NCBI GenBank assembly: GCA_900319465.1 | Contig: ONOL01000004.1 | Span: 20,233-84,232 of the forward strand | Direction: 5' to 3' | Origin: an uncultured Eubacteriales bacterium | Lineage (GTDB): Bacteria; Bacillota; Clostridia; Oscillospirales; Oscillospiraceae | DNA length: 64,000 bases | Part shown: positions 1 through 64,000 of the stretch, one piece after another | Position numbering within the stretch: position 1 is the stretch's first letter | Layout: each line of letters starts with the position of its first letter | Translations under genes and position numbers: made by a program | Notes under the pieces: model-generated | Database searches by the model: none | Seen by the model: only the letters and a program-made list of their open reading frames with translations | Told to the model about the DNA's origin: nothing

Positions 1-401
1 TAGGTCATGGCGACACGGTAGGGATCGTAGCCGGCGACCACAAGGTGCAGCACGAAGCGGTCCACCTTGATCCTGCCGCCGAAACAGGCGAACCCGTCCA
101 CCACAGCCTTCAGCAGCGCCAGGATCTCGTCAAGCGTGATGTCGAGGTTTTTCTTCTCCTTCTGCTGCTCGCCGTCCTCTTCCTTCGGCTTTTTGGCTTT
201 CTTTTCCTTCTTCTTTTTCGGGGGCTTCGGCTCATCCGATTCCGGCTTCTTTTTCCGCGGGAAGAGCCGGATCCGTACCCCCGCGACCTTGGCCGAGACG
301 TGGATCTTCCCCTGCTCATAGCCGAGATCCGCACCAATGGGGACGAGCAGGACCGCCGTTATGATCAGCACGATCACGCCGAGGATAATCAGGAAAACCA
401 A
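1..401 (-). CDS. DUF2953 family membrane-anchored protein, C-terminus cut by window edge
   Basis: Translation from a TTG codon at 401 gives a hydrophobic anchor (residues 2-22), a beta-rich stretch, a very Lys/Glu-rich linker (about residues 48-85) and then a segment containing VDRFVLHLVVAGYDPY, which fits the DUF2953 family found in spore formers. The TTG is preceded by GGAGGG with 8 nt spacing, and this site overlaps the scpB stop. The alternative ATG eight bases upstream is in another frame. The gene follows scpB in the same direction, so it is probably the last gene of that operon. Function unknown; the remainder lies outside the window. Confidence 0.72.
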   Translation of the reverse strand, partial: MVFLIILGVIVLIITAVLLVPIGADLGYEQGKIHVSAKVAGVRIRLFPRKKKPESDEPKPPKKKKEKKAKKPKEEDGEQQKEKKNLDITLDEILALLKAVVDGFACFGGRIKVDRFVLHLVVAGYDPYRVAMT

Positions 402-404
402 GGG

Positions 405-1022
405 TCATCCCTCCTTTGCCGCTTCCCCGTCCAGATCCTCCATGACGATCTGCCCGGGGGTCACGGCGTTCTGCAATTCGTCGATGGCCTTCTGCAGCTT
501 TTCCACGCCCTCGCCGTTCGTCATGTCCGGCAGCGGCGGGAGCTGTGAGAGCTCGGAAATGCCCATGGTGCGCAAGAAGACGTCCGTCGTGCGGAAAAGC
601 GCGGGACGGCCGGGCGCTTCCAGATGCCCGCAGACCTCAATGAGGCCGCGCTCGGCAAGGACGCTTACGGTATAGGAGCTGTCCACGCCGCGCACCCGGT
701 CGATATAGGCGCGGGTAACGGGCTGGAAATACGCGGTGATGGCCAGCGTCTCCAGCGCGGGCTGGGAGAGCATCGGGGGCTTGCGCTGCTCAAGCGCTTT
801 GGTGATGAGCGGCGCGTATTCCGGCGCGGAGCACATCTGCAGCTTGTCCGCAAGGCGCAGGATACGCATGCCGCGCCCCTCCCGCTCATAACGGTCGGCA
901 AGCTGCGCCGCGACGGAGGCAAGCTCGTCCTCGTCCGTCTCCAAAATCAGGCTGAGCCGCGCGAGCTTCACCGGTTCCCCCGCCGCAAAGAGTATTGCCT
1001 CAAGGGCAGAAAAAATATCCAT
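405..1022 (-). CDS. scpB: segregation and condensation protein B
   Basis: 205 residues. ScpB is the winged-helix dimer that binds the ScpA kleisin and, with Smc, compacts and segregates the chromosome. The family pattern is clear: an N-terminal ALEAILFAAGEPV block, LETLAITAYFQPVTRAYIDR in the middle and a second winged helix containing LIEVCGHLEAPGRPALFRTT. The length is normal. It lies 13 bp downstream of scpA in the usual scpA-scpB order and shares its transcript. Confidence 0.96.
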   Translation of the reverse strand: MDIFSALEAILFAAGEPVKLARLSLILETDEDELASVAAQLADRYEREGRGMRILRLADKLQMCSAPEYAPLITKALEQRKPPMLSQPALETLAITAYFQPVTRAYIDRVRGVDSSYTVSVLAERGLIEVCGHLEAPGRPALFRTTDVFLRTMGISELSQLPPLPDMTNGEGVEKLQKAIDELQNAVTPGQIVMEDLDGEAAKEG

Positions 1023-1035
1023 TGCTTCCCGCTTC

Positions 1036-1821
1036 CTATTCTTCGATCTTTTCCAGGATCTCGTCCAGGTCGCCGCCCGTGAAGCGGAGGCGATACGCGT
1101 CTTCCTCCCGGTCGATCTGCACGCTCCCCATGCTCACAAGCTCAAGGACGCTCACGAAGGTGGCGACCACCTCCGACCGCGAGCCGCAGCCGCGGTAAAG
1201 CTCCTCCAGCGTCCCCTCGCCTTCGCGCAGGCGCTCGAGGATCTGGCGGCTCTTGCTGCGCACGCTGTAAACGATGCGCTTCGGAATGGCCGCGCTGATG
1301 GCGGCCTCGCCCTCCGGCGTCTTGGCGCCGCGGGAGAATACCCGGTAGAGAGCGCGCAGCAGATCCACCGGCTCATGGCGGTATTCGTATTCCCGGTTCG
1401 TCCTCGGCAGCGGCTCGGGCAGCTTGGCATAATAGAGCACGCCCAGCTCCGAGGCCTTCCTGAGCGCCGGCGTGACCTTCTGGACGGCAGCGAAGCTGTC
1501 CTTGGCCTTGAGCTGCTCGAGGGACTGGAGCAGGATCTCCAGCTCGGAGACCTCTTCCTCCTGCGTCAGCAGCATCCGGGTCTTGATATACAGCAAATGG
1601 GAGGCCATCTGCACGAATTCACTCGCGATCTCCAGATCCATGCTTTGCATCTCGTCCAGATACGCAAGGTACTGATCCAGGATATCGGAAATAACGATGT
1701 CGCGGATCTCGATCTTGTTTTTGGAAAGCAGCATCAGGATCAGGCTCAGCGGCCCTTCAAAATCCTGCATCTCGCTTTTGTCGCGCACGACGCCTTCCAG
1801 ATAAAAATTCGGATTTTCCAT
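1036..1821 (-). CDS. scpA: segregation and condensation protein A (kleisin)
   Basis: 261 residues. ScpA is the kleisin that bridges the Smc heads. The diagnostic N-terminal block DFEGPLSLILMLLSKNKIEI (residues 20-39) binds the Smc neck, and the C-terminal winged helix (about 185-255) binds the Smc head. The start ATG shares one base with the TGA stop of the upstream site-2 protease (TGATG), which implies translational coupling. Length and gene order are typical of Firmicutes. Confidence 0.96.
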   Translation of the reverse strand: MENPNFYLEGVVRDKSEMQDFEGPLSLILMLLSKNKIEIRDIVISDILDQYLAYLDEMQSMDLEIASEFVQMASHLLYIKTRMLLTQEEEVSELEILLQSLEQLKAKDSFAAVQKVTPALRKASELGVLYYAKLPEPLPRTNREYEYRHEPVDLLRALYRVFSRGAKTPEGEAAISAAIPKRIVYSVRSKSRQILERLREGEGTLEELYRGCGSRSEVVATFVSVLELVSMGSVQIDREEDAYRLRFTGGDLDEILEKIEE

Positions 1822-2543
1822 CAGCGGTAAAACAGCTTTACGATAAGATTCAGGCTCTCCTGCGCCACGGGCATCAGCGTCTGGTAGACGGCATTGATCG
1901 CGGCGGTGAGCGGCGTTCCCAGAACGCCGAGCGCCATCAGCGCAAAAAGAAGCAGCGAGCCGTAGCGCTCGTAGCGGAGCACGGTAAGGTATCCCCTGTC
2001 CGGCAGGAGCGACAGCAGGATCTTCGAGCCGTCCAGCGGCGGCACCGGGATCAGGTTGAAGATCGCAAGACCCAGGCTGATCCGGGCGGTAAGCTGGATC
2101 ATTTCCAGAACATACTGCCCCACCGCGCTCTGCCTGAGCGGGAGGAAGAGCGCCCCGTACAGGGCGAGAAAAACCACGGTAATGATTACGTTGCTCGCGG
2201 GGCCGGCCAGCGCGGTGATCGCCATGTCGCGCTTCGGGCGGCGGAAACAGAACATGTTCACCGGCACGGGCTTTGCCCAGCCGACATGAAACACCAGCAT
2301 CATCAGAAGCCCCATCGGGTCGAGATGCCTGAGGGGGTTGAGCGTGAGGCGGCCGGCGTCCTTCGCCGTGGTATCGCCCAGCTTGTAGGCCGCGAGGCCG
2401 TGGCTCAGCTCATGGAGCGTAATGCACAGCAGGGATGGGATCACGCCCAGCAGGATGTCCAGGAGATAGCTGAAGTCAAACCCGCCCTTGATATCCTCCC
2501 AGATGCCGATGTCGTTCACCTCCCAAGGAAAGCAGCACCGCAC
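1821..2543 (-). CDS. site-2 protease family membrane metalloprotease (M50)
   Basis: Up to 240 residues with five or so membrane segments. The zinc motif HELSH lies at residues 44-48, and the third ligand is the Asp of NLIPVPPLDGSK (D171). The GPASN motif is also present. This is the short M50 subfamily often found beside scpA/scpB. Its substrate is unknown. The start is uncertain: the open frame begins at GTG 2543, and a later GTG (2519) sits directly against a GGGAG, too close for a good ribosome site. A sigma-A promoter lies 155 bp upstream. Confidence 0.88.
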   Translation of the reverse strand: MRCCFPWEVNDIGIWEDIKGGFDFSYLLDILLGVIPSLLCITLHELSHGLAAYKLGDTTAKDAGRLTLNPLRHLDPMGLLMMLVFHVGWAKPVPVNMFCFRRPKRDMAITALAGPASNVIITVVFLALYGALFLPLRQSAVGQYVLEMIQLTARISLGLAIFNLIPVPPLDGSKILLSLLPDRGYLTVLRYERYGSLLLFALMALGVLGTPLTAAINAVYQTLMPVAQESLNLIVKLFYR

Positions 2544-2697
2544 AATCCGCCTTCAAAGTCTATCGGAAAACGCGTCCGGATTTCGTCACTTTTTTCTTGA
2601 AATTCGAAAAGGATTCCTGCGAAAAAGCGCCGTCATCACAACTTGGATTCGGTCGTAATCCGGATTTACCGGACTCTGCGGCATTGCTTTAGTGTTC

Positions 2698-2726
2698 ATT
2701 TTATCAAAGAAAAGGATAAATTACAA
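2698..2726 (-). promoter_or_regulatory. sigma-A promoter for the M50-scpA-scpB operon
   Basis: On the minus strand, TTGTAA (2726-2721), a 17-nt spacer and TAAAAT (2703-2698) lie upstream of the site-2 protease gene and downstream of a hairpin that follows engB. Four of six and five of six positions match the consensus. Confidence 0.55.
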
Positions 2727-2728
2727 GA

Positions 2729-2757
2729 GCGGGGCAAGAATTCCTGCCCCGCTTTTT
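2729..2757. terminator. hairpin between engB and the M50-scpA-scpB promoter
   Basis: GCGGGGCA (2729-2736) and TGCCCCGC (2745-2752) form an 8-bp GC stem with an 8-nt loop. The T-run follows on the plus strand and an A-run precedes on the minus strand. It sits 24 bp after the engB stop, so it probably ends the lon-engB transcript, although the U-tract on that strand is poor. Confidence 0.5.
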
Positions 2758-2776
2758 GCGTCTGTCGGAAATGGGA

Positions 2777-3367
2777 TCACAGCAGCTTCAGGATCTCTGC
2801 GAGCAGGGCTTCCCTGCCCTGCCCCTTTTCCGCGGAAAACGGGATCAGCAGCACGTCCCCGGGCAGCTTCAGCGTCTCGCGGATGAGTGCAAGATTCGGC
2901 TCGATCTCGCTTTTTTTGAGCTTGTCGAGCTTGTTGGCCACAACGACGAGCCGGCAGCCGCTGTTTTTGAAGTACTCCGCCATCGTCACGTCGTCCGCCG
3001 TAGGCTTGTGCCGCGCGTCCACGATCATGACGCCGAGGCTCATCAGCGAAGGCTCCGCGAAGAAGTCCTCCATGAGTTTCCCCCAGCGATCGCGCTCGCT
3101 CTGCGAGACCTTGGCGTAGCCGTAGCCCGGCAGGTCGACAAAGTAGAGCTTCTCGTCGATGAAGAAGTAGTTGACGTGCACGGTCTTCCCGGGAGACGCG
3201 CCCACGCGGGCGAAATTTTTCCGGTTGAGCATGCGGTTAATGACCGAGGACTTGCCGACGTTCGATTTGCCCGCAAACACCACGGTCGGCAGCGGAGTGC
3301 GGATAAACTGCTTCGGGCTTGCCGCCGAGCGGATAAATTCCGCGCGGTTAACATTCAAACCTGCCAT
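2777..3367 (-). CDS. engB: ribosome biogenesis GTP-binding protein YsxC/EngB
   Basis: 196 residues. This is a TRAFAC GTPase needed for late assembly of the 50S subunit. Visible motifs are G1 AGKSNVGKSS, G3 DLPGYGYAKVS and G4 VVANKLDKL. Length and motifs are standard. It starts 7 bp after the lon stop, the usual lon-ysxC arrangement, and is presumably co-transcribed with lon. Confidence 0.96.
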   Translation of the reverse strand: MAGLNVNRAEFIRSAASPKQFIRTPLPTVVFAGKSNVGKSSVINRMLNRKNFARVGASPGKTVHVNYFFIDEKLYFVDLPGYGYAKVSQSERDRWGKLMEDFFAEPSLMSLGVMIVDARHKPTADDVTMAEYFKNSGCRLVVVANKLDKLKKSEIEPNLALIRETLKLPGDVLLIPFSAEKGQGREALLAEILKLL

Positions 3368-3374
3368 GGCGCAC

Positions 3375-5777
3375 CTACTGTCTCACGCCGCTGCGTTCCT
3401 TCGCCGGCGGCGGAAGGGGCGCCGCGGAAGCGCTCTTCCTCTCGCTCTCCCGCCGGATCAGCGCAAGATCCAGGATCTTGTCGACGTGGTCGGTGGGTAC
3501 GAAGCGGAGCTTCGCGCGTACGCTCTGGTCGATCTTCGCGAGATCCGCCTCGTTGTCCGCGGGAAGGATGACCGTATGCACCCCCGCGCGCAGCGCCGCC
3601 ATGGTCTTCTCCCGCAGCCCGCCGATGGCGAGCACGCGGCCGCGCAGGGTGATCTCCCCCGTCATGGCCACGTCATGCCGCACCGGGTCGCCGGTCAGGG
3701 CGGAGATGAGCGCGACGGTCATCGTGATGCCGGCGGAGGGTCCGTCCTTGGGCACGGCGCCCTCCGGGAAATGGATATGGATATCCTTGTTCTTGTAAAA
3801 GTCCGGATCAATGCCGAGCACGGACGCGCGGCTGCGGATGTAGGTCATCGCGGCCTGCGCCGACTCCTTCATCACGTCGCCGAGGTTGCCGGTGAGCTGC
3901 AGCTTTCCGCTGCCCTCGACCACGGCGGCCTCCACGTCGAGGATCTCGCCGCCGACGCTCGTCCAGGCCAGTCCGCGCACCAGCCCCACCTCTCCGTGCA
4001 GGCGCTGCTCATCCGGCTTGTACTTCGCCGGACCCAGCAGCTCTTCAAGCCGTTCAGGCTTCACGGACAGGCTTTTGTATGTACCCTCGGCGATCCCGCC
4101 GGCCGCCTTGCGGCAGATGGAGGCGAGCTCGCGTTCCAGCAGGCGCACGCCGGATTCCCGGGTATAGTCGCGGATGATATGCCGGACCGCCTCGTCGGAG
4201 ACGCGAAGCTGCGTCCCCTTCAGGCCGTGCTTTTTCCGCTGCTTGGGCAGGAGATGCCCCTTGGCGATCTGCAGCTTCTCCTCATCGGTATAGCTGGAGA
4301 GCTCAATGACCTCCATGCGGTCCAGCAGAGGCTTGGGGATCGAGCCGGGATCGTTCGCGGTCGTGATGAAAAACACCTGGCCGAGATCGAAGGGCAGCTC
4401 GAGGAAGTTATCGCGGAAGCTGCCGTTCTGCTCCGGGTCGAGCGCCTCAAGCAGCGCGGCGCTCGGGTCGCCCCGGTAGTCCGAGCCGAGCTTGTCGATC
4501 TCATCGAGCACCATGAGCGGGTTCGAGGAGCCTGCCTGTATGATGCCGCTGATGATGCGGCCGGGCATGGCGCCGATATAGGTCTTGCGGTGGCCGCGGA
4601 TCTCCGCCTCGTCGTGCACGCCGCCGAGGGAGACGCGCACCAGCTTGCGGTTGACCGCGCGGGCGATGCTCATGGCGATGCTGGTCTTGCCGGTGCCCGG
4701 AGGGCCGACAAGGCACAGCAGCCCGCCTTTGATCTCCGGGCTGAGCCGGCGCACGGCCAGATACTCCAGGATGCGCTCCTTGACCCTGTCCAGGCCGAAG
4801 TGGTCCTCGTCTAGGAGCCGGCGCGCCCTGGCGATGTCCAGCGTCTCCCGGGTCTTCACGCCCCAGGGGATCTCCAGGCAAACGTCCAGATAGCCGCGCA
4901 GCACCGCCGCCTCGGAGGAGCCGAAGGGCTGCTTGGCCAGCCGCGAAAGCTCCTTGCGCAGCTTCTGTCTGACTTCATCCGACGCGTCCAGAGCATCGAT
5001 CTTCTGCCGGTATTCGTCAATATCGTCCAGCGAGCCCTCGTCACCCAGCTCGGACTGGATGATCTTCATCTGCTCGCGCAGATAGTACTCGCGCTGGCTG
5101 CGGTTCATGGCCTCCTGCGTCTCGTCGTTGAGCTCCTTCTCGATGCCCAGCACCGCCAGCTCGTGGTTGAGGATCTTGCCGAGCAGCAGCAGGCGGCGGC
5201 TGGGATACAGGCACTCGAGGACGCTCTGCTTGTCCTCCGACGGCAGGTGCATGTTCTGCGCGACGTAATAGGCCACATAGTCCGGCCGCGGATTCGACAG
5301 CAGGTTCAGGATCTGCTCGCTCGGCATATCCTGATTGGCCCGCAGGTATTCGTCAAAAAGCGTGACGCAGTTGCGCACAAGTGCCTGCATCCTGACCTCG
5401 CTGACACGCTCCGGCCGGTCGGGCAGCGCCTGCAGCTCGGCCTGATAGCCCTTGGGATCGGTATCCACCTTGCGCGCGGCGGCCCGGTACAGGCCCTCCA
5501 CCATCACACGGCAGATGCCGCCGTGGGGCTGCCGGAGCTGCTGGCGCAGTCGGCAGACCGTGCCCACGGAATAGATCTCCTCTTCTCTGGGCATGTCGTC
5601 CGCCAGATTTTTCTGGGCCGCGAGGAAGATCAGCTGTTCGCTCTTCCCGGCGAGCGCCAGCGCCGCAACGGACGCGGGTCGCTCCACGTCAAAGGTGAGG
5701 AGCATACCCGGAAAAACCGTCAGTCCGCGCAGGGCGATCATTGGAAGACGGATAGTCTGAATACTGTTATCCTGCAT
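3375..5777 (-). CDS. lon: ATP-dependent endopeptidase La
   Basis: 800 residues, full length. Lon is the cytosolic AAA+ protease that degrades misfolded and regulatory proteins. There is an N-terminal LON substrate-binding domain (about 10-200), a coiled helical segment, the AAA+ module with Walker A GPPGTGKTS near residue 355, and the protease domain with catalytic Ser in KDGPSAGITM (about 679) and Lys in REKTMAAL (about 721). It is LonA type: no membrane insertion in the AAA domain. It follows clpX by 44 bp in the conserved tig-clp-lon order. Confidence 0.97.
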   Translation of the reverse strand: MQDNSIQTIRLPMIALRGLTVFPGMLLTFDVERPASVAALALAGKSEQLIFLAAQKNLADDMPREEEIYSVGTVCRLRQQLRQPHGGICRVMVEGLYRAAARKVDTDPKGYQAELQALPDRPERVSEVRMQALVRNCVTLFDEYLRANQDMPSEQILNLLSNPRPDYVAYYVAQNMHLPSEDKQSVLECLYPSRRLLLLGKILNHELAVLGIEKELNDETQEAMNRSQREYYLREQMKIIQSELGDEGSLDDIDEYRQKIDALDASDEVRQKLRKELSRLAKQPFGSSEAAVLRGYLDVCLEIPWGVKTRETLDIARARRLLDEDHFGLDRVKERILEYLAVRRLSPEIKGGLLCLVGPPGTGKTSIAMSIARAVNRKLVRVSLGGVHDEAEIRGHRKTYIGAMPGRIISGIIQAGSSNPLMVLDEIDKLGSDYRGDPSAALLEALDPEQNGSFRDNFLELPFDLGQVFFITTANDPGSIPKPLLDRMEVIELSSYTDEEKLQIAKGHLLPKQRKKHGLKGTQLRVSDEAVRHIIRDYTRESGVRLLERELASICRKAAGGIAEGTYKSLSVKPERLEELLGPAKYKPDEQRLHGEVGLVRGLAWTSVGGEILDVEAAVVEGSGKLQLTGNLGDVMKESAQAAMTYIRSRASVLGIDPDFYKNKDIHIHFPEGAVPKDGPSAGITMTVALISALTGDPVRHDVAMTGEITLRGRVLAIGGLREKTMAALRAGVHTVILPADNEADLAKIDQSVRAKLRFVPTDHVDKILDLALIRRESERKSASAAPLPPPAKERSGVRQ

Positions 5778-5821
5778 GGTGTATCTTCTCCTTTCCGGAG
5801 GATGTGGTAATCATCAGGGGA

Positions 5822-7069
5822 TCATTTTTTCTCGATCAGCGGCTTGGCTTCGCCTTTTACGCACGCGGCCGTGATCGTCACTTTCTTTACCGCGGGATCG
5901 GAGGGGACGGCGTACATCACGTCCGTCATCACGCCCTCCATGACGCTCCTCAGGCCGCGGGCGCCGATCTTGCGTTCAATGGCCTTGTCGGCAATGGCCT
6001 CCAGCGCGTCGCTCTCATAGACGAGTTCGACGCTGTCCATGGCCATCAGGGCCTGATACTGCTTGGTCATGGCGTTCTTCGGCTCGGTGAGGATGCGCAC
6101 GAGATCGTCCCGCTTGAGGGAATCGAGCGAGGCGACCACGGGAAGACGGCCGATCAGCTCGGGGATGATGCCGAACTTCAGCAGGTCGTGCTGCTGCACC
6201 TGGGCAAGGATCTCGCCCACGTCGCGCTCCGCGCTGCTTGTGATCTCCGCGCCGAAGCCCATGGTCTTCTTGCTGCTGCGCTTCTCGATGATCTTATCCA
6301 GACCGTCAAAGGCGCCGCCGCAGATAAAGAGGACGTTCGTGGTGTCCACGTGGATAAACTCCTGGTGCGGGTGCTTGCGCCCGCCCTGGGGCGGGACGTT
6401 CGCTACCGTGCCCTCGAGGAGCTTCAGCAGCGCCTGCTGTACGCCCTCGCCGGAGACGTCGCGCGTGATGGAGGTATTCTCGCTCTTGCGGGCGATCTTA
6501 TCGATCTCGTCAATGTAAATGATGCCGCGCTGGGCGCGCTCCACGTCGAAGTCCGCCGCCTGCAGGAGCTTGAGGATCACGTTCTCCACGTCCTCGCCCA
6601 CGTAGCCCGCCTCGGTCAGCGTGGTCGCGTCGGCAATGGCGAAGGGAACGTCCAGCATCTTCGCCATGGTCTGGGCGAAGAGGGTCTTGCCGCTGCCGGT
6701 CGGGCCGATGAGCAGGATGTTGCTCTTCTGCAGCTCGACGTCGTCCTTGGCGGCGTGCAGGATGCGCTTGTAGTGGTTATAGACCGCCACCGCCAGCACG
6801 ACCTTCGCGCGGTCCTGGCCGATCACGTATTCGTCCAGGCCGGCCTTGATCTGCATGGGCTTGGGCAGCTTCTCAAATGCCAGCGGCAGTCCGTCATACC
6901 CGGTGACGGGGCTTGCCGGCGCGGGGATATCGTCCACGATGGACATGCACATGCGCACGCACTCGTCGCAGATATAGCTGCCGTTGCCTGCGATCAGACG
7001 GTTGACAAGCGACTGGGGCTTGCCGCAGAAGGAGCAGCGAATGCTTCTCCGGTCGTCGTTTTTTACCAT
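5822..7069 (-). CDS. clpX: ATP-dependent Clp protease ATP-binding subunit ClpX
   Basis: 415 residues from ATG 7069, chosen because GGAG lies 7 nt upstream; the frame stays open to a TTG at 7081. ClpX unfolds tagged substrates and feeds them into ClpP. The N-terminal zinc finger uses CSFC and CDEC (C12, C15, C34, C37), Walker A is GPTGSGKTL (about 118-126), and the arginine-rich sensor region and IGF-type ClpP loop region are in place. It lies downstream of clpP, separated by a hairpin that could reduce its expression. Confidence 0.97.
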
Positions 7070-7082
7070 TTGCTTCTCCAAT

Positions 7083-7113
7083 CTTCAAAATGGGGGAACC
7101 GCAGTTCCCCCAT
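7083..7113 (-). terminator. hairpin between clpP and clpX
   Basis: ATGGGGGAAC (7090-7099) pairs with GTTCCCCCAT (7104-7113), a perfect 10-bp stem with a 4-nt loop. On the minus strand it is followed by TTTTGAAG. It lies 20 bp after the clpP stop, so it may be a partial terminator that sets the clpP:clpX ratio. Confidence 0.5.
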
Positions 7114-7132
7114 CATCCTTCATGCCTTCAGT

Positions 7133-7714
7133 TCAGCGCTTGTAAATGACCTTGTCGATCAGTCCGTACGCCTGCGCCTCCTCGGCGGTCAGCCAGCGGT
7201 CGCGCTCCGAGTCGGCTTTGACCTGCTCGGGCGTCTTACCGGTGTTCTCGGCGAGGATCTTGTTCAGGCGCTCCTTGATCTTCAGGAAGTGCTCCACGTC
7301 GATCTCCATGTCCGTCACCTTGCCCTGCGTGCCGGCGGAGGGCTGGTGGATCATGATCTCGGCGTTGGGCAGGGCGATGCGCTTGCCCTTGGCGCCGGAG
7401 GAGAGCAGGAACGCGCCCATGGAGGCGGCCATGCCCACGCAGATGGTGGAGACGTCGGGTTTGATGTACTGCATCGTATCGTAGATGGCCATGCCGGCAG
7501 ACACGCTGCCGCCGGGGCTGTTGATGTAAAACTGGATGTCCTTGTCGGGGTCCTGCGCCTCCAGATACAGAAGCTGCGCCACGATCAGGCTCGCCGTGGT
7601 GTCATTCACTTCCTCGGACAGCATAACGATGCGGTCATTGAGCAGGCGGGAGAAAATATCGTAGGATCTCTCGCCGCGGCTGGTCTGCTCTACCACATAA
7701 GGAACCAAACTCAT
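7133..7714 (-). CDS. clpP: ATP-dependent Clp protease proteolytic subunit
   Basis: 193 residues. ClpP is the serine-protease chamber partnered by ClpX. The catalytic triad is visible: Ser98 in GMAASMG, His123 in MIHQPSAG, and Asp172 in SERDRW. Length is normal. The start ATG is preceded by GGAGA. It is flanked by clpX downstream and tig upstream, a conserved protein-quality-control block. Confidence 0.97.
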
Positions 7715-7805
7715 AATATGAAACTCTCCTTTGCAAAAATGTCAACTCTCAACTGCAAAATGAGATAGCGCGGGGCTGTCTCGCCCAAACCGGTTTTCCT
7801 CGCAG

Positions 7806-7880
7806 CCTGCCCGCGGAAGGCACGGTCTGCGGGCCGCGCGGCCCTTCCCGCCGAATCGGCGGGGCCTTGCCCGCAGGCCG
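7806..7880. repeat. GC-rich palindromic (REP-like) element between tig and clpP
   Basis: This stretch of the 259-bp tig-clpP gap holds nested inverted repeats: GGGCCGCGCGGCCC (7831-7844), then CCCGCCG AAT CGGCGGG (7847-7863), bounded by GCCCGCGGAAGG and its partner CCTTGCCCGCAGG. No gene is visible. It could be a REP-type element or a strong mRNA structure that ends tig transcription. Confidence 0.45.
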
Positions 7881-7973
7881 GGCGCGGCGCAGGAGCGGCG
7901 CGATCGTGCAGCCTCACTTCGCAATCGAATCCAAGAGAGCATATCCCTATCCCGGGAAAATTATTCGGGCAGA

Positions 7974-9284
7974 TTACTCGTCCTTCTTCTCTTCCTTCGC
8001 TTCTTCGACGACGGCGGAATCGAAGATCAGGTTCTGGGCCTTCTCCTTGAGGAGCTCGGCCTTCAGCATCGCCTCGCCGAAGTAGTTCTTGATCTGCTCC
8101 ACGGTGGCACCGACGCTCTCGGAGACCTTCTTGGCGTACTCCTCGATCTCCTCCTGCGCGGCCTCCAGCTTCTCGGCGCCGATCACGGCCTCGAGCAGCA
8201 TGTCGCTGCGGACCTGGAATTCGGCGGAGGGCAGGATGCTCTGGTTCATCAGCTCGCTGTCGAGGCCCATCATCTCGCTCAGCTTCTCGATGGGCATGCT
8301 GCGGTCGGTCAGGCCGAAGTTCGCCGCGTAATTGCGGATGATCTCCTCCGCCTTCTCCTTGATCATCACGTCGGGCACCACAACGCTCATGTTGTCGGTG
8401 GCCTTCTTCATGATGAGGTTGCGGAAGGAGCTCTCAGCCTGATCGGCAGCCCTCTGCTTCATCTGCTCGCGCAGATCGTTCTTGTACTCCTCGAGTGTGT
8501 CGAACTCGGAGACGTCCTTGGCAAACTCGTCGTCCGCCTCAGGCAGCTCGGAAACGGAAATGCTGTTGAGCTTGACCTTGAAGACCACGTCCTTGCCGGC
8601 CAGGCCTTCCACATAGTCCTTCGGGAAGGTAATGGGAAGCTCCTTCTCCTCACCGATCGTCATACCGGCGACCTGCTCCTCAAAGCCGGGAACGAAGGAG
8701 TGGGAGCCCAGCTCGAGGCTGTACCCCTCGGCCTTGCCGCCGTCGAAGCGCTCGCCGTCCAGGAAGCCGTCAAAATCAATGTTGACGGTATCGCCCATCG
8801 CGGCGGGGCGGTCCTCCACGGAGATCTGGCGGGCGTTCTGCTTGCGCTGCTTGTCCAGCTCGTGCTCGACCTCGTCCTCATCGACCTCGACCGCGGGCTT
8901 CTCGGCGCTCAGCCCCTTGTACTCGCCGAGGGTGACCTCGGGGTAGAGGGTAATCTCAAAGGTAAAGGAAGCGCTCTTGTCGTCGTTGACCTTCACGTCG
9001 CTGACGGAGGGGGCGCCCACCATGCGCAGGCCGGATTCGGCCAGGCCCTTGTCAAAAGCCTCGGGAGCCAGCGCGTCCAGCGCGTCCTGGTAAAAGACCT
9101 CGGAACCGTACATGCCTTCCACAACGGCGCGGGGGGCCTTGCCCTTGCGGAAGCCGGGAATATTGATACTGCTCTTGTTCTTCAGGTAAGCGCCGTTGAC
9201 CGCTTTCTCAAATTCCGCGGCATCGGCTTCCACCGTAAACAGGGCGGTGTTGTTTTCTTTTTTCTCTACGTTCTTGAAAATCAT
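7974..9284 (-). CDS. tig: trigger factor, ribosome-associated chaperone and peptidyl-prolyl isomerase
   Basis: 436 residues. Trigger factor docks on L23 at the ribosome exit tunnel. The ribosome-binding signature GFRKGKAPRAVVE is near residue 44; the FKBP-type isomerase domain (about 155-240, with DTVNIDFDGFLDGERFDGG region) follows, then the helical C-terminal chaperone arms. The C-terminus ends in a Glu/Lys-rich tail. Length is typical. It has its own promoter at 9323-9351. Confidence 0.96.
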   Translation of the reverse strand: MIFKNVEKKENNTALFTVEADAAEFEKAVNGAYLKNKSSINIPGFRKGKAPRAVVEGMYGSEVFYQDALDALAPEAFDKGLAESGLRMVGAPSVSDVKVNDDKSASFTFEITLYPEVTLGEYKGLSAEKPAVEVDEDEVEHELDKQRKQNARQISVEDRPAAMGDTVNIDFDGFLDGERFDGGKAEGYSLELGSHSFVPGFEEQVAGMTIGEEKELPITFPKDYVEGLAGKDVVFKVKLNSISVSELPEADDEFAKDVSEFDTLEEYKNDLREQMKQRAADQAESSFRNLIMKKATDNMSVVVPDVMIKEKAEEIIRNYAANFGLTDRSMPIEKLSEMMGLDSELMNQSILPSAEFQVRSDMLLEAVIGAEKLEAAQEEIEEYAKKVSESVGATVEQIKNYFGEAMLKAELLKEKAQNLIFDSAVVEEAKEEKKDE

Positions 9285-9322
9285 GGTTTGCCTTCCTCCT
9301 CAGTTAATGCCTAAGCCTGAAT

Positions 9323-9351
9323 ACTATATCAGAATTGTTTTATAAAATCAA
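9323..9351 (-). promoter_or_regulatory. sigma-A promoter of tig
   Basis: Minus strand TTGATT (9351-9346), 17-nt spacer, TATAGT (9328-9323), about 39 bp ahead of the tig start codon, in an AT-rich stretch unlike the surroundings. Confidence 0.6.
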
Positions 9352-9381
9352 TGACAATTTCACAAACTTTACGGGGAAACT

Positions 9382-10068
9382 TTACGGGAAAACCGGCACC
9401 GGCGCGAATCCCACCGCGTCAGCGGAGACCAGACGGAACTGCGTTCCTCCGCGCCAGCCGTTGAAGGCGGCGGGAACGCCCTTGCCGTGGATATGCCCGT
9501 AAAAGCATTTTTTGACCCCGTACCGCTCCAGAAGCTCCAGGATCTCAGGGCACTCGTATTTCTGGTAAACGGGCGGATAGTGCAGAAAGACCAGCTTCTC
9601 CCGCTCCCCCGCCGCGCGCAGGGAGTTTTCCAGCCGCATGACCTCACGGCGCATGATCTTCCTGTCATGCTCCACGCCGCGCTCCTCCTCGTAAAACCAG
9701 CCCCGCGTGCCGCAGAGCGCGTACTCCCCGTACGGCAGCGCGTTGTTGTGGAGGATGTCGATCGTCTCGATCCCGTTTTCTGCAAAGAGCTTTTTCGCCT
9801 TGGCGGCCGTGCTCCACCAGTAGTCGTGGTTGCCCTTGAGCACGATTTTCTTTCCCGGCAGGGCGTCGATAAAGCGAAAATCCTCCAGCGCCTCCGGAAG
9901 GCTCATCGCCCAGCTCAGATCGCCGCAGAGCACGGTCACGTCCTCCGCGGTGAGCGAGGCGAAGCCCCGCTTCAGTTTTTGCGCGTGATCCTGCCAGACC
10001 TCCCCAAACACGTCCATGGGCTTGTCGTTGGAAAAGGACAGATGCAGATCCCCGATGGCGTACAGCAT
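9382..10068 (-). CDS. calcineurin-like metallophosphoesterase
   Basis: 228 residues from ATG 10068, which has AAGGAAGG just upstream; the frame is open to 10104 but without a ribosome site. Metal-binding motifs of the family are visible: GDLHL near the N-terminus, CGDLSW, KGNHDYWW and a C-terminal GHIHG. This predicts a dinuclear-metal phosphoesterase; the substrate is not evident. The stop codon lies in a 13-bp tandem duplication. It is divergent from the small DUF1540 gene. Confidence 0.88.
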   Translation of the reverse strand: MLYAIGDLHLSFSNDKPMDVFGEVWQDHAQKLKRGFASLTAEDVTVLCGDLSWAMSLPEALEDFRFIDALPGKKIVLKGNHDYWWSTAAKAKKLFAENGIETIDILHNNALPYGEYALCGTRGWFYEEERGVEHDRKIMRREVMRLENSLRAAGEREKLVFLHYPPVYQKYECPEILELLERYGVKKCFYGHIHGKGVPAAFNGWRGGTQFRLVSADAVGFAPVPVFP

Positions 10069-10141
10069 AAAACCTTCCTTTGCATAATGTGCGAATTGCT
10101 GCAAAAACTATGGAGGAATCCCATAGAAACGAGGTGCCGAT

Positions 10142-10315
10142 ATGACGAACAAGGCCTATGAACCCAATCCCGGCGTCGGCTGCGACGTGACCGCCTGCAA
10201 GTACAACACCATCGACTGCCGCTGCAGCGCCAGCCGCATCAGCGTCCAGAACGAGAAGGCCGCCACCAAGGGCGAGACCTACTGCTCCACCTTCTGTCCC
10301 AGAGGGAGAGCCTGA
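10142..10315 (+). CDS. small cysteine-rich DUF1540 protein
   Basis: 57 residues, encoded between two opposite-strand genes. Six Cys lie in the DUF1540 spacing: VGCDVTACKYN, DCRCSA and TYCSTFCP (C14, C19, C26, C28, C48, C52), probably a metal-binding fold. GAGGTG lies 5 nt upstream of the ATG. DUF1540 proteins occur widely in spore formers with no assigned role. The stop codon lies inside a hairpin that probably terminates both this gene and convergent yraN. Confidence 0.8.
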   Translation: MTNKAYEPNPGVGCDVTACKYNTIDCRCSASRISVQNEKAATKGETYCSTFCPRGRA

Positions 10316-10332
10316 GTCTGCTTTGCAGACTC
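10314..10332. terminator. convergent hairpin between the DUF1540 gene and yraN
   Basis: GAGTCTGC (10314-10321), loop TTT, GCAGACTC (10325-10332): a perfect 8-bp stem that overlaps the DUF1540 stop codon and lies 8 bp after the yraN stop. There is no strong T-run on either side. Confidence 0.4.
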
Positions 10333-10340
10333 GGTACATA

Positions 10341-10700
10341 TCAGCAGAACGCATTTTCAATATGGCGGATCTCCACCCGGCCGTTTTCCCCGTCCGGGGC
10401 GTAGATCTCGATCACGTCGAAGCGAGGCTGCAGCTCCGTCTTGTGCTCCTGCAGCCAGAGCTGCGCAGTCATCAGGATACGCTCCTGCTTGGCGCGGTTC
10501 ACAAATTCCCTGGCTTCGGCAAAGCGCGCGTCCCGGCGCAGCTTGACCTCCACGAATACAAGGTAGCCGCCCCGGCGGGCGATCAGGTCGATCTCCCCCA
10601 GGCGGCATCGGTAATTTTTCTCAAGAATGCGGTAGGCGCGCAGACGCAGATAGCGCGCCGCGCGCTCTTCGCCCCAGCTTCCCTTGCTCCTGTTATCCAT
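10341..10700 (-). CDS. yraN: YraN family protein (UPF0102), predicted endonuclease fold
   Basis: 119 residues. The family core is intact: GSWGEERAARYLR, NYRCRLGEIDLIAR and LVFVEVKLRRD, the GEIDL...VEVK residues being those of a restriction-endonuclease-like fold. Cellular role is not established. It begins 12 bp after rnhB with AGGAG upstream, in the standard rbgA-rnhB-yraN order. Confidence 0.93.
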   Translation of the reverse strand: MDNRSKGSWGEERAARYLRLRAYRILEKNYRCRLGEIDLIARRGGYLVFVEVKLRRDARFAEAREFVNRAKQERILMTAQLWLQEHKTELQPRFDVIEIYAPDGENGRVEIRHIENAFC

Positions 10701-10712
10701 CGCCGCTCCTGC

Positions 10713-11309
10713 TCAGTGCATCTTCTTCAGGAAGCTCAGGCGGTGGATCGGAGAGGGCCCGAACTCCCGCAGCGCCGTATAGTGGGCGGCGGTGCCGTAG
10801 CCCTTGTGCGCCTCGAAGCCGTATTCCGGGTACTTTTCCGCCATTTCGAGCATGAAGCGGTCCCGGCTGACCTTTGCGAGCACGGAGGCCGCGGCGATGT
10901 CGGCGCACTTCGCGTCGCCCTTGACGACCGTCCGGTTCGGGAAGGCGATGCCCGCGCTGCGGTTGCCGTCGATCAGCGCGAGAGAGGGCGGCGGCTCCAG
11001 TTTGGCGATGGCGCGGCTCATGGCGAGATAGGTGGCGTTGAGGATGTTCCGCTCCTCGATCTCCTCCACCTCGGCCCGCGCGATGCCGTAGCTGAGGGCG
11101 GAAGCGCAGATGGGCGCAAAAAGCGCCTCGCGCTTTTTTTCGCTGAGCTTTTTCGAGTCGTTGAGGCCGTCGATCACCAGGCCGCGCGGCAGGATCACCG
11201 CCGCGGCGTATACCGGCCCGGCCAGCGGGCCGCGCCCCGCCTCGTCCACGCCGCAGAGCAGCGAATAGCCCTCGTCATAGATCGCGTTTTCCAGTTCCCA
11301 GAGATCCAT
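10713..11309 (-). CDS. rnhB: ribonuclease HII
   Basis: 198 residues. RNase HII nicks RNA or single ribonucleotides in DNA duplexes. Catalytic acids lie in GVDEAGRGPLAGPVYAAAV (D22, E23) and in LALIDGN. The GRG motif that contacts the ribonucleotide is present. It lies 6 bp downstream of rbgA and shares its transcript. Confidence 0.96.
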   Translation of the reverse strand: MDLWELENAIYDEGYSLLCGVDEAGRGPLAGPVYAAAVILPRGLVIDGLNDSKKLSEKKREALFAPICASALSYGIARAEVEEIEERNILNATYLAMSRAIAKLEPPPSLALIDGNRSAGIAFPNRTVVKGDAKCADIAAASVLAKVSRDRFMLEMAEKYPEYGFEAHKGYGTAAHYTALREFGPSPIHRLSFLKKMH

Positions 11310-11315
11310 CCTGCC

Positions 11316-12182
11316 TCACTCTTCCGGATATTCCAGCGTAAGCCTGCCCAGCTTGCCGTCATGGTATTCGCCGAGCAGGGTGTTTGCCATGCGTTCAATG
11401 TCGTATTCGCCGCGCGAGATCAGAAAGCCGCGCTTTTTCGCGGCCTCCTCCAGCAGCTCGAAGCCGTTTGCGTCCGGGTCAGGCTCGAACTTGTAGCGCT
11501 CGCGCAGCGCCTCGGGATAGTGCGCCCGGAGCCGGAGCATGAAGTTTGCCCCCAGCGTCTCCTTGTCCAGCACGTCGGCCTTGATGGCGTTGGTGATGGC
11601 GAGCATCTCCCCTACCTCCTGGCTGTCGAACTTCGGCCAGAGGATGCCGGGCGTGTCGAGAAGATCGAGACCCCGGTCGATGCTGATCCACTGTTTTCCG
11701 CGCGTCACGCCCGGCTTGTCCCCGGCGGCGGCGGCCTTGCGGCCCGCGACCTTGTTGATGAAGGTGGACTTTCCGACGTTCGGGATGCCGAGGATCATCA
11801 CCCGCAGCGGGCGGCCGACCTGCCCCTTGGCCTCATAGTCGGCCAGCTTGTCCGCAAGCAGGCGGCGGACGGCGGGCGCGAAGTCCTTGACGCCCCTGCC
11901 GCTTCTGGCGTCCGTCTCCAGCACGGCGAGGCCGCGGCCCTCCAGCTGCCTGCGCCACGCGGCGGTGGCCTTCGGATCGGCCAGATCCGTGCGGTTCAGG
12001 ATCACGAGCCGCGGCTTGTCCCCCGCAAGGCGGTCGATGTCCGGGTTGCGGCTGGAGCGGGGAATGCGCGCGTCCAGGATCTCGCAGACCGCGTCGACCT
12101 GTTTGATGTTGTCCTCGATCATCCGCTGGGCCTTGGTCATATGGCCGGGGAACCATTGGATGTTCATTTTTTCATATTGCAT
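11316..12182 (-). CDS. rbgA: ribosome biogenesis GTPase RbgA/YlqF
   Basis: 288 residues. This circularly permuted GTPase completes the 50S subunit. The G motifs appear in permuted order: G4 NRTDL, then G1 GIPNVGKSTF, then G3 DTPGILWP. The N-terminal FPGHMTKA is the YlqF signature. A second Met at residue 6 is an alternative start; neither has a strong ribosome site. It is downstream of lepB in the usual order. Confidence 0.95.
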   Translation of the reverse strand: MQYEKMNIQWFPGHMTKAQRMIEDNIKQVDAVCEILDARIPRSSRNPDIDRLAGDKPRLVILNRTDLADPKATAAWRRQLEGRGLAVLETDARSGRGVKDFAPAVRRLLADKLADYEAKGQVGRPLRVMILGIPNVGKSTFINKVAGRKAAAAGDKPGVTRGKQWISIDRGLDLLDTPGILWPKFDSQEVGEMLAITNAIKADVLDKETLGANFMLRLRAHYPEALRERYKFEPDPDANGFELLEEAAKKRGFLISRGEYDIERMANTLLGEYHDGKLGRLTLEYPEE

Positions 12183-12209
12183 ACTAAAAAGCCCTTATCG
12201 GGTCCCCTG

Positions 12210-12228
12210 AGAAAGCCGGAGGCTTTCT
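12210..12228 (-). terminator. hairpin between lepB and rbgA
   Basis: AGAAAGCC (12210-12217), GGA loop, GGCTTTCT (12221-12228): a perfect 8-bp stem in the 96-bp lepB-rbgA gap. A further CCC/GGG hairpin followed by CTTTTT lies just downstream on the minus strand. It could be an attenuating terminator. Confidence 0.35.
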
Positions 12229-12278
12229 TATCCTCTGAATCCCGGTATCATTCTGTCCGAGCGGGATGTCCCCGCAGA

Positions 12279-12872
12279 TCAGTAGATCCAGCCGATCGCC
12301 TTGAGGGGGAAGATGATGGCGTAGGCGCGGCCGAGGATCATGCGGTTATCCACCATGCCGATCTCGGATTTTCGGCTGTCCGTCGACTGGTTGCGGTTAT
12401 CGCCCATCACGAACACGCAGCCCTCCGGCACCTTCTTGGGGCCGATGAAGTCCAGCTTGTTGTGGGTCACCTCGGCGATATAGTCCTCCTGGATCGGCAC
12501 GCCGTCGATGTATACGATGCCGTTGTCAAAATCAATGTTCACGGTCTGCCCTTCGGTGGCGATCACACGCTTGACCAGCGCCTTGTTGGGGTCGTAGCTG
12601 TCGGTCTTGAAGACGACCACGTCTCCCGCCTGCGGGGTATAGAGCAGGTTTGAGACGAACATCTTGTCCTCGTTATGCAGGGTGGGGACCATGGAGGTGC
12701 CCGACACGTCGATGATCCGGATGCAGAAGACGAACAGCCCGACGCAGACGACCAGCGCGATCAGCAGGCTCATGATCCAGTCGTATAGGTCCCTGCGCAG
12801 CTTCTCATCGGGAGCAAGCCGGTCATAGGCTTCCTTTTCGAGCTGTTTCTTTGTTTTTTTTGCTTCACTCAT
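12279..12872 (-). CDS. lepB: signal peptidase I
   Basis: 197 residues. This membrane serine-lysine protease removes Sec signal peptides outside the membrane. There is one N-terminal membrane segment (about 33-52), catalytic Ser60 in SGTSMVPTL, catalytic Lys101 in ALVKRVIA, and the box E motif GDNRNQSTDSR. The N-terminal extension is Lys/Glu rich and cytoplasmic. It heads the lepB-rbgA-rnhB-yraN block; its usual upstream neighbour rplS is displaced by a polysaccharide gene island. Confidence 0.96.
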   Translation of the reverse strand: MSEAKKTKKQLEKEAYDRLAPDEKLRRDLYDWIMSLLIALVVCVGLFVFCIRIIDVSGTSMVPTLHNEDKMFVSNLLYTPQAGDVVVFKTDSYDPNKALVKRVIATEGQTVNIDFDNGIVYIDGVPIQEDYIAEVTHNKLDFIGPKKVPEGCVFVMGDNRNQSTDSRKSEIGMVDNRMILGRAYAIIFPLKAIGWIY

Positions 12873-12907
12873 GACAAAGCCTCACAGCACACATAAGATT
12901 TCATGAT

Positions 12908-12937
12908 ATTATACACCCAGACCCGCCCGGCGCGCAA
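12908..12937 (-). promoter_or_regulatory. sigma-A promoter of lepB
   Basis: Minus strand TTGCGC (12937-12932), 18-nt spacer, perfect TATAAT (12913-12908), 35 bp ahead of lepB. It is back to back with the glycosyltransferase promoter; the two -35 boxes are 7 bp apart. Confidence 0.55.
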
Positions 12938-12944
12938 GTTTTAT

Positions 12945-12973
12945 TTGCCCTTGCCCCCGCCGCGGTGTATAAT
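12945..12973 (+). promoter_or_regulatory. sigma-A promoter of the GT2 gene
   Basis: TTGCCC (12945-12950), 17-nt spacer, perfect TATAAT (12968-12973), 44 bp ahead of the start at 13017. It diverges from the lepB promoter. Confidence 0.55.
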
Positions 12974-13016
12974 GAATCCGATCCTGCGGAAAACATGCCC
13001 GAAAGGAGCCGCGCGT

Positions 13017-13997
13017 ATGAAGCTGAGCGTCATCATCCCGATCTACAACGTGCAGGACTATCTCGCCGTCTGTCTGGATTCGGTGATCGTCCCCGGTCTG
13101 CCCGATTACGAGATCGTCGCGGTCAACGACGGTTCGACCGACAGCTCCGGCGCGATCCTCGCGGATTACGCCGCGCGTTATCCGGACCTCATCCGGACCG
13201 TGACCACGGAGAACGGCGGTCTCGGCCACGCGAGGAACACCGGTATGGCGATCGCGGGCGGGGAATACTTCCTCTTCCTCGACAGCGACGATTTTCTTGC
13301 CCCGGGCGCGCTGAAGGAGATCCTTGCCGTGCTCGACGGGAGCTTCGACATCGGTCTGTTCGATTTCATCACCGTCAATCCGGACGGGCGCGAGCTTCGC
13401 CGCGACCGCGGTTGCGAGCGCGAGGGGGCTTTCCGCTTTTCAGACTTCCCGGCCGTCCTGCTCTCCCCGCCGAACGCCTTCAACAAGCTCTGGCGAAGCG
13501 CCCTGTTCCGGGAGAGCGGTATCCGTTTCCCCGACCGACAGTGGTTTGAAGATCTGGCCACCATCCCCCGGCTCTACCTGCGTGCGCAGACCCTCCGCTA
13601 CTTCCCCGCGGCATGGCACCGCTACCTCAAGCGCCCCGGCTCCATCACCAACAGCCCGCGTGTCGAGCGGAACCGGGAGATGCTGGACGCGGTGGAGGCC
13701 TTCATGGCGGATTATACCGAGCAGGGCGCGGCCGGGAAGTACCGCGGCGAGCTGGAGGCCATGGCGGCTTATCACGAACTTCTCACCAGCAGCACGCGCG
13801 TCGCCCTCGTGGACCCGCGCAGCCCCGTGCTGGACGCGCTGCGGGAGGATTTCCTCGCCCGCTTCCCGGACTGGCGCTCGAACCCCTACGTGCGCGGCTG
13901 GCCGAAAAAACACCTGCTGCTCGCGGAGATGATCGGGCATCGGCAATACCGGCTCCTGCATCTTCTTCTGAAGCTGAACCAACTGAAATACCGATAG
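13017..13997 (+). CDS. glycosyltransferase family 2
   Basis: 326 residues from ATG 13017, chosen for AAAGGAG upstream and because the GT-A fold begins there (MKLSVIIPIYNVQDYL). The nucleotide-sugar site VNDGSTDSS and metal-binding FLDSDDFL are intact, and an acceptor region with WFEDLA follows. It probably adds a sugar to a lipid-linked surface glycan. It is the only plus-strand gene of the polysaccharide island and ends at a terminator shared with the convergent GT2 gene. Confidence 0.9.
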   Translation: MKLSVIIPIYNVQDYLAVCLDSVIVPGLPDYEIVAVNDGSTDSSGAILADYAARYPDLIRTVTTENGGLGHARNTGMAIAGGEYFLFLDSDDFLAPGALKEILAVLDGSFDIGLFDFITVNPDGRELRRDRGCEREGAFRFSDFPAVLLSPPNAFNKLWRSALFRESGIRFPDRQWFEDLATIPRLYLRAQTLRYFPAAWHRYLKRPGSITNSPRVERNREMLDAVEAFMADYTEQGAAGKYRGELEAMAAYHELLTSSTRVALVDPRSPVLDALREDFLARFPDWRSNPYVRGWPKKHLLLAEMIGHRQYRLLHLLLKLNQLKYR

Positions 13998-14026
13998 AAA
14001 AAACGGGCCGTACCGGCCCGTTTTTT
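13998..14026. terminator. bidirectional terminator between two GT2 genes
   Basis: CGGGCCG (14004-14010), TAC loop, CGGCCCG (14014-14020), flanked by an A6 run and a T6 run, so it works in both directions for the convergent genes. Confidence 0.85.
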
Positions 14027-14029
14027 CTA

Positions 14030-14968
14030 TCATCCTATGGATTTTTTCATCTTCAGGATCAGCTTCGACAGATCCTCGAGCCCGTCATAATTGAGCTTCA
14101 TGACGATCCGGCGGTTCCGGCTCTCCCGCTTCCAGGCAGGGCATTGCGTCAGCTTCGGGATATGCTCGCGCACGTAGGCGCGCATGAGCCAGATCGCCTC
14201 AAGCTTGTCCGGGCCGTGCTGCAGCGCCAGGCGGTTGACACCGTCAAGCAGGACGTGGTTGATGAGCAGGTACTCATAGTCGTCCGCGCTCGCTTCCCTC
14301 GCGGTAAACGCGCGCAGATCCTCCATGATCTCGAGGATGTCCAGATTCTTCCGCGCGTTTTGATTGTTCATCGTGGACGTCTGCCCGACGCGGTAGTCGT
14401 AGAGATCCTCGGCGAGGAAGGCCGTCTTTCCCGCCCGCATCAGGAGCTTCGCGGAAAAGGCGAAATCCTCATACCACAGCCCCTCCGGGAATCGCAGCTC
14501 CCCGATGGCGGAACGCCGGAAGAGCTTGTTGCAGGCAGAGCCCGCCGCCGACAGGGGGATCCCCTCCCGCCAGACGGGGAGGCTCTCCGCGCCGCCGTCC
14601 TCCGTACGCTTGCGGATGCCGCAGACCGCGACGTCCGCCTGCTCCCGCTCCATGAGGGCCAGGAGCTTTTCGTACATATCCGGCTCGACCCAGTCGTCGC
14701 TGTCCACGAAGCCGATGAATTCCCCGACCGCAAGCTCCAGGCCGCGGTTGCGGGCTCTCCCCTGGCCGCCGTTGTCCAGATGCAGGACGCGGATCTTCCC
14801 GGGAAAGCGCGCAGCATAGCCGTCGCAGAGGGTCCCGGAGCCGTCCGGCGAGCCGTCGTTTACGAGGATGATCTCCATGTCCTCGGTGCTCTGGGCGAAC
14901 AGGGACTCCACACAGCGGGGCAGGTACGCCTCCGCACGATACACGGGGACGATCACACTGAGCTTCAT
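14030..14968 (-). CDS. glycosyltransferase family 2
   Basis: 312 residues. GT-A fold with MKLSVIVPVYRAEAYL at the start, VNDGSPDGS, NGGQGRARNRG and metal-binding GFVDSDDWVEPD; WYEDFAF lies in the acceptor half. Its start overlaps the stop of the O-antigen-ligase-like gene by 4 bp (ATGA), so it is the last gene of a three-gene minus-strand operon. The sugar and acceptor are not evident. Confidence 0.9.
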   Translation of the reverse strand: MKLSVIVPVYRAEAYLPRCVESLFAQSTEDMEIILVNDGSPDGSGTLCDGYAARFPGKIRVLHLDNGGQGRARNRGLELAVGEFIGFVDSDDWVEPDMYEKLLALMEREQADVAVCGIRKRTEDGGAESLPVWREGIPLSAAGSACNKLFRRSAIGELRFPEGLWYEDFAFSAKLLMRAGKTAFLAEDLYDYRVGQTSTMNNQNARKNLDILEIMEDLRAFTAREASADDYEYLLINHVLLDGVNRLALQHGPDKLEAIWLMRAYVREHIPKLTQCPAWKRESRNRRIVMKLNYDGLEDLSKLILKMKKSIG

Positions 14969-16413
14969 AACCGTCTCTCCTCCTCCGCGTACTCGCCGGT
15001 CTGATACCAGATCAGTCCCAGCACGACCGCAAGATAAACGGATACGTTCGGCCGCCGCAGCACGGCGCCGGAGAACTGCGCCAGCCCGACGAGCAGCGCA
15101 AGGCTCAGCGCGAGCGCGAAATTCTCCGCGGTGAAGCTGCCCCTGAAGTCCGTCAGAAGCTTTCTGAGCATCCGCAGCACGACGAGCAGGACGAACGCGG
15201 CGTAGAGCCCGACGCCCAGATAGCCGTAGTAGTAATACAGCGCAGGCCAGTCGTTTTCCAGATCGTGGGTACCGTCAAAGCCGAGCTGGGAGACCTCGAA
15301 GCCCACGAGCTTCGTCTGCAGATCGCAGTCCTCCCAGATCAGTCCCGAATAGCAGAGCTTGATCTGGCGCGTGTCGATCAGGCGCGCGGTGTCGGTGCTC
15401 ATATGGAACCACAGCAGCACCCGCTCCATGCCGAAGCGCTCGAAGATGTCCGGCACCGCCCCCACCATGTAGCGCAGGTAGTAGTACGCGAAGACCTCAC
15501 GCACCTGCGGGTCACGGAAGCGCTGCTCGGCCGTCATATGGCTGATGTCGATGTTTTTCTTCAGCAGCGCGGCTTCGATCTCACCGTCGCGGTTGGCGCC
15601 GGCGAGCGCTTCGCTCACCTTGGCGCGCGGCGTATAGGGGTAGATGACGACGGACAGGATCATCATCGCCGCCAGCACGAGCACCAGGCGCCTGCGCAGG
15701 CGTTTCCGGCGCAGAACAGCCTCGGCCGGCAGGAAGAGCAGATAGCCCCCGAAGACCGCAAAGAGCGCGTAATAGCATCCCTTCGTGCCGTTCGTGAGAA
15801 AGCCCGCGGTCACCGCCATCGGGATCAGGATCGCCCAGAATTTTCGCGCGTTGAGCACGGCGAGGCAGACCGCGAACACCGAAAGCGTCACAAGGATGAT
15901 GCTGTGGGCGTTGCGGTTGTCGTTGATGACCCAGCCGGAAAAGCCGAGCCCCTCGCCGTAAGTGGAGTTGCCCGTCCGGGTCGCGAAGGCCGCGATCAGG
16001 AACGCGCACAGCAGGCCGGCAGCGATCCAGAAGCCCCGGAACGCCTGCTTTTTCGTCTGTTCGTCCCGGATCAGGCAGAAAAAGCAGACCGCCAGCACCG
16101 GCATCTGCAGCACCTTGGCCAGATAAGACAGGTCAAAATACAGGCTGATGTAGCCGTTGCGAAAGCCGTTGAGGACGTGGAGCAAGGAATAGAAGGCCAT
16201 GACGCCCAGCGAGATCCAGAAGGCCCTGCCCGCCCGCCGGGCGAGCAGGACGCACAGCGGCAGCAGAAGCATGATCCCGAGGCGGATATAGCCCGCGACG
16301 GTCGCGACCTCATCCTGCCGGAAAAAGGCGAGAGCGTCCAGGATCGGCTGGACGGCGATGAGCAGCATCAGCCAGTTTTTCTTGCCAAAGTCCTTGATTG
16401 CGGGAATGATCAT
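14965..16413 (-). CDS. O-antigen ligase/polymerase-like membrane protein
   Basis: 482 residues with about ten hydrophobic segments: clusters in the first 270 residues, then a large soluble loop (about 280-405) and C-terminal membrane helices. This is the layout of O-antigen ligases and Wzy-type polymerases, and the loop would face outside. Context (GT4 before, GT2 after) supports polymerisation or ligation of a surface polysaccharide. Sequence identity is low in this class, so the exact reaction is inferred. Confidence 0.75.
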   Translation of the reverse strand: MIIPAIKDFGKKNWLMLLIAVQPILDALAFFRQDEVATVAGYIRLGIMLLLPLCVLLARRAGRAFWISLGVMAFYSLLHVLNGFRNGYISLYFDLSYLAKVLQMPVLAVCFFCLIRDEQTKKQAFRGFWIAAGLLCAFLIAAFATRTGNSTYGEGLGFSGWVINDNRNAHSIILVTLSVFAVCLAVLNARKFWAILIPMAVTAGFLTNGTKGCYYALFAVFGGYLLFLPAEAVLRRKRLRRRLVLVLAAMMILSVVIYPYTPRAKVSEALAGANRDGEIEAALLKKNIDISHMTAEQRFRDPQVREVFAYYYLRYMVGAVPDIFERFGMERVLLWFHMSTDTARLIDTRQIKLCYSGLIWEDCDLQTKLVGFEVSQLGFDGTHDLENDWPALYYYYGYLGVGLYAAFVLLVVLRMLRKLLTDFRGSFTAENFALALSLALLVGLAQFSGAVLRRPNVSVYLAVVLGLIWYQTGEYAEEERRL

Positions 16414-16419
16414 AAGACA

Positions 16420-17556
16420 CTATTCTCCTATCACGGAATACCACATGCCGGCGACCTCTTCTTTTGAGAAGCGGAAGGAGCGCTCCCGCGCGCGCACGGC
16501 CATCCGCCGCCGCAGCGCCTCGTCGTCCGTCAGCCGCAGCAGCGCCGCCGTGAAGCCTTCCTCGTCCCCGTCCGGGATCAGGAAGCCGTCCTCCCCTTCG
16601 CCGATAAGGTAAGCGGGGCCGACGCGAACGTCATAGGCCACGAGCGGCAGCGCGCAGCTCTGCGCCTCCGCCAGCACGAAGCCGAAGCCCTCGCTGTGCG
16701 AGCACATCGCGTACACGGAGGCCTCCAGCATTTCACGCTCTACGCCCGGCGCGTCCAGACGCCCGGTCAGCGTCACCGCATCCGCCAGGCCGAGCTCCTG
16801 TATCATCCTCTCCAGCCGGGGGCGCTCCGCCCCCTCGCCGACGATCCGAAGCTGCCAGCCGGGGCGTTGGGCGTGAAGCTCGGAAAAGCTCCGCAGCAGC
16901 CTGTCAAAGCCCTTTACGGCATCCAGCCTGCCCACGGAGAGAATGCGCTGTTTCCTTCCGTCCGGCGAGGGGGCTTCGGGGTAATGCTCCAGAAAATTCG
17001 GGATCGCCGTGACTCTCGTGCGGCTCTTCGCGGGCATCATGCGCCGCACCTCGTCGGCAAGCCCCGGCGTCAGCATGACCAGGCAGTCCAGCCCGCCGTA
17101 GCGCCTGGCGAAAGCGCGCACGTAGCGCCGCTCAAAGCGATGATCGTGGTGAAGCTGCGCGATTTTCAAAACGCCCGGCGCGCCAAAGCGGGAGAGCATC
17201 AGGTTGTCCTCATGCCGGGTCGAGAGGAACACGCCGTCCCGCGCCGAGCGGATCGCCCGATAGACCGCCCATTTTTTCTCCAACAGGATCCGGACCGCGC
17301 GAAAGCTCTCCCTGACAAAGCGCAGCGGCGCACGCTCCCGAAGCGAGGCTTTCCACGCCTCGCGGTTGGGGACGTCCCTGAGCAGATAGCGCACGCGGAC
17401 CCGCGGATCCAGCGGAAACGCGACCGGACCGGGCATGCGGTAGACGCTCAGGATCTCCACCTCGTAGCGCTCGGCCAGCAGATTCGCAATGCTGACGATG
17501 GCCTTCTCCACCCCGCCGTAGCTCAGGTGGAGCGCAAGGATCCGAACCTTTTTCAT
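16420..17556 (-). CDS. glycosyltransferase family 4
   Basis: 378 residues with a GT-B fold. The N-terminal Rossmann half starts KKVRILALHLSYGGVEKA; the C-terminal half has ILSVGRLDAVKGFDRLL and the donor motif EGFGFVLAEAQSCALP with the EX7E acids. GAGGG lies just upstream of the ATG. It is the first gene of the GT4-ligase-GT2 operon and has its own promoter. Typical retaining transferase of capsule or wall-polysaccharide clusters. Confidence 0.9.
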   Translation of the reverse strand: MKKVRILALHLSYGGVEKAIVSIANLLAERYEVEILSVYRMPGPVAFPLDPRVRVRYLLRDVPNREAWKASLRERAPLRFVRESFRAVRILLEKKWAVYRAIRSARDGVFLSTRHEDNLMLSRFGAPGVLKIAQLHHDHRFERRYVRAFARRYGGLDCLVMLTPGLADEVRRMMPAKSRTRVTAIPNFLEHYPEAPSPDGRKQRILSVGRLDAVKGFDRLLRSFSELHAQRPGWQLRIVGEGAERPRLERMIQELGLADAVTLTGRLDAPGVEREMLEASVYAMCSHSEGFGFVLAEAQSCALPLVAYDVRVGPAYLIGEGEDGFLIPDGDEEGFTAALLRLTDDEALRRRMAVRARERSFRFSKEEVAGMWYSVIGE

Positions 17557-17585
17557 ACTTTCCCTCCTGTTCGGGGAATATTCAA

Positions 17586-17614
17586 ATTATACCAGCCGCC
17601 GCAGGGATTGTAAA
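17586..17614 (-). promoter_or_regulatory. sigma-A promoter of the polysaccharide operon
   Basis: Minus strand TTTACA (17614-17609), 17-nt spacer, perfect TATAAT (17591-17586), 29 bp before the GT4 start codon. Confidence 0.65.
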
Positions 17615-17670
17615 GGCGAGAGCGGGAATTCGACACCGTATGGCCGAAACCGCTCAAAAAAAGGCCGGAA

Positions 17671-17703
17671 AAGGAAAACTGCCGCCGGAAAAACCGGCGG
17701 CAG
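17671..17703 (-). terminator. rplS terminator
   Basis: CTGCCGCCGG (17679-17688) pairs perfectly with CCGGCGGCAG (17694-17703) over a 5-nt loop; on the minus strand a TTTTCCTTTT tract follows. It lies 11 bp after the rplS stop. Confidence 0.85.
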
Positions 17704-17714
17704 TATCCTGTTTC

Positions 17715-18056
17715 TCAGAGGCGCTCTTTGACCTTGGCCTTCTTGCCCACGCGGTCGCGCAGGTAGTAAAGCTTGGCACGGCGAACCTTGCCCTTGCGAA
17801 CGGTCGCAACAGAGACGATGGAGGGAGAATGCACGGGGAAAACCTTCTCGCAGCCGACACCGTAGGAGATGCGGCGCACGGTGATGGTCTCGTTGATGCC
17901 GCCGTGCTTCTTGGCGATGATGGTGCCCTCAAACGCCTGGGTACGCTCGCGGTTGCCTTCCTTGACGCGGACGAGGACACGCACGGTGTCGCCGACGTTC
18001 ATCTCGGGCAGCTCGGGCTTCATGTACTTCTCGCTGAGAACTTTGACCAGATCCAT
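17715..18056 (-). CDS. rplS: 50S ribosomal protein L19
   Basis: 113 residues from ATG 18056 (AGAAGG upstream; the family N-terminus [18 protein letters not shown] begins here, although the frame is open to 18197). L19 lies at the 30S-50S interface. [20 protein letters not shown] and [13 protein letters not shown] are family blocks. It is a single-gene transcript: own promoter, structured leader, strong terminator. In related genomes rplS normally precedes lepB directly. Confidence 0.97.
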
Positions 18057-18082
18057 GATAAATCCTTCTTTCGTATAGACGT

Positions 18083-18162
18083 TCAATACCGGAGGATCCC
18101 GCCCAACGGCAGGCACGGCAGCGGACCGCCTTTCTAAGCGCTCGTGCGGCACTCGCACAAGC
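18083..18162 (-). ncRNA. structured 5' leader of rplS (L19-leader-like)
   Basis: Between the predicted start of transcription and rplS, the minus-strand RNA forms a strong hairpin, GCTTGTGCG with CGCACGAGC (9 bp, one G-U), then a second AGGC...GCCT helix and a GC-rich arm before the ribosome site. Several Firmicutes carry an L19 leader for autoregulation, but I cannot confirm a match to that family from the sequence alone. Confidence 0.4.
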
Positions 18163-18168
18163 TCTGGT

Positions 18169-18197
18169 ATTGTAGCATAACTACCGGCGGTTTGCAA
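18169..18197 (-). promoter_or_regulatory. sigma-A promoter of rplS
   Basis: Minus strand TTGCAA (18197-18192), 17-nt spacer, TACAAT (18174-18169). It predicts a leader of about 105 nt before the rplS start codon. Confidence 0.6.
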
Positions 18198-18205
18198 GTC
18201 TTTTT

Positions 18206-18865
18206 TCAGCGGAAAATCTGCATTTCGTCGTCATAGGTCTCGATCCGCGTAAATTTCGCAAAATCCGGGGCGATCTCCGGCCGGAGCTGCCGCAGCGCCT
18301 CCGCGAGAAGCTCGGGATTGATCGTAGGCTCCTGCGCGGACACCACGGCCCTGACGCGCACGGCCTTCTCCCCCGCCTCGAAGGCGATCTCCCGGATGCC
18401 GGGGCGGATGTCCGTCTCGCCGACGCCGCGCTTGGTCTTTTTGGTGATGACCACCGCGTCGGCGGCGTAGAACGCCGTCAGCGCCCGCGCCATCTCCTGC
18501 GCGTCCCGCTCGTCGTACTCCATCACGCCCTCGACGGCGAGCCACTTGAGCTGCGCCGTTTTGCGGACGGCCTCGTAGGCCTCGATGACCCGGATTCCTT
18601 CGGGCAGCGCCGCCGTGAGGCGTTCGGGAAGCACTTTCAGGTCAGGCTCCTCCTTGAGCCGGAAGTCCATGATCTCGCAAAGGCTCGCCGCGCCGACCGA
18701 GAGCGGCAGCGCGATCGAGATCTGCGGATGGGGGTTGAAGCCCTCGGAGTACCGGAGCGCGTATCCCGCGCGGGAGAAGGCGCGCTGCATGGTATGCATC
18801 AGATCCAGGTGGGAGATGTAGATTGCGCGCCCGGTCTTGGAAAAACGTAAACGGAGCTTATCCAT
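18206..18865 (-). CDS. TIGR03936 family radical-SAM-linked protein (DUF2344)
   Basis: 219 residues from ATG 18865. The N-terminus [19 protein letters not shown] and [18 protein letters not shown] are the DUF2344 signature. This family is encoded beside, or fused to, the TIGR03960 radical SAM protein. The biochemical role is unknown; a link to RNA or cofactor modification has been suggested. Its start overlaps the stop of the radical SAM gene by 8 bp (ATGGATAA), so the two are translationally coupled. Confidence 0.88.
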
Positions 18866-20696
18866 CACAGCGTACGCCTCCTTCCAGAAGTCTCGCCGCG
18901 CCGCAGGCGGCGCACTGATGGCGGCAGTCGGGCGAGAGCCTGCTCCCGTAGGCCATCTCCCGCTCGTGCAGCAGATGGCTCTTGCGCACGCCGACGTCCA
19001 TGTGGTCCCACGGCAGCAGCGCGTCTGTCGGGATCTCGCGGTGGGCGTAAAAGGCCGGGTCCACGCCGCAGGTAGCAAAGGCCGCCGCCCAGCGCTCCGG
19101 ATCGAAGTAGTCCGTCCAGGCGTCGAGCCGTCCGCCGCGGCGCCAGACCTCCTCGATCACGTCGGCCACACGGCGGTCGCCCTTGGAGAGCACGGCCTCG
19201 ATCAGGCTCGTCGCGGCGTCGTGCCAGTTGTAAGTGACGTTTCTGGCCGTGATCGCGCCGCGCAGAAGATTCACCCGGCGCAGATACTCGGAGATCGGGA
19301 TCATCGCCTCCCACTGGAAGGGGCTGTGCGGCTTCGGGATGAAAAGCGAGGTGGAGATCGTGATCTTCACGCCGCGGTTTTTGTTCTTCGCGTTCTCGCG
19401 CCAGCAGTGCAGGACCTGATTGGCCATCTCGGCGATGCCGAGGATGTCCTCGTCCGTCTCGGTGGGCAGGCCGAGCATGTAGTAGAGCTTCACGCTGTTC
19501 CAGCCGCCGGAAAAGGCGATCTTGCAGGTGTTGAGCAGATCCTCCTCGGTGACGTTTTTGTTGATCGCGTCGCGCAGGCGCTGGCTGCCGCCCTCGACGG
19601 CGAAGGTCAGGCCGCTTTTTCGCACCTTCTGCAGCCGCTCCATAATGTCCATGGAAAAGTTGTCCGCGCGCAGGGAGGGCAGGGACAGGCCGATGCTGCG
19701 CCCTTCGCAGTAGTCGAGCAGGCCGTCGCAGAGCTGCGGCAGCGGCCGGTAGTCGCTGGTACTCAGGGAGAGCAGCGTCACGTCCTCGTGGCCGGTGTTT
19801 TTGAGCGTCTCGATGCCCTGGCGCACGAGCGTCTCCGGTCTCTTGGCGCGGATCGGGCGGTAGACGTAGCCCGCCTGGCAGAAGCGGCAGCCGCGCACAC
19901 AGCCGCGGAACAGCTCCAGATTCACCCGGTCATGCACGACCTCGGTGGAAGGGACGATCGGGTCTGTCGGAAAGGGCACGCTGTCGAGATCGGAGACGAT
20001 GCGCTTGACAACGCGCGCGGGCGCGCCCTCGGTGGGCGTGACGGAGGCGATGCTCCCGTCCTCATGATAGCGCACCTCGTAGAGCGAGGGGACGTACACG
20101 CCGCCGATCTGCGCGGCCCGGACGAGGAAATCGTACTTGGTCCAGCCTTCGCGCTTCGCCTGCCGCAGCAGGGTCAGCAGCTCGTTGTTCATCTCCTCCC
20201 CCTCGCCGAGGACGAAGAGGTCGATAAACGGCGCCATCGGCTCCGCGTTCACCGCCGAGGTGCCGCCCGCCCACACGAGGGGCAGCAGCGCCTTGCGGTC
20301 GGCCGAGCGCAGCGGAAGCCCCGCCATGTCGATCATATCGAGCACGGTGGTGTAGGCCATCTCATAGCCCACGGAGAAGGCCAGCGAGTCAAAGGCCGAG
20401 AGCGGGTCGCCGCTCTCGAGCGCGTAGAGCGGGATCCCCGCCTTTTTCATTTCCTCGTACATATCTCCCCAGGGGGCGAAGGCCCGCTCGCACCAGACGA
20501 AGTCAAGGCTGTTCATGGTATGGTAGAGGATGCTCATGCCGAGATTGGACATGCCGATCTCATAGGTGTCGGGGAAACAGAAGGCCAGCCGGATATCGAC
20601 CTTGTCCTTGTCCTTGAGGATCTGCCGGTATTCCCCGCCGGTATAGCGCGCAGGCTTCTGCACCCGGGGCAGGATGCGTTCCAAACGTTTATCCAT
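18858..20696 (-). CDS. TIGR03960 family B12-binding-domain/radical SAM protein
   Basis: 612 residues from ATG 20696, which has GGGAG 7 nt upstream. An N-terminal cobalamin-binding-like Rossmann domain (about 35-190) precedes the radical SAM core, whose cluster motif CVRGCRFCQAGYVYRP lies near residue 266. The C-terminus has Cys-rich CRHQCAACG. The substrate is unknown. The SpoIVFB-TIGR03960-TIGR03936 order is common in Clostridia. Confidence 0.9.
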   Translation of the reverse strand: MDKRLERILPRVQKPARYTGGEYRQILKDKDKVDIRLAFCFPDTYEIGMSNLGMSILYHTMNSLDFVWCERAFAPWGDMYEEMKKAGIPLYALESGDPLSAFDSLAFSVGYEMAYTTVLDMIDMAGLPLRSADRKALLPLVWAGGTSAVNAEPMAPFIDLFVLGEGEEMNNELLTLLRQAKREGWTKYDFLVRAAQIGGVYVPSLYEVRYHEDGSIASVTPTEGAPARVVKRIVSDLDSVPFPTDPIVPSTEVVHDRVNLELFRGCVRGCRFCQAGYVYRPIRAKRPETLVRQGIETLKNTGHEDVTLLSLSTSDYRPLPQLCDGLLDYCEGRSIGLSLPSLRADNFSMDIMERLQKVRKSGLTFAVEGGSQRLRDAINKNVTEEDLLNTCKIAFSGGWNSVKLYYMLGLPTETDEDILGIAEMANQVLHCWRENAKNKNRGVKITISTSLFIPKPHSPFQWEAMIPISEYLRRVNLLRGAITARNVTYNWHDAATSLIEAVLSKGDRRVADVIEEVWRRGGRLDAWTDYFDPERWAAAFATCGVDPAFYAHREIPTDALLPWDHMDVGVRKSHLLHEREMAYGSRLSPDCRHQCAACGAARLLEGGVRCDG

Positions 20697-20746
20697 CTCA
20701 AGTCTCCCGATGTTCCGCAATCATGCATAAGTAGAGTATCTGCATT

Positions 20747-21343
20747 TTAAATCATTTCCGGCCGCTTGACAAGTCCCCGGCCGTTTTCCTGAAAGCACAG
20801 GAGCCACACGGCGGCGGTCAGCAGCGCGATCCCCCTGCCGCGCAGCATGAGCCAGAAGCCGGCCGCGAGCAGCGCGGCGCCGACCGCGAGGCTCACGGCC
20901 TCCGTGAGCCGCTCCCCCCTCCGCTCCCCGAGCACGGCGCCGGACAGCACGAGCAGGACGCGCCCGCCGTCGAGCGGCAGCGCCGGGAGCAGATTAAAAA
21001 TACTCAGCAGCAGGCTGACGCCCGCGGAGAGCGTGAGCCAGTCGTGGCTTCTCCCCCACACGGCGGCGGCAAAGGCCCACAAAACGCCCGCCGCCGGTCC
21101 GGCAAGGGCGGCAAGCGCATGTCCCATCGCTCCGGTCTCGCCGTAGTACTCGATGCAGAAGCCGCGCAGCTCCACGCGAAAGCGGCGGATGCGAAGCCCC
21201 AGCAGGCAGAGCGCCAGCACATGCCCCAGTTCGTGAAACAGCACCGGCAGCAGGATCGCCGCGATTTCGTACCGGTTTCCGATATACACCAGCGCAGCCG
21301 CGGGCAGCAGCGCGCCCGGCTGCAGGCAAAAGCGCCCGTTCAT
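20747..21343 (-). CDS. SpoIVFB-like site-2 protease (M50)
   Basis: 198 residues from ATG 21343 (GGAG upstream; the longer open frame has no membrane or family features before it). The zinc motif HELGH is at 37-41 and the third ligand D125 lies in LPALPLDGGRVL. There are five or six membrane segments. In B. subtilis SpoIVFB cleaves pro-sigma-K in the mother cell; the same role here is inferred from size, motifs and neighbours. Start overlaps the upstream small gene by 4 bp. Confidence 0.82.
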   Translation of the reverse strand: MNGRFCLQPGALLPAAALVYIGNRYEIAAILLPVLFHELGHVLALCLLGLRIRRFRVELRGFCIEYYGETGAMGHALAALAGPAAGVLWAFAAAVWGRSHDWLTLSAGVSLLLSIFNLLPALPLDGGRVLLVLSGAVLGERRGERLTEAVSLAVGAALLAAGFWLMLRGRGIALLTAAVWLLCFQENGRGLVKRPEMI

Positions 21344-21576
21344 GCGTCGTTCTCCCCTGCCCGGCCGATCACCGCGACCAGCTCCCCGCGCAAATCCCCG
21401 CCCGCAAGCGCGCGGCCGAGCGCCTCCACTGCTGACAGCTTTTCCGCGTCTGCGGCGAAGGCCGCCGCCGTATATGCCCGCAGATAAGCCGCGCCCGCAG
21501 GATATACGAATTTCAGGGCTGCCGCGAGCAGCAGCGCCGCGAGCAGCAGCCAGACCTGTCCTCTTTTCCGTTTCAT
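21340..21576 (-). CDS. small membrane protein coupled to the SpoIVFB-like protease
   Basis: 78 residues: a basic start (MKRKRG), one membrane segment (about 8-26), then a 50-residue helical, Ala-rich soluble tail. GGAGGG gives a strong ribosome site. Its stop overlaps the protease start (ATGA). The position is that of SpoIVFA, the SpoIVFB regulator, but no LytM/M23 domain is present. It could be a shortened SpoIVFA; I cannot prove homology by eye. Confidence 0.65.
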   Translation of the reverse strand: MKRKRGQVWLLLAALLLAAALKFVYPAGAAYLRAYTAAAFAADAEKLSAVEALGRALAGGDLRGELVAVIGRAGENDA

Positions 21577-21718
21577 GCTTCCGCCCTCCTTCCCGTGCTG
21601 CTGTCAATTTATGCTCAAAGCCGGTAAAACAGACCGCCCCGCACGGAAAATCCGGACTGGAACTGCCGGTGGAGTTATGATATTATTAGGTTGAATCTGG
21701 TTTCGGGGCGGTGTTTCC

Positions 21719-22672
21719 ATGACGGTTCTTTCCGTACTTCTCTTCCTTTTCCTGCTTTTTTTCGGTGTCCTCTACGGCGTATACCGTTATATATTCTACT
21801 CCCCGGACAAGACGCAGAACGACGATTACACCCTTGCCGAAGGCTCCCATTCGGATCAGAAGCGCCGCCAGATCTGCGCCATGATCGATGCTGTGCGCGC
21901 GATCCCCTACGAGAAGGTCACGATCCGCTCGCACGACGGGCTGACGCTCTGCGGCAGATACTATCACCAGAAGGACGGCGCGCCGCTGGACATCTGCTTT
22001 CACGGCTATCGCGGCACGCCCGCGCGCGATTTCAGCGGCGGTACCCAGATCATCCTGCGCGAGGGGCACAACGCCCTGATGATCGAGGAGCGCGCCCAGT
22101 GCACGAGCGAGGGGCACACGATCACTTTCGGCGTCGAGGAGCGCTTTGACTGTCTGGCCTGGGTGCAGTATGCGCTTGCTCGCTTCGGCCCGGATACGAA
22201 GATCCTCCTGGTCGGCATCTCCATGGGCGCGGCGACCGTGCTGATGGCCTCGGAGCTCGCGCTTCCGGCGCAGGTTGTCGGGATCATCGCCGACTGCCCC
22301 TATACCTCTCCCCTTGCCATCATCCGCAAGGTATCGGGCGGCATGGGTCTGCCGCCGAAGCTCTCCGGGCTGCTCGCGATCGCCGCAGCGCGCGTGTTCG
22401 GCCACTTTGACCTGACCGCCGCAAACGCCGCGGAAGCGGTGAAGCACGCAAAGCTCCCGATCCTGCTGATCCACGGGGAGGCGGATCCTTTCGTCCCCTG
22501 CGGGATGAGCCGCGAGATCCGCGATGCAAGCCCGGCGCAGATCCGGCTGCACACCTTCCCCGGCGCAGGGCACGGCTTGAGCTATCTCGTCGACCCGGCG
22601 CGCTATGAGGCGCTGATCCGGGATTTCAGCAAAGAGGCGCTGGAAGAAAAAGAACTGTCATCCTGCGTTTGA
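21719..22672 (+). CDS. alpha/beta hydrolase with N-terminal membrane anchor
   Basis: 317 residues. One membrane helix (about 3-24) is followed by an alpha/beta-hydrolase fold: oxyanion-region FHGYRGTPARDF, nucleophile elbow GISMGAATV, catalytic Asp in LIHGEADPFVP and His in GAGHGLSY. It resembles the BD-FAE/YqkD-type extracellular hydrolases of Firmicutes. The substrate is unknown. It is monocistronic and its last codons form the upstream arm of its own terminator. Confidence 0.85.
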   Translation: MTVLSVLLFLFLLFFGVLYGVYRYIFYSPDKTQNDDYTLAEGSHSDQKRRQICAMIDAVRAIPYEKVTIRSHDGLTLCGRYYHQKDGAPLDICFHGYRGTPARDFSGGTQIILREGHNALMIEERAQCTSEGHTITFGVEERFDCLAWVQYALARFGPDTKILLVGISMGAATVLMASELALPAQVVGIIADCPYTSPLAIIRKVSGGMGLPPKLSGLLAIAAARVFGHFDLTAANAAEAVKHAKLPILLIHGEADPFVPCGMSREIRDASPAQIRLHTFPGAGHGLSYLVDPARYEALIRDFSKEALEEKELSSCV

Positions 22673-22692
22673 CAGGATGACAGTTCTTTTTG
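22651..22692 (+). terminator. terminator overlapping the hydrolase 3' end
   Basis: A perfect 15-bp stem: AGAACTGTCATCCTG (22651-22665) with CAGGATGACAGTTCT (22673-22687), then TTTTTG. The hydrolase TGA stop (22670-22672) lies in the 7-nt loop. The stem also reads well on the minus strand for the convergent transporter gene. Confidence 0.9.
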
Positions 22693-22707
22693 CATGGAAG
22701 GATCCGA

Positions 22708-24042
22708 TCATTTCCACTGGAAGGTGAACAGGCCGTAGAGATACAGGCCGGCGACACAGACAGGCACCACATAGCGGAAGATGGGCTTCATCCAGTTGCG
22801 GACCTTCAGGCCCTTGCCGGCGTTGGCCTCTTCCACGAACTTGTCCCAGCCCCAGCCGATCTCATAGCAGCAGAACAGCGAGAAGATCAGCGCGCCGAGC
22901 GGGAGCAGGTTGGTGCTCACGATGAAGTCCCAGAAGTCCAGCCAGGCGCTTCCTTCCGCGAAGGGCTGGAAATGGAACACGCTGTAACCGAGCGCGGTGG
23001 TGAGCGCCAGCAGGAACACGCCGACACCGCAGGCGATGCAGCCCTTGACGCGGCTCCAGCCGGTCATCTCGCGCACGCAGGCCAGAATGTTTTCAAACAC
23101 GGCCAGCTCCGTGGAGAAGGCGGCGAACACCATGAACAGGAAGAACAGGCTGCCCCATACCCGGCCGCCGGCCATATTGTTGAAGACCGTCGCCATCGTG
23201 TTGAACAGCAGGCCGGGGCCGGCGCCCGCTTCAATGTTGAAGGTGAAGCAGGCCGGGAAAATGATGAAGCCGGCCATGATGGCCACAAAGGTATCCAGCA
23301 GGATCACGTTTAACGATTCGCCCAGCAGGGAACGCTCCTTGCCGATGTAGCTGCCGAAGATGGCCATGGAGCCGATGCCGATGCTCAGGGTGAAGAAAGC
23401 CTGGTTCATCGCGGCCACCACAACTTGCCCGTTGATCTTGGAGAAGTCAGGCACCAGATAGAACTTCAGCCCTTCCTTCGCGCCGTCCAGCGTCGCGCTG
23501 TGGATCGCCAGCACCAGCATCAGCACGAACAGCGCCGTCATCAGGTACTTCGTCACGCGCTCCAGGCCGCCCTGCAGATGGAAGCACAGCACCGCGTAGC
23601 CAAGCACCACCGCGACCAGCAGATAGCCGACATTGACGCCCGGGTTCGTGATCATCGCCACAAAGCCCAGATCCGCAGTTTTGCCCGCGGCAAACTGCAC
23701 GAAGTAGTACATCATCCAGCCGGTGACCACGGTATAGAAGGCCATCAGCGCGATGTTGCCCAGCAGGGCAAAATAGCCGTGGATGTGCCACTTCTGCCCC
23801 GGTTTTTCCAGCTTCTGGTACATTTTCACGGGGCTGGCCTGGGAAGCGCGTCCGATCGCAAATTCCATGGTCATGGAAGGCAGGCCGAGCAGGATCAGGC
23901 ACAGCACGTACACCAGCACGAAGCCGCCCCCGCCGTATTGCCCCGTCATCCACGGGAATTTCCACACGTTGCCGCAGCCGATGGCACAGCCCGCGCTTAC
24001 GAGAATGAACCCAATACGAGACTGAAAGCTTTCTCGTTCCAT
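22708..24042 (-). CDS. neurotransmitter:sodium symporter (NSS/SNF) family transporter
   Basis: 444 residues from ATG 24042, chosen for GGAGG upstream; the frame is open to 24141. There are about eleven membrane helices, the usual bacterial NSS number. TM1 has the unwound substrate/sodium region GCAIGCGNVWKFPWM followed by GQYGGGGF, and TM6 has the AFFTLSIGIGSM region. It probably imports an amino acid with sodium; which one is not evident. The gene is alone between convergent and divergent neighbours. Confidence 0.93.
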   Translation of the reverse strand: MERESFQSRIGFILVSAGCAIGCGNVWKFPWMTGQYGGGGFVLVYVLCLILLGLPSMTMEFAIGRASQASPVKMYQKLEKPGQKWHIHGYFALLGNIALMAFYTVVTGWMMYYFVQFAAGKTADLGFVAMITNPGVNVGYLLVAVVLGYAVLCFHLQGGLERVTKYLMTALFVLMLVLAIHSATLDGAKEGLKFYLVPDFSKINGQVVVAAMNQAFFTLSIGIGSMAIFGSYIGKERSLLGESLNVILLDTFVAIMAGFIIFPACFTFNIEAGAGPGLLFNTMATVFNNMAGGRVWGSLFFLFMVFAAFSTELAVFENILACVREMTGWSRVKGCIACGVGVFLLALTTALGYSVFHFQPFAEGSAWLDFWDFIVSTNLLPLGALIFSLFCCYEIGWGWDKFVEEANAGKGLKVRNWMKPIFRYVVPVCVAGLYLYGLFTFQWK

Positions 24043-24106
24043 ATTACAACCTCCTCTGATTTCACAATGGGAAAGAGCCTTCTCTCCGAAAATGTGAATT
24101 TGCCCT

Positions 24107-24136
24107 ATATTACCACAGGAAACCTCCCGGTGTAAA
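24107..24136 (-). promoter_or_regulatory. candidate promoter of the NSS transporter
   Basis: Minus strand TTTACA (24136-24131), 18-nt spacer, TAATAT (24112-24107), 65 bp before the start codon. The -10 match is modest. Confidence 0.4.
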
Positions 24137-24159
24137 GACAATTGTTTACATTTTTTGGC

Positions 24160-24187
24160 TTGTTTTTTTTCGCGGCGCCGCTATAAT
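24160..24187 (+). promoter_or_regulatory. candidate promoter of the FUSC gene
   Basis: TTGTTT (24160-24165), 16-nt spacer, perfect TATAAT (24182-24187). A second AT-rich box, ATATAATGG, lies near 24213. Confidence 0.45.
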
Positions 24188-24251
24188 CCGCTCTTGATGC
24201 CATGCTTTCCATTATATAATGGATCTACTTACTCTTTGTGAGGTTTCCGCT

Positions 24252-25586
24252 ATGCTGCAAACGAACGACTCCCATCGCGAGCCCTACCGCCTTCCCCGCA
24301 TCGGGCAGCGCATTACCAAAACGGCTGTCGCCGTGTTCCTCTGCCTGCTGGTCTGCACACTGCGCGGGCTGGAGGGCATGGCCATGTCCGCCGAATCCTG
24401 CATCACCGCCATCATCTGTATGCAGCCCTACGTACGAGACACGCGGGACTACGCCTTCAACCGCGTGGCCGGGACGCTGATCGGCTCCTTCTGGGGCCTG
24501 CTGTTTCTGCTGATGTGCCTGTTCATCCCGGAGCTGGCCGGGATGAAGCCGCTGCTGTACGCGATGATGGGCGTCGGCGTCATGGCGTCCCTTTACAGCA
24601 CGGTGGTGCTCCGCATGCCGGACGCCTCGAGCCTCGCCGCCATCGTATTCATCTGCATTGTCATCGCCTTTCCGGAGATCGAATCCCCGCTGCAGCAGGC
24701 CTTCAACCGCGTCCTCGACGTGCTGCTCGGCACGTTCATCGCCATCGGCGTGAATGTCTTCCGCCTGCCGCGGGATAAAAACCGCGATCTGGTCTTTTTC
24801 CTCCGCACGAAGGACCTCGCGCCCGACCGCTTCTCACCGATCCCGTCCGCGGCGCTGTTTCGCCTCAACTACCTGTACACCGACGGGGCGAAGATCTGTC
24901 TCATGTCCGAGCACGCGCCCGCTTTCTTCACCCTGCAGATGGGCGGGACAAAGCTCTCCGTACCGCTGATCGTGATGGACGGGGCGGCGATCTACGACGC
25001 CAACGAAAACCGCTACCTCTACGCCGAGACGATCGAGCCGGAGAGCTCGCTCTGGCTGCGCGGCTATCTGGACGAGCTCGGCGTCAGCTACTTCATCTAC
25101 ACCATCCACAACAACAAAACCTGCATCTTCCACCAGGGCAGAATGCACGAGCAGGAGAAGAAGGTCTTCGAACGCATGCGGCGCTCCCCCTACCGCAGTT
25201 ACCTGGACAGCGAGGTCTACCGGAACGAAGAGCTGGTGTATTTCAAAATCATCGACGAGGATGACAAGATCCTCCTTCTGCACCGGAAGCTCCGGCACCT
25301 CCTGCATGACAGGAAGCTGCGCTCCGTGGTCCGTCCCCAGACCGACGCCCCCGGCGTCAGCGGCCTCTACGTCTACTCCTCCGCGGCCAACAATCTCCGC
25401 GCCCAGAACAAGCTCATGCAGGCGCTGCATGAGAAGGAGCCTGCGCTTGAGGACGTGCGCGTGTTCCTCCCCGGCGGCTACCGGAGCGAGGCGGACGCGA
25501 TGCACCTGCTGCACACCGTCGGCAACTACTATGAGCCGCTGAAGATCCGCCGCCTGTTCCGCAAGAAAAAGGGCGGAAAAAAATAA
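24252..25586 (+). CDS. FUSC/aromatic-acid-exporter-type membrane protein with degenerate HAD-like C-terminal domain
   Basis: 444 residues from ATG 24252 (GAGG upstream; the frame opens at 24219 without a ribosome site). Residues 20-170 hold about six membrane helices with the FUSC-like blocks AFNRVAGTLIGSFWG and AFNRVLDVLLGTF. From about 178 the protein is soluble and resembles a Cof-type HAD phosphatase: DLVFFLRTKDLA sits where DxDGT is expected and VPLIVMDGAAIYD matches the HAD cap entry (I-x-x-NGA). The catalytic Asp pair is absent, so this half is probably a binding domain. Substrate unknown. Confidence 0.75.
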   Translation: MLQTNDSHREPYRLPRIGQRITKTAVAVFLCLLVCTLRGLEGMAMSAESCITAIICMQPYVRDTRDYAFNRVAGTLIGSFWGLLFLLMCLFIPELAGMKPLLYAMMGVGVMASLYSTVVLRMPDASSLAAIVFICIVIAFPEIESPLQQAFNRVLDVLLGTFIAIGVNVFRLPRDKNRDLVFFLRTKDLAPDRFSPIPSAALFRLNYLYTDGAKICLMSEHAPAFFTLQMGGTKLSVPLIVMDGAAIYDANENRYLYAETIEPESSLWLRGYLDELGVSYFIYTIHNNKTCIFHQGRMHEQEKKVFERMRRSPYRSYLDSEVYRNEELVYFKIIDEDDKILLLHRKLRHLLHDRKLRSVVRPQTDAPGVSGLYVYSSAANNLRAQNKLMQALHEKEPALEDVRVFLPGGYRSEADAMHLLHTVGNYYEPLKIRRLFRKKKGGKK

Positions 25587-25618
25587 GCGCCCGCATGAAC
25601 AACGGGCAATACTGACGA

Positions 25619-25650
25619 AAAAAGAGATCTGCCAAAGCAGATCTCTTTTT
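25619..25650. terminator. bidirectional terminator between FUSC gene and glgP
   Basis: AAAGAGATCTGC (25621-25632), CAAA loop, GCAGATCTCTTT (25637-25648), with further A's before and T's after: a perfect 12-bp stem serving the two convergent genes. Confidence 0.88.
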
Positions 25651-25668
25651 TCGTTTTCGGTTTCCGGC

Positions 25669-27927
25669 TCAGGCGCGCAGGTTCCAGATGTCCCTGTTGT
25701 ACTCGAGGATCGTGCGGTCGGAGGAGAAGAATCCGGCCTTGGCGATGTTGACGAGCATCTTCTTTTCCCAGGCGTTCTCGTCGAGCATATCCGTGAGCAG
25801 CCTCGCCTTGGTGGCGCAGTAGTCCTTGAAGTCGGGGAAGGTCATGAAGTAGTCCTTGCCGACGAGCTCCGCCTGCAGGCGCTTGAGCGCGGCCTCGTTG
25901 CCGCGGGCGACCATCTCGCTGCCGGCCAGGAAATCGACGGCGGCGCGCAGGTCCTCGTCGGCCTGGATGTAAGCGGAGGGATTGTAGTCGCCTCTGGCGT
26001 AACGCTCGATGACCGTCTCGGAGCTCTCGCCGAAGGTGTAGATGTTGTCCTCGCCGACGAGCTCCGCGATCTCGACGTTGGCGCCGTCCATGGTGCCCAG
26101 CGTCACAGCGCCGTTGAGCATGAACTTCATGTTGCCGGTGCCGCTGGCTTCCTTGGAGGCCAGGGAGATCTGCTCGGAGATGTCGCAGGAGGGGATGAGC
26201 TTCTCAGCCGCGGTAACGTTGTAGTTCTCGATCATGATGACGCGCAGGTAGGGGCGCACGTCGGGATCGGACTCGATGACGGCGGAGATCGTCAGGATCG
26301 CCTGGATGATGTCCTTGGCGATGGTGTAGGCAGGGGCGGCCTTCGCGCCGAAGATGACCGTAACGGGACGCTCGGGCTTCTTGCCGGCCTTGATTGCAAG
26401 GTAAGTATGGATGGCCCACAGGAGGTTGAGCTGCTGGCGCTTGTACTCGTGCAGACGCTTGGACTGGACGTCGAAAACGGAGTCCGGGTCGATCTGCGTG
26501 CCCTGGTGGGCGTACAGCCATTCCGCAAAGCGGACCTTGTTCGCCTTCTTGACCTCGGCGAGCGTCTTGAGGAAGCTCTCATCGGAGGACAGGGCAAGCA
26601 GCTTTTCGAGCTCGTCGGCGTTCTTGATCCACGCGTCGCCGATCTTGTCGGTGATCAGCGAGGCCAGCGCCTGGTTGGCGGAGACCAGCCAGCGGCGGAA
26701 GGTGATGCCGTTGGTCTTGTTGTTGAACTTCTCGGGGTAGATGGCGTAGAAGGGCTTGAGCTCGGAGTTCTTCAGGATCTCGGTGTGCAGCGCGGCGACG
26801 CCGTTGGTGGAGTGGCTGAAGTGGATGTCGATATTGGCCATGTGCACGCAGTCGCTGCCGTCGATGATCTGGACGAAGGGATCGTCGTAGACCTTGCGGA
26901 TGCGGGCGTCAAGCTCTTCTATGATGGGAACGAGCTGGGGCACCGCCTTGAGCAGATAGCTCTTCGGCCACTTCTCAAGCGCCTCGGCAAGGATCGTGTG
27001 GTTGGTGTAGCCGCAGACGGCGGTCACGATCCCGATGGCCTCGTCCGTCCCGATGCCGCGCTGGGCAAGCAGGCGGATCAGTTCGGGGATGACCATGGTC
27101 GGATGCGTGTCGTTGATCTGGATCGCCGCATAATCGGCCATATCGTGCAGGTTGCTCCCGCGGGCGACGACCTCGTCCAGAATGAGCTGGGCGGCGTTGC
27201 TCACCATGAAGTACTCCTGATACACGCGCAGGATCCTGCCGGCTTCGTCGCTGTCGTCCGGATACAGGAACAGGGTCAGGTTCTTGGCGATGTCGGACTT
27301 GTCGAAACGGATCTGGTCGCGGATCACGCGCTCGTCGATGGTGTCCACGTCAAACAGGCGCAGGCGGCCGCATTTTCCGTTGTAACCCGTGACGTCGATC
27401 TCATACATCACGGAGGGCAACTCAAAGCCGCCGAAGGGTACCTTGTAGGAAGTGCCGGTTCTGTGCATCCAGCTCTCATGTCCCCAGGTCAGCCAGCGGT
27501 CGGGCGTCTCATACTGACGGCCGTTGACGAAGCTCTGGCGGAACAGGCCGCAGTGGTAGGCAAGGCCGATGCCGTCCGCGGGCAGGCCGAGCGTGGCGCA
27601 GCTGTCGATGAAGCAGGCGGCAAGTCTTCCCAGACCGCCGTTGCCGAGGGAGGGCTCCGCCTCGAACTCCTCAAGGGTCGTGAGGGAGCGGCCCGCAGCT
27701 TCCAGCTCGGAACGCACTTCGTCGTAAAGGCCGAGGTTGATCAGGTTGTTGCCGAGGAGTTTTCCGATCAGGAATTCGGCAGAAATGTAGTACAGCTTCT
27801 TCTTTCCCTCATTGTAGCCGCGCTCTTTGGCCGCGTCGGACACGAGCGTGAGCAATGCGTTGAACAATTCAAGATCCGTTGCGTCTCTGAGAGGTTTGTC
27901 AAGATAATCAGCAAGTTTTCTGCTCAT
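25669..27927 (-). CDS. glgP: glycogen/starch/alpha-glucan phosphorylase
   Basis: 752 residues. GT35 enzyme that releases glucose 1-phosphate from alpha-1,4-glucans using PLP. The PLP lysine motif [15 protein letters not shown] is intact (Lys near residue 595), as are [16 protein letters not shown] and INDTHPTM. The N-terminus is shorter than in animal enzymes and lacks the AMP/phosphorylation region, as is normal in bacteria. GGAG lies upstream of the ATG; a TATAAT box is present at 27988-27983 without a clear -35. The gene stands alone, divergent from an AraC regulator that might control it. Confidence 0.96.
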
Positions 27928-28010
27928 GATGGTCTCTCCTTCATAAATAAAGAATCCGTTTGTCTCCGATCCTTCTGCGTGTATTATACTCGCAGGCTTT
28001 GAAATTTTTC

Positions 28011-28040
28011 TTGCATTTTCCCTGCATTGAATAATATAAT
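28011..28040 (+). promoter_or_regulatory. promoter of the AraC-family gene
   Basis: TTGCAT (28011-28016), 18-nt spacer, perfect TATAAT (28035-28040), 54 bp before the start. It lies in the divergent glgP-araC gap. Confidence 0.5.
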
Positions 28041-28093
28041 AATGACATAATCATAGCAAAGTGTGATTTTTTGGAAAAGGAAGTGCCCGCGCC

Positions 28094-28969
28094 ATGGAAC
28101 TGATCGATTACGCGCAGTATAAAGAACCCCAGCTCCACGAGCAGCCGGGCTTCGCCTACAACACCTATTTGTGTACGATCCCGCTGGATTTCCCGCGCGT
28201 CGCGCTGCACTGGCACGAGCAGATGGAGCTGATCTACATCAAAAAAGGCAGGGGTACGGTCTCCGTCGACCTCAAGCCTTTTCCGGTTTACGCGGGCTGC
28301 ATCATGCCCGTCCTGCCGGGGCAGCTGCACGCGATCGAGGGGGAGGCCGGTGAGACGATGGAATATGAAAACATCATTTTCTCGCTGTCGATCCTGGAGG
28401 GAAAGGACGATCACGACTGGTGCCGGCTGCACGTGACCGACGCGCTGCGCAGCGGCCAGCTCCAGTTCCCCCGGCCTCTGGCGCCCGGCACGGCCATCCA
28501 CACGGCGGCCGCGGCCGCGCTGGACGCCGCCGACAATGCCTGCCGCGAGAAGGAGGACGGATATTCCCTGCTGGTAAAGAGCAGCCTGCTGCTGTTCCTG
28601 CACGCGCTGTACGCAAACCGCAGCTTTGAGGCGGCGGAGCCAGAGCTGCGGGATACCGTAAAGCTCAAAACGCTGCTGACCTATGTAAAGGAGCATTACG
28701 GCGAGAAGCAGACGGTCGCAGACGCCGCCAGACTGGTCGGATACAGCGAAGCCCACTTCATGCGCCTGTTCCATCAGGAGACCGGCCAGACCTTCGTCGC
28801 CTTCCTGAACGAGTACCGGCTCACGGCAGCCGCTTATTTCCTGCGCGAGAGCTCCAAGCCCATCGGGGAGATCGCCGCGCACTGCGGCTTCGACAATTTC
28901 TCGTATTTCATCCGGCTCTTCCGTCGCCGCTTCGGCGTCCCGCCGAGGGAGTACCGACACGGAAGCTGA
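28094..28969 (+). CDS. AraC family transcriptional regulator with cupin sensor domain
   Basis: 291 residues. The N-terminal cupin half (about 30-150, with LHWHEQMELIYIKKGRG) would bind a small ligand, commonly a sugar. The C-terminal half has two helix-turn-helix units, YSEAHFMRLFHQETG and CGFDNFSYFIRLFRRRFG, ending in the family PPREYR. It is divergent from glgP, which makes glgP or another carbohydrate gene a plausible target. Regulator ligand is not evident. Confidence 0.92.
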   Translation: MELIDYAQYKEPQLHEQPGFAYNTYLCTIPLDFPRVALHWHEQMELIYIKKGRGTVSVDLKPFPVYAGCIMPVLPGQLHAIEGEAGETMEYENIIFSLSILEGKDDHDWCRLHVTDALRSGQLQFPRPLAPGTAIHTAAAAALDAADNACREKEDGYSLLVKSSLLLFLHALYANRSFEAAEPELRDTVKLKTLLTYVKEHYGEKQTVADAARLVGYSEAHFMRLFHQETGQTFVAFLNEYRLTAAAYFLRESSKPIGEIAAHCGFDNFSYFIRLFRRRFGVPPREYRHGS

Positions 28970-28983
28970 GGATAAGCCCCGCG

Positions 28984-29049
28984 CCGATCGGAAACGGAAC
29001 CGGGCCGGCTTTGGCCCTGCCCGGCTCCGGATCGACGCGGATCGCTTTT
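28984..29049 (+). terminator. imperfect terminator after the AraC gene
   Basis: CCGGGC pairs with GCCCGG, extended by GGA/TCC and CGATC/GATCG with bulges, followed a few bases later by CGCTTTTT. The gap between araC and pyrC (28970-29370) otherwise holds the pyr promoter and leader. Confidence 0.35.
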
Positions 29050-29093
29050 TCTCCCGCTTTATTTCACAGTTTTGAAGCGTATCGCCGGTGTCC

Positions 29094-29161
29094 AAGCCGC
29101 GCCTGTGCCGCGCCCGGTTTTTCTGTGCATTTCGCCGATTGACAAAGCCGCGCCTGTGCCG
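29094..29161 (+). repeat. 17-bp direct repeat at the pyr promoter
   Basis: AAGCCGCGCCTGTGCCG occurs at 29094-29110 and again at 29145-29161, where it forms almost the whole spacer of the pyr promoter. The period is 51 bp. Confidence 0.7.
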
Positions 29162-29168
29162 TTATAAT
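29139..29168 (+). promoter_or_regulatory. sigma-A promoter of the pyr operon
   Basis: Consensus TTGACA (29139-29144), 18-nt spacer and consensus TATAAT (29163-29168): the best promoter in the window. It predicts transcription from about 29175 into the pyr leader. Confidence 0.9.
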
Positions 29169-29174
29169 TGGGAC

Positions 29175-29272
29175 AACTTTAAGACGACCCAGAGAGATCG
29201 GCAAGAACAAGGAAGGCGCGGCGTGTCTTTCTCTATCCTTATCCTTGCCGGATCGGCAAGGATTTTCTGTTT
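29175..29272 (+). promoter_or_regulatory. PyrR-type attenuator leader of the pyr operon
   Basis: The leader contains a PyrR binding-loop motif, CGACCCAGAGAGATCG (29184-29199, loop CCAGAGAG). Further on, ATCCTTGCCG (29241-29250) and CGGCAAGGAT (29254-29263) form a 10-bp terminator followed by TTTTCTGTTTT. GATCGGCAAG and AAGGA of the 5' part can instead pair with TCCTT and CTTGCC of the terminator's 5' arm, giving the antiterminator. In known systems UMP/UTP-bound PyrR stabilises the binding loop, so termination occurs. pyrR itself is not in this window. Confidence 0.85.
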
Positions 29273-29370
29273 TGTATGCTCCGTTTTTCGTCAGCAGCGG
29301 AGCCGCGCGCCGGCTTTCCCGCAGGGCGCGCCGCTTCTTGCAGGAGATCTCTTTTTCGGAGGATGTGCGA

Positions 29371-30573
29371 ATGCTCATGTTCGACAAGGCCAAAAGTATC
29401 GGCGCGACGGGAGCCGTGCCCTTCCTCTGGGATGATTCTGCGGCCTTTGACGGCCTGAACACAAGTAAATATGCCCTTTTACCCGGTTTTTGCGACGTGC
29501 ATGTGCATTTTCGCGAGCCGGGTTTTTCTTATAAGGAGACGATCGCGAGCGGCTGCCGCGCCGCGGCGCGCGGAGGCTATACCGCTGTGTGCACAATGCC
29601 GAACCTCGACCCCGTGCCGGACAGCGTCGGGCATCTGCGCGAGCAGACCGCGATCATCGCGCGCGACGCGCGCATCGCGGTCTGCCCCTACGCCGCCATC
29701 ACCGTCGGCGAGGCGGGAAGCGAGCTTGCCGATCTGGAAGCTTTGGCGCCTTTCGTTGTCGCCTTTTCCGACGACGGGCACGGCGTACAGGACGAGGGGC
29801 TGATGCGCGAGGCGATGCAGCGCGCCAAGGCGCTCGGCAAGCTCATCGCCGCCCACTGCGAGGACAACAGCCTCCTGCGCGGCGGCTATCTCCACGACGG
29901 CGCCTACGCCAAGGCGCACGGGCACCGGGGCATCTGCCCGAAAAGCGAGTGGGGCCAGATCGCGCGGGATCTCGAGCTCGCCGCCGCGACGGGCTGCGCC
30001 TACCACGTCTGCCACATCTCCGCCAGAGAGAGCGTCCATATCATCCGCGAGGCCAAAAAGAGCGGCGTGGACGTGAGCTGCGAGACCGCGCCGCACTATC
30101 TCCTGCTTGACGAGAGCGACCTGCGCGAGGACGGGCGCTTCAAGATGAACCCGCCGCTGCGCGCGCGGGAGGACCGCGAGGCGCTGCTGGAGGGGCTTTC
30201 GGACGGGACGATCGACATGATCGCCACCGACCACGCGCCCCACAGCGCCGAGGAGAAAGCCCGCGGCCTTGAAAAGAGCGCCTTCGGCGTCGTCGGGCTC
30301 GAGACCGCGTTTCCCCTGCTCTATACAAACCTTGTCAAGCGCGGCGTACTGCCGCTCGAAGCGCTCGTCGCGCTGCTCGATGCAAAGCCCCGCGAGCGCT
30401 TCCGCATCCCGCGTGAAAACGATTTCTCGATCTGGGATCTGAACGAAGCATACCGCATCGATCCGAACGAGTTCCTCTCCAAAGGAAAAGCGAGCCCCTT
30501 CGCCGGGCAGACCGTGTCCGGCCGCTGCAAACTGACTGTGTATCACGGAAACGTCGTCTATTCGGAGGCATAA
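29371..30573 (+). CDS. pyrC: dihydroorotase
   Basis: 400 residues from ATG 29371, chosen for CGGAGG 8 nt upstream; the frame is open to 29245, which lies inside the attenuator. The enzyme cyclises carbamoyl aspartate to dihydroorotate with a binuclear zinc site: CDVHVHFREPG (H44, H46), ETAPHYLLL and the terminal Asp of ATDHAPHS. This is the bacterial class I type. It is the first gene of the pyr operon; its 3' end carries the GGAGG site for carB. Confidence 0.95.
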   Translation: MLMFDKAKSIGATGAVPFLWDDSAAFDGLNTSKYALLPGFCDVHVHFREPGFSYKETIASGCRAAARGGYTAVCTMPNLDPVPDSVGHLREQTAIIARDARIAVCPYAAITVGEAGSELADLEALAPFVVAFSDDGHGVQDEGLMREAMQRAKALGKLIAAHCEDNSLLRGGYLHDGAYAKAHGHRGICPKSEWGQIARDLELAAATGCAYHVCHISARESVHIIREAKKSGVDVSCETAPHYLLLDESDLREDGRFKMNPPLRAREDREALLEGLSDGTIDMIATDHAPHSAEEKARGLEKSAFGVVGLETAFPLLYTNLVKRGVLPLEALVALLDAKPRERFRIPRENDFSIWDLNEAYRIDPNEFLSKGKASPFAGQTVSGRCKLTVYHGNVVYSEA

Positions 30574-30576
30574 GAA

Positions 30577-33500
30577 ATGGCAAAACGCACGGATATCAAA
30601 AAGGTACTCATTATCGGCTCCGGCCCCATCGTCATCGGCCAGGCCGCGGAATTCGACTACGCAGGCACGCAGGCCTGCCTCGCCCTGAAGGAAGAGGGCT
30701 ATGAGGTCGTGCTGGCAAACTCCAACCCCGCCACCATCATGACCGACACCGCCATCGCCGACAAGGTGTATATGGAGCCGCTGACGCTTGACTATATCGC
30801 AAAGATCCTCCGCTACGAGCGGCCGGACGCGATCGTGCCCGGCATCGGCGGGCAGACCGGTCTGAACCTCGTCATGCAGCTTGAGCGCAAGGGCATCCTG
30901 CGCGAGTGCGGAACAAAGCTGCTCGGCACGAGCAGCGAGAGCATTGAGAAGGCCGAGGACCGCGAGCTGTTCAAGGAGATGTGCCAGTCCATCGGCGAGC
31001 CGGTCATCCCCTCCGAGATCACCTACGACCTGGAGCAGGCCAAGGCCGCCGCGCAGCATATCGGCTACCCCGTGGTGCTGCGCCCCGCCTTTACCCTCGG
31101 CGGCACCGGCGGCGGCTTTGCCAACAATGAGGATGAGCTTGTCGAGATCGGCACCAACGCCTTCCGCCTCTCCCCCGTCCATCAGGTCCTGGTCGAGAAG
31201 AGCGTCAAGGGCTACAAGGAGATCGAGTTCGAGGTCATGCGCGACTCCAACGACACCGCCATCACCATCTGCGGCATGGAGAACGTGGACCCCGTCGGCG
31301 TGCACACCGGCGACTCGATCGTGGTCGCCCCCATCCTCTCGCTGAGCGAGAAGGATAAAAAAAGGCTCAACGACAGCGCGATCCGGATCATCCGGGAGCT
31401 GAAGATCGAGGGCGGCTGCAACGTGCAGTTCGCGCTGCACCCGACGACGGGCGAATACTATCTGATCGAGGTCAACCCCCGCGTCTCCCGCTCCTCCGCG
31501 CTCGCCTCCAAGGCCAGCGGCTACCCCATCGCCCGCGTGACCGCGAAGATCGCGATGGGCATGGCGCTCGAGGAGATCCCCGTGGCCGGCGGCACCGCCG
31601 CCATCGAGCCGAGCCTCGATTATATCGTGGCGAAGTTCCCCCGCTTCCCCTTCGACAAGTTCCCCGCCGCGCCCAACACCCTCGGCACCCAGATGAAGGC
31701 CACAGGCGAAGTCATGGGCATCGGCTCCACGCTGGAGGAGTGCTTCCTCAAATCCGTGCGTTCGCTGGAGACCGGCGTCTGCCACTTCTACAACCCGAAG
31801 TTCGACCCCATGACGGACGAGGCGCTCTGCGCCTACCTCTCCGAGTTCCGGGACGACAACATCTACGCGGTCATGGAGCTGCTGCGCCGCGGCGCGTCCG
31901 TTGAGAAGCTCCACGAGATCACGATGATCACGGAGCTGTTCCTGGAATCGCTGCAGAAGATCGTCGCGATGGAGGCGCAGCTCAAGGAAAGGGTCAACGA
32001 CGTGCAGACCCTGCGCGAGGCCAAGAAAATGGGCTTTTCCGACAAATATATCTCGAGTCTCTGGAATCTCAGCGAGGTGGAGCTCTACGAGAAGCGCAGA
32101 CGGCTCGGCATCCTGCCGGTCTTCCGCATGGTCGACACCCTGCACACCGGCAAGTACATCGCCTATCTCTACTCCTCCTACTCCGGGCGCAACGACTCGC
32201 GTCTGACGGACAGGAAGAAGATCATCGTCCTTGGCGCAGGGCCGATCCGCATCGGGCAGGGCGTGGAGTTCGACTACTCCACCGTCCACGCCGTGCAGAC
32301 CATCAAGCGCGCGGGCTTTGAAGCCATCATTATCAACAACAACCCCGAGACCGTCTCCACCGACTACACCACCGGCGACAAGCTTTACTTTGAGCCGCTG
32401 ACCGTGGAAGACGTGATGGAGATTATCAACTATGAGAAGCCCGCGGGCGTGATCGCCTCCCTCGGCGGGCAGACCGCCATCAACCTCGCCCAGCCGCTGA
32501 TGGACCGGGGCGTGAAGATCATCGGCACCGACTGCGCCGCCATCGAACGCGCCGAGAACCGCGACAGCTTTGAAAAGATCCTGCTGGAGCTGGGCATCCC
32601 CCAGCCGAAGGGCGCCGCCGTCACCAACATTGAGGACGGGGTGCGCGCCGCAGCGGAAATCGGCTATCCCGTGCTCGTGCGCCCGAGCTTCGTGCTCGGC
32701 GGGCGCGCGATGGAGATCGTCGCCAACGAGGAGATGCTGCGCCACTACCTCAAGACCGCCGTGGAGATCGACGCGGACAAGCCCGTTCTTGTCGACAAGT
32801 ACATCCAGGGCAAGGAGGTCGAGGTCGACGCGATCTGTGACGGGCGTGACGTGTTCGTGCCCGGCATCATGGAGCTCGTCGAGCGTACCGGCGTCCACTC
32901 CGGCGACTCGATCAGCGTCTATCCCGCCTTCTCCATTTCCAACAAGGTCAAGGGCATTATTCTCCAGTACGCCAAAAAGCTCGGTCTCGGCATCGGTATC
33001 GTGGGCCTCTACAATATCCAGTTCATCGTGGACCGGGAGGAGAACGTCTACATCATCGAAGTCAATCCCCGCTCCTCGCGCACCGTGCCCTTCCTCTCCA
33101 AGGCCACCGGCTATTCCCTCGCCGACATCGCCACCGAGGTCATCCTCGGCAAGAGTCTCAAGGAGCAGGGGATTTTCGACCTCTATCCGGAGGAAAAAAA
33201 GCGCTACTACGTCAAGGTCCCGGTCTTTTCCTGGAGCAAGATCAAGGGTTTGGACGCCTACCTGAGCCCGGAGATGAAGTCCACGGGCGAGGCCATCGGC
33301 TACGACGACAAGCTCTCCCGCGCCATGTATAAGGCCCTGCAGGCCTCCGGCATGAAGCTGCAGAACTACGGCACCGTCTTCGTCACGGTCGCGCGGGAGG
33401 ACCGGGAGGAGGCGCTCCCGCTCGTGCGCCGCTTCTACGACATGGGCTTCAACATCGAGGCCACGCCCGGCACCGCCTCCTTCCTCAAGGAGCACGGCAT

Positions 33501-33746
33501 CCGCACCCGCGTGCGCCGCAAGATCAGCGAGGGCAGCGAGGAGATCCTCGAATCCATCCGCGCCGGCTACGTCAGTTACATCATCAACACCCGCGCCGTC
33601 CACAGCGGCAGGCACCTGGAGGACGGCGTGATTATCCGCCGCTGCGCCACCGAAAACAACGTCACCATCTTCACGTCCCTGGACACCGTGCGCGTCCTGC
33701 TGGACGTGCTGGAAGAGACCACCATCACCGTTTCCACCATCGACGC

Positions 33747-33750
<4 letters not shown>
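30577..33750 (+). CDS. carB: carbamoyl-phosphate synthase large subunit
   Basis: 1057 residues, normal length. Two ATP-grasp halves: the first (about 1-400) makes carboxyphosphate, the second (about 545-930) phosphorylates carbamate, with an oligomerisation region between and a C-terminal regulatory MGS-like domain. GSGPIVIGQAAEFDYAG and GAGPIRIGQGVEFDYS mark the two halves. The small glutaminase subunit carA, which normally precedes carB, is missing here: pyrC is only 3 bp upstream and pyrK overlaps the 3' end by 4 bp. Confidence 0.97.
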
Positions 33751-36070
<2,320 letters not shown>

Positions 36071-36074
<4 letters not shown>

Positions 36075-36712
36075 ACGCTGAAACCATCGCCAGGGATCTG
36101 CTGAAGATCCGGGCCGTGTTTTTCCGGCCGGACGAGCCCTTCACCTGGGCCAGCGGGATCAAAAGCCCGGTCTACTGCGACAACCGCCTGACCCTGACCG
36201 CACCGGAGGTACGAAACGACGTGGAAACGGGGCTTGCGGAGCTGGTAGAGGAATACTACCCCGACGCCGAAGTGCTCATGGGCACCTCGACCGCCGGCAT
36301 CGCCCACGCCGCCATCGTCGGACATTTGCTGAAGCTTCCGATGGGCTATGTGCGCTCCGGCGCGAAGGACCACGGGCGCAAAAACCAGATCGAGGGAAGG
36401 CTTCTCCCCGGCCAGAAGGTCGTGGTGGTGGAGGATCTGATCTCCACCGGCGGCAGCGTCATTGAAGTGGTGAACGTTCTCCGCGAGGCAGGCGCTGACG
36501 TGCTTGGTGTGGTGAGCATCTTCACTTACGGGATGCAAAAGGGGCTTGAGCGGCTCGCAGCCGCCGGCGTGGTGAACCGCAGCCTCTGCTCCTTTGACGT
36601 GATCGCGCGCGTGGCCGCTGAGGAGGATTACATCCGCCCGGACGACGTGGAGCGCCTGCTCCGCTTCCGCGACGATCCCTCCGACGAGAGCTGGATCGGG
36701 GCGAGAGCATGA
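36071..36712 (+). CDS. pyrE: orotate phosphoribosyltransferase
   Basis: 213 residues from ATG 36071 (AAAGGAG upstream; the frame opens at 36050). Joins orotate to PRPP to give OMP. The PRPP motif [14 protein letters not shown] and the loop [15 protein letters not shown] are intact. Its end overlaps pyrB by 4 bp. Confidence 0.96.
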
Positions 36713-37794
36713 GAAGCCTCATCAACATCCTGGATTTCTCCCCGGAGGAGCTGCAGCAGCTCATCGACGTCGCCAACGACATCATCGCCCATCCCGGCGA
36801 CTACCGCGAGCGCTGCCGCGGCAAGAAGCTCGCGACGCTGTTCTTTGAGCCCTCGACCCGCACCCGCCTCAGCTTCGAGGCCGCGATGTACGAGCTCGGC
36901 GGGAACGTGATCGGCTTTTCCGAGGCGCAGAGCTCCTCCGCCGCCAAGGGCGAGAGCGTGGCCGACACCGCGAAGGTCATCAGCTGCTACGCCGATATCA
37001 TCGCGATGCGCCATCCCCGCGACGGCGCGCCGCTCGTAGCCGCGATGAACGCCAGCATCCCCGTCATCAACGCGGGCGACGGCGGGCACAACCACCCGAC
37101 GCAGACCCTGGCCGACCTGCTCACCATTTACCGGGAAAAAGGGCGCTTCGACCGTCTGACGGTCGGGCTCTGCGGCGATCTCAAATACGGCCGCACGGTG
37201 CACTCGCTCATCTCCGCGCTCAGCCGCTACCCCGGCGTGCGCTTCGTGCTCATTTCGCCGGAGGAGCTGAAGCTGCCGAGCTATGTGAAGAAGGAAGTGC
37301 TCGCGGTCCACGGCATCCCCTACGAGCAGACCGAGGATCTTGAGGCGGCGATGCCCGCGCTCGACATCCTCTACATGACCCGCATCCAGCGGGAGCGCTT
37401 CCCCGATCCCACCGAGTACGAGCGCTTGAAGGACAGCTACATCCTCACGCCCGAGAAGCTCAAAGCCGCAAAGGAGGATCTGTGCATCCTCCACCCCCTG
37501 CCCCGGGTCAACGAGATCTCCGTGGCGGTGGACAAGGACCCCCGCGCCTGCTATTTCAAGCAGGTCTTAAACGGCAAATATATGCGCATGGCGCTGATCC
37601 TCAGGCTCCTCGAGGGCATGGAGGAGGCGCCCGCGCCCGAGGAAGAGATCGTTGCCGATCTCATCTGCGACAACCCCCGCTGCATCGTACAGACCGAGCA
37701 GGAGCTTCCGCAGGCCTTCCGCTGCACGAACCGAGAACGTAAAATCTTTCGCTGCGTCTACTGTGAGAGCAAGCGAATTTTGAAAGGAGAATGA
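36709..37794 (+). CDS. pyrB: aspartate carbamoyltransferase with fused PyrI-type zinc domain
   Basis: 361 residues, about 50 more than a plain catalytic chain. Residues 1-305 are a normal ATCase: [13 protein letters not shown] binds carbamoyl phosphate and [11 protein letters not shown] lies in the active site. The extra tail (about 313-361) holds CDNPRC (C320, C325) and CVYC (C349, C352), the layout of the zinc domain of the regulatory chain PyrI (CxxxxC...CxxC). The nucleotide-binding domain of PyrI is absent and no pyrI gene lies nearby. The tail may stabilise trimers; allostery is doubtful. Confidence 0.93.
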
Positions 37795-37796
37795 TC

Positions 37797-39302
37797 ATGG
37801 CCAAGATCATCAACGAACCCTGCCATACCTTTAACGAGTACCTTCTCATCCCGGGCTACACACCCATCACCTGCCGTTCCGAGAAGGTCTCTCTCCGGAC
37901 GCCTCTGGTCAAATACCGCAAGGGCGAAGAGCCCGCCATCACCATGAACATCCCCATGATCTCCGCGATCATGCAGTCCGTTTCGGGCGACAGGCTGGCC
38001 GTCGCGCTGGCCAAGGAGGGCGGCGTCAGCTTCATCTACGGCTCCCAGTCCATCGAGAACGAGGCCGCGATGGTGCGCCGCGCCAAGAGCTACAAGGCCG
38101 GCTTCGTCCGCAGCGACTCCAACATCAGCCCCGACGAGACCCTGCGGGACGTGCTCGCGCTCAAGGAAAAGACCGGGCACTCCACCATCGCCGTCACCGA
38201 GGACGGTACCGCGGAGGGCAAGCTCGTCGGCGTGGTCACGAGCCGCGACTACCGCGTCTCCCGCATGGAGCCGGATACGAAGGTCTCCGCCTTCATGACC
38301 CCCTTCAACAAGCTCATCTGGGCCAAGGAGGGCACCACGCTCAAGGAAGCCAACGACATCATCTGGGAGCACAAGCTCAACTCCCTGCCCATCATTGACG
38401 ACGCCGGGCGCCTCTGCTACTTCGTCTTCCGCAAGGACTACGAGAGCCACAAGCAGAACCCCAACGAGCTGCTGGACGCGCACAAGCGCTACGTCGTCGG
38501 CGCGGGCATCAACACCCGCGACTACGAGCAGCGCGTGCCCGCCCTGCTGGAGGCCGGCGCCGACGTGCTGTGCATCGACTCCTCCGAGGGCCACACCGAC
38601 TGGCAGCGCTTCACCCTCGCCTGGATCCGTGAGAAATACGGCGACAGCGTCAAGGTCGGCGCGGGCAACGTGGTGGACGCGGCGGGCTTCCGCTTCCTCG
38701 CCGAGTGCGGCGCCGACTTCGTGAAGGTCGGCATCGGCGGCGGCTCCATCTGCATCACGCGCGAGACCAAGGGCATCGGCCGCGGCCAGGCCACTGCCGT
38801 CATCGACGTGTGCGCCGAGCGCGATCGCTATTTTGAGGAGACCGGCGTCTACATCCCCGTCTGCTCCGACGGCGGCATCGTCTACGACCACCACATCACC
38901 CTCGCCCTCGCCATGGGCGCCGACTATGTGATGCTCGGCCGCTACTTCGCCCGCTTCGACGAGAGCCCCACCAACAAGGTCAACATCGGCGGCACCTATT
39001 ACAAGGAATACTGGGGCGAGGGTTCCGCCCGCGCCCGCAACTGGCAGCGCTACGACATGGGCGGCGACAAGAAGCTCAGCTTCGAGGAGGGCGTCGATTC
39101 CTACGTGCCCTACGCCGGCTCCCTGAAGGACAACGTCGCGCTCACGCTCTCCAAGGTGCGCCACGCCATGTGCAACTGCGGCGCCATGTCGATCCCCGAG
39201 CTGCAGGAGAAGGCCGTGCTGACGCTGGTCTCGCCCACCTCCATCGTCGAGGGCGGCGCCCACGACGTCATCCAGAAGGACACTTCGCCCACAATCAAGT
39301 AA
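37797..39302 (+). CDS. guaB: IMP dehydrogenase, Tritrichomonas-type
   Basis: 501 residues from ATG 37797 (AAAGGAG upstream). Oxidises IMP to XMP, committing to GTP. A CBS pair (about 95-210) is inserted in the TIM barrel. The catalytic Cys lies in [19 protein letters not shown], differing from the usual bacterial GPGSICTTR. Blocks such as [43 protein letters not shown] and [12 protein letters not shown] match, from memory, the protozoan Tritrichomonas foetus enzyme. It lies 2 bp after pyrB, so it appears to be under PyrR control. Confidence 0.94.
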
Positions 39303-39335
39303 GCGGCAAGCCGAAAATTTGGGCTGTATGCCTCA

Positions 39336-39365
39336 TTGACCAAAATCGCGCCCGTATGTTAGAAT
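39336..39365 (+). promoter_or_regulatory. sigma-A promoter of the pur operon
   Basis: TTGACC (39336-39341), 18-nt spacer, TAGAAT (39360-39365), starting 34 bp after the guaB stop. No good terminator separates guaB from it, so the two operons may also be joined by read-through. Confidence 0.75.
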
Positions 39366-39370
39366 CCCCG

Positions 39371-39484
39371 TGTCTCCCGCAACTGACGGATTTTCGTGGA
39401 GCACCACGGAGGAACGGGAGAATGGTACATGCCGACCGTCTGGGCGCACAAGCTTTTCGGAGTTCGTGCGCCCTGTTGCTTTTT
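39371..39484 (+). promoter_or_regulatory. ZTP riboswitch (pfl motif) with terminator platform
   Basis: Aptamer features: GACGG (39385-39389) pairs with CCGTC (39436-39440); a small hairpin GTGG-AGCA-CCAC (39396-39407) is followed by GGAGGAACGG; and the conserved CCGACCGTCTGGGC closes it (39432-39445). The expression platform is a terminator: GGGCGCAC (39442-39449) with GTGCGCCC (39466-39473) then TGTTGCTTTTT. The 5' arm includes the aptamer GGGC, so ligand binding would block the terminator. ZTP/ZMP signals shortage of 10-formyl-THF, fitting the pur-fhs operon below. Confidence 0.92.
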
Positions 39485-39494
39485 CGGAGGTTTT

Positions 39495-39983
39495 ATGAAA
39501 AAAGTCGGAATCATCATGGGAAGCGACAGCGACCTTCCCGTGATCCAAAAAGCGGCGTCCATCCTGAAGGAACTGGATGTTCCCTTTGAAACCCACGTCT
39601 ACTCCGCCCACCGCACGCCCGCCCAGGCCCGCGATTTCGCCGCGGCCGCGCGGGAGAAGGGCTTCGGCGTGCTGATCTGCGCGGCGGGCATGGCCGCCCA
39701 TCTGGCGGGCGCCGTCGCCGCGAACACCACGCTGCCCGTCATCGGCATTCCCTGCAAGGGTCCCGCGCTGGAGGGCCTCGACGCGCTGCTGTCCACCGTG
39801 CAGATGCCCTCGGGTATCCCGGTCGCAACGGTCGGCGTCAACGGCGGCGCCAACGCCGCGCTGCTGGCCGCCCAGATCCTCGCCGTGGAGGACGCGGCGC
39901 TCGCCGGAAAGCTCGCCGCCAAACGCGCCGCCGACGCGGAAGCCGTGCTCGCAAAGGACGCCGGCATCGCAGAGCGCCTGTAA
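39495..39983 (+). CDS. purE: N5-carboxyaminoimidazole ribonucleotide mutase / AIR carboxylase
   Basis: 162 residues from ATG 39495, preceded by CGGAGG; the frame opens upstream inside the riboswitch. [11 protein letters not shown] binds phosphate, [10 protein letters not shown] holds the catalytic His, and [13 protein letters not shown] closes the site. purK is not in the window, so this PurE may use CO2 directly or PurK may be elsewhere. First gene of the pur operon. Confidence 0.95.
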
Positions 39984-39987
39984 GAAT

Positions 39988-40068
39988 AGCCTTCCCTTGG
40001 CGCGGGGAGGAGCCTCAGCAACCCCTCCGCCGCTTCGCAGCGCCTCCCCCTACCCAGGGGAGGCAATA
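39988..40068. repeat. short GC-rich interspersed repeat between purE and purC
   Basis: The 115-bp purE-purC gap contains CTTCCCTTGGCGCGGGGAGG, a CGCTTCGCAGCG palindrome and CCTCCCC...AGGGGAGG arms. It looks like the small palindromic repeats scattered through Clostridia genomes and codes for nothing. It would be transcribed within the operon. No second copy is seen in this window. Confidence 0.45.
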
Positions 40069-40098
40069 TGGAAATTCTTTAATAAAGGAGTCATAACC

Positions 40099-40785
40099 AT
40101 GGAAAAGAAGCTCGTTTACACCGGAAAGACCAAGAACGTTTACGCCCTCGACAACGGCAACTACCTGCTCAAGTTCAAAGACGACTGCACCGGCAAAGAC
40201 GGCGTGTTCGATCCCGGCGAGAATTCCGTCGGTCTGACCATCGACGGCGTGGGCGACGTGAACCTGCGCATGTCCCTCTACTTCTTTGAGAAGATCAACG
40301 CCGCGGGCATCCGCACCCACTTTGTCTCCGCCGATCTGAAGGACACCACGATGGAAGTCCTGCCCGCCAAGGTCTTCGGCAAGGGCCTGGAAGTCATCTG
40401 CCGCCACAAGGCCGTCGGCTCCTTCCTGCGCCGTTACAGCGACTACATCGAAGAGGGCGCCGATCTGCCCGCCTACGTGGAAATGACCTTCAAAAACGAC
40501 GCCAAGGGCGATCCCCTGGTCACGAAGGACGGCCTGATCGTGCTCGGCGTGATGACCGGCGAGCAGTACGACGAGATCAAGGACATGACCCAGAAGATCA
40601 CGCAGATCGTCGCCGACGAGATGAAGGCTCGCGGCCTCGTGCTCTACGACATCAAGTTCGAGTACGGCTACGACGCCGAGGGCAAGGTCATGCTCATCGA
40701 CGAGATCGCCTCCGGCAACATGCGCGTTTACAAGGACGGCAAGTACATCGACCCGATGACCCTGTCCGAGCTGTTCTTCGCGTAA
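40099..40785 (+). CDS. purC: phosphoribosylaminoimidazole-succinocarboxamide synthase
   Basis: 228 residues from ATG 40099 (AAAGGAG upstream). Joins CAIR and aspartate to SAICAR. Family blocks: [46 protein letters not shown] region and [13 protein letters not shown]. Length is standard. Its TAA stop shares one base with the purF ATG. Confidence 0.95.
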
Positions 40786-42209
40786 TGGGCGGATTCTTCG
40801 GCGCGGTCTCGCACCGCGATGTGGTGCTGGACGTGTTCTTCGGGACGGACTACCACAGCCACCTCGGCACCCGGAACGCCGGCATGGCGATCTGGAGCCG
40901 CGAGGGCGGCTGCAAGCGGCAGATCCATTCCATCGCGAACACGCCCTTCCGCACCAAATTTGAGAAAGACCTGGACGAGTTTTCCGGAACCGTCGGCATC
41001 GGCTGCATCTCGGATTCCGACCCCCAGCCGCTGCTGGTCCGCTCCCACCTCGGGCTTTACGCCATCACCACCGTGGGGCAGATCAACAACGCCGAGGAGC
41101 TGGTCAACACTTACTTTGCCGACCACGGGCATCAGTTCATGGCCATGAGCTCCGGCAAGGTCAACATGACCGAGCTGGTCGCCGCCCTCATCAACGAGGG
41201 CGAGGATCTCGCCTCCGGCATCCTCCACGCGCAGCGCCTCATCGACGGCTCCATGACCATCCTGCTGATGACCGACGCGGGCGATATCATCGCCGCCCGC
41301 GACCGCTTCGGCCGGCTCCCGGTGCTGGTCGGCCGGGACGCGGAGGGCTACTGCGTGGCCTTCGAGTCCTTCGCTTACCAGAAGCTGGGCTACGAGACCG
41401 TCTACGAGCTCGGGCCTGCGGAGATCCTGCGCGTCACTGCCGACGGCTGGGACGTGCTCTCCCCCGCCGGGAAGGACATGAAGATCTGCGCCTTTCTCTG
41501 GACCTATTACGGCTACCCCAACTCCAACTACGAGGGCGTGAATGTCGAGATCATGCGCATGCGCAACGGCGAGATCATGGCGCGCGACGAGATGAAGCGC
41601 GGCAGCCTTCCCAAGGTGGATTTCGTGGCCGGCGTCCCCGACTCCGGCGTGCCCCACGCCATCGGCTACGCCAACCGCAGCGGCAAGCCCTTCGCCCGCC
41701 CCTTCGTCAAGTATACCCCTACCTGGCCCCGTTCCTTCATGCCCTCCAACCAGGCCATGCGGGATCAGGTCGCCAAGATGAAGCAGATCCCCGTACCTGA
41801 GCTGATCGAGGGCAAAAAGCTCCTCTTCGTGGACGACTCCATCGTCCGCGGCACCCAACTGCAGAGTACGGTGGATTTCCTCTACGAGTCCGGCGCGGCG
41901 GAGGTGCATATGCGCTCGGCCTGCCCGCCGATCATGTACGCCTGCAAATATCTGAACTTTTCCCGCAACAACTCCGATATGGACCTGATCGCCCGCCGCA
42001 CGATCCGCGAGCTGGAGGGCGGCGAGGGGCAGGAACACCTCGACGAATATGCCGATTCCGAAACCGAGCGCGGCCAGTGCCTGCTGCACGCCATCTGTGA
42101 GAAGCTTGGCTTTGATTCGCTGGGCTACCAGTCGCTGGACGGGCTGCTCGAGGCGATCGGCATCGACCGGGACAAGATCTGCACCTACTGCTGGAACGGA
42201 AAGGAATAA
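40785..42209 (+). CDS. purF: amidophosphoribosyltransferase-like PurF lacking the glutaminase active site
   Basis: 474 residues. The phosphoribosyltransferase half is intact, with PRPP motif LLFVDDSIVRGTQL (346-359). Fe-S ligand cysteines of the B. subtilis type are in place: C235 (MKICAFLW), C387 (YACKYLNF), C466 and C469 (CTYC). The N-terminal Ntn-glutaminase half keeps its fold but not its chemistry: Cys1 is Gly (MGGFFG instead of MCGIFG), the Arg of GHVRYST is Ser76 (GCISDSD), and the oxyanion Asn of HNG is Val97 (TTVGQI). It would need free ammonia or another glutaminase. GGC for TGC is one base change at Cys1, but the other losses show long-standing decay. Confidence 0.93.
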   Translation: MGGFFGAVSHRDVVLDVFFGTDYHSHLGTRNAGMAIWSREGGCKRQIHSIANTPFRTKFEKDLDEFSGTVGIGCISDSDPQPLLVRSHLGLYAITTVGQINNAEELVNTYFADHGHQFMAMSSGKVNMTELVAALINEGEDLASGILHAQRLIDGSMTILLMTDAGDIIAARDRFGRLPVLVGRDAEGYCVAFESFAYQKLGYETVYELGPAEILRVTADGWDVLSPAGKDMKICAFLWTYYGYPNSNYEGVNVEIMRMRNGEIMARDEMKRGSLPKVDFVAGVPDSGVPHAIGYANRSGKPFARPFVKYTPTWPRSFMPSNQAMRDQVAKMKQIPVPELIEGKKLLFVDDSIVRGTQLQSTVDFLYESGAAEVHMRSACPPIMYACKYLNFSRNNSDMDLIARRTIRELEGGEGQEHLDEYADSETERGQCLLHAICEKLGFDSLGYQSLDGLLEAIGIDRDKICTYCWNGKE

Positions 42210-42213
42210 CACT

Positions 42214-43251
42214 ATGGAAAACTCCCACTCCGCGTCTTACGCCGCGGCCGGCGTCAACATCGAAGCCGGCTACGAGGGCGTGCGGCTGATGAAAAAACAC
42301 GTGGAGCGCACCTTTATCCCCGGCGTGGTATCCGGCATCGGCGGTTTCGGCGGCCTCTTCGCCCCGGAGCTTTCCGGCATGAAGGAGCCGATCCTGGTCT
42401 CCGGCACCGACGGGGTGGGCACCAAGCAGCGCATCGCCCAGCTCATGGACCGCCACGATACCGTCGGCATCGACTGCGTCGCCATGTGCGTCAACGACAT
42501 CATCTGCTGCGGCGCAAAGCCCCTGTTTTTCCTCGACTACATCGCCATCGGCCGGAACGATCCCGAAAAAGTGGCGGCGCTGGTCTCCGGCGTGGCCGAG
42601 GGCTGCGTGCGCGCCGGCTGCGCCCTCATCGGCGGGGAGACCGCCGAGCACCCCGGCACCATGCAGCCGGACGACTACGATCTGGCGGGCTTCTCCGTCG
42701 GGATCGTCGACAGGGAGAGGATCATCGACGCCTCCTCGATGCGCCCCGGCGACGCAGTGATCGCCCTGCCCTCCAGCGGCATCCACTCCAACGGCTATTC
42801 GCTGGTGCGCAAGGTCTTTGACGTGGAGCACGCCGACCTCGGGAAGCGCGTTCCGGAGCTCGGCTGCCCGCTGGGCGAGGCGCTGCTGACGCCGACCTGC
42901 ATCTACGTCAAGCCCGTCCTCGCCGCGCTCACGGCAAGCGAGGTGCACGGCGTGAGCCACATCACCGGCGGAGGCTTTTACGAGAACATCCCCCGCTCCG
43001 TGCCGGACGGGCTCTGCGCACGGATCGAAAAGGCCGCGGTCCGGACGCCCGCGATCTTCAAGCTGATCCGGGAGCAGGGAAAGATCCCCGAGCGCGACAT
43101 GTTCAACACCTTCAACATGGGCGTCGGCATGAGCCTCATCGTCTCGCGCGAGAGCGCAGACCGGGCGCTGGGCGCGCTGCGCGCCGAAGGGCTGGAGCCC
43201 TATATCATCGGCGAGATCGCGGAAGGCGGGGAGAAGATCGAGCTATGCTGA
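42214..43251 (+). CDS. purM: phosphoribosylformylglycinamidine cyclo-ligase (AIR synthetase)
   Basis: 345 residues from ATG 42214, 4 bp after purF; the longer open frame runs inside purF. Converts FGAM to AIR. Family blocks: SGTDGVGTKQRIA, ALIGGETAEHPGTM, LPSSGIHSNGYSLVRK and HITGGGFYENIPR. GGAAAGGAA acts as ribosome site. Normal length; overlaps the FNT gene by 7 bp. Confidence 0.96.
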   Translation: MENSHSASYAAAGVNIEAGYEGVRLMKKHVERTFIPGVVSGIGGFGGLFAPELSGMKEPILVSGTDGVGTKQRIAQLMDRHDTVGIDCVAMCVNDIICCGAKPLFFLDYIAIGRNDPEKVAALVSGVAEGCVRAGCALIGGETAEHPGTMQPDDYDLAGFSVGIVDRERIIDASSMRPGDAVIALPSSGIHSNGYSLVRKVFDVEHADLGKRVPELGCPLGEALLTPTCIYVKPVLAALTASEVHGVSHITGGGFYENIPRSVPDGLCARIEKAAVRTPAIFKLIREQGKIPERDMFNTFNMGVGMSLIVSRESADRALGALRAEGLEPYIIGEIAEGGEKIELC

Positions 43252-43856
43252 GAAGCTATCTGATCGACGGCGTTCTGGCGGGCGCGATGGTCTCCGTCGG
43301 CGGAGCCGTGCTGCTCTCCTGCGACAACCGCTATCTCGGCGCGTTTCTCTTCTGCATCGCGCTGCTGAGCATCTGCTGGTTCGGCTTCAACCTGTACACG
43401 GGCAAGGTCGGCTTCCTGTACCGCGATCACAGCCGCGCAGCGCTCGCAGAGGCTTTCTGCGGTCTTCTCGGCAACGCCCTTGGAACGCTGTTTTTCGGCG
43501 CGCTGATCGCGCTTGCCCTTCCGCAGCTCAGGGACGCCGCCCTCGCCGCCTGTGAGAAACGCCTGACGCAGCTTCCGCTCCAGACCCTCCTGCGCGGCTG
43601 CTTCTGCGGGCTGCTCATGTATACGGCGGTCTGGGTCTACCGGGAGAAGAAGACGCCGCTCGGCATCCTCTTCTGCATCCCCGTGTTCATCCTCGCCGGC
43701 TTTGAGCATTCCATCGCCGATATGTTCTACTTCGCGCTGGCCGGGCTCTACCGGCTGCGGAGCCTTTGGTTCTTGCTTCTCGTCGTGCTGGGCAACAGCC
43801 TGGGCGGCCTGTTCATCCCCTGCCTGCAGGCGCTGAAAGGAGCTCGCCATGGATAA
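43245..43856 (+). CDS. formate/nitrite transporter (FNT) family channel
   Basis: 203 residues, shorter than FocA (about 280) but with all six membrane helices expected for a FNT monomer. The family motif GFEHSIADMFYFAL in TM5 contains the central His environment (usual form G-x-EHSVANM). It lies inside the purine operon, overlapping purM and purN by a few bases, and 7 kb upstream of fhs. Formate is the most likely substrate because the operon consumes 10-formyl-THF. This is inference from context. Confidence 0.8.
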   Translation: MLRSYLIDGVLAGAMVSVGGAVLLSCDNRYLGAFLFCIALLSICWFGFNLYTGKVGFLYRDHSRAALAEAFCGLLGNALGTLFFGALIALALPQLRDAALAACEKRLTQLPLQTLLRGCFCGLLMYTAVWVYREKKTPLGILFCIPVFILAGFEHSIADMFYFALAGLYRLRSLWFLLLVVLGNSLGGLFIPCLQALKGARHG

Positions 43857-44469
43857 AACGAAAATCGCCGTGCTGGTCTCCGGCGGCGGCACCAATCTGC
43901 AGGCGCTCATCGACGCCGAAGCGGGCGGCATTCTCAAAAGCGGCGAGATCGTTCTTGTGATTGCGAACAAGCCCGGCGCTTACGCGCTCACGCGGGCGGA
44001 AAAGGCCGGCATCCCCGCGCTCACGATCACGAAAAAAGCCTGCGGCGGACAGGAGGCCTTTGAGGACGCGCTGATCGACGCGATGGCGTCCCACGGCGTC
44101 GAGCTGGTCGTGCTGGCCGGCTTCATGAGCATTTTGTCCGAGCGCTTTATCAGGCATTATGTTAACCGCATCCTCAACGTCCACCCCTCGCTGATCCCCT
44201 CCTTCTGCGGCAAGGGCTTTTACGGCCTGAAGGTGCATGAGGCGGCGCTCGCCTACGGCGTCAAGGTCACAGGCGCCACGGTACACTTTGTCAACGAGAT
44301 CCCCGACGGCGGCCGCATCCTCTTGCAGAAGGCCGTCAGCATCCTCCCCGGCGACACGCCCGAGACCCTGCAGCGCCGGGTCATGGAGCAGGCTGAGTGG
44401 ATCATCCTCCCCGAGGCGGCCGAGCTGGTCTCCTCTCAAATTCAGATGGAAAAGGAGCAACAACAATGA
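43849..44469 (+). CDS. purN: phosphoribosylglycinamide formyltransferase
   Basis: 206 residues. Transfers formyl from 10-formyl-THF to GAR. IAVLVSGGGTNLQALID binds phosphate; ILNVHPSLIPSF and GATVHFVNEIPDGG hold the catalytic Asn-His-Asp. AAAGGAG lies upstream. It overlaps the FNT gene by 8 bp and the IMP cyclohydrolase gene by 4 bp. Confidence 0.95.
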   Translation: MDKTKIAVLVSGGGTNLQALIDAEAGGILKSGEIVLVIANKPGAYALTRAEKAGIPALTITKKACGGQEAFEDALIDAMASHGVELVVLAGFMSILSERFIRHYVNRILNVHPSLIPSFCGKGFYGLKVHEAALAYGVKVTGATVHFVNEIPDGGRILLQKAVSILPGDTPETLQRRVMEQAEWIILPEAAELVSSQIQMEKEQQQ

Positions 44470-45098
44470 CGGACTTTCTCGCGTTTCTGAAAAGCAATCC
44501 CTACCCCGGCAGAGGCATCGCCGTGGGCAAAGACCGGGTCTATTACTTCATCATGGGCCGCAGCGAAAACAGCCGCAACCGCATCTTTTCCCTGACCGAC
44601 GACGGCATCCGCACCGAAGCCTTTGACGCCTCGAAGCTCGTCGATCCCAGCCTTATCATCTACCACCCCGTCCGCGCCATGGGGGGCGATCTGATCGTCA
44701 CCAACGGCAACCAGACCGACACCATCCGCGACATGGGCGATTTCCGCGCCGCCCTCGCCACGCGCGCGTACGAGCCGGACGAACCCAACTGGACGCCCCG
44801 CATCTCCGCCATCTGCCATGCCGACGGGAGCTTCGAGCTCTCGATCCTCAAGTGCGTGGACGGCCGCTGCCTGCGCTGCTTTTACAGCTACGAGGGCTGC
44901 GACGAGGGCAAGGGCTATTTCATCAGCACCTACCGGGGGGACGGTTCCCCCCTGCCCAGCTTCTCCGGCGAGCCGCTCTGCATCGACATGCCGGAGCCCG
45001 AAGAGGTCTGGGCCGCTCTCAATTGCGACAACAAGGTTTCACTCTATGCCAACGTAAAGGGCGAAGTGAAGCTTTTCAATAAACATCTGGGAGATTAA
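44466..45098 (+). CDS. IMP cyclohydrolase, PurO-like
   Basis: 210 residues from ATG 44466 (AAAGGAG upstream, ATGA overlap with purN). It belongs to the PurO-type cyclohydrolase fold (PF07826), seen in NPYPGRGIAVG, YYFIMGRSENSRNRIF, and VTNGNQTDTI, not to the PurH N-terminal fold. It would close FAICAR to IMP. The formyltransferase that makes FAICAR is the next gene, so the two together replace bifunctional PurH. Confidence 0.88.
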   Translation: MTDFLAFLKSNPYPGRGIAVGKDRVYYFIMGRSENSRNRIFSLTDDGIRTEAFDASKLVDPSLIIYHPVRAMGGDLIVTNGNQTDTIRDMGDFRAALATRAYEPDEPNWTPRISAICHADGSFELSILKCVDGRCLRCFYSYEGCDEGKGYFISTYRGDGSPLPSFSGEPLCIDMPEPEEVWAALNCDNKVSLYANVKGEVKLFNKHLGD

Positions 45099-45101
45099 AT
45101 C

Positions 45102-46280
45102 ATGAAAGAATTTGAACTCAAATACGGCTGCAACCCCAACCAGAAGCCCGCGAAGATCTTCATGAAGGACGGCGGCGAGCTGCCCGTCACGGTTTTGAAC
45201 GGCCGTCCCGGCTATATCAACTTCCTCGACGCCCTCAACTCCTGGCAGCTCGTCAAGGAGCTCAAAGAGGCGACCGGCCTTCCCTCCGCCGCCTCCTTCA
45301 AGCACGTCTCCCCCGCCGGCGCGGCCGTGGGTCTGCCGCTGAGCGACGTGGACAGACGCATCTACTTCGTCGACGACGACGCCGAGCTCTCCCCCATCGC
45401 CTGCGCCTACATCCGCGCCCGCGGCGCCGACCGGCTCTGCTCCTACGGCGACTGGGCCGCGCTCAGCGACGTCTGCGACGCCGCCACCGCCGCCTATCTC
45501 AAGGACGAGGTCTCCGACGGCGTGATCGCCCCGGGCTACACCGAGCAGGCGCTCGCCATCCTCAAGACCAAGAAGAAGGGCAACTACAACGTCGTGCAGA
45601 TCGACCCCGACTACGTCCCCGCGGCGCAGGAGCAGAAGGACGTGTTCGGCGTGACCTTCGAGCAGGGCCACAACAATTTCAAAATCGACGAGGCCCTGCT
45701 GCAAAACATCGTGACCGAGAATAAAGCGCTGCCCGAGCAGGCGAAGATCGACATGATCGTCGCGCTCATCACGCTCAAATACACCCAGTCCAACTCCGTC
45801 TGCTACGTCAAGGACGGCCAGGCCATCGGCGTCGGCGCGGGCCAGCAGAGCCGCATCCACTGCACCCGTCTCGCCGGCCAGAAGGCCGACAACTGGTACC
45901 TGCGCCAGCACCCGAAGGTGCTCGGACTGCAGTTTGTGGACGGTATCCGCCGCCCCGACCGCGATAACGCCATCGACGTCTACACCTCCGACGAATACGA
46001 CGACGTGCTGCGCGACGGCGAGTGGCAGCGGGTGTTCAAGGTCAGGCCCGAAGTGCTGACTGCGGAAGAGAAAAAGGCGTGGATCGCCACCCAGCGCGGT
46101 GTGACCTGCGGCTCCGACGCCTTCTTCCCCTTCGGCGACAACGTCGAGCGCGCCCGCAAGTCCGGCGTGCAGTACATCGCCGAGCCCGGCGGCTCCATCC
46201 GTGACGACCACGTGATCGCAACCGCCGACAAATACGGAATGGTCATGGCCTTCACCGGCATGCGCCTGTTCCACCATTAA
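45102..46280 (+). CDS. AICAR formyltransferase, stand-alone
   Basis: 392 residues, lacking the cyclohydrolase domain of PurH. It begins directly in the transformylase fold (ELKYGCNPNQKPA) and has the catalytic block ASFKHVSPAGAAVG with the Lys-His pair, SNSVCYVKDGQAIGVGAGQQSR and TCGSDAFFPFGDN. It uses 10-formyl-THF, the metabolite whose shortage the upstream ZTP riboswitch senses. Starts 3 bp after the cyclohydrolase. Confidence 0.93.
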   Translation: MKEFELKYGCNPNQKPAKIFMKDGGELPVTVLNGRPGYINFLDALNSWQLVKELKEATGLPSAASFKHVSPAGAAVGLPLSDVDRRIYFVDDDAELSPIACAYIRARGADRLCSYGDWAALSDVCDAATAAYLKDEVSDGVIAPGYTEQALAILKTKKKGNYNVVQIDPDYVPAAQEQKDVFGVTFEQGHNNFKIDEALLQNIVTENKALPEQAKIDMIVALITLKYTQSNSVCYVKDGQAIGVGAGQQSRIHCTRLAGQKADNWYLRQHPKVLGLQFVDGIRRPDRDNAIDVYTSDEYDDVLRDGEWQRVFKVRPEVLTAEEKKAWIATQRGVTCGSDAFFPFGDNVERARKSGVQYIAEPGGSIRDDHVIATADKYGMVMAFTGMRLFHH

Positions 46281-46290
46281 GGAGAACGAC

Positions 46291-47562
46291 ATGAAGGTTC
46301 TGGTGGTTGGCGGAGGCGGGCGTGAGCACGCCGTCGTCAAGAAACTGAAAACGAACCCGGAAATCAGCGAGATCTTTGTTCTGCCCGGCAACGGCGGCAT
46401 CGCAAGGGACGCGACCTGCGTCCCCATCGCCGCGAAGGACATCGCGTCCATCGTGAGCTTTGCCGAAGCAAACGCCGTCGACTACGCCGTGGTCACCCCG
46501 GACGACCCGCTGGTGCTCGGCTGCGTGGACGCGCTCGAGGAGATCGGCGTGCCCTGCTTCGGGCCACGCGCCGCCGCCGCGCACATCGAGGGCAGCAAGG
46601 TCTTTGCCAAGGCGCTCATGAAGAAGTACGGCATCCCCACCGCCTCGTACGAGAGCTTTGACGACATGGACAAGGCCCTCGCCTACCTCGACGCCGCCCC
46701 CGTCCCCACGGTCGTCAAGGCCGACGGGCTCGCGCTCGGCAAGGGCGTCATCATCGCCCGCACCCGCGAGGAGGCGAAGCAGGCCGTGACGGAGATGATG
46801 CGCGATCACAAGTTCGGCAGGAGCGGCGAGCAGATCGTGATCGAGGAATTCCTTGAGGGGCCGGAGGTCTCCGTCCTCGCCTTCACCGACGGGAAGACGC
46901 TCGTGCCCATGGTCTCCTCCATGGACCACAAGCGCGCCGGCGACCGCGATACCGGTCTCAACACCGGCGGCATGGGCACCGTCGCCCCGAACCCCTATTA
47001 TACCGAAGCCGTGGCGCAGCGCTGCATGGAGGAGATCTTCCTCCCCACTGTCAAAGCCATGAACGCCGAGGGCCGCCCCTTCAAGGGCTGCCTGTATTTC
47101 GGCCTGATGCTCACGAAGGACGGCCCGAAGGTCATCGAGTACAACTGCCGCTTCGGCGACCCGGAGACACAGGTGGTGCTGCCGCTGCTGGAGAGCGATC
47201 TGTTCACTGTCATGCGCGCCGTGACCGAGGAGCGTCTCGCGGACGTGGAAGTAAAGTTTGCCGGCAGGTCCGCCTGCTGCGTGATCCTCGCCTCGAAGGG
47301 CTACCCCGAGCACTACGAGAAGGGCTTCCCGCTTGAGATCCCCGAGGCGATCGCCGATCAGGTCTTTGTGGCGGGCGCCGCGCGGAAGGACGGCGCGCTC
47401 GTCACGAACGGCGGCCGCGTCGTCGGCTGTACCGCCGTGGCGGACACCCTGCCGCAGGCTGTTGAGGGCGCGTACCGGCTCGCCTCTCAGGTCAGGTTCG
47501 ACAATTCGTACTGCCGCAGCGACATCGGACAGCGCGCCCTGCTCGCGCTTGGGGAGGCTTGA
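46291..47562 (+). CDS. purD: phosphoribosylamine-glycine ligase
   Basis: 423 residues. ATP-grasp enzyme that joins glycine to phosphoribosylamine. It starts KVLVVGGGGREHAVVKKL; PTVVKADGLALGKGV and YNCRFGDPETQ are ATP/metal sites. TAAGGAG lies upstream. It follows the formyltransferase by 10 bp and precedes purL by 1 bp. Confidence 0.96.
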   Translation: MKVLVVGGGGREHAVVKKLKTNPEISEIFVLPGNGGIARDATCVPIAAKDIASIVSFAEANAVDYAVVTPDDPLVLGCVDALEEIGVPCFGPRAAAAHIEGSKVFAKALMKKYGIPTASYESFDDMDKALAYLDAAPVPTVVKADGLALGKGVIIARTREEAKQAVTEMMRDHKFGRSGEQIVIEEFLEGPEVSVLAFTDGKTLVPMVSSMDHKRAGDRDTGLNTGGMGTVAPNPYYTEAVAQRCMEEIFLPTVKAMNAEGRPFKGCLYFGLMLTKDGPKVIEYNCRFGDPETQVVLPLLESDLFTVMRAVTEERLADVEVKFAGRSACCVILASKGYPEHYEKGFPLEIPEAIADQVFVAGAARKDGALVTNGGRVVGCTAVADTLPQAVEGAYRLASQVRFDNSYCRSDIGQRALLALGEA

Positions 47563-47563
47563 A

Positions 47564-50500
47564 ATGGTATACAGAGTCTATGTGGAAAAAAAGCCGGGGC
47601 TTGACAACGAGGCCCGCGCGCTGCTGAACGACGCGAGAGGCCTGCTCGGCATCGAGGGACTCGAGCGCGTGCGCCTTTTCAACCGCTACGACGCGGAGAA
47701 CATCAGCCCGGAGCTCTTCGACTACGCGATCCGCACCGTCTTTTCCGAGCCCCAGCTCGATCTCGCGAGCGCGGAGCTCGACTGCGGGGACGCGGCGGTC
47801 TTCGCCGTGGAGTACCTGCCCGGCCAGTTTGACCAGCGCGCCGACTCCGCCGCCCAGTGCATCCAGATCATCTCCCAGGGCGAGCGCCCGCTGATCCGCT
47901 CCGCCAAGGTCTACGCGCTCTACGGAACGCTCTCCGACGAGAACCTTGCGGAGATCAGGAAATACGTCATCAACCCCGTGGAGGCCAGAGAGGCGTCGCT
48001 GACGCTGCCCGAGACCCTGGCTGCGGATTACGCCATTCCGACCTCCGTCGCGACCCTTACGGGCTTCAACGCCCTCAGCCGGACGGGTCTGGAGGATTTC
48101 GTCCGGGACTACGGTCTTGCCATGGACGCGGACGACATCGCCTTCTGCCAGCAGTATTTCCGCAGCGAAGGCCGCGAGCCCACCATCACCGAGATCCGCG
48201 TGCTGGACACCTACTGGTCCGACCACTGCCGCCACACCACCTTCAACACCGTCATTGACGAGGTGCGCTTGGAAGCTCCCCTGCTGGAGAAGGCCTATCA
48301 GGACTATCTCCGGACGCGCGAGGCGCTCGGCCGCTCCAAGCCTGTGTGCCTCATGGATCTGGGCACGATCGCCGCGAAGGCGCTCAAGAAAGCCGGAAAG
48401 CTCGACAAGCTCGACGAGAGCGAGGAGATCAACGCCTGCACCGTCAAGATCGACGTCACGGTCGACGGCAGGACCGAGCCGTGGCTGCTGCTGTTTAAAA
48501 ACGAGACCCACAACCACCCCACCGAGATCGAACCCTTCGGCGGCGCGGCCACCTGCATCGGCGGCGCGATCCGCGATCCGCTCTCCGGCCGCTCCTACGT
48601 CTACGGCGCGATGCGCGTCACCGGCGCGGCCGATCCTCTGGTCCCGGTCAGCGAGACCATCCCCGGCAAGCTCCCCCAGCGTAAGCTGGTCACCACCGCC
48701 GCGGCGGGCTATTCCTCCTACGGCAACCAGATCGGCCTTGCCACCGGCATCGTCGACGAGCTCTACCACCCCGGCTACGCGGCCAAGCGCATGGAGATCG
48801 GCGCGGTCATCGCCGCGGCTCCCGCGGAGAACGTGCGCCGTGAAGTCCCCGCTCCCGGCGACGTGGTCATTCTTCTCGGCGGCAGCACCGGGCGCGACGG
48901 TATCGGCGGCGCCACCGGCTCCTCCAAGGCCCACAACGCCCACTCCGTGGAGACCTGCGGGGCCGAGGTGCAAAAGGGCAACGCCCCCGAGGAGCGCAAG
49001 CTCCAGCGCCTGTTCCGAAACGGCGACGCCTGCCGGATGATCAAGCGCTGCAACGACTTCGGCGCGGGCGGCGTGTCCGTCGCGATCGGCGAGCTGGCCG
49101 ACGGCCTTGCCATCGACCTCAACGCCGTCCCCAAAAAATACGAAGGCCTGGACGGCACGGAGCTTGCCATCAGCGAAAGCCAGGAGCGCATGGCCGTCGT
49201 CGTCGAGGAAAAGGACGTGGACGCCTTCCTCGCGCTTGCGGCCGAGGAGAACCTGCAGGCCTGTCCCGTGGCCGTCGTGCAGGCGGAGCCCCGGCTCGTC
49301 ATGCGCTGGAACGGCAGGACGATCGTGGACCTGAGCCGCGCTTTTCTCGATACCAACGGCGCCGCGAAGCACATCACCGCCGTCGCCGCCGCGCCCGTCG
49401 ACTACGACTGCAAAATCACCGGCGGCTTTGCCGAGAACATCCGAGTCATGGCCGCCGACCTCAACTGCTGCTCCAAGCGCGGGCTGAGCGAGCGCTTCGA
49501 CTCCACCATCGGTGCGGGCAGCGTGCTGATGCCCTTCGGCGGCAGGCGGCAGCACACGCCGGTGCAGGCCATGGTGCAGAAGATCTCGGTGGAGAAAAAG
49601 CATACCGAGGACTGCTCCCTGATGGCCTGGGGCTACAATCCCTTCATCAGCGACAAGAGCCCCTATCACGGCGCCTATCTCGCCGTCGTGGAATCCGTCT
49701 GCAAGCTGATCGCCACAGGCGCTGCGTTTGAGGACGTCTATCTGAGCTTTCAGGAATACTTCGAGCGGCTGGGCAAGGACCCCGTAAGCTGGGGCAAGCC
49801 CCTCGCCGCGCTGCTGGGCGCGTTTGAGGCGCAGATGGGCCTCGGCGTCGCCGCCATCGGCGGCAAGGACTCCATGAGCGGTTCGTTCGAGAACATCCAC
49901 GTCCCCCCCACGCTCTGCTCCTTTGCCGTTACTACCGCGAAGACCGGCGATATCGTCTCCCCTGAGTTCAAGGCGGCGGGCCACAGGCTGATCCGCATCG
50001 CCCCGGAGAAGGACGAGAGCGGCCTTCCCGGAGCGGACTCCCTCATCCGCGTCTTTGCTCAGGTCACCGGACTGCTGCGCGCCGGCAAGGCCTTCGCCTG
50101 CTACACCCCCGGTCTCGGCGGCGTCAGCGAGGCGGTCATGAAGATGGCCTTCGGAAACGGCTTCGGCTTCCGCTTTTCGGAGGAGCTGAGCAGGGAGCAG
50201 CTCTTCGGTTACGATTACGGCGCTTTCCTGCTTGAGGTGGGTGCCGACACCCCCGGCATGTGCATCGGCACGATCACGGACGACGGCGCCTTCACGCAGG
50301 GCGCGGAGTCCGTTGACGCCGACGAGCTGCTCGCGATCTACGAAAACAAGCTCGAGAGCGTCTATACCTGCAACATCCCGACGCCGGCAGGGCCTGTGGA
50401 GACCTTCTCTTATGCGGCGAAGAGCCGTCCCGTCCCCGCCGTCAAGACCGCGAGGCCGCGCGTGCTGATCCCCGCCTTTCCCGGCACCAACTGCGAATAC

Positions 50501-51250
50501 GACAGCGCCAAGGCCGTCCGGGACGCGGGCGCGGAGCCGGAGATCCTTGTGGTCAACAATCTCAGCGCCGACGGCATCGCCCGCAGCGTGGAGCGCTTCG
50601 CCGAACGGCTCAAAGAGTCCCAGATGATCTTCATCCCCGGCGGCTTCTCCGGCGGCGACGAGCCGGACGGCTCCGGCAAGTTCATCACGGCCTTCTTCCG
50701 CGCCGACGCGGTCAAAGAGGGCGTGGCGGCGCTGCTTGAGCGGCGCGACGGCCTGATGTGCGGCATCTGCAACGGCTTCCAGGCCCTGATCAAGCTCGGC
50801 CTCGTGCCCTTCGGCAAAATCATCGACACGGACGAGAGCTGCCCGACCCTGACCTTCAACACCATCGCGCGCCACCAGAGCCGCATCGTGCGCACCCGCA
50901 TCGCCTCCAACAAATCCCCCTGGCTCGCGCTGACCGAGGTCGGCGAGATTTACAGCGTCCCCATCTCCCACGGCGAGGGTCGCTTCCTCGCGAGCGAGGA
51001 GACGGTCCGCCGCCTTGCGGCGAACGGCCAGATCGCCACGCAGTACGTGGATCTCGACGGGGCGGCCAGCATGGACGTGCACTTCAATCCCAACGGCTCG
51101 CTGTACGCGATCGAGGGCATCACCTCCCCGGACGGCCGCGTCTTCGGCAAGATGGGGCATTCCGAGCGCATCGGCAGCAATCTGTACAAGAACGTTCCCG
51201 GCAATTACGACATCCGCATGTTTGAAGCAGCGGTCAAATATTTCCGTTAA
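47564..51250 (+). CDS. purL: phosphoribosylformylglycinamidine synthase, single-chain
   Basis: 1228 residues from ATG 47564 (GGGAGG upstream). Converts FGAR to FGAM. It has an N-terminal PurS-like region (1-150), two AIRS-type catalytic repeats (FKNETHNHPTEIEPFGGAAT, then GGRDSMSG-like GGKDSMSGS), and a C-terminal class I glutaminase from about 965 with Cys in CGICNGFQAL and His in PISHGEGRF. The glutaminase is complete, in contrast to PurF. The long single chain replaces the PurSQL set common in Firmicutes. Confidence 0.96.
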   Translation: MVYRVYVEKKPGLDNEARALLNDARGLLGIEGLERVRLFNRYDAENISPELFDYAIRTVFSEPQLDLASAELDCGDAAVFAVEYLPGQFDQRADSAAQCIQIISQGERPLIRSAKVYALYGTLSDENLAEIRKYVINPVEAREASLTLPETLAADYAIPTSVATLTGFNALSRTGLEDFVRDYGLAMDADDIAFCQQYFRSEGREPTITEIRVLDTYWSDHCRHTTFNTVIDEVRLEAPLLEKAYQDYLRTREALGRSKPVCLMDLGTIAAKALKKAGKLDKLDESEEINACTVKIDVTVDGRTEPWLLLFKNETHNHPTEIEPFGGAATCIGGAIRDPLSGRSYVYGAMRVTGAADPLVPVSETIPGKLPQRKLVTTAAAGYSSYGNQIGLATGIVDELYHPGYAAKRMEIGAVIAAAPAENVRREVPAPGDVVILLGGSTGRDGIGGATGSSKAHNAHSVETCGAEVQKGNAPEERKLQRLFRNGDACRMIKRCNDFGAGGVSVAIGELADGLAIDLNAVPKKYEGLDGTELAISESQERMAVVVEEKDVDAFLALAAEENLQACPVAVVQAEPRLVMRWNGRTIVDLSRAFLDTNGAAKHITAVAAAPVDYDCKITGGFAENIRVMAADLNCCSKRGLSERFDSTIGAGSVLMPFGGRRQHTPVQAMVQKISVEKKHTEDCSLMAWGYNPFISDKSPYHGAYLAVVESVCKLIATGAAFEDVYLSFQEYFERLGKDPVSWGKPLAALLGAFEAQMGLGVAAIGGKDSMSGSFENIHVPPTLCSFAVTTAKTGDIVSPEFKAAGHRLIRIAPEKDESGLPGADSLIRVFAQVTGLLRAGKAFACYTPGLGGVSEAVMKMAFGNGFGFRFSEELSREQLFGYDYGAFLLEVGADTPGMCIGTITDDGAFTQGAESVDADELLAIYENKLESVYTCNIPTPAGPVETFSYAAKSRPVPAVKTARPRVLIPAFPGTNCEYDSAKAVRDAGAEPEILVVNNLSADGIARSVERFAERLKESQMIFIPGGFSGGDEPDGSGKFITAFFRADAVKEGVAALLERRDGLMCGICNGFQALIKLGLVPFGKIIDTDESCPTLTFNTIARHQSRIVRTRIASNKSPWLALTEVGEIYSVPISHGEGRFLASEETVRRLAANGQIATQYVDLDGAASMDVHFNPNGSLYAIEGITSPDGRVFGKMGHSERIGSNLYKNVPGNYDIRMFEAAVKYFR

Positions 51251-51262
51251 AGGAGACGCATC

Positions 51263-52939
51263 ATGGCTTACAAAACCGATATCGAGATCGCCCAGGAATG
51301 CAGCATGCAGCCCATCACCGAGATCGCGGCGCGGGCGCACGTTGCCGAACGCTATCTGGAGCAGTACGGCCGCTGGAAGGCCAAGGTCGATCCCGCCCTG
51401 CTGCGTGAGACCGACCGCAAAGACGGCAGGCTCATCCTTGTGACCGCCATCACGCCCACCCCGGCCGGCGAGGGCAAGACCACCACCACGATCGGCCTCG
51501 CCGACGGTCTTCGGCGCATCGGCAAGGACGTTGTCGTCGCACTGCGCGAGCCCTCCCTCGGCCCTGTGTTCGGCATCAAGGGCGGAGCGGCCGGCGGCGG
51601 TTACGCGCAGGTCGTGCCCATGGAGGACATCAACCTCCACTTTACCGGCGACTTCCACGCCATCGGCGCTGCCAACAACCTGCTGGCCGCCATGCTCGAC
51701 AATCACATCCAGCAGGGCAACGCCCTGAACATCGACCCCCGAAAGATCACCTGGAAGCGCTGCGTGGACATGAACGACCGCCAGCTTCGCTTCGTGGTGG
51801 ACGGTCTCGGCGGCAAGGCCAACGGCACGCCGCGCGAGGACGGCTTCGACATCACGGTCGCAAGCGAGATCATGGCCGTTTTCTGCCTCTCCTCCTCCAT
51901 CACCGATCTCAAGGAGCGCCTCGGGCGCATCATCGTGGGCTACACCTACGATGACAAGCCCGTCACCGCCGGGGACCTCAAGGCCGTCGGCGCCATGGCG
52001 GCGCTCTTGAAGGACGCGCTCAAGCCCAATCTGGTGCAGACGCTCGAGGGCACGCCCGCCTTCGTGCACGGCGGCCCCTTCGCCAACATCGCACACGGCT
52101 GCAACAGCGTGATGGCCACCCGCATGGCCCTGAAAATGGGCGATTACACCGTGACCGAGGCAGGCTTCGGCGCAGATCTCGGTGCGGAAAAGTTTCTGGA
52201 CATCAAGTGCCGCGCCGCCGGTCTCAAGCCCGACGCAGTCGTCATCGTCGCCACGGTGCGCGCGCTGAAGATGCACGGCGGCCTCCCGAAGAACGCGCTG
52301 GGCAGCGAGGATCTGGGTGCGCTCGAAAAGGGCATCCCCAACCTGCTGCGCCATGTGTCCAACATCAAGAACGTGTACGGTCTGCCCTGCGTCGTCGCGG
52401 TCAACCGCTTCCCCACCGACACGGACGGGGAAATCGATTTCATCATCCGCAAATGCCGCGCGCTCGGCGTGAACACCGTGCTCTCCACCGTCTGGGCGGA
52501 AGGCGGCAAGGGCGGCGAGGCGCTTGCGCGCGAGGTCGTGCGGCTCTGCGAGGAGGAAAAGGGCAACTTCCGCTTCTCTTACGAGCTCGACGGCAGCATT
52601 GAGGAAAAGATCCGTGCCGTCGTCACGCGCGTCTACGGCGGAAAAGACCTTGCGATCCTCCCCGCCGCGCAGAAGCAGATCGATCAGCTCACCGCGCTGG
52701 GCTTCGACCGGCTCCCGATCTGCGTGGCCAAGACCCAGTACAGCTTCTCCGACGATCCGCAAAAGCTCGGCGCTCCCGAGGGCTTCACCGTCACGGTCAA
52801 AAACGTGAAGGTCTCCGCGGGCGCAGGCTTCGTGGTGGTGCTGACCGGCGACATCATGACGATGCCGGGTCTCCCCCGCGTCCCCGCCGCCGAGAAGATC
52901 GACGTGGACGAGAACGGGCGCATCAGCGGCCTGTTCTGA
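51263..52939 (+). CDS. fhs: formate-tetrahydrofolate ligase
   Basis: 558 residues. Makes 10-formyl-THF from formate, THF and ATP. P-loop [14 protein letters not shown] (about 71), [18 protein letters not shown] region and [10 protein letters not shown] are family signatures. It ends the pur operon and feeds PurN and AICAR formyltransferase. AAAGGAG lies upstream; a strong terminator follows. Confidence 0.97.
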
Positions 52940-52963
52940 TCCGAATCGGCCGGAAGCAGACAT

Positions 52964-53004
52964 AAAAAATTGCAGGAAAGCACAGGCTTTCCTGCAATTT
53001 TTAT
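52964..53004. terminator. bidirectional terminator after fhs
   Basis: AAATTGCAGGAAAG (52967-52980) pairs perfectly with CTTTCCTGCAATTT (52987-53000); A-run before and T-run after. It ends the pur operon and the convergent SASP gene. Confidence 0.9.
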
Positions 53005-53015
53005 AGGGAATTATC

Positions 53016-53216
53016 TTACTTCATGCCGTTCTCGTAGGCCTCGATCATCTTCTTGACCATCTGGCCGCCGACGGAACCGGCCTGGCGGCTGGTGAGCTCG
53101 CCGTTGTAACCGTTCTTCAGGTTCACGCCGACCTCAGCGGCTGCCTCCATCTTGAACTTGTCCATCGCCTCACGGGCAGCGGGGTTCACGAGATGATTGC
53201 TGTTGTTCGTAGACAT
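53016..53216 (-). CDS. alpha/beta-type small acid-soluble spore protein
   Basis: 66 residues from ATG 53216, the second of two nearby ATGs, chosen because AGGAG lies 9 nt upstream of it and overlaps the first. SASPs coat spore DNA and protect it from UV. NPAAREAMDKFKMEAAAEVG (including the GPR cleavage region) and LTSRQAGSVGGQMVKKMI are the two family blocks. This is direct evidence that the organism forms spores. A forespore sigma-G promoter is expected; I see only weak candidates. Confidence 0.95.
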   Translation of the reverse strand: MSTNNSNHLVNPAAREAMDKFKMEAAAEVGVNLKNGYNGELTSRQAGSVGGQMVKKMIEAYENGMK

Positions 53217-53336
53217 TGTTTGCATCTCCTTTTCTTCAGATTGGGTTTCAGCCCGTGCTTATCTTTTGCCGATCTGACGGAGATATACAAAATCGATCTG
53301 GAAACTTTTTCAGCAAAAATATGCGTATTCGCCCAA

Positions 53337-55487
53337 TCAATCCGCCGGATCGAGCTTTGCGCGGAACGAGATCGCGCGCGGCGTCGCCATGCCGTCGAAC
53401 TGCACGAGGTGGGCGCCCTTTTCCGTGTCGATCTCCACGACCGTCCCCTCGCCCAGCACCGCGTGGCGCACGCGCTGACCGACGGCAAAGCTGCCCGTCC
53501 GCTCCTCCTGCGGCAGAAAGCGCTCGCTCACGGCGATATACTCCCGCGCCTCACGGATCAGCCCTTCCCGCGGCGGCGCGGTGTATTCCATATGCTCCGC
53601 TCCCACGTCCAGCAGAAAGCGGGACGGATAGCGCGGTGAACCGTCCAGATTGCGCCCCTCCGCCTCGGAGAGAAAGAGCCGCTTCTCCGCGCGCGTCATC
53701 GCCACAAAGGCAAGCCGCCGCTCCTCTTCCATGCCGGGCAGCGTCTTCGTTTTGCGTGAGGGAAACACGCCCTCGTTCATCCCACAAAGGAACACGTAGG
53801 GAAACTCCAGCCCCTTGGCGGCGTGCACAGTCATGAGCCTGAGCTTCTCAGGCGCGTCGGCCGCGTCGGCATTCGTAAAAAGCGCGATATGCGCCAGATA
53901 GTGCGCGGGCGTCGCCTCTTCGCCGCAGGTGGCCTCATAATCCCGGATGGATTGCTTGAGCTCCGCCAGATTGTCGAGCCGCTCCTGGCTGCCCTCGGTA
54001 CGAAGCATCTCCTCGTAGCGGCTCTCGTCCAGCAGCGCCGACAGAAGCTCCGAGATCTGCCGTTCCCCGCTTTCCGCGCCAAAGCGCTCGACCAGGCGCA
54101 CGAACGGTTTCGCTTTCGTGCCGCGGAAGCGCTCGTCGTCGAGCAGCCCGCGCAGCGCCTGATACAGCGTGCAGCCATGCGCCGCGGCGTATTCCTCCAG
54201 CAGCTTCATGCGGCTCACGCCGATGTTGCGCTTGGGGACGTTCACGATGCGCCGGAACGAGAGATCGTCCTGCAGGACGACCATGCGCAGATAGCTCAGC
54301 GCGTCCTTGATCTCCGCGCGGGCGAAAAACTGCACGCCGCTGTAAATTGTGTACGGGATCTTCCGCTTCTGCAGCACCTCCTCCACCGGCCTCGTCAGGT
54401 AATGGGCGCGGTAGAGCACCGCCATCTCCCCGTATCCGACGCCCCGGTCGTGCAGCTCGCCGGCCTGCCATGCGATCCATTCGGCCTCCGCGTCCGCCGT
54501 GGGCGCGTGGTGGCAGAGGACGCTCTCCCCCGCCGGCAGGACGGGGCGCAGCTCCTTTTTGATCCGGTTCCGGTTCTTCGCGACCAGGGCGTTGGCCGCC
54601 GCGAGGATCTGCGGCGTGGAGCGGTAGTTTTCCATCATATAGACGGTCTTTGCCGAGGGATATTGCTTGTCAAAATCCAGCAGATACTTCACGTTAGCGC
54701 CGCGCCAGGTATAGATGGTCTGGTCCGGGTCGCCCACAATGAACAGATTCCTGTGATAGTCGCAGAGCACCTCCATCAGCCGGTATTGCAACTGGTCGAT
54801 GTCCTGAAACTCGTCGATCATGATGTACGCAAGGCGCTTCTGCCACTTGAGCCGGATCTCGGCGTTCTGTTCAAAAATATAGAGCGTGAACTTGATGAGA
54901 TCGTTGTAATCCAGCCCGAAGCATTTCTTTTGCTGGTAGAGGTAGCCGAAAAATATGATATCCTCCGCCGAGACCGCCTGCAGGTATTTGTCGCGCAAGG
55001 CGTCCAGCGACATCTGGATCAGATCGAGATAGTATTCCGGCCGCTGGAAGAGCTTCTGGATCTCGATCATGTCGCGGGCATGGGAAAAGGTCATGTCCCG
55101 CAGCGTGAGCCCGCGCTCCTCGTAGACGGCGCGGAGCATGGCGTCGATGTCCGAATTGTCCAGCACCAGAAAGCTCTTCGGGTACTGCACGGCGTGGCTG
55201 TCCTCCTGCAGAACGGAGACGCAGAAGCCGTGAAAGGTGTTGATAAAGCCGGTATCGTTGTCCCCCGTCAGGTTGTGGATGCGCTGGCGCATCTCGTTGG
55301 CGGCCTTGTTGGTGAAGGTCACGCAGAGGATATTGGCCGGAAGGATGCCCAGCTCATTGACGAGATAGGCAAAGCGGTGCGTCAGCGCGCGGGTCTTGCC
55401 GGAGCCCGCGCCCGCGATCACGCGCACGAAGCCCTCGGTCGTGGTGACGGCCTCGCGCTGCGCGGCGTTGAGAATTGTATCCCACAT
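53337..55487 (-). CDS. pcrA: UvrD/PcrA-type superfamily 1 DNA helicase
   Basis: 716 residues. 3'-5' helicase used in repair and replication-conflict resolution. Walker A AGAGSGKTRAL (about 26), motif II DEFQDID, motif III VGDPDQTIYTWRGA, motif VI VAMTRAEKRLFL. The C-terminal Tudor-like tail GQRVRHAVLGEGTV is the PcrA hallmark that binds RNA polymerase. Slightly short for PcrA but complete. It starts 20 bp after the S24 repressor gene, with which it is probably co-transcribed. Confidence 0.92.
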   Translation of the reverse strand: MWDTILNAAQREAVTTTEGFVRVIAGAGSGKTRALTHRFAYLVNELGILPANILCVTFTNKAANEMRQRIHNLTGDNDTGFINTFHGFCVSVLQEDSHAVQYPKSFLVLDNSDIDAMLRAVYEERGLTLRDMTFSHARDMIEIQKLFQRPEYYLDLIQMSLDALRDKYLQAVSAEDIIFFGYLYQQKKCFGLDYNDLIKFTLYIFEQNAEIRLKWQKRLAYIMIDEFQDIDQLQYRLMEVLCDYHRNLFIVGDPDQTIYTWRGANVKYLLDFDKQYPSAKTVYMMENYRSTPQILAAANALVAKNRNRIKKELRPVLPAGESVLCHHAPTADAEAEWIAWQAGELHDRGVGYGEMAVLYRAHYLTRPVEEVLQKRKIPYTIYSGVQFFARAEIKDALSYLRMVVLQDDLSFRRIVNVPKRNIGVSRMKLLEEYAAAHGCTLYQALRGLLDDERFRGTKAKPFVRLVERFGAESGERQISELLSALLDESRYEEMLRTEGSQERLDNLAELKQSIRDYEATCGEEATPAHYLAHIALFTNADAADAPEKLRLMTVHAAKGLEFPYVFLCGMNEGVFPSRKTKTLPGMEEERRLAFVAMTRAEKRLFLSEAEGRNLDGSPRYPSRFLLDVGAEHMEYTAPPREGLIREAREYIAVSERFLPQEERTGSFAVGQRVRHAVLGEGTVVEIDTEKGAHLVQFDGMATPRAISFRAKLDPAD

Positions 55488-55506
55488 GCTCCTGCCCCCG
55501 TTCCTC

Positions 55507-56190
55507 TCAGCTCAGCACCTTGCCCAGCACCCGCAGCGGGAGCGCGGACGAGACGACGATATCCTCATACGCGGGGTTCAGCGAGTGCAGCTTCACCTGC
55601 CCGTCCTCGGCCACCAGCTTTTTCAGATACGCGTCCCCGTCATACAGGAAGATGCCGATCTCCCCGGACATGAGGCTGCGCTGCTGGCGGACCCAGATGG
55701 TCTGCCCGTCGTGATAGCGGGGCTCCATGCTGTTGCCCGCGATGCGTACGCCGAAGTGCGCCCCCTCGGGGACCTCGACACCGCACTCCATCATCTCGTA
55801 GTTCTCCCCGTCGAGGAACTGCCCGGTACCGGCGGACACCGCCAGATCGTACAGCGGCAGCACGCGCAGCGGCGCCTGCTCGATCGCACGAAACGCCTCG
55901 CTCCCGCGCAAAAGCCGCGCGTACTCCCGCAGACGCTTCTTTCCAAGTTCGTTGAGCCCTGTGCGCAGCTCGTCCGCCTCGCCCAGAAACTCCCCCAGCA
56001 CGTCGTAAATCTTCAGCTCGCGGCAGAGCGCAAGAAACTGCTGCGCGTTCGGCAGCGTCTTGTCGCTCTCCCACTTGCTGACCGCGTGCTTGCTCACGAA
56101 CACACCGTCGCGCGCAAGCCTTTCCGCCAGCTCTGCCTGCAGCAGGCCCTGTTCTTTTCTCTTCTTCTCCAGAATGCTGCCGATGCTCAT
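55507..56190 (-). CDS. XRE-HTH repressor with S24 (LexA-like) peptidase domain
   Basis: 227 residues from ATG 56190 (GGAGG 9 nt upstream; the frame opens at 56214). N-terminal XRE helix-turn-helix (about 3-60, KHAVSKWESDKTLP). C-terminal S24 domain: possible Ala-Gly cleavage site A120-G121 in VSAGTGQF, Ser154 in AGNSMEPRY and Lys190/191 in DAYLKKL. It would self-cleave like LexA/CI on a damage signal, and pcrA is next in the operon, so SOS-like control is plausible. Host LexA has a different HTH. Confidence 0.87.
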   Translation of the reverse strand: MSIGSILEKKRKEQGLLQAELAERLARDGVFVSKHAVSKWESDKTLPNAQQFLALCRELKIYDVLGEFLGEADELRTGLNELGKKRLREYARLLRGSEAFRAIEQAPLRVLPLYDLAVSAGTGQFLDGENYEMMECGVEVPEGAHFGVRIAGNSMEPRYHDGQTIWVRQQRSLMSGEIGIFLYDGDAYLKKLVAEDGQVKLHSLNPAYEDIVVSSALPLRVLGKVLS

Positions 56191-56230
56191 GCTCGAAGCC
56201 CTCCGATCGCTCATTCAGCTATTTTACTAA

Positions 56231-56259
56231 ATTATAATCGCCAGGCATGGAGAAGTCAA
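56231..56259 (-). promoter_or_regulatory. sigma-A promoter of the S24 repressor-pcrA operon
   Basis: Minus strand TTGACT (56259-56254), 17-nt spacer, perfect TATAAT (56236-56231). An ATTTTACTAAAT palindrome-like box lies at or just after the -10 and could be the repressor's own operator. Confidence 0.75.
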
Positions 56260-56345
56260 GCGTCTTTTCGACGCACCACTTCCCTTCTCTCCCCATAAGC
56301 TGGTACGAGGAGCATCCTCAATTCTTTCCTTGGGAGGAACCCATC

Positions 56346-56777
56346 TTGAACAGAAACGACAGCCGTTTCGGCAGTCTTCCGAGCTATGCGCCGCTGGCGG
56401 CGGCCTACGTCCCCATGCAAGAGAGCGCGGCCGACACCTATGAGACGCAGGAGGCACTCTACCGCGGCACCCTGTTTCCCGGACTGGACCTGCCGTTCAG
56501 AAACGTAGGGAACGACGGGCTTCCCTCCGGCCCCATGCAGGAGCTGATGGCCATTGACTTCGTTGCCGATGAGCTGGAGCTGTATCTGGACACGCACAGC
56601 GACGACCGGGAGGCTTTCGACATGTACCAGACCTTTCTGGCTCTCGGACGGGAGGCGCGCGAGCGCTATGCCCGCTCCTGCGGGCCGATCACCCAGCCGG
56701 ATATGCTGGGCGCGGATCGCTATACCTGGCTGGGCAATCCCTGGCCCTGGGAATACTGCGCGGGGAGGGAGAGCTGA
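56346..56777 (+). CDS. fused CotJA-CotJB spore-coat protein
   Basis: 143 residues from TTG 56346, which has GGAGGAA 6 nt upstream; the frame also opens at ATG 56247 inside the opposite promoter. Residues 10-52 match CotJA (SYAPLAAAYVPMQ, GTLFPGLDLPF). Residues 62-136 match CotJB (LELYLDTHSDDREAFDMYQ, GNPWPWEY). They are normally separate adjacent genes. The cotJ products are assembled into the spore coat with CotJC, which is the next gene (3 bp). Confidence 0.85.
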   Translation: MNRNDSRFGSLPSYAPLAAAYVPMQESAADTYETQEALYRGTLFPGLDLPFRNVGNDGLPSGPMQELMAIDFVADELELYLDTHSDDREAFDMYQTFLALGREARERYARSCGPITQPDMLGADRYTWLGNPWPWEYCAGRES

Positions 56778-56780
56778 GCC

Positions 56781-57377
56781 ATGTTCGTATATGAAAAGAA
56801 GCTGCAATACCCGGTCAGGATCAAAAACCCGAATCCCGCCCTGGCAAAATTCATCATCAGCCAGTACGGCGGCCCGGACGGCGAGCTCGGCGCGTCCATG
56901 CGCTACCTCAGCCAGCGCTATTCCATGCCCTATCCCGAGCTCAAGGGTCTGCTGACCGACATCGGCACGGAAGAGCTGGGGCATCTGGAGATGGTGGCGG
57001 CGGTCGTCCACCAGCTCACCAGAAACATGACCGAGGAGGAGGTCAGCCGCGCCGGCCTCGACGCCTACTTCGTCGATCACACCGCCGGCGTTTACCCCAC
57101 CGCCGCCTCGGGCTTCCCGTGGTCGGCCGCCGGTATCGGCGTCAAAGGCGACGTGCTCGCCGACCTCAACGAGGACCTGGCTGCCGAGCAGAAGGCCCGC
57201 GTCACCTACGACAACATCCTGCGCCTTTCGGACGATCCGGACGTAAACAACGTGATACGCTACCTGCGGGAGCGCGAGATCGTCCACTACCAGCGCTTCG
57301 GCGAGGCGCTCCGCCTTGCCATGGATAAGATGGACCAGAAGAACCTGTACGCCGTAAACCCCTCCTTCGACCGATAA
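56781..57377 (+). CDS. cotJC: spore-coat manganese catalase family protein CotJC
   Basis: 198 residues. Ferritin-like four-helix protein related to manganese catalase. Metal ligands are visible in GTEELGHLEMV, LAAEQKARVTYDN and REREIVHYQRFGEAL. It follows the CotJA-CotJB gene by 3 bp; cotJ operons are under mother-cell sigma-E in B. subtilis. A GC hairpin 6 bp after the stop probably terminates the operon. Confidence 0.94.
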   Translation: MFVYEKKLQYPVRIKNPNPALAKFIISQYGGPDGELGASMRYLSQRYSMPYPELKGLLTDIGTEELGHLEMVAAVVHQLTRNMTEEEVSRAGLDAYFVDHTAGVYPTAASGFPWSAAGIGVKGDVLADLNEDLAAEQKARVTYDNILRLSDDPDVNNVIRYLREREIVHYQRFGEALRLAMDKMDQKNLYAVNPSFDR

Positions 57378-57383
57378 GATACG

Positions 57384-57418
57384 GCCGCCCGCATCGCGCG
57401 GGCGGCTGTTCCGCTTTT
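57384..57418 (+). terminator. terminator of the cotJ operon
   Basis: GCCGCCCGC (57384-57392), 5-nt loop, GCGGGCGGC (57398-57406), then TGTTCCGCTTTT. Confidence 0.75.
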
Positions 57419-57441
57419 CCCGGCAGCGCGCTTTTTTCCGG

Positions 57442-57470
57442 TTGTGTATTTTCAGCGCCGATGCTATAAT
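57442..57470 (+). promoter_or_regulatory. sigma-A promoter of the Lar-like gene
   Basis: TTGTGT (57442-57447), 17-nt spacer, perfect TATAAT (57465-57470), about 35 bp before the TTG start. Confidence 0.6.
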
Positions 57471-57505
57471 GAAAACAGAATCACGGCATACAGGAGGATA
57501 CGAAA

Positions 57506-57730
57506 TTGAACATCCACGAAAAGCTGATTTTACAGGATTGTCCCTTCTGCGGCGGCGCGGGACTGCTCGAGGAGGAGAACGGCTGGTGCTGGTATGTGAT
57601 GTGCATGGACTGCGGCTCCCAGACGGCGGCCTTCGAGTACCGTACGCCTGAGGAACGTCAGGAAGCCGCCGGCAAGGCCGCCCATCTCTGGAACATCGGC
57701 AAGGTCGTGCGCGCCAATCCCAACGAGTGA
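57506..57730 (+). CDS. Lar-like (restriction alleviation) zinc-ribbon protein
   Basis: 74 residues from a TTG start with AGGAGG upstream. A zinc ribbon uses CPFCGG (C12, C15) and CMDCGS, with the WYVMC and AAHLWN blocks of the Lar_restr_allev family. Lar of the Rac prophage reduces host type I restriction; chromosomal homologues outside phages have no proven role. No phage genes are nearby. Confidence 0.72.
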   Translation: MNIHEKLILQDCPFCGGAGLLEEENGWCWYVMCMDCGSQTAAFEYRTPEERQEAAGKAAHLWNIGKVVRANPNE

Positions 57731-57817
57731 GCGTCCGCCGCCCCCGCCTTCCGGGGCAGAAGCCTTTTCTTTTATTCTCATCAATGCAACAGATATACGT
57801 AGGAGGAGGGAGTTTTT

Positions 57818-60427
57818 TTGCAAGTGAGAGAGAATCTGATCAAGCTCTGCGAAAAAATCAACGACGGGCATTACAAGATCACGCCCGACTGCGCCGAGTA
57901 CCGGGTTTTCGAGAAGTGGATCACGGACGAGCAGATCTCCGTAATGCTGGCGCTGACCAGTATGAAGCCGGCCTTTGTCCCCGTGATCGCCCGCAAGGCG
58001 GGCCTGTCCGTCAAGCGCGCCCGCGAGGTCCTGCACGAGATCACCGAGATCGGACTTGTGGTGCAGGTCATCGTCCCCAAGGTAGGGCTGGAGATCTATC
58101 TGCTGCCGCCCTACACCCCCGGCATTTTTGAATTCCTGCTGGTCAACGAGAAATTCTGCCTGGCACACCCCGAGATCGCCTATGCATTCCATCAGCACGC
58201 GACCACCAGCCAGATCGAGCACGCCCCCAACACCCCCATGGGCGCCGGCATCATGCGCGTCATCCCCATCGAGAGCGCCATCCCCGCCGACGCGCAGAAG
58301 ATCGACAACGAGCGCTGCGATAAGTACATCGAGGACAACGATGGGCACATGAGCATCACGCCCTGCCAGTGCCGCCGCGTGCGCCGCCTCATGGGCGAGG
58401 GCGCGGGCGATCTGGACGAGGGCTACTGCATCTTCATGGGACACGTTGCGGATATGTTCAACCACACCGGCAAGGGCCGCCCCGTCTCCGTTTCCGAGGC
58501 CAAGGCGCTGATCCGGAAATGCGAAGAGCGCGGCTGCGTCCACCAGATCACCACGCTGCACCAGGGCGAGACCTTCGCTATCTGCAACTGCATGCCCGAA
58601 AGCTGCCTCGCGCTCGGCGCGACGCAGTATTACAACACCCCGGCCATGTCCAAGAGCAACTATGTGGCCGAGATCGACCAGGACAAGTGTGTGGCCTGCG
58701 GCCAGTGCACCGACCGCTGCGCCAACAACGCCATCCAGATGGGGCAGAAGCTCTGCGCCATCACGCCGATCGCGCATGAGCACAAGGAGCTTCCCGACGA
58801 CATCGAGTGGACGCCCGAGCACTGGAACCCCGAGCACCGCACCAACCGCGAGTACATCGCGCCCGAGGGCACCGCGCCCTGCAAGACCGCTTGCCCCGCA
58901 CATATCGCCGTACAGGGCTATCTGAAGCTCGCCGCGCAGGGCAGATATCTCGAGGCGCTGGCGCTCATCAAGAAGGAGAATCCCCTGCCCGCCGTCTGCG
59001 GCCGCATCTGCAACCGCAAGTGCGAGGAAGCCTGCACCCGCGGCAGCCTCGACCGCGCCGTCGCCATCGACGAGGTCAAGAAATTCATCGCGGACAGGGA
59101 GCTCGACCGCGACACCCGCTTCGTACCCAAGAAGCTCTACGATTACAGCGACAAGAAGGTCGCCGTCATCGGCGCCGGCCCCGCGGGCCTGAGCTGCGCC
59201 TATTTCCTCGCCGCCGACAATTACAGGGTCACCGTGTTTGACAAGAACCCGCTGCCCGGCGGTATGCTGCGCTACGGCATTCCCTCCTTCCGTCTGGAGC
59301 GCACCGTCCTGGACGCCGAAATCGACGTTCTGAAGGAGCTGGGCGTGATCTTCCGCTGCGGCGTGGAGGTCGGAAAAGACGTCAGCATCCAACAGCTCCG
59401 CGAGCAGGGCTTTGACGCGTTCTACCTCGCCGTCGGCGCGCAGAAATCGGCCGCGATGGGGATTCCCGGCGAAGATCTCAAGGGCGTCTGGGGCGGCATC
59501 GACTTTTTGCGCGAGGTCAACAGCGGCGCCCGTCCCGCCATCGGCAGGAAGGCGGTCGTCGTAGGCGGCGGCAACGTCGCCATGGACGTGGCGCGCACCG
59601 CCGTACGCCTCGGCGCGGACGTGACGGTCGCCTACCGCCGGAAGGAAAGCGATATGCCCGCCGATCCCGACGAGGTTGCCGAGGCCAGGGCCGAGGGCGT
59701 GAAGTTCCTCTTCGAACATAAGCCTGTCGCCATTGAGGGCAGGAACAGCAAGGTCGCCGCCCTCCTCTGCGAGGGAGACAAGCGCGTCAAGTGCGACGCA
59801 GTGCTCGCCGCGATCGGCCAGCGCATTGAGCTCGGCGGGCTCAATCTCGGTGAACTGCAATGTGACGAGAAGGGCCGCATCCAGGCGGACAGCGTCACCT
59901 ATCAGACCGCGCAGCCGGATATCTTCGCGGGCGGCGACGCCCATACCGGTCCCAAGTTTGCCATCGACGCGATCGCGCAGGGCAAACAGGCCGCGATCTC
60001 CATCCACCGCTTCGTCCATCCCGGCCAGAGCCTCGTCATCGGCCGCGACCGCCTCAGCTACCGCGCCTTCGACCTGGAGAACGTGAACTTCGACACCGTC
60101 CGGCGCAGCGCCGATCCCGCTCCGCGGCAGGTGCCCGGTAAGGACGAAAAGAAGGCTTCCACCTTCCGCGACGACCGCCGGACCTTCACCGAGGAGCAGC
60201 TCAAGGCCGAGACGGCCCGCTGCCTCGGCTGCGGCGCCTCCTTCGTGGACCCCAACAAGTGCCTCGGCTGCGGCGTCTGTACGACGCGCTGCAAGTTCGA
60301 CGCGATCCACCTCAAAAAGCGCACCTTCGAGGAGAGCATTGATTACTTCGACCGTCCCAAGGTGCTGCCCGTGTTTATCGCAAACCGCGAGCGCAACATC
60401 CGCATCCGCAAGCAAAACCAGGGCTGA
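57818..60427 (+). CDS. multi-domain Fe-S/FAD oxidoreductase (GltD/NfnB-like) with N-terminal helix-rich and Cys-rich domains
   Basis: 869 residues from a TTG start (GGAGGGAG upstream). Residues 1-105 look like a winged-helix fold. A Cys-rich domain follows (TPCQCRRVRR, AICNCMPESC), then a 4Fe-4S site CVACGQCTDRC (about 287), the GltD-type Fe-S domain (CKTACPAH; CGRICNRKCEEACTRG), FAD site VAVIGAGPAGLSCA (about 447) and NAD(P) site VVVGGGNVAMDVART. The C-terminus has another ferredoxin unit CLGCGVCTTRCKFDA. It would move electrons between NAD(P)H and ferredoxin-like centres; the partner and reaction are unknown. It is not glutamate synthase: no GltA is near. Confidence 0.8.
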   Translation: MQVRENLIKLCEKINDGHYKITPDCAEYRVFEKWITDEQISVMLALTSMKPAFVPVIARKAGLSVKRAREVLHEITEIGLVVQVIVPKVGLEIYLLPPYTPGIFEFLLVNEKFCLAHPEIAYAFHQHATTSQIEHAPNTPMGAGIMRVIPIESAIPADAQKIDNERCDKYIEDNDGHMSITPCQCRRVRRLMGEGAGDLDEGYCIFMGHVADMFNHTGKGRPVSVSEAKALIRKCEERGCVHQITTLHQGETFAICNCMPESCLALGATQYYNTPAMSKSNYVAEIDQDKCVACGQCTDRCANNAIQMGQKLCAITPIAHEHKELPDDIEWTPEHWNPEHRTNREYIAPEGTAPCKTACPAHIAVQGYLKLAAQGRYLEALALIKKENPLPAVCGRICNRKCEEACTRGSLDRAVAIDEVKKFIADRELDRDTRFVPKKLYDYSDKKVAVIGAGPAGLSCAYFLAADNYRVTVFDKNPLPGGMLRYGIPSFRLERTVLDAEIDVLKELGVIFRCGVEVGKDVSIQQLREQGFDAFYLAVGAQKSAAMGIPGEDLKGVWGGIDFLREVNSGARPAIGRKAVVVGGGNVAMDVARTAVRLGADVTVAYRRKESDMPADPDEVAEARAEGVKFLFEHKPVAIEGRNSKVAALLCEGDKRVKCDAVLAAIGQRIELGGLNLGELQCDEKGRIQADSVTYQTAQPDIFAGGDAHTGPKFAIDAIAQGKQAAISIHRFVHPGQSLVIGRDRLSYRAFDLENVNFDTVRRSADPAPRQVPGKDEKKASTFRDDRRTFTEEQLKAETARCLGCGASFVDPNKCLGCGVCTTRCKFDAIHLKKRTFEESIDYFDRPKVLPVFIANRERNIRIRKQNQG

Positions 60428-60477
60428 GCCCGCTCTGAAAAACACAAAAACGGCCGGGAAGCATTTCCCGGGCGCTT

Positions 60478-60651
60478 CAGACCGTAGACAAACCCGTTAC
60501 TGGCTTATGCCGGTAGCGGGTTTGCTGCGTAGATATTGAAAAAATCGGTAAGGAAGTCCAAAACGAACTGAAAAAGCGAGGGAATAGGGCGGGTTTTCCA
60601 CCGCTTTTTTGCTAACTTTATGAGATTTAGGCATGCGTAGGTAAGGGCAGC
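60478..60651 (-). mobile_element. 3' end of a transposase (IS1182/IS5-like) fused to the Rhs remnant
   Basis: The last 48 codons of the Rhs frame read ALTYACLNLIKLAKKRW and then a hydrophobic tail ending NPLPA, typical of the C-terminus of DDE transposases (YACMNLKKLA pattern). The stop lies within an inverted repeat, CCCGTTACTGGC / GCCGGTAGCGGG (60494-60521), followed outward by TTTGTCTACGGTCTGA (60493-60478), which resembles an IS end. No other part of the IS is present. Confidence 0.55.
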
Positions 60652-61979
60652 CTTGTCATAGTAATACGCTGTATATCCGCCCGCCGTGTCCGTGTACAGC
60701 AGAAGATTCCCGCAGCCATCCCATTCGTAGCTGCTTACGACGCCGGCCATGTCCGTTTTCTCAATCAGCCTGCCTGCGAGGTCGTAGCGGTACTGCGTGT
60801 AAGACCCATCCGGCTCGGTCAGGCTGGTGACGCGGCTCATACAGTCGTAGGTGTAGGTCGTGGTACCCTCCGGGCCGCCGACGCAGAGGAGATTCCCCGC
60901 CGCGTCGTAGCGGTACGTAACGCGCTCTCCGCCGCCCGTGACGCTGCTTATTCTCCCGCAGGCATCATAAGTATAGCGGGTTTCGCTGCCGTCCGCAAGC
61001 CGTTCCGAGACCAGATTGCCGTTGAGGTCGTAAGTGTAGCTCGTCACATTCCCCAGCGCGTCGGTGAGGGTAAGGATACGGCCGCGGCCATCGTAGGTCG
61101 CGGTGGCGGTGTTGCCGTTCGCGTCCGTCGCGGAGACGAGGTTGCCGCCGTTCGTCCAGCCGTCCGGGCTGAGCGTCAGGTTCACCACGGCGGGCGGGAG
61201 CGTGTCGCGCCATACGGGAAGCGCACAGGCTTCCCCGACGTTTCCGGCCAGGTACACCGCGCGCAGGCGCAGCGTATGCTCGCCGTCCGCGAGCGCGGAG
61301 AGGTCGAGCGTGAAGCCGACACGCTCCTTGTCCGTCAGGCCGGTCGGGAGATAGTCCCCGTCGTCAAAGGCGTATTCCACCCTCGCAAGCTCCGTCAAGT
61401 CCGTGACGCCGCTCCAGGTGAGCGCCGCCTTGTCCGCGCTGCTCCAATCGTCCGGCGTGATCGCGGCTTCCGGGGCGCTGGGCGGCGTGCGGTCGATGAA
61501 GAGCTGCGCGCCCTTTTCCGCGCCATGGAGCCGGGTCCTGCCCGCCGCTCTTTCCTCCGCCGTGGGCCAGATCCCTTTGTTTTCCGTTGACCAGTAGCTT
61601 CCGCTTCCGGCGGGGAACAGCTCGTACTCCTCGCCGTTGAACACGGCAAGCGTATACGACTCCGCACCGGGCATCGGCGTCCAGCTGAGCTCCACATAGC
61701 CCGTCGCTCCGTCCGCGTTTTGATGCGCGTGGAGCTGAACGTCCGCGTCCTGCACGCTCTCGTTTGAGACCGGCGTATATGTGATTACGTAATATGCGGG
61801 AAACGAAGCCTGCGCCGAGCTGAGGTCGAGGTCGCCGATCCGTCAGCATTATGGGTATAGACAACACCGGCGATTTCTTCCGTCAAGACCCCCGGGCCCT
61901 CGGCGCAGGCCAGCGGGCTTGCCTGAACCAGCAGCACAAGCGCCAGCATCCCCGCAAATAGCCGTTTGAGTGGTTTCAT
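60505..61979 (-). pseudogene. decayed Rhs/YD-repeat secreted protein
   Basis: A signal peptide (MKPLKRLFAGMLALVLLVQA, start 61979 with AAGGA upstream) is followed near 61850 by a -1 frameshift; the rest continues in the second frame from SSAQASFPAYYVITYTPVSN. Then come Ig/fibronectin-like domains (DRTPPSAPEAAIT, SPDGWTNGG) and five or so YD repeats (TYDLNGNLVSERLADGSE, YRYDAAGNLL). At SPDGWTN-GGNLVSATD an Ig domain jumps straight into YD repeats, suggesting internal deletion. The core and toxin tail are missing; the 3' end is a transposase tail. Confidence 0.8.
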
Positions 61980-62163
61980 CTGTCCACATCCTTTTCCTTC
62001 GTTTCAGCAACCCGCGATTACTCTATGTAAAAAGGTATCCGCTGTTTGTCTGATCTTCAACTCTTCGGCACATTTGGTGCTTTTCCGGCGCATTTGGTTT
62101 TTCACTTTATCTGAATTGCTGAAGAAAGGCTCTCGCTTGCTTATCTCGCATGGCAGACCGGTT
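61980..62163. other. AT-richer non-coding spacer upstream of the Rhs remnant
   Basis: No supported gene. A 60-codon minus-strand frame (62004-62186) lacks a ribosome site and family features. The near-repeats AAATGCGCCGGAAAAGCACC and CAAATGTGCCGAAGAG are the only pattern seen. The Rhs promoter should lie here but I see no good one. Confidence 0.4.
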
Positions 62164-62433
62164 TTATTCATCAAGCTTATCGTCAAGCTTATATGATATT
62201 AACTGAAATGTCTGAACGCCGTTATTGTCATACGGTTTTAGTACGGCAACACCGGAGGCCTCCTGTATAAGCTCCGCTCGTTTCTCTGCTTCGCTTGCTG
62301 TCAAATGATAATATCTGTTTTCAACACCATCATCGTTCATATATTGCGTGACATCCAGTTTATAATTATGACCTGCTGACCGAGAAAATGTGTCAATGTG
62401 TGACAAATGAGGTATCCGCCCTCGATCGCGCAA
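62164..62433 (-). CDS. orphan hypothetical protein, possible Rhs-tail fragment
   Basis: Up to 89 residues from TTG 62433; a TAG stop lies five codons further upstream. The second half (YYHLTASEAEKRAELIQEA, then GVAVLKPYDNNGVQTFQLIS) looks like a compact domain. SAGHNYKLD resembles the PSGH hinge after which Rhs toxin tails begin, so this may be a detached C-terminal tail. No ribosome site is seen. Function unknown. Confidence 0.4.
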   Translation of the reverse strand: MRDRGRIPHLSHIDTFSRSAGHNYKLDVTQYMNDDGVENRYYHLTASEAEKRAELIQEASGVAVLKPYDNNGVQTFQLISYKLDDKLDE

Positions 62434-62482
62434 TTCCTCACAGCCCTAAAATGATTGCTTCAAACATAAACAAAGAACAAAA

Positions 62483-62522
62483 ACGACTAAAAGACCCCTA
62501 TAAATAGGGATCTTTTAGTCGT
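62483..62522 (-). terminator. terminator after the immunity-like gene
   Basis: On the minus strand an 18-bp stem (62522-62505 with 62500-62483, one G-U pair, UUUA loop) is followed by TTTTGTTCTTTG. Strong rho-independent form. Confidence 0.82.
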
Positions 62523-62537
62523 CGATCACGTATCTTT

Positions 62538-62607
62538 CGCAATCATTATTCTGAGTAATGATTGCTATTTCAACAAAACCAAGGATATCGTTAAACTTCG
62601 TAACGTC
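62538..62607 (-). repeat. 70-bp 3' repeat, copy 1
   Basis: Begins three bases after the stop of the immunity-like gene. Contains a perfect hairpin GCAATCATTA / TAATGATTGC (62539-62565). 49 of the first 60 positions agree with copy 2 (63205-63274) in my hand alignment. Confidence 0.7.
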
Positions 62608-62610
62608 AGA

Positions 62611-63135
62611 TTATTGTGAATTATACGCACTTAAATCTTGGCACTTTGGGAACGCTTTTTTGAATTTCTCAACGACTTCTTTATTTGTGCTGAGAAGAAG
62701 GACGCATGAACTGTCCCATGGTACGATTTCCATCGTTGCAAGAGGATGCTGAATGGAGGGAGGATTTTTCCAAAAGCCTTCATATCCATTTGACTCCGGA
62801 AGCGGATATTTCAGAATCTCATCAAGCGGAATACTTTTTTCAAATCCGGAAAGGACACCCCAAATCCATTGAGAATCGTCTTCCGAAATAATTTTTGTAA
62901 GTTCTTCTCCGGATAGAAAGTAGTAATCCGGTGCAGAAATCGCTATCGGCTTTCCGTCTTCGTGCTTCCAATGCACACTCGTATTGAGCGCATCTAATCT
63001 GCTGCTATGGGCAACGATTTCGGTATCTGTAATCAGCCAATTGTACTCAATCTGCATGTTTTCAATAGCGTCGAGAACAGATTTGAGATAGGTATAATAG
63101 CGGCAGCTCTCCTTGTCAATTACACCATAAACCAT
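62611..63135 (-). CDS. hypothetical protein, candidate immunity protein of a polymorphic-toxin locus
   Basis: 174 residues from ATG 63135 (GGAGGAGA upstream). No signal peptide or membrane segment; acidic; Trp-rich blocks SQWIWGVLSGFEK, GYEGFWKNPPSIQHP and TMEIVPWDSSCVLLL. Clearly lower GC than the chromosome genes. Position next to a decayed Rhs gene and the style of the protein suggest a cytosolic immunity protein, but I do not recognise the family with certainty. Confidence 0.6.
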   Translation of the reverse strand: MVYGVIDKESCRYYTYLKSVLDAIENMQIEYNWLITDTEIVAHSSRLDALNTSVHWKHEDGKPIAISAPDYYFLSGEELTKIISEDDSQWIWGVLSGFEKSIPLDEILKYPLPESNGYEGFWKNPPSIQHPLATMEIVPWDSSCVLLLSTNKEVVEKFKKAFPKCQDLSAYNSQ

Positions 63136-63182
63136 GCGCTCTCCTCCGATCATAATCTTTCTTAAAATGATAACAGAAAAGC

Positions 63183-63217
63183 AATAGGATTGCTACTGTT
63201 AAAATAGCAATCCTATT
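63183..63217 (-). terminator. hairpin between the two orphan genes
   Basis: AATAGGATTGCTA (63183-63195) and TAGCAATCCTATT (63205-63217) form a perfect 13-bp stem over a 9-nt loop; on the minus strand GCTTTTCTGTT follows. It overlaps the end of repeat copy 2. Confidence 0.55.
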
Positions 63218-63274
63218 CTGGCTAAAGATTGCTATTATATCAAATCAAAGGAAATCGTTAGATTTCGTAACGTC
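63205..63274 (-). repeat. 70-bp 3' repeat, copy 2
   Basis: Begins directly after the stop codon of the partial gene at 63275. It shares GACGTTACGA, the TAACGAT block and TAGCAATC with copy 1 (62538-62607), in the same position relative to the gene. Confidence 0.7.
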
Positions 63275-63517
63275 TCAGCCAAACTCCCTTATGACTTCAA
63301 TCAATCCAATTATATGACTGTTGAAAGTCGGCAGTTCTTCAGCAGGAATCCACAGTTCCTGATGCACATGATTGCCAACAGTATGAACATCAAATTGCCC
63401 GATGTATTCGTCATCCAAGGTGAACCGTGTTACATAGCCTTTTTTATCGCCTGTTTTGGTGTTCCATTTCTCCGCTATCTCGCATGCGTATTCTTCATTC
63501 AATACAGGATAAAAAAT
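63275..63517 (-). pseudogene. C-terminal part of an 'ADP-ribosylation/crystallin J1'-type hypothetical protein
   Basis: The frame reads PIFYPVLNEEYACEIAEKWN, then YVTRFTLDDEYIGQFDVHTVG, HQELWIPAEELPTFN and IGLIEVI. From memory this is the second half of a small family often annotated ADP-ribosylation/crystallin J1. A TTG at 63502 could start translation, but homology continues upstream to about 63517 and then meets a stop and unrelated sequence, so the 5' half has been lost or mis-joined. Confidence 0.6.
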
Positions 63518-63618
63518 GGGGTCTGTTCGGCATTATTCCTGCCTGTGCTCTCGGCATCGCTTCACCTCTCTGTATGTACGGCACAATTCCGATCGCTGCA
63601 TCCTTCCGGCAGCAGGGA
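63511..63618 (+). pseudogene. fragment of a YraQ/DUF318-type permease
   Basis: About 36 codons in one frame read GLFGIIPACALGIASPLCMY then GTIPIAASF, a core membrane motif of predicted permeases (SPLCMYGTIPIAAS). Both flanks belong to other genes, so only a sliver of the gene is present. Confidence 0.5.
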
Positions 63619-63620
63619 TA

Positions 63621-64000
63621 CCGGCTGAAACCCGTGCCACCCTCGGCACCCTCTCGCCGGAACTGGTATCGGAAGCATACGTTTATGAATTTATTACAAG
63701 GTGGCGCGAAACCTTTGAGAAACTGGACCTTTCGTTCTTCGAAATCACCACCGGGATGGCCTTCCGCTGGTTTGCCGATGAAAAAGTGGACGTAGCGGTA
63801 ATCGAAGTGGGCCTGGGCGGCCGGCTGGACAGCACCAACATCATCCGCCCGGACCTGTCGGTCATCACCTCCATCGGACTGGACCACTGCCAGTTGCTGG
63901 GTCATACCCGGGCGGCCGTCGCCGGCGAGAAAGCCGGCATCATCAAACCGGGTATCCCCGCCCTTTGTGGCGAGGACGATGCGGAAACCGCCCCGGTCTT
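63621..64000 (+). CDS. folC: folylpolyglutamate/dihydrofolate synthase fragment, Bacteroidota-like
   Basis: An uninterrupted frame with codons starting at 63621 runs off the window end. It reads LSFFEITTGMAFRWFADEKV, IEVGLGGRLDSTNII and SIGLDHCQLLGHTRA, then AGEKAGIIKPGIP: FolC Mur-ligase core (metal/ATP region). The N-terminal P-loop part is missing. The flavour (EVGLGGRLDSTNII, AGEKAGIIKPG) is that of Bacteroidota enzymes. No start is visible; it abuts the permease sliver directly. Confidence 0.75.

Follow-up and report, generated by a model that had tools for sequence, protein, structure and literature searches.

The locus described here raises the question of how the first committed step of purine biosynthesis is served when the PurF-type protein encoded at the expected place carries no recognizable glutamine site. 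Among glutamine amidotransferases, PurF is a standard example of an enzyme with an ammonia tunnel, and in the canonical form ammonia is made at the Ntn site and used at the PRPP site. In the window, i.e., the whole stretch of 64,000 nucleotides that was analyzed, the gene in question encodes a protein starting with MGGFFG. The original prediction held that its glutaminase site has been erased and that phosphoribosylamine is formed either from free ammonia or with the help of a partner glutaminase. On the basis of sequence comparisons, the gene probably encodes an ammonia-dependent phosphoribosylamine synthase.

The two-domain PurF fold spans the full length of the window protein, placing it in the PurF superfamily, and the closest solved structures by sequence are those of Bacillus subtilis PurF. 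Upstream of position 40785 the reading frame continues for 165 codons without a stop, none of them ATG, GTG or TTG. With the NCBIfam purF model TIGR01134 the protein scores 177.5 bits, below the curated cut-off of 350, while Pfam GATase_7 matches with 31.9 bits (cut-off 25) and Pfam Pribosyltran with 21.6 bits, below its cut-off of 26.3. The protein is devoid of the N-terminal Cys, the glutamine-site residues and the TIGR01134 score of a glutamine-dependent PurF (EC 2.4.2.14). An identity as GlmS or AsnB was considered and rejected, both being encoded by separate genes in the window's genome with Cys1 intact.

Table 1. Features of the purine operon (positions are those of the window)
Feature	Position	Strand	Basis and remarks
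Sigma-70-like promoter match	39336..39365	+	just upstream of riboswitch; consensus match only, 10/12 positions
ZMP/ZTP riboswitch aptamer, upstream of purE	39369..39452	+	RF01750, 55.2 bits (gathering 39)
purE	39495..39983	+	ORF; name presumed, with support of operon position; start taken at MKKVGIIMG
purC	40099..40785	+	ORF, name presumed; stop overlaps PurF-like start by one base
Glutaminase-site-less PurF-family protein	40785..42209	+	474 aa, MGGFFG; proposed ammonia-dependent phosphoribosylamine synthase
Remodeled Ntn (class-II glutaminase-like) domain	40785..41474	+	residues 1-230; no Cys1, loop 73-80 deleted, Asn101 to Val, Asp127 to Ser
Phosphoribosyltransferase domain	41475..42206	+	residues 231-474; VDDSIVRGT 349-357; Fe-S cysteines 235, 387, 466, 469
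purM	42214..43251	+	Pfam AIRS and AIRS_C; TIGR00878 over cut-off in own genome
Formate/nitrite-transporter family protein	43245..43856	+	203 aa; PF01226
purN	43849..44469	+	ORF, name presumed
PurO-like IMP cyclohydrolase	44466..45098	+	PF07826; under NCBIfam purO cut-off
Stand-alone AICAR formyltransferase	45102..46280	+	NF005492, 722.3 bits (cut-off 415)
purD (consumer of phosphoribosylamine)	46291..47562	+	TIGR00877 over cut-off in own genome (G000:C56:66523-67773, the same gene)
purL, large type	47564..51250	+	TIGR01857, 1822.8 bits; GICNGFQ in translation
Formate-tetrahydrofolate ligase (fhs)	51263..52939	+	ORF, name presumed

The gene stands where purF would be expected in a tight, ZTP-riboswitch-led operon with the order purE-purC-[PurF-like]-purM-fnt-purN-purO-AICARFT-purD-purL-fhs (Table 1), in which the names purE, purC, purN and fhs are those that we presume to apply; what we take to be pyrimidine genes and guaB precede it. 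GICNGFQ in purL presumably represents the glutaminase Cys motif of that enzyme. Sigma-70-like sites number 5 in the region, with 1.9 expected. The formate/nitrite-transporter family gene between purM and purN is found in the window and in some relatives; its presence, along with that of fhs as the last gene, suggests that the operon provides formate for the formylation steps of purine synthesis. The fused bacterial PurH is replaced (44466-46280) by a PurO-like cyclohydrolase and a stand-alone AICAR formyltransferase, a pair common to many loci of relatives.

Open reading frames of the same family were obtained from 166 loci, and the 149 unique sequences left after removal of duplicates, the window's included, were aligned with 30 canonical PurF sequences (29 plus that of Escherichia coli, picked by a pattern requiring Cys1); residues of PurF are numbered as in the mature E. 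coli enzyme. The position of Cys1 is taken by Gly in 147 family sequences (Gly2 in the window protein), by Ala in one and by Ser in one, in line with the erasure of the nucleophile originally proposed. All 149 lack residues 73-80 of the glutamine loop, and with them Arg73, Tyr74 and Thr76. The loss of the Arg had thus been recognized correctly, whereas its reading as a substitution by Ser76 did not hold, the segment being deleted. Asn101, the oxyanion Asn of HNG that had likewise been reported as lost, is replaced in 149/149 sequences (Val in the window protein), Asp127 is retained in two (Ser in the window protein), and Arg26 is exchanged for Leu throughout, while Arg73, Asn101 and Asp127 are retained in all 30 canonical rows. 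We take Asn101, Asp127 and Arg26 to have their roles in the PurF glutamine site. According to excerpts of PMC7953260, the glutamine loop of PurF comprises R73-E84, Arg73 forms a salt bridge with a glutamine analog, and Tyr74 and Ile335 constitute one wall of the ammonia channel; in the family Tyr74 is absent and the position of Ile335 is occupied by Met (121 sequences), Thr (25) or Ile (3). As 149 unique sequences have in common that the loop is deleted and Asn101 replaced, an assembly or frameshift error is ruled out, and the original view that no one-base error is involved was justified.

A hidden glutaminase would require a relocated nucleophile, such as Cys74 acting together with the free amino group at Gly2. 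Cys74 is invariant in an alignment of 13 near relatives and present in 135 of the 149 family sequences, yet Ser, Val, Ile or Ala stands in its place in the other 14, by which it was ruled out as the relocated nucleophile, and the glutamine-binding residues have been lost throughout the family; we regard such an activity as highly improbable.

The phosphoribosyltransferase half presents a different picture, and here the original statement that the PRPP site and the four Fe-S cysteines are intact was borne out. DDSIVRG, T373 and the equivalents of Y258, K326, R332, F334, R342, K349 and R371 are invariant in 149/149 sequences, and the four Fe-S cysteines are found in 149, 149, 148 and 148 of them, both exceptions being gaps. 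Contacts of PurF with a PRPP analog are given in excerpts of PMC7953260 as R342, K349, R371, F334, T333 and position 258, and the flexible loop as K326-L350. Within the family Thr333 is changed to Ser; Lys344 is retained neither in the family nor in the canonical sequences. Two further changes are fixed: Thr374, the residue after the PRPP loop, is replaced by Gln (Q358 in the window protein), and NRYVG in the flexible loop is rewritten to TPTWP, with N327-R328-Y329 turned into T-P-T in nearly all sequences and KYTPTWPRSF (309-318) in the window protein. These fixed changes in the flexible loop and at T374 could point to a different nucleophile.

Phylogenetic analysis was restricted to a quick tree built from 54 rows of the family (33 from genomes with only this form, 21 from genomes with both forms) drawn from 122 genomes, plus 6 canonical rows, with G407 left out. 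The family splits from canonical PurF at 100% support, with a long-branch warning on the E. coli row. Mapped onto this tree, the label "no canonical PurF in genome" requires at least 14-15 changes, six of them forced by starred branches, which indicates that presence of the canonical gene changed repeatedly; the label is also more clustered than in most shuffles, 11 of 500 giving a value as low.

How often the family member is the sole PurF was surveyed in 391 genomes of the class, with up to four candidates per genome scored, any TIGR01134 match at E ≤ 1e-60 counted as canonical and a best match of at least 379 bits counted as family (canonical PurF matches to the family model start at about 190). 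The family was found in 122 of the 391 genomes, such that the homologs originally expected in other Clostridia are indeed widespread. By summation from reading of the genome match tables, canonical PurF is present as well in 70 of the 122, among them G259, whose canonical PurF consists of two weak pieces, and in these genomes the family member need not be the main enzyme. The remaining 52 gave no TIGR01134 match at E ≤ 1e-60, and in the 28 high-quality genomes among them no match over the TIGR01134 cut-off was found at E ≤ 0.001 with every candidate scored. Besides the family member, those 28 yielded only glutaminase-half matches of at most 119 bits in GlmS/AsnB-like frames of 363-729 aa. PurD is encoded in 47 and PurM in 46 of the 52 genomes without canonical PurF; for the 28 high-quality genomes the numbers are 27 and 27, with both in 26. 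One genome (G345) consists of one contig with a length of 1,671,491 bases; the gene lies there inside purE-C-[F]-M-N-O-AICARFT-D-L, and no canonical PurF was found. The window's own genome, in which a second canonical purF had been named as a possible objection, shows none in its 88.5% complete assembly, other class-II amidotransferase matches being GlmS and AsnB; at this completeness a second PurF could be absent from the assembly.

Surveys at lower rank gave comparable results. Among 101 genomes of the window's genus, 63 contain this form, 16 a canonical PurF over the cut-off and 9 both, the family being recognized by a score of about 149-180 bits rather than by alignment and the partial matches in G014 and G090 being left out. 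The 34 high-quality genomes of the genus comprise 21 with only this form, 4 with both, 2 with canonical PurF only and 7 with neither; the latter may be purine auxotrophs. Of 28 genomes behind named loci, 20 encode canonical PurF over the cut-off and 8 only this form, PurD being present in 8/8; the isolate Adlercreutzia equolifaciens DFI.6.87 (G506) belongs to these eight. In its family, which we take to be the Eggerthellaceae, canonical PurF passes the cut-off in 110 of 138 genomes, and a further 25 give matches only at the score of the glutaminase-site-less form (about 1e-44 to 1e-53), assigned by score alone except for G503 and G506, for which the locus is in hand. Growth of E. lenta in defined medium, reported in excerpts of PMC10234575, was considered as physiological proof and dropped because of those 110 genomes with canonical PurF.

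Several individual genomes deserve mention. Bacteroides ihuae is the one genome among 14 controls in which no PurF passes the TIGR01134 cut-off; its PurF may have diverged or belong to a different form. The three PurF-type genes of Frisingicoccus caecimuris (L067, G498) comprise one family member and two that pass the canonical cut-off, one of the latter matching only from model position 13. At L017 (G016) the canonical purF contains two in-frame stops, and the genome also carries the family by score; this canonical gene is possibly in the process of loss.

The distribution bears on the proposal that the protein is a non-enzymatic regulatory or structural subunit, e.g., a partner of canonical PurF. 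Co-occurrence with canonical PurF in 70/122 genomes, sometimes in tandem, would fit this proposal, as would the presence of both PurF and PurF' in each Crenarchaeon of Brown et al. (excerpts of PMC3261824). The invariance of the PRPP residues and the 28 high-quality genomes without canonical PurF, 26 of which have both PurD and PurM, argue against it, and we consider a role as a mere subunit unlikely. In the organisms with only this form, phosphoribosylamine might also be made otherwise, either non-enzymatically from ribose-5-phosphate and ammonia or via anthranilate phosphoribosyltransferase and an enamine, with the protein using PRPP differently or acting on another amine. Both PurF-free routes, the latter involving TrpD, have been described for Salmonella (excerpts of PMC3485032) and the flexible loop at the PRPP site is rewritten in a fixed way, but the purF-slot position in the window and many relatives would be hard to explain if the protein were unrelated to phosphoribosylamine. 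The chance that this holds appears slight.

In the window and many relatives the gene sits in the purF slot between purE/purC and purM, while in several genomes it stands alone, away from the pur operon and with no known riboswitch adjoining. In 15 genomes besides G345 from which the pur operon was examined, it runs from purE through purM and purN onward without a purF match and the family gene lies elsewhere (for G226 and G207 its surroundings were covered only in part). Tandem arrangements with canonical purF occur at L177, at about ten loci in a separate comparison and in G067 and G071. A ZTP riboswitch heads five of the seven pur-operon regions searched (L158, L163, L177, L193 and L199), three of which (L158, L163 and L177) hold the family gene; it was not found in the regions of L164 (G345) and L191 (G261). 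The ZTP-headed pur operons of L193 and L199 gave no purF match. Known riboswitches were also sought next to stand-alone copies, and the idea was discarded: seven loci gave no Rfam match, and eight further loci a single one, at a distance of more than 4 kb (L088).

The partner glutaminase of the original prediction could take the form of a separate subunit that binds to the inactive Ntn domain and supplies ammonia in trans. An Ntn domain with its own invariant motifs and under purifying selection is what would be expected of a docking domain, and the single-contig genome G345 is one of the two in which a GlsA-type glutaminase was found. Neighbor clustering of 80 named loci (L037-L116) speaks against such a subunit: clusters do recur, e.g., one in 20 loci and one in 10, but none of the ten cluster representatives scanned is a glutaminase; they comprise glycosyltransferases, PAP2, EamA, ABC transporter, methyltransferase, immunity-type and menaquinone-type proteins. 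By reading, no recurring extra gene was seen in the pur operons of the 15 genomes with the family gene elsewhere. GlsA-type glutaminase, the only type surveyed, occurs in 2 of 29 sole-form genomes and was not found in the window's; a dedicated GlsA was ruled out on these numbers, yet this glutaminase is patchy anyway, being present in 4 of 14 controls. A partner glutaminase has consequently lost ground, and we would assign docking in trans a low probability.

L069 and L102 are family copies on contigs labeled as Mailhella and Sutterella MAGs; purC and purM of L069 match those of the window at 80-87%, which makes misbinning or transfer likely. At L089, L094 and L097 (Adlercreutzia/Enterorhabdus) the stand-alone gene is preceded on the same strand by genes of the enoyl-CoA-hydratase and AMP-ligase/enolase types (Pfam scan of these neighbors for L097 only), which we presume to be menaquinone-like.

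The combination of an erased glutamine site, an intact PRPP site, no second PurF found in the genome and widespread homologs makes formation of phosphoribosylamine from free ammonia the simplest reading; as the gene occupies the purF slot, often as the only PurF, NH3 would most likely be the substrate. In the proposed mechanism, the phosphoribosyltransferase half would bind PRPP and exchange pyrophosphate for free NH3, and the phosphoribosylamine would pass to PurD, while the Ntn half would no longer hydrolyze glutamine and would be kept as a structural or regulatory domain. In the 70/122 genomes with two forms, the family member may serve as an ammonia-using isozyme beside the glutamine-using PurF, much like AsnA beside AsnB. 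A precedent is E. coli PurF without Cys1, which does not use glutamine and in which ammonia use remains (Mei and Zalkin, in excerpts of PMC3261824).

Plain ammonia use does not explain why the Ntn half has acquired near-invariant residues of its own, i.e., D22-Y-H-S-H-L-G-T29, R56 and I75-S-D77. This half is under purifying selection, with a median dN/dS of 0.177 compared to 0.114 for the phosphoribosyltransferase half (704 usable of 808 pairs, which overlap and are not independent), and its invariant residues suggest that it may do more than stay folded. A more far-reaching proposal, which we put forward tentatively and hold to be rather less likely than its opposite, is that lineages of gut Clostridia and Coriobacteriia gave up glutamine at the first committed purine step, with an ammonia-dependent synthase as sole enzyme whose Ntn half was rebuilt around these residues and co-evolved with the KYTPTWxRSF loop into a new ammonium-handling or -sensing site.

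Should purine synthesis in many gut bacteria begin with free ammonia, their purine supply would be tied directly to gut ammonium, glutamine-analog inhibitors should miss the first purine step, and annotations as well as metabolic models based on glutamine use would be incorrect for these organisms. The family would also provide a natural test of what follows from losing a channeled ammonia source and of the later use of an emptied domain.

Among known systems, canonical PurF (TIGR01134; B. subtilis 1ao0/1gph, E. coli 1ecf/1ecb) differs from the family in possessing Cys1, the glutamine loop, Asn101 and Asp127, and the family is further set apart by its rewritten flexible loop, by the score of 177.5 bits vs. 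a cut-off of 350 and by its position in a separate clade. A class-II glutaminase-like N domain, as in the window protein, is present in beta-lactam synthetase and carbapenam synthetase (1jgt, 1q15), in which the catalytic Cys is missing and the glutaminase domain is vestigial. A search of the open-access literature, by which subscription papers were mostly not covered, returned neither a description of a bacterial Cys-less PurF family nor biochemistry of the bacterial form. The E. coli Cys1 to Ala/Ser mutants, which according to excerpts of PMC3261824 lost glutamine use and kept ammonia use (Mei and Zalkin, 1989), are laboratory point mutants, whereas the loss in the family is natural, family-wide and accompanied by a deletion and a rewritten loop. 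PurF' of Crenarchaeota is likewise a PurF homolog without the nucleophile, encoded near pur genes, for which Brown et al. (2011) hypothesized ammonia-dependent activity (excerpts of PMC3261824). Compared by description only, PurF' is always found beside a normal PurF in the Crenarchaea studied there, while 52 of the 122 family-positive genomes show none. The family differs in its bacterial set, the family-wide loop deletion, the rewritten flexible loop and the many genomes in which this form is the sole PurF found.
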